From: a virus
IMG/VR virus record: IMGVR_UViG_3300032722_000146
Span: 1 to 20,714 of that record
Reading direction: 5' to 3' (one strand)
DNA: 20,714 bases
Shown here: piece after piece, positions 1-20,714 of the stretch
Numbering within the stretch: the stretch's first letter is position 1
Layout of the letters: every line of letters begins with the position of its first letter
Made by a program: the position numbers and the translations under genes
Notes under the pieces: generated by a model
What the model was told of the DNA's origin: nothing
What the model saw: the letters and a program-made list of their open reading frames with translations, nothing else
Databases searched by the model: none

Positions 1-649
1 CTTCCCACACGTTTTGATACGCTTCAAAATCTCTAGTGCGTAATGATTGTCTTTCTAAGTCTAATACTTCGGGGAACCAAGGATTGTCATTCCAATTAAC
101 TTTTTGCACTACAGCATTAGTAGGTGGGTCAATGACAAAGCGTTTGTATGTATAGTCAGAGGGTAACTCAGGGTTAAATGTTATCCATATCTCGCTGTCA
201 TTCTTACGTATTGTAGGGATAAGCACATCAAAAGAGGTTTGAGTAACATTGTTTGCCTCTTCTACCCAACAATAATCAATTCCTTCTATGGATTTTAGGC
301 CATTAATATTGTTCTTGATACCTGCAAAGATAAACTCAGTACCATTTAAACCACGTATAGATGATTGAGTTACTTCGTAATGAGCTTCAATACCCATATC
401 ATAGATTTGATCTACTAACAGCTTATGTACGCTGTCTTTCATTGAAATCATAAATTCACGACAACACAATATGCGTAATGTGTCTTTTATGCCTAAACAT
501 AACAAAGCTCGTGCTACTGAATGAGATTTGCCTGCACCACGACCACCATATAAAACTCTATATCTACTTTTCTTAGGTTCAAACAGGCACTTTAGCTTAG
601 ATGGGAATTGTGGCCATACAAAGCCGTTACTATCCCTCGTTGTTTGCAT
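1..649 (-). CDS. terL: Terminase large subunit, N-terminal part (runs off left edge)
   Basis: ATPase motor that packages DNA into the prohead. The 216 visible residues carry a Walker A motif GGRGAGKS at about residues 35-42, a Walker B-like YCWVEE at 126-131 with the catalytic acidic pair, and the coupling motif WITFNP at 155-160, followed by a VNWNDNPW segment. This order is that of the PBSX/P22-type terminase family (Terminase_3). The C-terminal nuclease domain lies outside the window. The start was set at the ATG at 649; an in-frame ATG two codons upstream (655) is possible and neither has a clear Shine-Dalgarno, so translation is probably coupled to the small subunit gene, which overlaps by 20 bases. 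Family is near certain; the exact start is not. Confidence 0.95.
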   Translation of the reverse strand, partial: MQTTRDSNGFVWPQFPSKLKCLFEPKKSRYRVLYGGRGAGKSHSVARALLCLGIKDTLRILCCREFMISMKDSVHKLLVDQIYDMGIEAHYEVTQSSIRGLNGTEFIFAGIKNNINGLKSIEGIDYCWVEEANNVTQTSFDVLIPTIRKNDSEIWITFNPELPSDYTYKRFVIDPPTNAVVQKVNWNDNPWFPEVLDLERQSLRTRDFEAYQNVWE

Positions 650-977
650 GACCATCTACAAATACGATACCAATACCTTTAACTATCTCAGCACCATCTG
701 GCCCACTAATCTCAGTAGCTTGAATAGCTTTGCCGTCTATACGATCAATCACTTCTCTTACTGCCCATGCTTCGCCATCTTCTGCTGCTTCAACTAACTT
801 AGTAGCAATATTTCTCAGCTTTAACGCATCTTCTTGTATCAGCACTTTGCGTAACTGGTCATAGAATAGTCTGCCTTTTCTTGCATTATCATTACCAACA
901 GGCGCACCACCCTTGTCAATAGTTGTTTCAACTTTTAACTCTTTGTTTTGATTATCGTTTTGTATCGTATCTGACAT
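630..977 (-). CDS. terS: Putative terminase small subunit
   Basis: A 115-residue protein directly upstream of and overlapping the large terminase gene. It has a polar N-terminus, a GGAPVGNDNARKGR segment at about 24-37 that resembles phage DNA-binding proteins of the KGGAPxGNxNAxKGR type, then a helical region with a DRIDGKAIQA motif. Small terminase subunits recognise the packaging site and bind the large subunit. The call rests on position and on this recognisable N-terminal motif rather than on a strongly conserved domain. No clear Shine-Dalgarno precedes the ATG; a 15-base palindrome lies just upstream. It could also be a small DNA-binding protein unrelated to packaging. Confidence 0.65.
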   Translation of the reverse strand: MSDTIQNDNQNKELKVETTIDKGGAPVGNDNARKGRLFYDQLRKVLIQEDALKLRNIATKLVEAAEDGEAWAVREVIDRIDGKAIQATEISGPDGAEIVKGIGIVFVDGHANNEG

Positions 978-981
978 ATTG

Positions 982-996
982 ATAAGTATTACTTAT
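982..996. repeat. 15-base perfect palindrome before the terminase genes
   Basis: ATAAGTATTACTTAT is a perfect 7+1+7 inverted repeat spanning the stop codon of the 60-residue gene and ending five bases upstream of the small terminase start codon. It could form a small hairpin over the ribosome entry site or be a protein-binding site. It may be chance in AT-rich DNA. Confidence 0.4.
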
Positions 997-1175
997 TCAT
1001 CTACTGGTTCTGCTTCAATTACAGCATCAGGAGCAGCCATTTGAGCTGAAGCTTGAGGTAATGCTTGACCATGTAACTTAGCAATTAACTGAGCTACTTC
1101 AGCATAAGCACCAGTTGCTAAGTGTTTTAAGATTTGCTCTACTTCTGCGATTTCTAATTCTAATTTAATAGCCAT
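993..1175 (-). CDS. Small hypothetical protein
   Basis: A 60-residue acidic protein with an amphipathic helical first half (residues 1-40, rich in Ala, Leu and Glu) and an Ala/Pro-rich, acidic tail ending in EPVDE. No function recognised. It starts on the last base of the preceding gene's stop codon (TAATG arrangement), so the two are probably translated in a coupled way, and it lies between the GroES-like gene and the terminase genes. The helical pattern suggests a small oligomer or partner-binding protein, but that is only inference. Confidence 0.75.
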   Translation of the reverse strand: MAIKLELEIAEVEQILKHLATGAYAEVAQLIAKLHGQALPQASAQMAAPDAVIEAEPVDE

Positions 1176-1315
1176 TATTTTTTACCTTTCTTTGATGATT
1201 CTTTCTTTACTGAATATGCAATTGCAACTGCCTGCTTAGGTGGTTTGCCTGCTGCAATTTCAGTCTTAATGTTGGATTTAAACGCTTTATCGCTTTTAGA
1301 TTTCTTTAAAGGCAT
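1175..1315 (-). CDS. Small lysine-rich conserved phage protein (MPLKK type)
   Basis: A 46-residue, highly basic protein beginning [16 protein letters not shown] and containing [21 protein letters not shown] recognise this as a small family common in environmental tailed phages, usually near packaging genes, with no assigned function. A GGAG sits six bases before the ATG at 1315; a second in-frame ATG is immediately upstream at 1318 but is too close to the Shine-Dalgarno. The stop shares one base with the start of the next gene. The charge suggests nucleic-acid binding, which is inference. Confidence 0.75.
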
Positions 1316-1324
1316 CATAAACTC

Positions 1325-1627
1325 CTATTCATTAATAAAACATACATCTTGCCATGACATGACTAAATACTTAACACCATCTTCGGTGTAAGGGAAGTAT
1401 TTAAGATATTCTTCACCTTTATCATCATTCATAGTGCCAAATCTGATTCTTGCACCTACTTCAATAGGCATGGCTTCTCTACGACCATTAGGAAGTTTTT
1501 TACCTGGGCCTACTGCTACAACTTCGCCCATGTTCTCTACTTCTTTGTTATCAACATAGATAACACTAGATAGCTCTCTAACATCAGGCTTGACCACGAT
1601 TTTGTCGTGCATGGGTTTTATTTGCAT
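1325..1627 (-). CDS. groES: Phage-encoded co-chaperonin, GroES (Cpn10) family
   Basis: A 100-residue protein collinear with bacterial GroES (about 97 residues). The N-terminus MQIKPMHDKIVVKP matches the MxIxPxHDxxxVK opening of GroES; MGEVVAVGPGK matches the GEVLAVGNG strand; VGARIRFG and the ending YLVMSWQDVCFINE match the VGDIVIF and the C-terminal IMSESDILAIVE. The mobile loop is shortened and the GroEL-binding tripeptide (IVL in E. coli) appears to be replaced by VIY near residues 22-24. By analogy with T4 gp31 it would cap host GroEL to fold virion proteins in the cytoplasm. It overlaps the preceding Cys-rich gene by ten bases and is in the operon leading to the terminase. No GroEL gene is present in the window. 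Confidence 0.9.
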   Translation of the reverse strand: MQIKPMHDKIVVKPDVRELSSVIYVDNKEVENMGEVVAVGPGKKLPNGRREAMPIEVGARIRFGTMNDDKGEEYLKYFPYTEDGVKYLVMSWQDVCFINE

Positions 1628-1854
1628 TTGGCAGGCCTTCCACGCTTTTTAGGTGTTGGCTCAGTTTCACCAAAATTAACTACTAATTGGTTAATGATTG
1701 ATTCGTACATGATGTTTTTTAACACGTACTCACCACACCAGTCGTTAGGTGATTTGTTCTTTGTTTCAGGATAGCGTTTACAACTGCCCATTTGATCCCC
1801 AAAAGAAAAAAATTTACAAGAATTGCAGTTGTTTGTATGATTCGGTTCAGCCAC
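1618..1854 (-). CDS. Small Cys-cluster protein with AT-hook-like tail
   Basis: A 78-residue protein with four cysteines arranged CxxC (10, 13), C25 and C40 in a CNSCKFF...CKRYPE...DWCGEY pattern, a likely zinc-binding knuckle seen in small phage proteins. The C-terminus contains PTPKKRGRPAK, with the RGRP core of an AT-hook, which binds the minor groove of AT-rich DNA. The start is a GTG with a CGGAG seven bases upstream; there is no nearby ATG. It precedes and overlaps the groES-like gene. A DNA-binding or regulatory role is inference. Confidence 0.7.
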   Translation of the reverse strand: MAEPNHTNNCNSCKFFSFGDQMGSCKRYPETKNKSPNDWCGEYVLKNIMYESIINQLVVNFGETEPTPKKRGRPAKCK

Positions 1855-1883
1855 TCGTTTTCTCCGATTAAATGTAGTGGTTA

Positions 1884-1917
1884 GAGAGCCTACAAGTTTA
1901 AGCCTTGTAGTGTTCTC
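1884..1917. other. Strong hairpin in the leader of the Cys-protein/groES genes
   Basis: GAGAGC plus CTACAAG (1884-1896) pairs with CTTGTAG plus GTTCTC (1904-1917) with one bulged base (1911) and a seven-base loop, giving a 13-pair stem including one G-T wobble. It lies between the 73-residue gene and the Cys-cluster gene. On the transcribed minus strand no T-run follows, so it is not a standard terminator for these genes; on the plus strand it is followed by GTTTT. It could be an RNA stability or processing element, or a leader regulating the GroES genes. Confidence 0.6.
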
Positions 1918-1924
1918 GTTTTAA

Positions 1925-2146
1925 TTAAAAGTCTTTGCCGTAAGCAGAACGTGAATGGTTATAACAAGTGCCTTCTGTTTTACCTGTATTGAACTGTTTG
2001 TCAGCACCGATATTATCTTCTTTGCCTTCTGCTACACCACCAACAATTTTACCTTTGCGTTCGCCTGACATATCTGCCTTGCTTGCACCTTTAGGAACTA
2101 CAACACCTTTTGCTGGAATGCCAGCCGTACTGTTTGGGTTTGCCAT
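1925..2146 (-). CDS. Small hypothetical protein, first gene of the packaging unit
   Basis: A 73-residue, glycine- and lysine-rich polar protein with no hydrophobic core, probably disordered. No family recognised. AAGGAA lies six bases before the ATG. It is the first gene downstream of the strong promoter at 2191-2218 and is separated by a structured leader of about 70 bases from the next gene, unlike its tightly packed neighbours. An antisense frame of similar length exists but has no ribosome binding site. Confidence 0.7.
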   Translation of the reverse strand: MANPNSTAGIPAKGVVVPKGASKADMSGERKGKIVGGVAEGKEDNIGADKQFNTGKTEGTCYNHSRSAYGKDF

Positions 2147-2163
2147 CTTATTTCCTTTTAGCT

Positions 2164-2183
2164 AAAAAGTCTGCAAAATGCAG
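2164..2183 (-). terminator. Short hairpin with T-run at the junction of two transcription units
   Basis: On the minus strand CTGCA-TTT-TGCAG (2183 to 2171) is followed by ACTTTTT. This has the shape of a weak intrinsic terminator for the upstream replication genes. It also falls almost exactly where transcription from the promoter at 2191-2218 would begin, so it may instead be a 5' end hairpin protecting that transcript. The stem is only five pairs. Confidence 0.35.
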
Positions 2184-2190
2184 TTCTTAG

Positions 2191-2218
2191 ATTGTAGTTT
2201 AACTATTTTTTGTGTCAA
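2191..2218 (-). promoter_or_regulatory. Sigma70-type promoter for the groES/terminase unit
   Basis: On the minus strand there is a perfect TTGACA (2218-2213), a 16-base spacer and TACAAT (2196-2191). Transcription would start near 2184 and read into the 73-residue gene, groES and the terminase genes. The -35 and -10 overlap the last codons and stop of the 52-residue gene. The host sigma factor is assumed to use the standard consensus. Confidence 0.6.
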
Positions 2219-2357
2219 GTGCTTTAATTTTCTGCTTATATATTACTTTTAATGCTTTTATATCTTCAATAGTATAACGCTTTGGCTCATGCTTGCCTTC
2301 TAAGTAATTGACTGCATCAATACCAATCTTGATTATAAGGTTAATTCTATATTCCAC
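2199..2357 (-). CDS. Small hypothetical protein with GTG start
   Basis: A 52-residue basic protein (begins MEYRINLIIKIGID when the GTG is read as Met; contains KRYTIEDIKALKVIYKQKI) with two predicted helices. A GGGA lies about five to six bases before the GTG. It follows the mobile-endonuclease-like gene by 13 bases and fills what would otherwise be the only large gap in this arm. No function recognised. The end of the gene doubles as the promoter for the next unit. Confidence 0.55.
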   Translation of the reverse strand: MEYRINLIIKIGIDAVNYLEGKHEPKRYTIEDIKALKVIYKQKIKALDTKNS

Positions 2358-2370
2358 TATATTCCCAATG

Positions 2371-2934
2371 TTAATTCTTTAATAAATAAGATTTGATAAT
2401 ATCAATTTCTGAAATACCTTTTCTTTTAAAATGATAAAATGAAGAGATTGGTATTTGTGCATCTCTCATCCATTCTGTAGTTTTTTTAGAAATACCATTA
2501 ATCGTAAATGATTTTACTTTTCTATTGTTATCTTTTAAAACTTCATCAGCAGCAAGTCCTAATCTAAACCTTTGTATTATTGTTGCATAAGTAATGCCTG
2601 TTACTTCAGACCATTCAGATATAGTTTTTTTGAATCCATTAAACTCTATAAAAACATTCCTAGAAGTATTATTAGATTGAATCTTATTATTTTCCCATCT
2701 GCAATTTTCTTTGCAATAATTTCCATCATTATCTATTCTTCCTAAAGAATGTAATTCATCTGGCCTATCACCCATATCTTTATAAAAATTTACAAACAAT
2801 TTCCATTCATCACAAACTTTTATACCTCTACCGCCATATCTTTTATATTTTTCAACAAGTGGGTTATAACAACGAGTTAGCATTCTATTCCAAGTCATAT
2901 ATTCTATTGACTTACTTTTGCCATGAGTTTTCAT
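2371..2934 (-). CDS. Mobile-endonuclease-like protein with two HTH repeats
   Basis: A 187-residue protein. Residues 1-90 have the conserved pattern HGKSKSxEYMTWNRMLTRC...YGGRGIKVCDEW...SLGRIDNDGNYCKENCRW, typical of a family of phage free-standing HNH-like or homing endonuclease-like proteins. Residues 95-133 and 142-180 are two related copies of a DNA-binding module (FNGFKKTISEWSEVTGI... and INGISKKTTEWMRDAQI...), like the NUMOD/HTH repeats that give homing enzymes their target specificity. It begins directly after the ninG stop codon with no gap, and codes with the same AT-rich composition. Catalysis is inferred from the family. Confidence 0.7.
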   Translation of the reverse strand: MKTHGKSKSIEYMTWNRMLTRCYNPLVEKYKRYGGRGIKVCDEWKLFVNFYKDMGDRPDELHSLGRIDNDGNYCKENCRWENNKIQSNNTSRNVFIEFNGFKKTISEWSEVTGITYATIIQRFRLGLAADEVLKDNNRKVKSFTINGISKKTTEWMRDAQIPISSFYHFKRKGISEIDIIKSYLLKN

Positions 2935-3486
2935 TTATATTCTGCTCTCTATAATCTTAATTTTTTTCTTAAAAATTTTAATTAGTCTTATTAGATAGTC
3001 AATATCATATTTTCTAATATCATTTTTATCCATCAACCAATCAACTTTATATTGACCTATTTTTTTAATTAATCTAGGTAAATACTCTATGTGATTTGAT
3101 GATAAATGATTATTACAAACAGAGCAACTCTTATTTATGTTCCACAAATTAAATCTTAATTGAGGAGCAGCACCAACACTTCTAAAATGTGATGCGTGCC
3201 ATTGGCCATTCCATGATGCTGGCTTATTGCAACTAACGCAGCCTAAATCTTTATCTCTAAGCCTACAATATCTATTTACAATAGTTTGTGTTTCTTTTAG
3301 CCAGTCAGATTTAGTCTTTAGTTTAATCTTAGCTTCTTTAGTTTCCTTGCGTTCAGCCTTCTCTCTGACTGTTTTAGCATGATCCCATGCACAGTTTGGG
3401 GAACACACAGATTGTAATGGTCTAGTTGGTGTAAACTTTACTTTACATATTTTACAAGTCTTGTCTTTAATAGGCTTAGTTATCAT
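2935..3486 (-). CDS. ninG: NinG/Rap-type recombination endonuclease
   Basis: A 183-residue homologue of lambda NinG (Rap), a structure-specific nuclease that resolves recombination intermediates. A zinc-knuckle CKICxxxF...CSPNCAWDHA sits at residues 11-35, a basic coiled region at 37-65, and a CxxC-HASHFRSVGAAPQLRFN...CSVCNNH region in the second half contains the HNH-like residues characteristic of the family. The ATG at 3486 was chosen because it matches the family N-terminus; upstream ATG (3504) and TTG (3519) starts exist in frame. The 5' end overlaps the preceding homing-type gene by 11 bases, which may reflect insertion of that gene just upstream. Confidence 0.9.
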   Translation of the reverse strand: MITKPIKDKTCKICKVKFTPTRPLQSVCSPNCAWDHAKTVREKAERKETKEAKIKLKTKSDWLKETQTIVNRYCRLRDKDLGCVSCNKPASWNGQWHASHFRSVGAAPQLRFNLWNINKSCSVCNNHLSSNHIEYLPRLIKKIGQYKVDWLMDKNDIRKYDIDYLIRLIKIFKKKIKIIESRI

Positions 3487-3964
3487 CAAAGTAAAATTCC
3501 CCATGATGCTGTTTTGCAAAATAAATTCTTGCTTCTTTTGCAGCTTCTAAAGTATCAAATCTTCCAATATAAATTCTTACTTTATTAACATGAACAGAAA
3601 CTCTAAATTTTTGTCTATCACTTTCATAATAAACTCCTCTACATTTAGCAATATTATCAGCCCTATAAGCGTTCATAGCATTTTGTGAAACTGTCGCTTC
3701 TCGTAAATTTGTAATTTGATTATTATGACCATTTCTATCTTTATGATCTAATATTCCAATTGGAAATTTTCCATTAACATAAAGCCAAGCTAACCTATGC
3801 GCTAAGTATTGTTTATTATTAATTCTTAATGTTGAATATTTTTTATCTTTATACCCTGCTTTTTTACCAACTCTGACACAGCGACAAGTTTTTTTAATCC
3901 AAGTAAAATCCCCTGTGAATTCGTCATAATGTAATAGTTCTTTTAATTCTGATTGTGTAATCAT
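3476..3964 (-). CDS. HNH endonuclease with AP2-type DNA-binding domain
   Basis: A 162-residue free-standing homing-type endonuclease. The N-terminal LLHYDEFTGDFTW pattern, then H56 and ILDHKDRNGHNN...NLREAT (71-91) form the HNH_3 core, and residues about 104-158 (RGVYYESDRQKFRVSV...IGRFDTLEAAKEAR) form an AP2-like DNA-binding domain. Such genes spread between phages by cutting DNA next to their own insertion site. AGAGGA lies six bases before the ATG. It separates ninB from ninG, which are close neighbours in lambdoid phages, and is preceded by a 95-base structured intergenic segment. Confidence 0.85.
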   Translation of the reverse strand: MITQSELKELLHYDEFTGDFTWIKKTCRCVRVGKKAGYKDKKYSTLRINNKQYLAHRLAWLYVNGKFPIGILDHKDRNGHNNQITNLREATVSQNAMNAYRADNIAKCRGVYYESDRQKFRVSVHVNKVRIYIGRFDTLEAAKEARIYFAKQHHGEFYFDDN

Positions 3965-3995
3965 TTTATGTCCTCTAAGACGTTGATTTGAGTAA

Positions 3996-4048
3996 TGTCA
4001 GTTATCTATTGTTAGAGCAACAGATACTTAGCAGCTCCCTGACTGACA
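3996..4048 (-). other. Structured inverted-repeat element between ninB and the HNH gene
   Basis: TGTCAGT (3996-4002) and ACTGACA (4042-4048) are perfect inverted repeats. Inside, TATCT (4003-4007) pairs with AGATA and GTT with AAC, extending the stem on one side. On the transcribed strand this would make a 7-pair basal stem, a 15-base side bulge and a second stem of about eight pairs. It may be an RNA element or a remnant of the insertion event that brought the HNH gene. Confidence 0.5.
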
Positions 4049-4059
4049 ATTAAATTGTA

Positions 4060-4422
4060 TCATAAATCTTCAAAAAAGAAGCCGATATTTGTTCCCCATT
4101 CTTCTATCTTATCTTGGTACTCACCCATCTCTTTTGTGGATAACTTTGTTGTACTCTTAATTAATTCTACCGATTCACCACCAATTTCATCTTGGTAACG
4201 TAGGAACTTCCATCCCATAAGATCGTGTACCTTGTCCTGGTGTTCACCAATATACATACCCAAAGCATTATACAGCTTCCATAGCCTACTATTCTGCTCT
4301 ATTGATCGTGATGTAGTTCTTATTTTAGCTGACACTACATAACCCAATGAAAGGTCTAAGGCTTCTAGTTTTGCAATTAAATAAGGTAAGTTACTTTTTG
4401 ACAGGCTAAAGTTAGTAATCAT
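4060..4422 (-). CDS. ninB: NinB family recombination protein
   Basis: A 120-residue protein of the NinB (lambda Orf) family, which binds ssDNA and SSB and helps load recombinases. Diagnostic segments are SRSIEQNSRLWKLYNALG (38-55), the WKFLRY region (71-76), and the C-terminal ELIKSTTKLSTKEMGEYQ followed by IEEWG. Length is close to the usual 140 residues, slightly short at the N-terminus. It overlaps the upstream gene by four bases (ATGA). Together with NinG, ERF and SSB it makes a phage recombination set, although the genes are split between two divergent arms. Confidence 0.88.
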   Translation of the reverse strand: MITNFSLSKSNLPYLIAKLEALDLSLGYVVSAKIRTTSRSIEQNSRLWKLYNALGMYIGEHQDKVHDLMGWKFLRYQDEIGGESVELIKSTTKLSTKEMGEYQDKIEEWGTNIGFFFEDL

Positions 4423-4847
4423 ATTGTTATTAGTTTAATTTTATCCACAGGCACGTTATAAAAGAACTCACCATTAGTAATATACTTATTGTTTATTTCA
4501 ACCAATGGTGAAGCAAGGACTGTCTTATCTTTACATATAAAGCAGAATGAACCTTGTTTGTTAAAAGCTAATAGAACTGTGGGTAAGTCATTAGTCAGTA
4601 GTTTCTTCTTTCTACTAGGGATATGTAAAGTATTAAATGTAAATACACCATCCCAAGCTGGTCTGACTTCTACTTCAACATAACCGACCTTAACATTATT
4701 TCTCATAGCTATTAGATCAACTGCGTAGTCATTAGGATTATCTATTAACTCAATCCCATAGAGTTGTTTAAATAACTTATAAGCTCTTAATCTACCTATT
4801 TCATCATAATGCTCATGTAACTCAGTATTAAACTGTTTATTTAACAT
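4419..4847 (-). CDS. Hypothetical protein, possible PD-(D/E)XK-like nuclease fold
   Basis: A 142-residue protein of no family I can name with certainty. Residues 41-62 (YAVDLIA...GYVEVEVR) give an acidic residue at 44 on a strand, followed by E58 and E60 on a second strand, and RKKK at 79-82. This spacing is like the core of restriction-endonuclease-like folds, but the usual terminal lysine of E-x-K is a glutamate here. The following LHIPSRKKKLL and PTVLLAFN are strongly patterned. Its place between ninB and replication genes fits a nucleic-acid-processing role. The nuclease idea is inference. Confidence 0.6.
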   Translation of the reverse strand: MLNKQFNTELHEHYDEIGRLRAYKLFKQLYGIELIDNPNDYAVDLIAMRNNVKVGYVEVEVRPAWDGVFTFNTLHIPSRKKKLLTNDLPTVLLAFNKQGSFCFICKDKTVLASPLVEINNKYITNGEFFYNVPVDKIKLITI

Positions 4848-5013
4848 TGTTCAATTCAAGAGCTTTCTGTTTTGCTTCATGTGCTGTATTAAAGTAACCA
4901 AATGATTTGTTATGGTGGCTTAATCCAAACTTCTCACCATTAGGAGTTATGTACTTAGCTATTAAGAAGTCTTTACACTTAATACAGTAGTTGTCTAATT
5001 TAACCCACAACAT
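4837..5013 (-). CDS. Small CxxC-containing protein
   Basis: A 58-residue protein with a CIKC pair (10-13) near its N-terminus and an HH pair at 35-36, which might bind zinc, followed by an amphipathic C-terminal helix (TAHEAKQKALELN). It overlaps the helicase-loader-like gene by 14 bases and the following gene by 11 bases, leaving no gap in the operon, which is the main support for it being real. The Shine-Dalgarno (AAGAAG) is weak and translation is likely coupled. Confidence 0.62.
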   Translation of the reverse strand: MLWVKLDNYCIKCKDFLIAKYITPNGEKFGLSHHNKSFGYFNTAHEAKQKALELNNVK

Positions 5014-5419
5014 TTAATGCTTCTTTAGCATATTGAACACTTTTATCAGGGAATTGATTAGGATTAGCTAATATCCTTTTAGCCCATGCTTTATAGTCAG
5101 TCTTAGATATTAAGCGATCAGCAACAAACTTAACCACGTTATCAGCATGACGTTTATTATCCTGTATAGCTAATGGTGAAGATATTTTAGCAAATATCGT
5201 AACCTTATGTGAGCATAGTTCTTTAATGTCATGTGGAGTTGGTGGTTTACTTGAACTATCAACCCATTGATTAAGTGCCTTCTTAACTACATCAAATTCA
5301 TAATTAGATAACATTGTCCACCAAGCTAATATTGTTTCTTTAGTCAATGGTGGTTTGTTGGTTAATTCCATTGTTACATTTAGCATACCCCAAAACTGTT
5401 TTTTGTTTGAATCATCCAT
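5000..5419 (-). CDS. Replication protein, probable helicase loader (lambda P-like)
   Basis: A 139-residue protein located immediately after the initiator-like gene, overlapping it by eight bases, as O and P are arranged in lambda. Recognisable elements are LTKETILAWWTMLSNYEFDVVKKAL (25-49) and the KPPTPHDIKEL motif (59-68), shared by many phage replisome proteins that recruit the host DnaB helicase. No ATPase motif is present, so it would work as an adaptor rather than as a motor. Family placement comes from motif recall and gene order. Confidence 0.65.
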   Translation of the reverse strand: MDDSNKKQFWGMLNVTMELTNKPPLTKETILAWWTMLSNYEFDVVKKALNQWVDSSSKPPTPHDIKELCSHKVTIFAKISSPLAIQDNKRHADNVVKFVADRLISKTDYKAWAKRILANPNQFPDKSVQYAKEALNVVG

Positions 5420-6167
5420 TTGTAATTACTCCCTGTTTAGGCTCTAACCATTCGTTAAATTCTTCATCAGATATAAATCCAAGACCTTTCATTTTCTTAA
5501 CTGTTGCCCCTGTTTTAATATTTAAACTACTAGCCTCATCACGCATATTCACAATCATTTGCAATAAGTAATTAAACTTTTTAACTTTTGCCTCTTTAGC
5601 GCAATTACAAAACTCTTCATTAGTAGCCCCAGCTTCTAATAGTTTTAAAAAAGTAGGATTACTTGGATTAATGCCAGTAATGTTAAACATTTTTAAAGAA
5701 ACACAAACTGCTGATACTTTTTGCTGTATGTTTGTCTTCTCTTCTATTCTATTCTCTTCTATTCTCTTCTCTTCTTGCATGACGTTATTTGATTTCGTCA
5801 TGACGGCATCATGATTTAGTTTAATATTTTGTATTAAAACACGCATTTTTGGGTTACTTGTTGCAGAACTTTGCAATCTTTTTGCTACTTTCATGCAAGT
5901 AATTTTGCCATCACCATTTTCAAATAGTCCTAATGATACAAATCGTTTCATCATCTCTTCTACTTTTTGAGGTGTTGAACCAGTATTACGAGCTATTATT
6001 CTTGCATCATGCTTTACTTCAAAAGTTAAATTATCGGCAGAGGTTTTACCTACAATTAATTCTATACAATACCAATACAGGCCATAACCTTCAAGGCCAT
6101 AATCTAATAGAACCTCTTGTAGCTTCTCATCAAGATTTGCATTTGAATCATGTCTAAACCATTCCAT
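5412..6167 (-). CDS. Replication initiator (DUF4373 / phage replisome organizer type)
   Basis: A 251-residue protein beginning MEWFRHDSNANLDEKL, with YGLEGYGLYWYCIELI at 23-38, the signature of the Lin1244/DUF4373 N-terminal winged-helix domain in phage replication initiators. Residues 50-95 continue as the winged helix. Residues 130-147 are a low-complexity linker (EEKRIEENRIEEK), and the C-terminal part (about 160-235) resembles a DnaD-like helical domain. A GTG four codons upstream (6179) is possible, but the ATG at 6167 gives the family N-terminus and lies one base after the stop of the regulator gene. The linker-coding DNA carries tandem and inverted repeats next to AT-rich DNA (5736-5845), a lambda-O-like arrangement. 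Confidence 0.8.
   Translation of the reverse strand: MEWFRHDSNANLDEKLQEVLLDYGLEGYGLYWYCIELIVGKTSADNLTFEVKHDARIIARNTGSTPQKVEEMMKRFVSLGLFENGDGKITCMKVAKRLQSSATSNPKMRVLIQNIKLNHDAVMTKSNNVMQEEKRIEENRIEEKTNIQQKVSAVCVSLKMFNITGINPSNPTFLKLLEAGATNEEFCNCAKEAKVKKFNYLLQMIVNMRDEASSLNIKTGATVKKMKGLGFISDEEFNEWLEPKQGVITNG
5736..5845. other. Candidate replication origin inside the initiator gene
   Basis: A pyrimidine-only strand tract with tandem ATTCTCTTCT units (5751-5760 and 5761-5770) flanked by related CTTCT/TTCTATTC units is followed by the inverted repeat CATGACG/CGTCATG (5778-5784, 5796-5802), a third CATGA at 5810-5814 (with TCATGA palindromes at 5798 and 5809), and then an AT-rich stretch (5812-5845). 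Iterons, palindromes and AT-rich DNA within the initiator gene resemble the lambda origin inside gene O. The repeats also encode a protein linker, so this is inference. Confidence 0.4.
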
Positions 6168-6168
6168 A

Positions 6169-6348
6169 TTATTCTGCACTATTTTTAAAGTAAACGAATA
6201 AAGCCTCTACTACACTAAATCTTACATCACCATTATTCTTTAACTTTAATATCGTACTTCTAGTTAATTTTAAATGCTTAATAACACCAGCTACATTACA
6301 CATAGGCTCATTAAGTTTTCTTACTACATACTCTTTGTTAGATTCCAT
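6169..6348 (-). CDS. Small HTH-like regulator, first leftward gene
   Basis: A 59-residue protein. Residues 18-53 (NVAGVIKHLKLTRSTILKLKNNGDVRFSVVEALFVYF) have the spacing of a Cro/CI-type helix-turn-helix, with LTRSTILKLKNNG as the probable recognition helix region. It is the first gene of the leftward transcript, next to a divergent control region with tandem operator-like repeats, the position of a cro-type regulator. An AAGGAG lies seven bases before the ATG, and the predicted promoter places transcription start almost at this Shine-Dalgarno, giving a very short leader. It could alternatively be a replication accessory protein. Confidence 0.65.
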   Translation of the reverse strand: MESNKEYVVRKLNEPMCNVAGVIKHLKLTRSTILKLKNNGDVRFSVVEALFVYFKNSAE

Positions 6349-6368
6349 AATTAATCTCCTTGATTTAC

Positions 6369-6397
6369 ATCATAAACCTATTTAATACAGAGTGCAA
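6369..6397 (-). promoter_or_regulatory. Leftward early promoter
   Basis: On the minus strand TTGCAC (6397-6392), a 17-base spacer and TATGAT (6374-6369) give a near-consensus sigma70 promoter. The -35 box is embedded in the first TGCAAATAAAT repeat, so a protein bound there would block RNA polymerase. It would drive the HTH-like regulator and replication genes. Confidence 0.6.
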
Positions 6398-6435
6398 ATA
6401 AATAAATGCAAAATAAATACTAAAATGCTTGCATT
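6393..6435. repeat. Operator-like direct and inverted repeats
   Basis: TGCAAATAAAT (6393-6403) and TGCAAAATAAAT (6407-6418) are tandem repeats 14 bases apart, and AATGCAA (6405-6411) is matched by the inverted TTGCATT (6429-6435). They lie between and over the two divergent promoters, where a repressor or Cro-like protein would be expected to bind. Confidence 0.5.
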
Positions 6436-6456
6436 AGATTAAAAAGAGAGTAGAGT
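6429..6456 (+). promoter_or_regulatory. Possible rightward early promoter
   Basis: TTGCAT (6429-6434), a 16-base spacer and TAGAGT (6451-6456) form a weak sigma70 candidate upstream of the rightward genes. The -35 overlaps the inverted copy of the operator-like repeat. A rightward promoter must exist in this 150-base region, but its exact boxes are uncertain. Confidence 0.35.
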
Positions 6457-6499
6457 GTGAATTGTGGTACAGCAATTAACTTAATAACAGGAGATTTAA

Positions 6500-6811
6500 A
6501 TGACTACATTCCCACTAACTGGCAACATTAACGATCCAGACTGGCCTGAAGAATTAAACCCAAAAGATATTCAAGATGTTGTTGAACAATTCTTAACTTT
6601 TAATGCACTTCCACTATCTTCATACATTGACGAAACAGAATTGTTATCTGACCAAGTACATAAAATCTTATTTGATGTAGAAGATGACAAGCTAGGCCGT
6701 ATCAAAGATTTATATGATGCGGAAATTACTCGTGTTGCTAAATGGGCTGAGAAATATGAAAACACTATCCCTCATGCAACATGGCTTGTTACTCAAGCAT
6801 TGGAGTGCTAA
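6500..6811 (+). CDS. First rightward early gene, acidic hypothetical protein
   Basis: A 103-residue, strongly acidic protein (NINDPDWPEELNPKDIQDVVEQF near the start), predicted mostly helical, with no recognised family. An AGGAG lies seven bases before the ATG, the best ribosome binding site in the early region, and the gene is the first after the divergent control region. First-position acidic early proteins in phages often interact with host factors; for this gene that is only suggestion. No Cys cluster, membrane segment or nucleotide-binding motif is visible. Confidence 0.8.
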   Translation: MTTFPLTGNINDPDWPEELNPKDIQDVVEQFLTFNALPLSSYIDETELLSDQVHKILFDVEDDKLGRIKDLYDAEITRVAKWAEKYENTIPHATWLVTQALEC

Positions 6812-6813
6812 TC

Positions 6814-6888
6814 ATGGAACTACTAATTATTGGATTCTTTGCAGGTATTGTGACTGTAATTGTTTTAATTGATGCTTGGAGTAGATAA
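6814..6888 (+). CDS. 24-residue membrane micropeptide
   Basis: ATG with a GGAG nine bases upstream encodes MELLIIGFFAGIVTVIVLID then AWSR. Almost the whole peptide is one transmembrane helix with a basic C-terminus. It fits exactly between two genes (two bases after one stop, one base before the next start). Such single-span peptides occur in early regions of phages. No function is known to me. Confidence 0.55.
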   Translation: MELLIIGFFAGIVTVIVLIDAWSR

Positions 6889-6889
6889 C

Positions 6890-7042
6890 ATGGCCAACGG
6901 AAATGAACAAATACTAGATGATATTGAGAATGAAGAAAATGCACAAATCAATCAAGAAGAATATGAGTTGTGGAGTTTGCAAGTTGAATTGAATCGTATA
7001 AACGCCTTTATGGAAACATTAGAGTTAGGGGATTTAAAATGA
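6890..7042 (+). CDS. Small acidic coiled protein
   Basis: A 50-residue acidic protein (MANGNEQILDDIENEENAQI at the start) with a predicted helical heptad pattern in residues 22-46. GGAG is nine bases upstream of the ATG, and the gene overlaps the next by four bases (ATGA). No family recognised. It is part of the run of short early genes and was probably acquired or maintained with them. Confidence 0.6.
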   Translation: MANGNEQILDDIENEENAQINQEEYELWSLQVELNRINAFMETLELGDLK

Positions 7043-7320
7043 TGTCAGATGAAGATATACAAGCTGAACTAAACAGCATGAGTGAAGAAGAAAGAGAAGC
7101 CAATGATGCTGAGTGTGAATTAGCATGGGCAGATATGTTGTCAATGTACGAAGCAGAAATGAAAGCATACAAGATTGAAATAGCTGACAAGTTTAGAGAT
7201 TATCTTTACAACAATTACACAATAGGCAATGGCGATCAATTATTACAAGCTGAAGAAGATGGTATAGAAGATTTCTTACGTGAGAATGATTTACCGCCAG
7301 ACATGGAGATAGAGTTATGA
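7039..7320 (+). CDS. Small acidic hypothetical protein
   Basis: A 93-residue, very acidic protein (SDEDIQAELNSMSEEEREAN, later EEDGIEDFLRENDLPPDM), likely helical. Two consecutive ATGs are available; AGGGGA lies upstream at usable spacing. It overlaps genes on both sides by four bases (ATGA), so it is translationally coupled to the ERF gene downstream. High negative charge is reminiscent of DNA-mimic early proteins, but nothing in the sequence proves that. Confidence 0.72.
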   Translation: MMSDEDIQAELNSMSEEEREANDAECELAWADMLSMYEAEMKAYKIEIADKFRDYLYNNYTIGNGDQLLQAEEDGIEDFLRENDLPPDMEIEL

Positions 7321-7973
7321 ATGTATATAAAAAATTAAATGCTGCACGAACTACGTTACAGGGTTGGGATTTAACTAAATCTGGCCATAACAAGTTTGCA
7401 GGTTACAAGTATTTTGAGCTTGGTGACTTCTTACCAGCGATCAATACAATCTTTGATGCAGTCGGATTATGCGGTGTAGTGAGTTTTACTGCTGACTTGG
7501 CTACATTGACTATTGCAGATATAGAAGATGGCTCACAGGTCGTTATTACAAGCCCTATGGGTAGTGCTGCACTCAAAGGTTGCCATGAAGTTCAAAATAT
7601 TGGTGCGGTAGAAACTTATCAGCGCAGATACTTATGGGTAACAGCGATGGAAATTGTAGAACATGATGCTTTAGATGCAACTAATGGTAAAGAAGCACCA
7701 GAAGGTCGTGCTAAGGCAGCATTAAAACCAATTCCAACTAGCCCTACTTTAGCTTTAGCAATGCCTAGCTTTGACACATTGCCAGCTGAAGAACAAGAGT
7801 TCATTCTTAACATAGCAATGGAGATTACAGCAGCCATCACTGATGAAGATATGACTGAAGCACACAGGTTAGCCAGTAGCTTAGACAATGACGAAAAACT
7901 AGCCCTATGGTCAAGACTTGATAGCAAACAAAGATCAGCACTTAAACGCTATTCTGAATCATTGAAAGGTTAA
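7317..7973 (+). CDS. erf: ERF-family single-strand annealing protein
   Basis: A 218-residue homologue of P22 Erf, which anneals complementary single strands during phage recombination and genome circularization. The diagnostic core is KFAGYKYFELGDFLP (26-40), the SPMG region (79-82) and QNIGAVETYQRRYLWVTAM (93-111) followed by EHDALDA (115-121). The C-terminal third (about 125-218) is a linker with a helical domain, as in other ERF proteins. GGAG lies eight bases upstream of the start. It is followed by a small gene and by ssb, whose product is its usual functional partner. It may also drive the module shuffling seen downstream. Confidence 0.92.
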   Translation: MNVYKKLNAARTTLQGWDLTKSGHNKFAGYKYFELGDFLPAINTIFDAVGLCGVVSFTADLATLTIADIEDGSQVVITSPMGSAALKGCHEVQNIGAVETYQRRYLWVTAMEIVEHDALDATNGKEAPEGRAKAALKPIPTSPTLALAMPSFDTLPAEEQEFILNIAMEITAAITDEDMTEAHRLASSLDNDEKLALWSRLDSKQRSALKRYSESLKG

Positions 7974-7975
7974 TC

Positions 7976-8119
7976 ATGTTAATACATAGCTTATACGGCC
8001 TGTCAGCACCACCATCTAAATTAGTTGAGATTAGAGAAAAAAAAATAGCTAAACTTAAAAAAGAGATGGGTAATAAATATTTACTAGCAATTAACTATAT
8101 AAAAAAGGAAATAAAATGA
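7976..8119 (+). CDS. Small basic protein between erf and ssb
   Basis: A 47-residue protein whose second half is strongly basic and helical (LVEIREKKIAKLKKEMGNKY and KKEIK at the end). AAAGG lies six bases upstream of the ATG and the stop overlaps the ssb start by four bases (ATGA). No family recognised. The position between two single-strand DNA proteins suggests, but does not show, a related role. Confidence 0.6.
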   Translation: MLIHSLYGLSAPPSKLVEIREKKIAKLKKEMGNKYLLAINYIKKEIK

Positions 8120-8526
8120 ATAATTTAAGCGCAACTGGTGGTATTGGTAAAGACGCTGAATTACGTTATACACCTAGTGGTGATGCTATCTGCTCTTTTG
8201 GCTTCGCATTAACAAGTGGATTCGGTGATAAGCAAATTACATCTTGGCTCAATGCCAACTTGTGGGGTAAACGTGCCGAAACTTTAGCACCTATGCTTTT
8301 AAAGGGTACTAAGGTTGGTATTGTAGGTGAACTAACTAACCGACCTTACAAAGATAAGAATGGTAATGAGAAGTTTTCATTGGAAGTACGTGTAAGCGAT
8401 TTAACGCTGTTAGGAAGCAAAGCTGATACAAGCACATCACCTAATGAATATAACGTGCCTAAGACGCTTAAAACAGCTTCTATGAGTACACCTGTAGAAG
8501 ATATAGACAGCAATTTGCCATTTTAA
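8116..8526 (+). CDS. ssb: Single-stranded DNA-binding protein
   Basis: A 136-residue SSB. The OB fold spans residues 1-100, with LSATGGIGKDAELRYTPSGD (4-23), the SFGFAL strand, SWLNANLWGKRAE and KGTKVGIVGEL segments all typical. The C-terminus ends in DIDSNLPF, the acidic tip with terminal Pro-Phe that docks SSB partner proteins such as NinB/Orf and replication enzymes. AAGGA lies before the ATG. It protects single strands during replication and recombination and works with ERF in the same operon. Confidence 0.96.
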   Translation: MNNLSATGGIGKDAELRYTPSGDAICSFGFALTSGFGDKQITSWLNANLWGKRAETLAPMLLKGTKVGIVGELTNRPYKDKNGNEKFSLEVRVSDLTLLGSKADTSTSPNEYNVPKTLKTASMSTPVEDIDSNLPF

Positions 8527-8530
8527 ACAG

Positions 8531-8577
8531 TTATGGTGAAAGCGGATGCCGTAAGGTGCAGCGAGTAGCCTTTTTTT
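8531..8577 (+). other. GC-richer structured segment with T-run after ssb
   Basis: The 76-base gap between ssb and the next gene is unusual in this packed arm and contains a locally GC-rich block. AAGGT (8553-8557) can pair with GCCTT (8568-8572) ahead of a run of seven T (8571-8577), a weak terminator shape, and TGCC/GGTGCA around 8548-8560 can form a small hairpin instead. It may be an attenuator or a small structured RNA. Genes downstream continue with their own AGGAG. Confidence 0.4.
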
Positions 8578-8602
8578 AAGGATTAATTATAGGAGTAAAT
8601 AA

Positions 8603-8800
8603 ATGTTGGCTAGTTTAGTTAATCAGTATTTAAGCATTAAAACTAGAGAAGAACTTAGGGCTAGAGATCCAGTTTGCCCTAGGTGTGAATCACGACCTAG
8701 ACACCGTACAGCGATTGATGAAAGATTAACCAGTTACTGTACACCTTGCCACCAAGCTATAAAAAAAGAGATGTATCAAGAAAGGATAAAAAATGACTAA
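8603..8800 (+). CDS. Small zinc-ribbon protein
   Basis: A 65-residue protein with CPRC (25-28) and CTPC (46-49) pairs, followed by H50, in a basic background (RPRHRTAIDERL between the pairs). This is a two-knuckle zinc ribbon likely to bind nucleic acid or protein. AGGAG sits seven bases before the ATG. Its last eight bases overlap the start of the first MTKDEAL paralog. Similar short zinc-ribbon proteins are common in early regions of environmental phages; function unknown. Confidence 0.75.
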   Translation: MLASLVNQYLSIKTREELRARDPVCPRCESRPRHRTAIDERLTSYCTPCHQAIKKEMYQERIKND

Positions 8801-9026
8801 AGATGAAGCATTAAAGATGGCGATTGAAGCGTTGATAAATTCTTTAACAATCCAAGATGTTGCAATCAACGCTTGCCAAGACGCATTAGAGCAACCTAAA
8901 GAGAAGAAGTATTTGTATGTGTATAAAGGGCAGGGGTATCAATATAATTTGTCTAGTGAAAAATATGCAACAGGTTCAGCATATATGGGAGCATACATAG
9001 GAAAGATTGAGGTGCAAGATGACTAA
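8793..9026 (+). CDS. Modular early protein, copy 1 (MTKDEAL head, YLYVY tail)
   Basis: A 77-residue protein made of two modules. Head: MTKDEALKMAIEAL...INACQDALEQP, a short helical hairpin found at the N-terminus of many phage accessory proteins. Tail: KKYLYVYKGQGYQYN...GKIEVQDD, a compact beta-rich module. The first 35 bases are nearly identical to copy 3 at 9897, and the tail matches the genes ending at 9678 and 9904. It overlaps the genes on both sides by eight bases through a repeated junction (gaggtgcaag before the next ATG). Function unknown. Confidence 0.72.
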   Translation: MTKDEALKMAIEALINSLTIQDVAINACQDALEQPKEKKYLYVYKGQGYQYNLSSEKYATGSAYMGAYIGKIEVQDD

Positions 9027-9294
9027 AGATGAAGCATTGTTGATGGCGATAAATACATTATGTAATTGTGGATTGCAAATTGGTGGACACGCATTAATAT
9101 CACCTTACATTCATGAAACTGTATACGCCTGTAAAGAAGCACTAGAACAACCAACTGAACAACCAACTAGATTAGAAGTAATTGATGCTGATGGAAGAAC
9201 CTATACCAACTGGAAAGTTAAAGAGTTGCAATTCAGTTATCAGGACAATGGAAAGACTTTAAAGATATTTGTTACGGAGGTACAAGATGACTAA
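9019..9294 (+). CDS. Modular early protein, copy 2 (MTKDEAL head)
   Basis: A 91-residue paralog starting MTKDEALLMAINTL, with a longer middle ending CKEALEQPTEQPTRLEV and a C-terminal region (DGRTYTNWKVKEL...) that ends in EVQDD like its neighbours although the rest of the tail differs. The ATG at 9019 was chosen over one at 9007 because the upstream GAGG and the junction repeat place it there. It overlaps the previous gene by eight bases and the next by eight. Head conserved and tail replaced is what module exchange would produce. Confidence 0.7.
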   Translation: MTKDEALLMAINTLCNCGLQIGGHALISPYIHETVYACKEALEQPTEQPTRLEVIDADGRTYTNWKVKELQFSYQDNGKTLKIFVTEVQDD

Positions 9295-9385
9295 CTTTTG
9301 GAAGAATTTTTGGTTTGGTTTTAATCCTAAAAATTGGGTAGAAGTCTGGAAACAGAATTGGAAGAATATCAAGGAAACAAAATGA
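9287..9385 (+). CDS. 32-residue tryptophan-rich micropeptide
   Basis: ATG preceded by GGAGG at six bases encodes MTNFWKNFWFGFNPKNWVEV then WKQNWKNIKETK. Nine of 32 residues are Trp or Phe (Trp at 5, 9, 17, 21 and 25), interleaved with Lys and Asn. It is an amphipathic, cationic, interfacial-type peptide. It overlaps the previous gene by eight bases through the same junction repeat used in the array and the next gene by four bases (ATGA). No family recognised; a membrane-interface role is inference. Confidence 0.55.
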   Translation: MTNFWKNFWFGFNPKNWVEVWKQNWKNIKETK

Positions 9386-9678
9386 CACAACATAAATGGG
9401 CAAAAGAAATTCATGCGTGGGCTGATGGGGCTGAGATTGAGCAATCACTTGAAAATGCATCAGGCTGGACTGGTTGGCATAATGTAGTTACCCCTACATT
9501 TTATACAAGCGGTGCAGAGTTCCGCATTAAACCACAACCAAAAGAGCCACAGTATATGTATGTGTATAGATGTACAGCAGATAGCGAATTTCGATTACAT
9601 GAAGATGGAAATATGGAAGGCTCTCGTTGGAAACTTAAAGGCAAAATTAAATTGGAGGTGGATGATGAGAAAAGCTGA
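9382..9678 (+). CDS. Modular early protein (HAWADGAEI head, YMYVY tail)
   Basis: A 98-residue protein with head HKWAKEIHAWADGAEIEQ and GWTGWHNV...FYTSGAEFRIKP, a recognisable phage accessory module (AWADGAxI ... FRIKP) of unknown function, followed by the tail PQYMYVY...KGKIKLEV shared with genes at 8793 and 9665. CAAGGA lies before the ATG at 9382; an in-frame ATG at 9334 is rejected because it lies inside the upstream peptide gene without a ribosome binding site. A different head on a shared tail supports modular recombination. Confidence 0.72.
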   Translation: MTQHKWAKEIHAWADGAEIEQSLENASGWTGWHNVVTPTFYTSGAEFRIKPQPKEPQYMYVYRCTADSEFRLHEDGNMEGSRWKLKGKIKLEVDDEKS

Positions 9679-9904
9679 ATTGCTTGAAAAACTCAACAAA
9701 CTTCAAAAGCAACTTGACAATGTAACAAATGTTGTGGATTTAATGGCAAGAATCGAACATGCGAGACAAGATAAAATAAAAGAGAAAAAGTATTTGTATG
9801 TATATGCTGATGGTGACTTCTTTATACATAGCCAATCACCCATTGGTGCACCTGCACATTGGCAGTATTTTGGAAAAATTAAACTAGAGGTGCAAGATGA
9901 CTAA
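9665..9904 (+). CDS. Modular early protein (coiled head, YLYVY tail)
   Basis: A 79-residue protein with a coiled-coil head (MRKAELLEKLNKLQKQLDNV) and the shared tail KKYLYVYADGDFF...YFGKIKLEVQDD. GGAGG is six bases before the ATG at 9665, matching the spacing at the other junctions of the array; an ATG at 9662 is also in frame. It overlaps the previous gene by 14 bases and the next by eight. It is the third gene in this stretch to carry the YLYVY tail, on a third type of head. Confidence 0.7.
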   Translation: MRKAELLEKLNKLQKQLDNVTNVVDLMARIEHARQDKIKEKKYLYVYADGDFFIHSQSPIGAPAHWQYFGKIKLEVQDD

Positions 9905-10259
9905 AGATGAAGCATTAAAGATGGCGATTGATGGTTTAGAAATTCATCAACAAGATATTCTTGATGCCTGTAAAGAAGCACTAGCGGAACAACCAACACA
10001 AGAGCCTTATGCTTGGGTTATGGTAAATAGAAACCCTGACCATCAGGATATTTACTTCTTACCTACTAAGCCAACTAGAGAGCAAAAGATTAGCCATCAA
10101 CCATATGAACTCTACACCCACCCAAAACAATGGCATGGGTTGAGTGATGATGAGATATGGGATATAGCTAACTTTTTAGGTAAGAATAAAGAATGGGATT
10201 ATCCAGTTATGTTTGCTAAGACTATTGAGAAGGCATTAAAGGAGAAGAACGATGAATAA
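9897..10259 (+). CDS. Modular early protein, copy 3 (MTKDEAL head, GLSDDEI tail)
   Basis: A 120-residue paralog with head MTKDEALKMAIDGLE...DACKEALAEQP, then QEPYAWVMVNRNPDHQDIYFLP and YELYTHPKQWHGLSDDEIWD, a pattern common in hypothetical proteins of environmental phages (EPxAW ... LYTHP ... GLxDDEI). The first 35 bases match those of copy 1 at 8793 almost exactly. It ends the array. The TK/P-rich middle is likely flexible. Function unknown. Confidence 0.72.
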   Translation: MTKDEALKMAIDGLEIHQQDILDACKEALAEQPTQEPYAWVMVNRNPDHQDIYFLPTKPTREQKISHQPYELYTHPKQWHGLSDDEIWDIANFLGKNKEWDYPVMFAKTIEKALKEKNDE

Positions 10260-10413
10260 ACATAATCTAATTACAGGCGATCTAATGCAGACTAAGCCTA
10301 GCAAAACATATGCAGATAACTTTGATGCTATCTTTCGTAAGCCTGAAAAAGAAGTAGTTGTTGATGATGAAGATGTATTAAAACAGGAGAATGGTGATGC
10401 CATGCAACCATAA
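10252..10413 (+). CDS. Small hypothetical protein
   Basis: A 53-residue protein (MNKHNLITGDLMQTKPSKTY at the start) with an acidic patch VVVDDEDV in its second half. AAAGGAG lies upstream at good spacing. It overlaps the previous gene by eight bases and shares 17 bases with the following one in another frame. No family recognised. Confidence 0.6.
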   Translation: MNKHNLITGDLMQTKPSKTYADNFDAIFRKPEKEVVVDDEDVLKQENGDAMQP

Positions 10414-10561
10414 AGATTTAAATGCTGAAATATTACGCAATCGTATGCCTTTAACTGAAGCTGAAATTACAGAAATATGGATGACCATAGCCATGGTACA
10501 TGGTGGTACAGCCGTAGAGTTTGTTAGAGAAGTTGAGAAACGACATAACATTGGAGCATAA
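10397..10561 (+). CDS. Small hypothetical protein
   Basis: A 54-residue protein (MPCNHKDLNAEILRNRMPLT, then EAEITEIWMTIAMVHGGTAV) with a C-terminal basic helix EFVREVEKRHN. The ATG at 10397 was chosen because GGAG is seven bases upstream; an ATG at 10391 is too close to it. It overlaps the previous gene in a different frame. An antisense frame of similar size has no ribosome binding site. Function unknown. Confidence 0.6.
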   Translation: MPCNHKDLNAEILRNRMPLTEAEITEIWMTIAMVHGGTAVEFVREVEKRHNIGA

Positions 10562-10563
10562 AA

Positions 10564-10620
10564 ATGACACATTTTTTATTAATTGTTATTATTGTTATTT
10601 TAATAGTAAATAGGAGCTAA
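10564..10620 (+). CDS. 18-residue hydrophobic micropeptide
   Basis: ATG with GGAG seven bases upstream encodes MTHFLLIVIIVILIVNRS, a single short membrane-spanning stretch with a basic end. It fits exactly between two genes, and its own end supplies the AGGAG for the next gene, which could alternatively be the only reason for the sequence. It resembles the 24-residue membrane peptide at 6814 in layout. Confidence 0.4.
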   Translation: MTHFLLIVIIVILIVNRS

Positions 10621-10622
10621 TC

Positions 10623-10922
10623 ATGGCTAAGAATAAAACAAAGTTAAGTGTACTGGTACCTGCAATAAAGGAAAAAGATGGAAAAGTTATAGTAGCTCCA
10701 AGTAAAGCGTGGAGTCACCAAGAGCTTAAAAAGCGAGAAGGCAAAGCAGCTAAACACGCTAAACATGAATTTGAATTATCTAATCTTAAAATTGTTAATC
10801 GTAAAGAAGCTGCTAAAGTTGCTGAGAAAGCTAAAGAAGTGCCTAAGTCAGTAGGCAAACGTTTACACAGTCATGATTTGAGAAATGCTGCTGGCATTAA
10901 GAAAGTGAAAATGCCAAAATGA
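10623..10922 (+). CDS. Basic hypothetical protein
   Basis: A 99-residue, strongly lysine-rich protein with Ala/Lys repeats in the middle (REGKAAKHAKHEFELSNLKI, EAAKVAEKAKEVPKSVGKRL) and a basic end. GGAG is six bases upstream. The charge pattern suggests nucleic-acid binding. I recognise the general type from environmental phages but no assigned function. It is the last sizeable gene of the rightward arm. Confidence 0.7.
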   Translation: MAKNKTKLSVLVPAIKEKDGKVIVAPSKAWSHQELKKREGKAAKHAKHEFELSNLKIVNRKEAAKVAEKAKEVPKSVGKRLHSHDLRNAAGIKKVKMPK

Positions 10923-10981
10923 TGCTAACAGACGAAGAAATGGCAGAGCTACGAGAGTTATTACAGTTGCCTAAAAAATGA
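10919..10981 (+). CDS. 20-residue micro-ORF
   Basis: MMLTDEEMAELRELLQLPKK is encoded between two genes and overlaps both by four bases (ATGA at each end). The sequence reads as an amphipathic helix. There is no clear Shine-Dalgarno, so it would rely on translational coupling, and it may simply link translation of its neighbours. Confidence 0.35.
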   Translation: MMLTDEEMAELRELLQLPKK

Positions 10982-11160
10982 GTGATGCTAACGAGCTTCA
11001 GCACTTAATAGAAGATTGCTGGAGCGTTGGTATTACTTTTCCTGAAGTGCTTGATGAAGATGACTATGCTGTACTGTTTGCGATTGCAAAGTTACTTCTA
11101 TTACACCGTAAACGATTAACTAAACAACAAGAATCAGAAAGTGTAATAGAGCTACGATAA
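10978..11160 (+). CDS. Last rightward gene, small hypothetical protein
   Basis: A 60-residue protein with an acidic first half (LIEDCWSVGITFPEVLDEDD) and a Leu-rich helix with basic end (AIAKLLLLHRKRL). No ribosome binding site is clear; translation likely depends on the coupled micro-ORF. Its stop codon lies inside the 3' end of the convergent endolysin gene (nine-base overlap), so no terminator separates the two arms. Function unknown. Confidence 0.6.
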   Translation: MSDANELQHLIEDCWSVGITFPEVLDEDDYAVLFAIAKLLLLHRKRLTKQQESESVIELR

Positions 11161-11682
11161 TATAAACTTTATAGCATTATTTTTAACTTGCTCAATTCTA
11201 TTAAGCCAACCTTGTAAAAATACTTGCTGTGATGGTTTAACAATAACTAAATTTTTATAAAAAGCTTCTTTTTGATCGCTAAATGTTCTAATTAAGTCAG
11301 ATATATCATGTTTATTAACTAAAGCTAATGTAATTGAACCTAAATTACCATCAACATCTGCGCCTACAGATTTTTGTAATGTTTTAATAGCTCTGCCAAC
11401 ACCAGTATTACAACTTGCATCTAACATTAAATAATCTATACCATTTGGTAATTCAGAGCATCTACAAGCGTTCCAATAGCTCTTAAAATAAATAGTTGAT
11501 ACATCAGCATCAGAAATGCTTTTTAAATCGTTCGCTGTTAGGTGACTATTCTTCTTAAACAATCTATATGTGTTTAATGTGATGCCTTTCATTGTAGCAC
11601 CACCACTATCTGCTTTATTATCTACAAAACCGCCCTCACTAGCTAAAACGTACTGTAATGACTTTTGAAAGTTATTCAGCAT
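11152..11682 (-). CDS. Endolysin, GH108 N-acetylmuramidase
   Basis: A 176-residue muramidase that cuts the peptidoglycan glycan backbone at the end of infection. The N-terminal LASEGGFVDNKADSGGATMKGIT (13-35) is the GH108 signature with E16 in the EGG motif as predicted catalytic acid. Residues about 85-176 (SCNTGVGRAIKTLQKSVGADVDGNLG...) form the associated peptidoglycan-binding domain (PG_binding_3 type). Length matches the family. There is no signal peptide or SAR segment, so it should need a holin. It overlaps the Rz gene by 11 bases. Confidence 0.93.
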   Translation of the reverse strand: MLNNFQKSLQYVLASEGGFVDNKADSGGATMKGITLNTYRLFKKNSHLTANDLKSISDADVSTIYFKSYWNACRCSELPNGIDYLMLDASCNTGVGRAIKTLQKSVGADVDGNLGSITLALVNKHDISDLIRTFSDQKEAFYKNLVIVKPSQQVFLQGWLNRIEQVKNNAIKFILS

Positions 11683-12166
11683 CTACTTTAACCTGTTCGG
11701 CTGCCCATTCTTGAGCATTATCAAGTTGTATTGTAGTTGCTAAACAATCATTAGCTAGTTTTTCGTAGTCGGCACGAGATACTGCGTTGGCGGTGTTGTC
11801 GTTAGACTGAGTGGGAGTGTCGGGAATGGTGGACATTTTGCTATCACAGGCTTCTGTGTTTGGCTTGAACACCCCGTAAGAAGTTCTAGGCACAATATGA
11901 TGGCTATAATAATTAGCGTTATTACTAATATCTTGTTTAAGTTTTGTATCGTCATTTTCAGTTACCTTTTGTGCGTTAATAACTTGAGTTGCAGTTTTAT
12001 TATCAGCAATTGCTACAGCTTGAGCATCTACTACTTGTTGTTGATTCCATTCTGCTTGTATTTTAGCTTTACCAGATTCATAACCTTTGTAATAAGTAAC
12101 AGGCAAAACAACGATAAACGCTGCAATTACCATCAGTTGCTTCCAGTATGAAAGTAAAAATATCAT
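11672..12166 (-). CDS. Rz: Inner-membrane spanin subunit (Rz-like)
   Basis: A 164-residue protein with one N-terminal transmembrane segment (about residues 5-24, LSYWKQLMVIAAFIVVLPVT) and a long periplasmic part predicted to be coiled coil, with a YKGYESGKAKIQAEW segment typical of Rz proteins. It would pair with the lipoprotein encoded inside it to fuse inner and outer membranes in the last step of lysis. It overlaps the holin-like gene by four bases (ATGA) and the endolysin by 11. The middle (about residues 70-138) is less regular because the DNA also encodes the second frame. Confidence 0.8.
   Translation of the reverse strand: MIFLLSYWKQLMVIAAFIVVLPVTYYKGYESGKAKIQAEWNQQQVVDAQAVAIADNKTATQVINAQKVTENDDTKLKQDISNNANYYSHHIVPRTSYGVFKPNTEACDSKMSTIPDTPTQSNDNTANAVSRADYEKLANDCLATTIQLDNAQEWAAEQVKVDAE
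11755..11955 (-). CDS. Rz1: Outer-membrane lipoprotein spanin (Rz1-like), fully inside Rz
   Basis: A 66-residue lipoprotein encoded in the +1 frame entirely within Rz. The N-terminus has a signal peptide with hydrophobic core VITLIIIAIILCLEL and a lipobox LLTGC with Cys at 29. The predicted mature part is 38 residues with eight prolines (KCPPFPTLP, TPPTQYLVP), the usual proline-rich o-spanin. AAGG lies about ten bases before the ATG. Nested Rz1 genes are known from lambda, P2 and relatives; frame, lipobox and proline content together make this call strong. Two extra cysteines (22 and 41) are present. Confidence 0.85.
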   Translation of the reverse strand: MTIQNLNKILVITLIIIAIILCLELLTGCSSQTQKPVIAKCPPFPTLPLSLTTTPPTQYLVPTTKN

Positions 12167-12381
12167 ATTGGAGTGTCGGGCTTTAACTTCATACCGCCCC
12201 CTGAGCCAGCCATTAATGAACCAAATCCAATGCCAAAAGATTGCGGGTCAAATGTTTTATTCATATAGATGTGTATTAATGTTGAAACCATAAAAGTAAA
12301 CGCACCCAACCCAGTTAGAATTTTTACAATGCACCAAGTGTGATTATCAGGTTCAGTAAATAGATTCTTAATGAAGTTCAT
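12163..12381 (-). CDS. Holin-like small membrane protein
   Basis: A 72-residue membrane protein with a first hydrophobic helix at about 16-40 (WCIVKILTGLGAFTFMVSTL...) and a second Gly-rich weakly hydrophobic segment at 49-64 (FGIGFGSLMAGSGGG), then a basic tail. The FGxGFGxLxAG pattern is familiar from small phage proteins next to spanin and endolysin genes. Position in the lysis cassette and size support a holin or holin-associated role releasing the signal-less endolysin, but the protein could be an accessory membrane protein. Confidence 0.65.
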   Translation of the reverse strand: MNFIKNLFTEPDNHTWCIVKILTGLGAFTFMVSTLIHIYMNKTFDPQSFGIGFGSLMAGSGGGMKLKPDTPI

Positions 12382-12734
12382 TTTAAACCTAACTTTCTAT
12401 TGGCAATTTTGTTATTCCATAAAAGTGAATCTGCAACAACATCAGGATTAAGGCTTTTAAAGTTACCTAAATGTCCAAAAGCTAAATGACAATTAATGCC
12501 ATTATGATCTGATTCGCAAAGAATAATTAAATTATTAGGATCAAGTTCTAACATAGGTTCTAAATGAAATGGAACTTTATGATGTACTTCAAGTTTAGTT
12601 GTACCATTACATAAAGCACATTTAGGATTATTACCTAAAAATTGTTTTCTAACTTTAGACCATTGATTAGATCGTTTAGTAGATAAAGGGTGCTTACCTT
12701 GAATAACGCCAATTAAATGATTGATAATAGTCAT
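12378..12734 (-). CDS. HNH endonuclease in the lysis cassette
   Basis: A 118-residue HNH nuclease. CALC (39-42), EVHH (49-52), DPNNLIILCES (65-75) and the NCHLAFGHLGN ending (81-91) give the zinc-binding beta-beta-alpha-metal fold with H51/H52 as catalytic pair and N68 in support. I recognise this exact type from lysis regions of other phages, where it lies beside small membrane proteins. It overlaps both neighbours (four bases with the holin-like gene, one base with the membrane coiled-coil gene). It may be a homing-type gene or serve in DNA processing. Confidence 0.88.
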   Translation of the reverse strand: MTIINHLIGVIQGKHPLSTKRSNQWSKVRKQFLGNNPKCALCNGTTKLEVHHKVPFHLEPMLELDPNNLIILCESDHNGINCHLAFGHLGNFKSLNPDVVADSLLWNNKIANRKLGLK

Positions 12735-12967
12735 TACTTATCAACTTTTTTATCTATTTTATCAAAAATCTTTTCTAGCATAGCTTTAACATCTCGCATA
12801 TCTTCACGATAATCAATTCGTGGTACAAATTCACGTACTACTTCTTCACGAAGTTTAGACAAATCTCTTTTTAATTCTGCTACTGCATACCATAAAACTC
12901 TGGCAAACCAGCCTATGACTGACATTACAGCACCTAAAATAATATCAATTAATAATTGGTTATCCAT
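12734..12967 (-). CDS. Membrane-anchored coiled-coil protein
   Basis: A 77-residue protein with one N-terminal transmembrane helix (about 5-28, LLIDIILGAVMSVIGWFARVLWY) and a charged coiled-coil C-terminal half (ELKRDLSKLREEV, then DVKAMLEKIFDKIDKKVDK). The type is common in phage lysis modules and is sometimes annotated as holin or antiholin without proof. Start and stop codons overlap neighbours by one base each (TAATG), so the lysis genes form one operon. Confidence 0.68.
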   Translation of the reverse strand: MDNQLLIDIILGAVMSVIGWFARVLWYAVAELKRDLSKLREEVVREFVPRIDYREDMRDVKAMLEKIFDKIDKKVDK

Positions 12968-13716
12968 TATGCGGCCATTATATAAGCTAAAGCGTAGTAA
13001 AGAGGATTGTTAGCACCAGTACCTGCGATACCTGCTGCTACGTTGGTTGTTGCTACTGTAATGCCTGTTACGGCTGTTGCTGTACTCCAAGGGCCAATAC
13101 CTGTAGTAGTCCATGCTTGCCCAGAAGTTCCAACATAACCTGTATATGCCCCAGCACCACCTGATAGCGTTTGCACATGGCTATGACCTGGATCTGTTAC
13201 TACTGAAGTTGCAGTATGTGTATGACTTACTACAATTGCATCAGCACTACCGCCTGTTTGCGCTACTGAATAAGAACTACCTGCACCTACAATAAAACGA
13301 TCTCGTAAATCAGGTGTGCCATTAGATCCATTACATAAGTAAAAGCCACTAGGTATTGAACCAATTGCACCTGACCATAATAAAATCATACCCGTGGTAA
13401 ATGCTGAAGAAGTAGCAGGTACAGTACCTAATATTCCATAAATATTATCGTAACTTGCTATAAGATTGCTATTAGCATCTTCAAGCACAAATTTATAAAA
13501 GTAACCATAAGTTAACCACATTTCGCTAGGCAATCTACCATCTGTACCTAATACAATAGGGTTAGTATTAGCTATTGTGCCATTAATAGTCGTATAAGTC
13601 GTTAGAGGTGTACTAGACCCTGCTTGATAGGTGTAAAGTAACCCACCAGCGAGAGGTAGACCAGTATTGGTTAGGAAGTTAATTCCATTACCTATGGGGG
13701 ATAAATTTACACTCAT
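12967..13716 (-). CDS. Tail fibre protein with collar-type tip
   Basis: A 249-residue virion protein. Residues 1-95 (GINFLTNTGLPLAGGLLYTY, AGSSTPLTTYT, LGTDGRLP, YKFVLEDAN) match the N-terminal domain seen in many podovirus tail proteins. Residues 105-165 (GMILLWSGAIGSIPSGFYLC then NGSNGTPDLRDRFIVGAG, TGGSADAIVVSHTHT) are a phage tail-collar domain. The Thr/Val/Gly-rich C-terminus is beta-repetitive and probably trimeric, and likely contacts the host receptor. It follows the injection proteins and precedes lysis genes, as usual for late tail genes. Confidence 0.85.
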   Translation of the reverse strand: MSVNLSPIGNGINFLTNTGLPLAGGLLYTYQAGSSTPLTTYTTINGTIANTNPIVLGTDGRLPSEMWLTYGYFYKFVLEDANSNLIASYDNIYGILGTVPATSSAFTTGMILLWSGAIGSIPSGFYLCNGSNGTPDLRDRFIVGAGSSYSVAQTGGSADAIVVSHTHTATSVVTDPGHSHVQTLSGGAGAYTGYVGTSGQAWTTTGIGPWSTATAVTGITVATTNVAAGIAGTGANNPLYYALAYIMAA

Positions 13717-13717
13717 A

Positions 13718-16348
13718 TTATTTTCCTATATCACTAAGTAGCGCACCAGCGGTTGCGCCTAATCGTCTTTTAGATAACGCTTGTCTTTCTGCTTCTGCTG
13801 CTGCTAATGCTTTTGCTTCTTTATTACTTTGATACATATTTTTTATAAGTGTACCGCCTATGCCATAAGTTTTTAGATTAACGCTACCTTCTAAACCCTT
13901 TGCAGCAGCAGCAGTAATAAAATCTTTAGTAGCTCCTAATGCACCTCTTTTTCTAACTGACTCAGTATTACTTGTGTTAGCAAAGCCAGCACCACCTCTA
14001 ATATGTTCTGACTTTCTAGCAACTTCACCTAAATCTCTAATATCATTAGCGAGTTGTTGTCCATGTATTGTATCTAGCTTTGAACCTAATTCTTTTTGTA
14101 TTTGAGCATTTAAAGTTTTTTGACTTACATTACCTTGATTATTAATAACTCCTGATTTTTGTTTTAAATCTTGAATTACTGCTGCTTGTAATGCTTGATG
14201 CTCTACAGAACCTTGCCCTAATTGGTCTACTAATCTTTGCACATTGACTTGAGAAACACCTTTACCAGTTACATTCTTGTCTAAAAATGTCGCAGAAGCT
14301 GGGTGTGGTAATGTCAATGCTTCTTCTGGTGTTCTTGTATCACTAATAGCTACTTTATATGCAGGATTGCTATCAATCAAATTTTTTCTATCAGCTACAG
14401 CTTTTCTAGCTTCATCAAATAAAGGCTTATATTGTGCAAACTCACCTTTTAATGGTACATTTTCTAATTGTTGTCTAATAATTGAAGCTGCTTTTGCTTG
14501 TAAAGGTTTTGATGTCCTTGCAATTAAAGCAGTATCAGTTCTAAAATTTTCATATTCTTCAGGTGTTAAATATCCTTTAGAAAGAGCATCATTTAAATCT
14601 GCTTTTAATTCTTCAGGTACATATCTAGTTCTCTGAGCTTTCTTTAGTGCAGCATCAATATTATCTTTTAATGCACCAACATCAATAGGACTTTCACCAG
14701 TTCCTAAAACTTCATTAGCTCGTTGATATTTATTTGTTATGTCTAATACTCTAGCATCATCATCATTTTTTAATTTAGTTAATATTTGATCAGCTAATTT
14801 TACTGGGTTTTTTTCGTAAATATCTGGTGCTGCTGATTCAGTAAGTTTGTCAAAAGCCTCTATTAATTTAGGGTTTCTTTCTTCAAACCTATGCTGTAAC
14901 TCAGGGTCAATAGTACGATCATTCCATTCATCAGACATTTTAGAAATATCTTGTAATGCTTCACCTTCAGTAGGTTGCATATCAAACTTATCAAATTGCT
15001 TACGTGTATTTAAAGAATCTAAATTTATATTTGATGGAGCTTCATTTGTAAATGCTGATTGAACTCTAGGTGATGCTGATGATAATGCTTCATTAATTGC
15101 AGCTTCATGTGATGTAGCAGCAGCACCAGCACTAGCAACACCACCAATAGTAGGTTCTATTTTAGGTGTTGGTGTTTTCTTAGATACAAATTGATCTTGT
15201 AAAGTTTTAGCTACACCAGCAGTAGCTTCTCTTTCAGCACCTAAAGCACCTAATTCACCAGGTAATGTAGGAGGTAATGTAGACAAAACATCACTAATAG
15301 CAGATACAGCTTGTTTACCACCTTCAGATTTAGGTTGTAAAGTACCTGCTTGAACACCTTTTAAAAATGCTTGTTCAAATTTATTATATGGTTCATTTGG
15401 ATTTTGTGCTTGCCATGCTTTACGTTCTGCATCAATGTATTGTTTAGAAGCAGGGGTAAGCGTTGAAATAATCCCACTTAACAATCCTGTAGTTGCCCCA
15501 GTAGCTAAAGTTAATCCTGCTTCTACTGCTGGAGTAACATATTTTTGTTCAATATCACCTGCATTAGTAGTATTAACAGCGTTAATTGCTTTTTGATAAT
15601 CAGGAACAACTGTAGGTGTAGGTGCTACATTATTTTTACCAACATTAATATTTTGTAATGTCATTTTATAGTTTGGTAAATTTGATGTTTGTTGTGCTGT
15701 AGATTGAACATTAGCTGCTGTAGGAGTAGTTATAACATCAGTAGGTATATCAGCATCAGGGTTAAATACTTTAACAGGCTTAGGTGGTGGTACATTTTTA
15801 CCTTCATTTAAAGCACCTTGTACCGCTAAATCTATACTACCACCTGATAAATTGTTTAAAGGATCATTAGATGATGCTTGTTGTACTTGTGGTTGTTGTT
15901 TGCCTAAATCAACACCACTTAATACTTTAGATAAATATGCTGTAGGGTCAGCTTTTTTAAAACCACCATATTGCATCATGGCTTTTGTATAATCACCACC
16001 ATTTTGTTTAACATATTGTTGTATTTGATAATCAGCAGCAGCACGAGCTTCTTTATCTTTAAAAACATTAAATACAGCACCATTTTTATTTAAATCTGCA
16101 ACATTTTCAGGCAAAAATTGATAACCACCTAAAGCTTTAGATTCTTTATTAACAGCATATGGATTACCAGAACTTTCTGTTTGATTAAGATTGTCTAATA
16201 ATTTAGCAGGTGTTCCATAAGTTTTATTAACATCAAAGTCAGAATATTTAGGTGTAGTTGATTGAACTGCTTTTTTAGGACTATATCCTAAAGCACTATT
16301 AACCTGACTATCAACATTATCAGCACCTAAATTCTGTAGATCATCCAT
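13718..16348 (-). CDS. Internal virion / DNA-injection protein with lytic transglycosylase domain
   Basis: An 876-residue late protein. Residues about 45-130 are a lysozyme-like transglycosylase domain: LLDNLNQTESSGNPYAVNKE with E58 as predicted catalytic residue, then LGGYQFLPENV and a MMQYGGF stretch. A Pro/Thr/Gln-rich linker follows (about 150-260), then a Gly/Ala-rich hydrophobic segment (about 270-295) and a long helical remainder. This is the layout of podovirus injection proteins (P22 gp16 and T7 gp16 type) that open the cell wall and form the channel for DNA. It begins one base after the previous stop. Some antisense frames exist but are shadows. Confidence 0.82.
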   Translation of the reverse strand: MDDLQNLGADNVDSQVNSALGYSPKKAVQSTTPKYSDFDVNKTYGTPAKLLDNLNQTESSGNPYAVNKESKALGGYQFLPENVADLNKNGAVFNVFKDKEARAAADYQIQQYVKQNGGDYTKAMMQYGGFKKADPTAYLSKVLSGVDLGKQQPQVQQASSNDPLNNLSGGSIDLAVQGALNEGKNVPPPKPVKVFNPDADIPTDVITTPTAANVQSTAQQTSNLPNYKMTLQNINVGKNNVAPTPTVVPDYQKAINAVNTTNAGDIEQKYVTPAVEAGLTLATGATTGLLSGIISTLTPASKQYIDAERKAWQAQNPNEPYNKFEQAFLKGVQAGTLQPKSEGGKQAVSAISDVLSTLPPTLPGELGALGAEREATAGVAKTLQDQFVSKKTPTPKIEPTIGGVASAGAAATSHEAAINEALSSASPRVQSAFTNEAPSNINLDSLNTRKQFDKFDMQPTEGEALQDISKMSDEWNDRTIDPELQHRFEERNPKLIEAFDKLTESAAPDIYEKNPVKLADQILTKLKNDDDARVLDITNKYQRANEVLGTGESPIDVGALKDNIDAALKKAQRTRYVPEELKADLNDALSKGYLTPEEYENFRTDTALIARTSKPLQAKAASIIRQQLENVPLKGEFAQYKPLFDEARKAVADRKNLIDSNPAYKVAISDTRTPEEALTLPHPASATFLDKNVTGKGVSQVNVQRLVDQLGQGSVEHQALQAAVIQDLKQKSGVINNQGNVSQKTLNAQIQKELGSKLDTIHGQQLANDIRDLGEVARKSEHIRGGAGFANTSNTESVRKRGALGATKDFITAAAAKGLEGSVNLKTYGIGGTLIKNMYQSNKEAKALAAAEAERQALSKRRLGATAGALLSDIGK

Positions 16349-16349
16349 T

Positions 16350-17738
16350 TTATTGACCTTGTATTAATTGTTTCATTTTTGCCATACGAGCAGTTAAATC
16401 TTTATAACCTTGAGATTTAGGGCCACCTACACTTTTAACAACATCTCTAATAGCAGCGTTATCATGATTATTAAGCGCATCATACAGTCTTAATGAATTA
16501 ACATCAGCAGTTTTCGACCATTCATTTTGAAAATCACGAGCAGCAAATGGACTACCTGTTCTTTGTATTGAATTTTCAATTCCACGATTAAATAAATCAA
16601 CCCCACTAGATAAAGCTCTATTAGTTCTAGCTACAGATTTTAAACTTTCTTTAGTAAAGTTAGTACTGCCTGAAGCCTGCGCTTGTAAATCTCTCCCTGA
16701 ATCAGTACCTAATCCAGCCTGTTGTGCTAATTGTATTGAAGTTGAAGCAATATAATGACCTAACTTATCAAAGTTAGCAGCATTATCAGAAGTCCAAGGT
16801 ATGCCAGCAAAGCCCCCACCAAGATTTTTTAATATACTTGCACCAACACCTGTATTAGTTTCATCCGCTAATTTAATAATTTGATTAGCATTATCTTGTT
16901 GTACTCTTACTGTTCCAGCATTGAAATTAGATTTATTACGTAAGTCAGTAACATACTTCATTGTATCTGGTGTTTCACCAGGTGGAATAGCCATTGTTGG
17001 TTGATTCCCTGTTGTAGGTGCGCCTGGTACTTGAGGCGTTCCAACTCCCCCTTGTGGTGTATTAGGAATAAATACTTTATTACCATAAACATCAGTAGAG
17101 TAAGTCCCTAAAGTACTTTTTGGATTAACATCAGTATTGCCAGCACCAAGCGTTCCCATTTCTCCAGTAGCAGGATTAACTCCTGTTGCTTGACCATAAA
17201 TATTAGAACTTGCTTGTGGTGTAATAAGATTTTGTTGTGTAGATGCTGCTTGTGAAGCAGTAACGCCATTTTTAATTCCTTGATATGCTTGTTTAGGATT
17301 AGTTTTTGCCATTTCAATTAATTGATCTGCTGAACTTAAAACATCATCAGGAAGCCCTAAAACATTTTTAGCATAATCTTTTGCACCTTTAATTTTTTCA
17401 ACCATAGCATTACTATTGCCTTGAACAAAATCAGGATCAGTTACAAAACTACCCATAAGACTTCTACCAACATTGGAATAATGTTGCTTAAGATCAACTC
17501 CTGCTTTGTCAGCTTCTATTTGCAATTTAGTAGCAGTTGATTTTGCTTCTGATATTCTAGGTTCTGCTGTTTGCTCTGATACATTAGTTTCAGCTTCTTG
17601 TTGCCTAGCAGCTAATGGATTAATAATATTAGCTTGTTGATAGGCTTGTGCGCCACGAGCAAGTCCCATAATATCGCCTAGCGACATTTGAGCTGGTGGT
17701 TTTAAGTTGCCATATATGCTTGAGTCTAAGCCTGCCAT
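16350..17738 (-). CDS. Putative DNA-injection / internal virion protein
   Basis: A 462-residue protein with Ala/Gln-rich helical N-terminus (SLGDIMGLARGAQAYQQANI), a Gly/Thr/Pro-rich central linker (about 165-250) and a helical C-terminus. No enzyme motif. Its place between the transglycosylase-bearing protein and another Ala/Gly/Gln-rich protein, downstream of the gp10-like gene, is that of P22 gp20-type ejected proteins. AAGGA lies before the ATG. The assignment is by order and composition. Confidence 0.68.
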   Translation of the reverse strand: MAGLDSSIYGNLKPPAQMSLGDIMGLARGAQAYQQANIINPLAARQQEAETNVSEQTAEPRISEAKSTATKLQIEADKAGVDLKQHYSNVGRSLMGSFVTDPDFVQGNSNAMVEKIKGAKDYAKNVLGLPDDVLSSADQLIEMAKTNPKQAYQGIKNGVTASQAASTQQNLITPQASSNIYGQATGVNPATGEMGTLGAGNTDVNPKSTLGTYSTDVYGNKVFIPNTPQGGVGTPQVPGAPTTGNQPTMAIPPGETPDTMKYVTDLRNKSNFNAGTVRVQQDNANQIIKLADETNTGVGASILKNLGGGFAGIPWTSDNAANFDKLGHYIASTSIQLAQQAGLGTDSGRDLQAQASGSTNFTKESLKSVARTNRALSSGVDLFNRGIENSIQRTGSPFAARDFQNEWSKTADVNSLRLYDALNNHDNAAIRDVVKSVGGPKSQGYKDLTARMAKMKQLIQGQ

Positions 17739-17748
17739 GATTATATCC

Positions 17749-18540
17749 TTAACTTGTAAACATACTTACGCCTGAGCTACCTGGTACAGAACTATATCCA
17801 CCAGAAAGACTAGCATTATTAGTAACAGCATTAGCTTGATTACCTAATATTCCATATAACGCTGCTGTATTGCCTGCATTACCTAAAGCACCACTATACG
17901 CATTTGCTGCCCCAATAGTACCTGCTGCTTGAGCATTACCAATACCTTGAGTAATATTAGATATTTGAGTACCTACACCTAGTTGAGCATTAGCTGAACC
18001 TGTTACTGCATTTTGCCCAATACCTGCTAATCCTGCATTTTGATTATATATATTAGTTCTTTGTGTTTGATAGTTGTTAAATGCGTTTTGATAAGCGTTG
18101 CCTGCATAATTTTGTGTAAATGCTTGTAAACCTTGCATGGCATTACCACCAACTAATCCACCAGTAGCATTAGCTTGAGCTAAATTACCTTGCTGACCTT
18201 GCCCTAACTGAAACGCATAATTAGGTGCCATGTTTGCATTTAAATCTTGATTATTAAATTGATTAGTTAAGTAGCCAGAATTAGCCATTTGATTAAGATT
18301 ATTTAATCCTAATTGACCAGTTTGTTGGTATGGTGTGTACATACCTGAAACATTTTGACCTATGCCTAATAATTGTTGTTGCGCTGCCGCACCTGCTTGA
18401 GCTTGTGTATTAGCAGCATCTTGAGCAGCATTACCACTAATAGCCCCACTAATCAAACTACCACCTACACTTAAAGCAGCCGATACTGGATCGTTATAGC
18501 CTGGGTGTGGACATACTCTATTAAATTTATTATTAAACAT
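17749..18540 (-). CDS. Putative DNA-transfer protein (P22 gp7 position)
   Basis: A 263-residue protein, unusually rich in Gly, Ala, Asn and Gln. After a short N-terminus comes the hydrophobic segment SAALSVGGSLISGAISGNAA (about 20-39), then AQAGAAAQQQLLGIGQNV and long low-complexity Asn/Gln/Ala repeats. This profile is common to phage injection proteins that leave the capsid with the DNA. The ATG at 18540 with AGG nearby was preferred over an in-frame GTG at 18555 that lies inside the preceding gene. Three such ejection proteins in series match the P22 gp7-gp20-gp16 plan. Confidence 0.7.
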   Translation of the reverse strand: MFNNKFNRVCPHPGYNDPVSAALSVGGSLISGAISGNAAQDAANTQAQAGAAAQQQLLGIGQNVSGMYTPYQQTGQLGLNNLNQMANSGYLTNQFNNQDLNANMAPNYAFQLGQGQQGNLAQANATGGLVGGNAMQGLQAFTQNYAGNAYQNAFNNYQTQRTNIYNQNAGLAGIGQNAVTGSANAQLGVGTQISNITQGIGNAQAAGTIGAANAYSGALGNAGNTAALYGILGNQANAVTNNASLSGGYSSVPGSSGVSMFTS

Positions 18541-18904
18541 AATGGCACCTATCACATTTCATATATATATTACTTTGATCTTCATTTATTACAACAAAAC
18601 CAAAGCGTTTGCAAAAGTTTAATCCTTTTTTATTACCTTTAGTAACGACTGTTACTGCATAACCATACTTTTCTATTACTTTGCCTATTGTTTCTTTAAT
18701 ATGTTTTCTAATACTAAATTTAGGTACACCATCAAAACTAACATGAAGCTCGTTATCTTTTATCATTACTACACCATATAACTTGCCGTCATGCTCTAAC
18801 TCTACAAAGTTCCAATCTTTTAATGCTTCAGCAAATTGCTCTAATGTTAAATCTACTCTATCTTTAACAGAATTATAAATTAAAATAATAGCTCTATTAA
18901 TCAT
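18533..18904 (-). CDS. GNAT-like acetyltransferase-fold protein
   Basis: A 123-residue protein with the C-terminal motif NKKGLNFCKRFGFVVINE (91-108), which matches the N-x-x-A/G-x-x-F-y-x-k-x-GF end of GNAT N-acetyltransferases, and a middle LYGVVMIKDNELHVSF beta hairpin. The acetyl-CoA P-loop is not clearly recognisable in the visible sequence, so catalytic activity is uncertain. Similar small proteins sit between tail and injection genes in podoviruses. It overlaps the next gene by eight bases and the upstream gene by four. Confidence 0.65.
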   Translation of the reverse strand: MINRAIILIYNSVKDRVDLTLEQFAEALKDWNFVELEHDGKLYGVVMIKDNELHVSFDGVPKFSIRKHIKETIGKVIEKYGYAVTVVTKGNKKGLNFCKRFGFVVINEDQSNIYMKCDRCHYV

Positions 18905-19137
18905 TGATTATAGTACGGCACCTTATAAGGTTTACCTGCTACTGATATATTAATAAAACCTACAGGCTTTGCAGGTAGATTAGTTGTACCTGTTGTTGCT
19001 GTAGGTGCGCTAGTAAAGTTTAACAAGTTAAGAAAAAACTGTTGCCATGCACGAGAAGGCCTTTTAGTCTGAGCATCTAAAAATTCAGTTTGAGGGTAAG
19101 GATTAGTCTGACTGGTGCCATATATTCCATTAGCCAT
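18901..19137 (-). CDS. Small virion-associated hypothetical protein
   Basis: A 78-residue protein with PYPQTEFLDAQTKRPSRAWQ followed by QFFLNLLN, a pattern (F-x-D-x-x-T-x-R-P-S-x-x-W-x-x-FF) I recognise from small proteins in podovirus tail regions, and a C-terminal beta segment GFINISVAGKPYKVPYY. Function unknown; likely a structural or assembly protein. It overlaps the GNAT-like gene by four bases and is two bases from the gp10-like gene. Confidence 0.7.
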   Translation of the reverse strand: MANGIYGTSQTNPYPQTEFLDAQTKRPSRAWQQFFLNLLNFTSAPTATTGTTNLPAKPVGFINISVAGKPYKVPYYNQ

Positions 19138-19139
19138 AA

Positions 19140-20714
19140 TTAACTCTCACCTTCTGAAGCCTTAAGATTAGCTGAAATAATAACAGCCTTAATAGGGTCT
19201 GTTACAACTACTTCAAATACTCTATCTCGTGCCATACCTAATCTGCGCCATATAGCTCTGTTTTTATAACGACCTATTTTACCAATAGTTGTCCAATGTT
19301 CATTTGACCATGTACTACCGCCATCATTTGACCATCTTAACATAGCTTGAGGATCAGAGCCTGGATCTACAATATTACCAACACCAGGTTGAAACTGTAT
19401 TTGTAATTCATCAAAGTATTGTCTTTGTAAATCTGTAACTAAATGAGGGCATCTTCTTAATCGTCTAATTTCTACACCATCATCTGTATATGTATCAGGA
19501 TCAAGTTTATAAATATGCCCATCTGCATAATCACCTACTACAACTAATCCTTGAAATACCGCACTACAACAACCTGTGTACATATCGTATTGACCAGTTA
19601 ATGGATCAGTTGCTAACCATTTATGCCACATACCTGTTGTAATATCATATACCCAAGTCAAATTAATAGTAGGAAAACTTACAACATAACACTCATGTCC
19701 TTCTAATTGATATGTCCAAGCTATTGCATCACCTACATATTGATTAACTAAAGTATTTTCTACAGCATGAGTAGATATGCGTTGTGGTATATAACCATTC
19801 ATTTGCATAATTTCAGATTGCCCACGTTGATTTCTTGAAACATAAGCAAAAGAATTGCCTAAACGTGATACTGAAGATTTTGCAGCAATTCCATGTTGTG
19901 TTGATGTGCCAGGTATGCGTTGAAAAGCAAAAGGGAATGTACCTACATCTACCCATACTTCTGAAGAAGTTTCACCTAATAAATAAACTTCTCTATGATC
20001 GACAATTAATGTAACAAGATTATCAGGTGCGCCATCTTTAGATGAAAAACTTAAAGGCTGACTAATAGGAGATAAAGGATTAGTTGCACCCCATTGTTGA
20101 GTGTTAGGTTTATTATAAATAAAGTAATTATCTACAATATCTACTGAAGTAGCTCCACTAAATGCACCATCAGAATTAGGCAATACGCTAAAATTAAGCG
20201 CATATAATGTTTCTGATGCTACTGTTTGTGAAGCACTAACAACATAATTACCTGTACCGCCTGAACCTGTACCAAAAGTAAGCGTTAATGTTAAGTTTAT
20301 TCCTGCACCACTACATGATGTAGAAACAGGATTAGTAGGTAATGAAGTATAAGCACCTGCGTTAGTTTGAGTTAAACCTGTTACTACACCTGCTGATACT
20401 GTACTTACAATATAAGTTGCTGGCGTTGTACCATATACACCACCTAAAACTGTAATTACATCATTTACGTTATAACCTGTACCACCAGCAGTAATTGTTT
20501 GACTTAGAACAGTACCGCTCCCTAATGTGGTAATAATCGTGCCAGAAGTTACACCTATACCTTGTATTGTTTGACCTGGATATAATGTTCCTGTTACTGA
20601 TGTAACAGTTAAAGTTGTACCTGATATTGATCCAGTTAATGTTGCAGCTACAGCAGCACTATTCATTATTTCTGAAGTTTCAGTTTGTGAAATATTAACT
20701 GTATAAGTACCTGG
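19140..20714 (-). CDS. Packaged-DNA stabilization protein (P22 gp10-like), 5' end off window
   Basis: 524 visible residues with the frame open through the right edge, so an internal ATG at 20666 is not the true start. Motifs from the C-terminal half identify the gp10 family: ATSVDIVDNYFIYN, LGETSSEVWVDVGTFPFAFQ, GTSTQHGIAAKSSV, and AFVSR-like FAYVSRNQRGQSEI, then YDITTGMWHKW and RRLRRCPHL. In P22 this protein closes the head after packaging and joins the tail. The first visible 150 residues hold a Ser/Thr/Gly-rich beta domain (LTGSISGTTLTVTSVTG...) interrupted by a second one, unusual for the family. Confidence in family is good. Confidence 0.87.
   Translation of the reverse strand, partial: PGTYTVNISQTETSEIMNSAAVAATLTGSISGTTLTVTSVTGTLYPGQTIQGIGVTSGTIITTLGSGTVLSQTITAGGTGYNVNDVITVLGGVYGTTPATYIVSTVSAGVVTGLTQTNAGAYTSLPTNPVSTSCSGAGINLTLTLTFGTGSGGTGNYVVSASQTVASETLYALNFSVLPNSDGAFSGATSVDIVDNYFIYNKPNTQQWGATNPLSPISQPLSFSSKDGAPDNLVTLIVDHREVYLLGETSSEVWVDVGTFPFAFQRIPGTSTQHGIAAKSSVSRLGNSFAYVSRNQRGQSEIMQMNGYIPQRISTHAVENTLVNQYVGDAIAWTYQLEGHECYVVSFPTINLTWVYDITTGMWHKWLATDPLTGQYDMYTGCCSAVFQGLVVVGDYADGHIYKLDPDTYTDDGVEIRRLRRCPHLVTDLQRQYFDELQIQFQPGVGNIVDPGSDPQAMLRWSNDGGSTWSNEHWTTIGKIGRYKNRAIWRRLGMARDRVFEVVVTDPIKAVIISANLKASEGES
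20214..20639 (-). other. Nested beta-rich domain in the gp10-like protein
   Basis: The DNA encodes one module (GSISGTTLTVTSVTG...GVTSGTIITTLGSGT) whose closing part (GTGNYVVSASQTVAS) is found only after an inserted second module (TITAGGTGYNVNDVITVLGG to LTLTFG, 20271-20507). Both resemble beta modules found in tail fibres. Confidence 0.5.

What the first reader, a model, noticed from the sequence alone, without database searches (positions are those of the whole stretch)
8793..10259. Array of recombining head-and-tail modules in early proteins
Five neighbouring small genes are built from reused parts. The MTKDEAL head is at 8793, 9019 and 9897 (first 35 bases of the first and third nearly identical). 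The YLYVY...GKIKLEVQDD tail is at the ends of the genes finishing at 9026, 9678 and 9904, on three different heads. The junction gaggtgcaag-ATGAC recurs at 9019 and 9897 with variants at 9287 and 9665, always giving the same overlap of stop and start. That is a built-in recombination point that keeps every new combination in frame with its own ribosome binding site. The phage encodes ERF, which can recombine short identities. The array may work as a diversity-generating cassette for accessory proteins.
Basis: partly seen in the sequence, partly recalled or inferred. Interest (0 to 1): 0.62.

Follow-up and report, generated by a model that had tools for sequence, protein, structure and literature searches.

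The report
Module-swapping small genes in phages
A phage carries a row of small early genes built from interchangeable pieces; close relatives have different combinations or none, and the pieces join at short DNA sequences kept almost letter-perfect even between otherwise unrelated phages.

Summary
Six small genes (8793-10259) sit between a fixed left gene (8603-8800) and a fixed right gene (10252-10413). Sibling phages have 0, 1, 2 or more genes there. Two have the flanks joined directly. One has a single gene whose first 138 nt are identical to window gene B and whose end is the tail of window gene F. Other siblings and unrelated phages show further re-pairings.

In about 90 further IMG/VR loci, partial identities between such genes end at the ATG, at an 'EQP' linker, or at a C-terminal anchor. 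The anchors are conserved as DNA: 38 of 68 distinct MTKDEALKMA genes share one 30-mer out of 6144 synonymous spellings, in loci of 32-60% GC. Conserved ERF codons vary freely. The head start ATGACTAA carries stops in both other frames, and natural arrays use both.

Best reading: a hypervariable accessory locus reshuffled by homology-driven recombination at short anchors, between genes and inside them. Not shown: ongoing switching within one phage, a dedicated mechanism, or protein function. ERF is not general (10 of 50 cassette phages), and no reverse transcriptase was found.

The parts
8603..8800 (+). Fixed left flank gene, 65 aa, CxxC...CxxC (zinc-finger-like)
   Evidence: 94-100% identical protein in six IMG/VR contigs; its stop lies in the first codons of whatever gene follows
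8793..9026 (+). Gene A: MTKDEAL head, CQDALEQP linker, YLYVY tail (GKIEVQDD)
   Evidence: model: helix 3-33 plus three strands, pLDDT 84, pTM 0.46
9019..9294 (+). Gene B: MTKDEALLMA head, CKEALEQPT linker, its own tail
   Evidence: head plus linker 100% identical over 138 nt in sibling L091, where it has another tail; 90% over 142 nt in L137 and L175, which show no other similarity to the window
9287..9385 (+). ORF C, 32 aa, starts at the 9287 junction variant
   Evidence: sequence; no family match
9382..9678 (+). Gene D: KEIHAWADGAEIE head, RIKPQPKEPQ linker, YMYVY tail
   Evidence: phrog_34112, phrog_15048 and phrog_21668 (unknown function) match the head; the head is 87% identical over 161 nt in L006/L021, whose gene has another tail
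9665..9904 (+). Gene E: MRKAELLEKL head, YLYVY tail
   Evidence: tail 9791-9903 is 89% identical in sibling L025/L003, on a MTKDEAL head
9897..10259 (+). Gene F: MTKDEAL head, ACKEALAEQPTQEP linker, THPKQW...LSDDEI...ALKEKN tail
   Evidence: tail 10111-10256 is 90% identical in L091 behind head B; model pLDDT 84, pTM 0.44
8793..8825 (+). Head anchor, copy 1 (ATGACTAAAGATGAAGCATTAAAGATGGCGATT); other copies at 9019 and 9897
9127..9156 (+). Linker anchor in gene B (GCCTGTAAAGAAGCACTAGAACAACCAACT); other copies near 8871 (A) and 9966 (F)
   Evidence: identity between L091 and gene B ends at 9156; codons fixed in 35 copies
9789..9806 (+). YLYVY anchor in gene E; other copies near 8908 (A) and 9551 (D)
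   Evidence: repeat D5; homology of L025 to the gene E tail starts at 9791
9887..9904 (+). Gene-to-gene joint GAGGTGCAAGATGACTAA; other copies at 9009, 9277 and 9655
   Evidence: repeat D6
10252..10413 (+). Fixed right flank gene (MNKHNLITGD), 53 aa
   Evidence: 94-100% in close siblings, weaker relatives in six more; directly joined to the left gene in L095 and L096
7317..7973 (+). ERF-type single-strand annealing protein, proposed recombinase
   Evidence: PF04404 E=2.6e-11, phrog_155 E=5.4e-23
4060..4422 (-). NinB (Orf-type recombination mediator), proposed helper
   Evidence: PF05772 E=1.4e-6
2935..3519 (-). NinG (Rap-type), proposed helper
   Evidence: PF05766 E=4.2e-50

Best explanation
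This is a hypervariable accessory locus, probably early-expressed, in a lambdoid-type phage. It holds small proteins assembled from exchangeable heads, inserts and tails. Shown: gene number and head-tail pairing differ between siblings at one fixed site, and modules are shared with otherwise unrelated phages. The exchanged pieces meet at a few short DNA anchors: the ATGACTAA... head, the (A)CKEALEQP/QEP linker, the YLYVY motif, and the ALKEKN or GKI(KL)EVQDD end. The head, linker and ALKEKN anchors are conserved codon by codon. Inferred mechanism: when two phages, or a phage and a prophage, replicate in one cell, single-strand annealing or other homology-driven recombination pairs these 20-35 nt anchors and deletes, adds or swaps cassettes between them, in frame. 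The head start ATGACTAA reads as a stop in both other frames (TGA at +1, TAA at +5), so an upstream gene arriving in either frame ends cleanly and the new gene starts there. In this phage the likely enzymes are ERF with NinB/Orf and NinG/Rap. Inferred function: dispensable accessory proteins, most likely for host takeover or counter-defence, whose variety is favoured because hosts differ.
For: Same site with no genes in L095 and L096, one B-head/F-tail gene in L091, two genes in L025, D-like and F-like genes in L094/L100. Partial identities between cassette genes end within 15 nt of a linker 95 times of 208 against 37.7 expected, maximum 56 in 2000 permutations; others start at the ATG or end at the C-terminal anchor. 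60 of 102 module-sharing locus pairs show no other DNA similarity in the stretches held. Fully degenerate scan: 38 of 68 distinct genes share one 30-mer, Thr2 is ACT in 68 of 68, Ala10 is GCG in 54 of 68. Control: conserved ERF codons have mean top fractions 0.70/0.54/0.45 (2-, 4-, 6-fold) against 0.92/0.91/0.93 in the anchors. In nine phage clusters pairwise identity is near chance before the ATG, mostly 1.0 for the first 30 bases and near chance soon after. Upstream genes end at TGA+1 in 36 and TAA+5 in 25 of 109 cases, against 104 of 900 such overlaps at random ATGA sites. ERF, NinB and NinG are in the window, and Erf-type recombinases, Orf and Rap promote mosaicism between diverged phage DNA in lambda (PMC3945230).
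Against: No exchange was caught in the act; contigs are consensus assemblies. BLAST alignments tend to end at conserved blocks, so the breakpoint test does not prove crossovers inside the anchors. ERF is in only 10 of 50 cassette records, RecT in 0, Sak4-like above cut-off in 2, although many records are fragments. About half of internal alignment ends (113 of 208) are not near a linker. Expression timing and protein function rest on inference only.
Confidence: 0.72

Rival explanations
1. Ordinary phage mosaicism with no special role for the anchors. Exchanges occur at random places, selection keeps only those at domain edges, and the anchors are simply conserved protein segments that stay in common.
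For: Phage domain shuffling is widespread (PMC10684548). Many internal alignment ends are not at linkers.
Against: Protein selection alone does not fix synonymous codons. Anchor codons are far more fixed than those of conserved ERF positions, and the same 30-mer occurs in loci of 32-60% GC.
Confidence: 0.15
2. The anchors are conserved for another nucleotide-level reason, such as translation initiation, translational coupling or an RNA element, and exchange at them is a by-product.
For: The head anchor lies at the start codon. ACT at codon 2 creates the TAA used as the stop of the upstream gene in 25 of 109 cases, and only 28% of other Met-Thr starts use ACT.
Against: The linker and C-terminal anchors are equally fixed but lie inside or at the end of genes. 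Codons such as GCG at Ala10 (13% in background) have no evident coupling role.
Confidence: 0.1
3. Simple tandem duplication of one ancestral gene followed by divergence within this phage.
For: Several genes in a row share heads or tails.
Against: Siblings carry head-tail pairs absent from the window, and single modules match otherwise unrelated phages at 90-100%.
Confidence: 0.02
4. A diversity-generating retroelement mutating a variable region.
For: Only the outcome, variable proteins with constant parts.
Against: No reverse transcriptase in the window or in 50 cassette-bearing records. The variation is whole-module replacement, not scattered point changes.
Confidence: 0.01

Closest known systems
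Boundary-sequence model of lambdoid phage mosaicism (short conserved sequences at module borders; cited in PMC3029335)
   Different: Here joints also lie inside genes, are fixed at synonymous sites across many otherwise unrelated phages, and the head joint carries stops in two frames. [quoted passage not shown]
Relaxed homologous recombination by Rad52-like phage recombinases (Redbeta, RecT, Erf) with Orf and Rap (PMC3945230)
   Same: The window phage encodes ERF, NinB (Orf) and NinG (Rap).
   Different: That work is experimental in lambda. Activity here is inferred, and most cassette-bearing records searched lack a recognised Erf or RecT.
Domain mosaicism in phage proteins (PMC10684548)
   Same: Fragments shared between otherwise unrelated proteins.
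   Different: That study stresses receptor-binding proteins, endolysins and polymerases; this is a family of tiny proteins of unknown function, with nucleotide-level joints. The authors expect more mosaicism among unknown and accessory proteins.
Polymorphic effectors with a swappable C-terminal part, such as CdiA (from general knowledge, not tested)
   Same: Works alike in outline: a constant part joined to a swappable part at a conserved junction.
   Different: Here heads, inserts and tails all swap, the proteins are tiny and phage-encoded, and no relation by sequence was found or claimed.

Membership tests
Boundary-sequence (short homology) phage mosaicism | Different modules at the same site in related phages | tested here: met
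   L095, L096, L091, L025 and L094/L100 compared with the window
Boundary-sequence (short homology) phage mosaicism | Short conserved DNA at the borders of exchanged pieces | tested here: met
   Alignment ends at ATG, linker and C-terminal anchor; fixed codons
Boundary-sequence (short homology) phage mosaicism | Recombination actually occurs at the border sequence | not testable with these tools
   Needs a phage cross or reads from a mixed population
ERF-driven exchange | ERF present in phages carrying the cassettes | tested here: not met
   Present in the window; only 10 of 50 other cassette-bearing records have it, many of them fragments
Diversity-generating retroelement | Reverse transcriptase encoded by the phage | tested here: not met
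   PF00078: 0 of 51 records
Integron-type cassette array | Site-specific integrase with attC-like sites | not tested
   No integrase search was run; the intragenic joints are unlike integron cassettes
Known protein families | Match to Pfam, PHROGs or NCBIfam above threshold | tested here: not met
   None for genes A, C, E and F; weak PHROGs of unknown function for part of B and D
Known anti-phage defence proteins | Match to PADLOC models | tested here: not met
   0 of 9 proteins

The most novel reading that the evidence does not exclude
A community of otherwise unrelated phages shares a common combinatorial kit for small accessory proteins. Its DNA adaptors (ATGACTAA head, EQP linker, C-terminal anchor) are kept by selection for recombination itself, so that any phage can plug in new heads, inserts and tails in frame. 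At least two adaptor dialects exist (MTKDEALKMA and MTKDEALKLA).
Probability: 0.3. Interest if true: 0.82.

Novelty: new variant of a known kind. Interest (0 to 1): 0.64.

Why it matters
Conserved joints have been proposed for phage mosaic borders but are not identifiable at most of them. Here they can be named to the base, they recur in about 90 phage loci, they lie inside genes as well as between them, and they are fixed at synonymous sites. That makes the old boundary-sequence idea directly testable in a cross, and it gives a sequence handle for a large, unannotated family of modular phage proteins that Pfam, PHROGs and NCBIfam largely do not cover.

Tried and rejected
DGR: no reverse transcriptase. 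Tandem duplication: contradicted by siblings. ERF as obligatory partner: 10 of 50; RecT 0 of 50; Sak4-like above cut-off 2 of 50. Protein conservation alone as the reason for the anchors: fails the codon control.

Function by family or fold led nowhere. Pfam and PHROGs give nothing for the MTKDEAL head or the YLYVY tail; weak PHROGs of unknown function match gene D's head and part of gene B's tail. PADLOC and NCBIfam give nothing for the six genes. AlphaFold models of A and F have pLDDT 84 but pTM only 0.46 and 0.44, and no significant Foldseek match. The one PDB sequence match is to a designed helical repeat and is not meaningful.

Contig ends near heads are somewhat enriched (31% within 2 kb against 17% expected; ERF control 21% against 19.5%; direct comparison p = 0.08). 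I treat this as weak support for population-level variation. The isolate-phage collection had almost no relatives. Papers naming this family were not found.

Full report
What was checked. The window is a 20,714-base IMG/VR phage record. I corrected four details. There are six genes, because a 32-codon ORF C (9287-9385) lies between B and D. The stop/start overlaps are 8 nt at five joints but 4 nt at 9382 and 14 nt at 9665. Gene A's tail ends GKIEVQDD. A further shared piece, the internal linker (A)CKEALEQP, occurs in A, B and F.

Sibling phages at the same site. The genes on both sides are well conserved: left 8603-8800 and right 10252-10413. L095 and L096 have them directly overlapping through ATGAATAA, so the whole array is absent. 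L091 has one gene there. Its first 138 nt equal window gene B from the ATG to 9156, then comes a stretch unlike the window, then the F tail at about 90% identity. L025/L003 has two genes. The first has a MTKDEAL head, with 97% identity to the window from the left flank up to 8834, and ends with gene E's tail (9791-9903, 89%). The second has another head and a KKYLYAY tail that L022 carries on a KAWADGAEI-type head. L094 with L100 has D-like and F-like genes. The contigs of 3300032561 and 3300032677, identical to the window over the stretch held, end inside the array at 9164 and 9127. This suggests but does not prove array variants in the population. Across 51 contigs the enrichment of contig ends near heads is modest.

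The wider family. Pattern scans of IMG/VR brought in about 90 loci with 116 head-bearing genes. They look assembled from a head (MTKDEAL...ACKEALEQP), zero to several inserts usually ending in EQP (for example LTRDWKETIDERIA, VAELNDEYLRDT, AEPRLVSYAPDGSTCTLNIDGEEVYFNREQP, SNMVAVPLDKLQDMQRRL), a QEPVAW segment, and a tail (HPHQWQGLTDDEI...ALKEKN or YLYVY...GKIKLEV). Partial nucleotide identities of at least 88% over at least 60 nt between otherwise different genes often end at the ATG, at linkers or at the C-terminal anchor. Internal ends lie within 15 nt of a linker 95 times of 208, against 37.7 expected and a maximum of 56 in 2000 permutations. In 60 of 102 module-sharing pairs the stretches held show no other nucleotide similarity. 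For most pairs only up to about 8 kb was held, so this refers to the neighbourhood of the cassettes.

Anchors as DNA. The head, linker, QGLTDDEI and ALKEKN anchors are conserved at synonymous sites. To remove search bias I scanned all viral contigs with a fully degenerate pattern for MTKDEALKMA. It returned 93 stretches. Of 68 distinct genes read from them, 38 have the same 30-mer ATGACTAAAGACGAAGCATTAAAGATGGCG out of 6144 possible spellings, in loci of 32-60% GC; Thr2 is ACT in 68 of 68 and Ala10 is GCG in 54 of 68. As a control, codons at conserved ERF positions in 80 phages vary freely: mean top-codon fraction 0.70, 0.54 and 0.45 for 2-, 4- and 6-fold sites, against 0.92, 0.91 and 0.93 in the anchors. 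Taking one gene from each of nine phage clusters with little or no detected DNA similarity outside the cassettes, pairwise identity is near chance before the ATG, mostly 1.0 over the first 30 bases, and near chance again soon after +35. A second dialect, MTKDEALKLA, in loci averaging 49% GC, has its own favoured codons (TTG at Leu7, CTG at Leu9).

Joint design. ATGACTAA contains TGA in one alternative frame and TAA in the other. In 109 genes with enough upstream sequence, the longest upstream reading frame ends at the TGA (+1) in 36 and at the TAA (+5) in 25; a stop overlap of this kind occurs at 104 of 900 random ATGA sites. Among other genes starting Met-Thr in these loci only 28% use ACT. 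My reading is that the head start works as an adaptor that ends an upstream gene arriving in either other frame. The use of both stops is shown; selection for it is inferred.

Mechanism. The window phage encodes ERF, NinB/Orf and NinG/Rap. De Paepe et al. [quoted passage not shown] This makes annealing at 20-35 nt anchors plausible here. It is not general: ERF was found in 10 of 50 cassette-bearing records, RecT in none, Sak4-like ATPase above cut-off in 2. Sibling L025 has an unknown protein (phrog_11717) in place of the ERF core with the same C-terminal tail. No reverse transcriptase was found.

Function. The genes lie in a rightward group with ERF and an SSB-like gene (8116-8526), and the array can be absent altogether, so it is accessory. 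I infer early expression and a host-takeover or counter-defence role; this is not shown. Families, defence profiles, solved structures and fold searches gave nothing usable. Models predict a long head helix plus a three-stranded sheet for A, and a helical hairpin, strands and two helices for F; pTM is below 0.5 for both, so only secondary structure should be used.

Comparison with the known. The boundary-sequence idea and the absence of such sequences at most mosaic borders are summarised in PMC3029335. Domain mosaicism in phage proteins is documented in PMC10684548, which expects more in accessory proteins and proteins of unknown function. The present case is a new variant of these: named, recurring, codon-fixed joints both between and inside small accessory genes. 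I found no paper describing this family, within a library that lacks most subscription journals.

Verdict. Observation confirmed. Interpretation partly supported: evolutionary module shuffling at conserved joints is well supported, while a dedicated generator, the general role of ERF, and protein function are not established.

Noticed in passing
window 7317-7973 and L025:2086-2697: The recombinase gene is itself a head-tail chimera: L025 has an unrelated N-terminal part (phrog_11717) joined to the same C-terminal tail (EGRAKAALKP...LKG) as the window's ERF.
   Followed up: partly
L094 end and L100 start (contig IMGVR_UViG_3300002307_000014, 31794 bases): The contig's two ends overlap by roughly 100 nt inside the array, so it is probably a complete circular genome of a sibling phage.
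   Followed up: no
L122:4132-4492 and L120:345-717: The small CxxC zinc-finger-like gene that flanks the array in the window has two tandem relatives in these phages, next to F-type tails.
   Followed up: no
L075:1027-, L175:3186-, L144:3611- (genes c104, c065, c034): Some genes string together several inserts that mostly end in EQP or a like linker, as if inserts had been added one after another at the linker.
   Followed up: no
L052:2591-3160 and L171:4001-: Some cassette genes carry an insert resembling DUF551 (WISVKDRLP...THWMYLP); this was recognised by eye and not confirmed by a family search.
   Followed up: no
L178:2273-2647 (CAIPQU010000110.1): One cassette gene with the exact head 30-mer lies in a contig of an uncultured beta proteobacterium MAG, a possible hint at the host group.
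   Followed up: no
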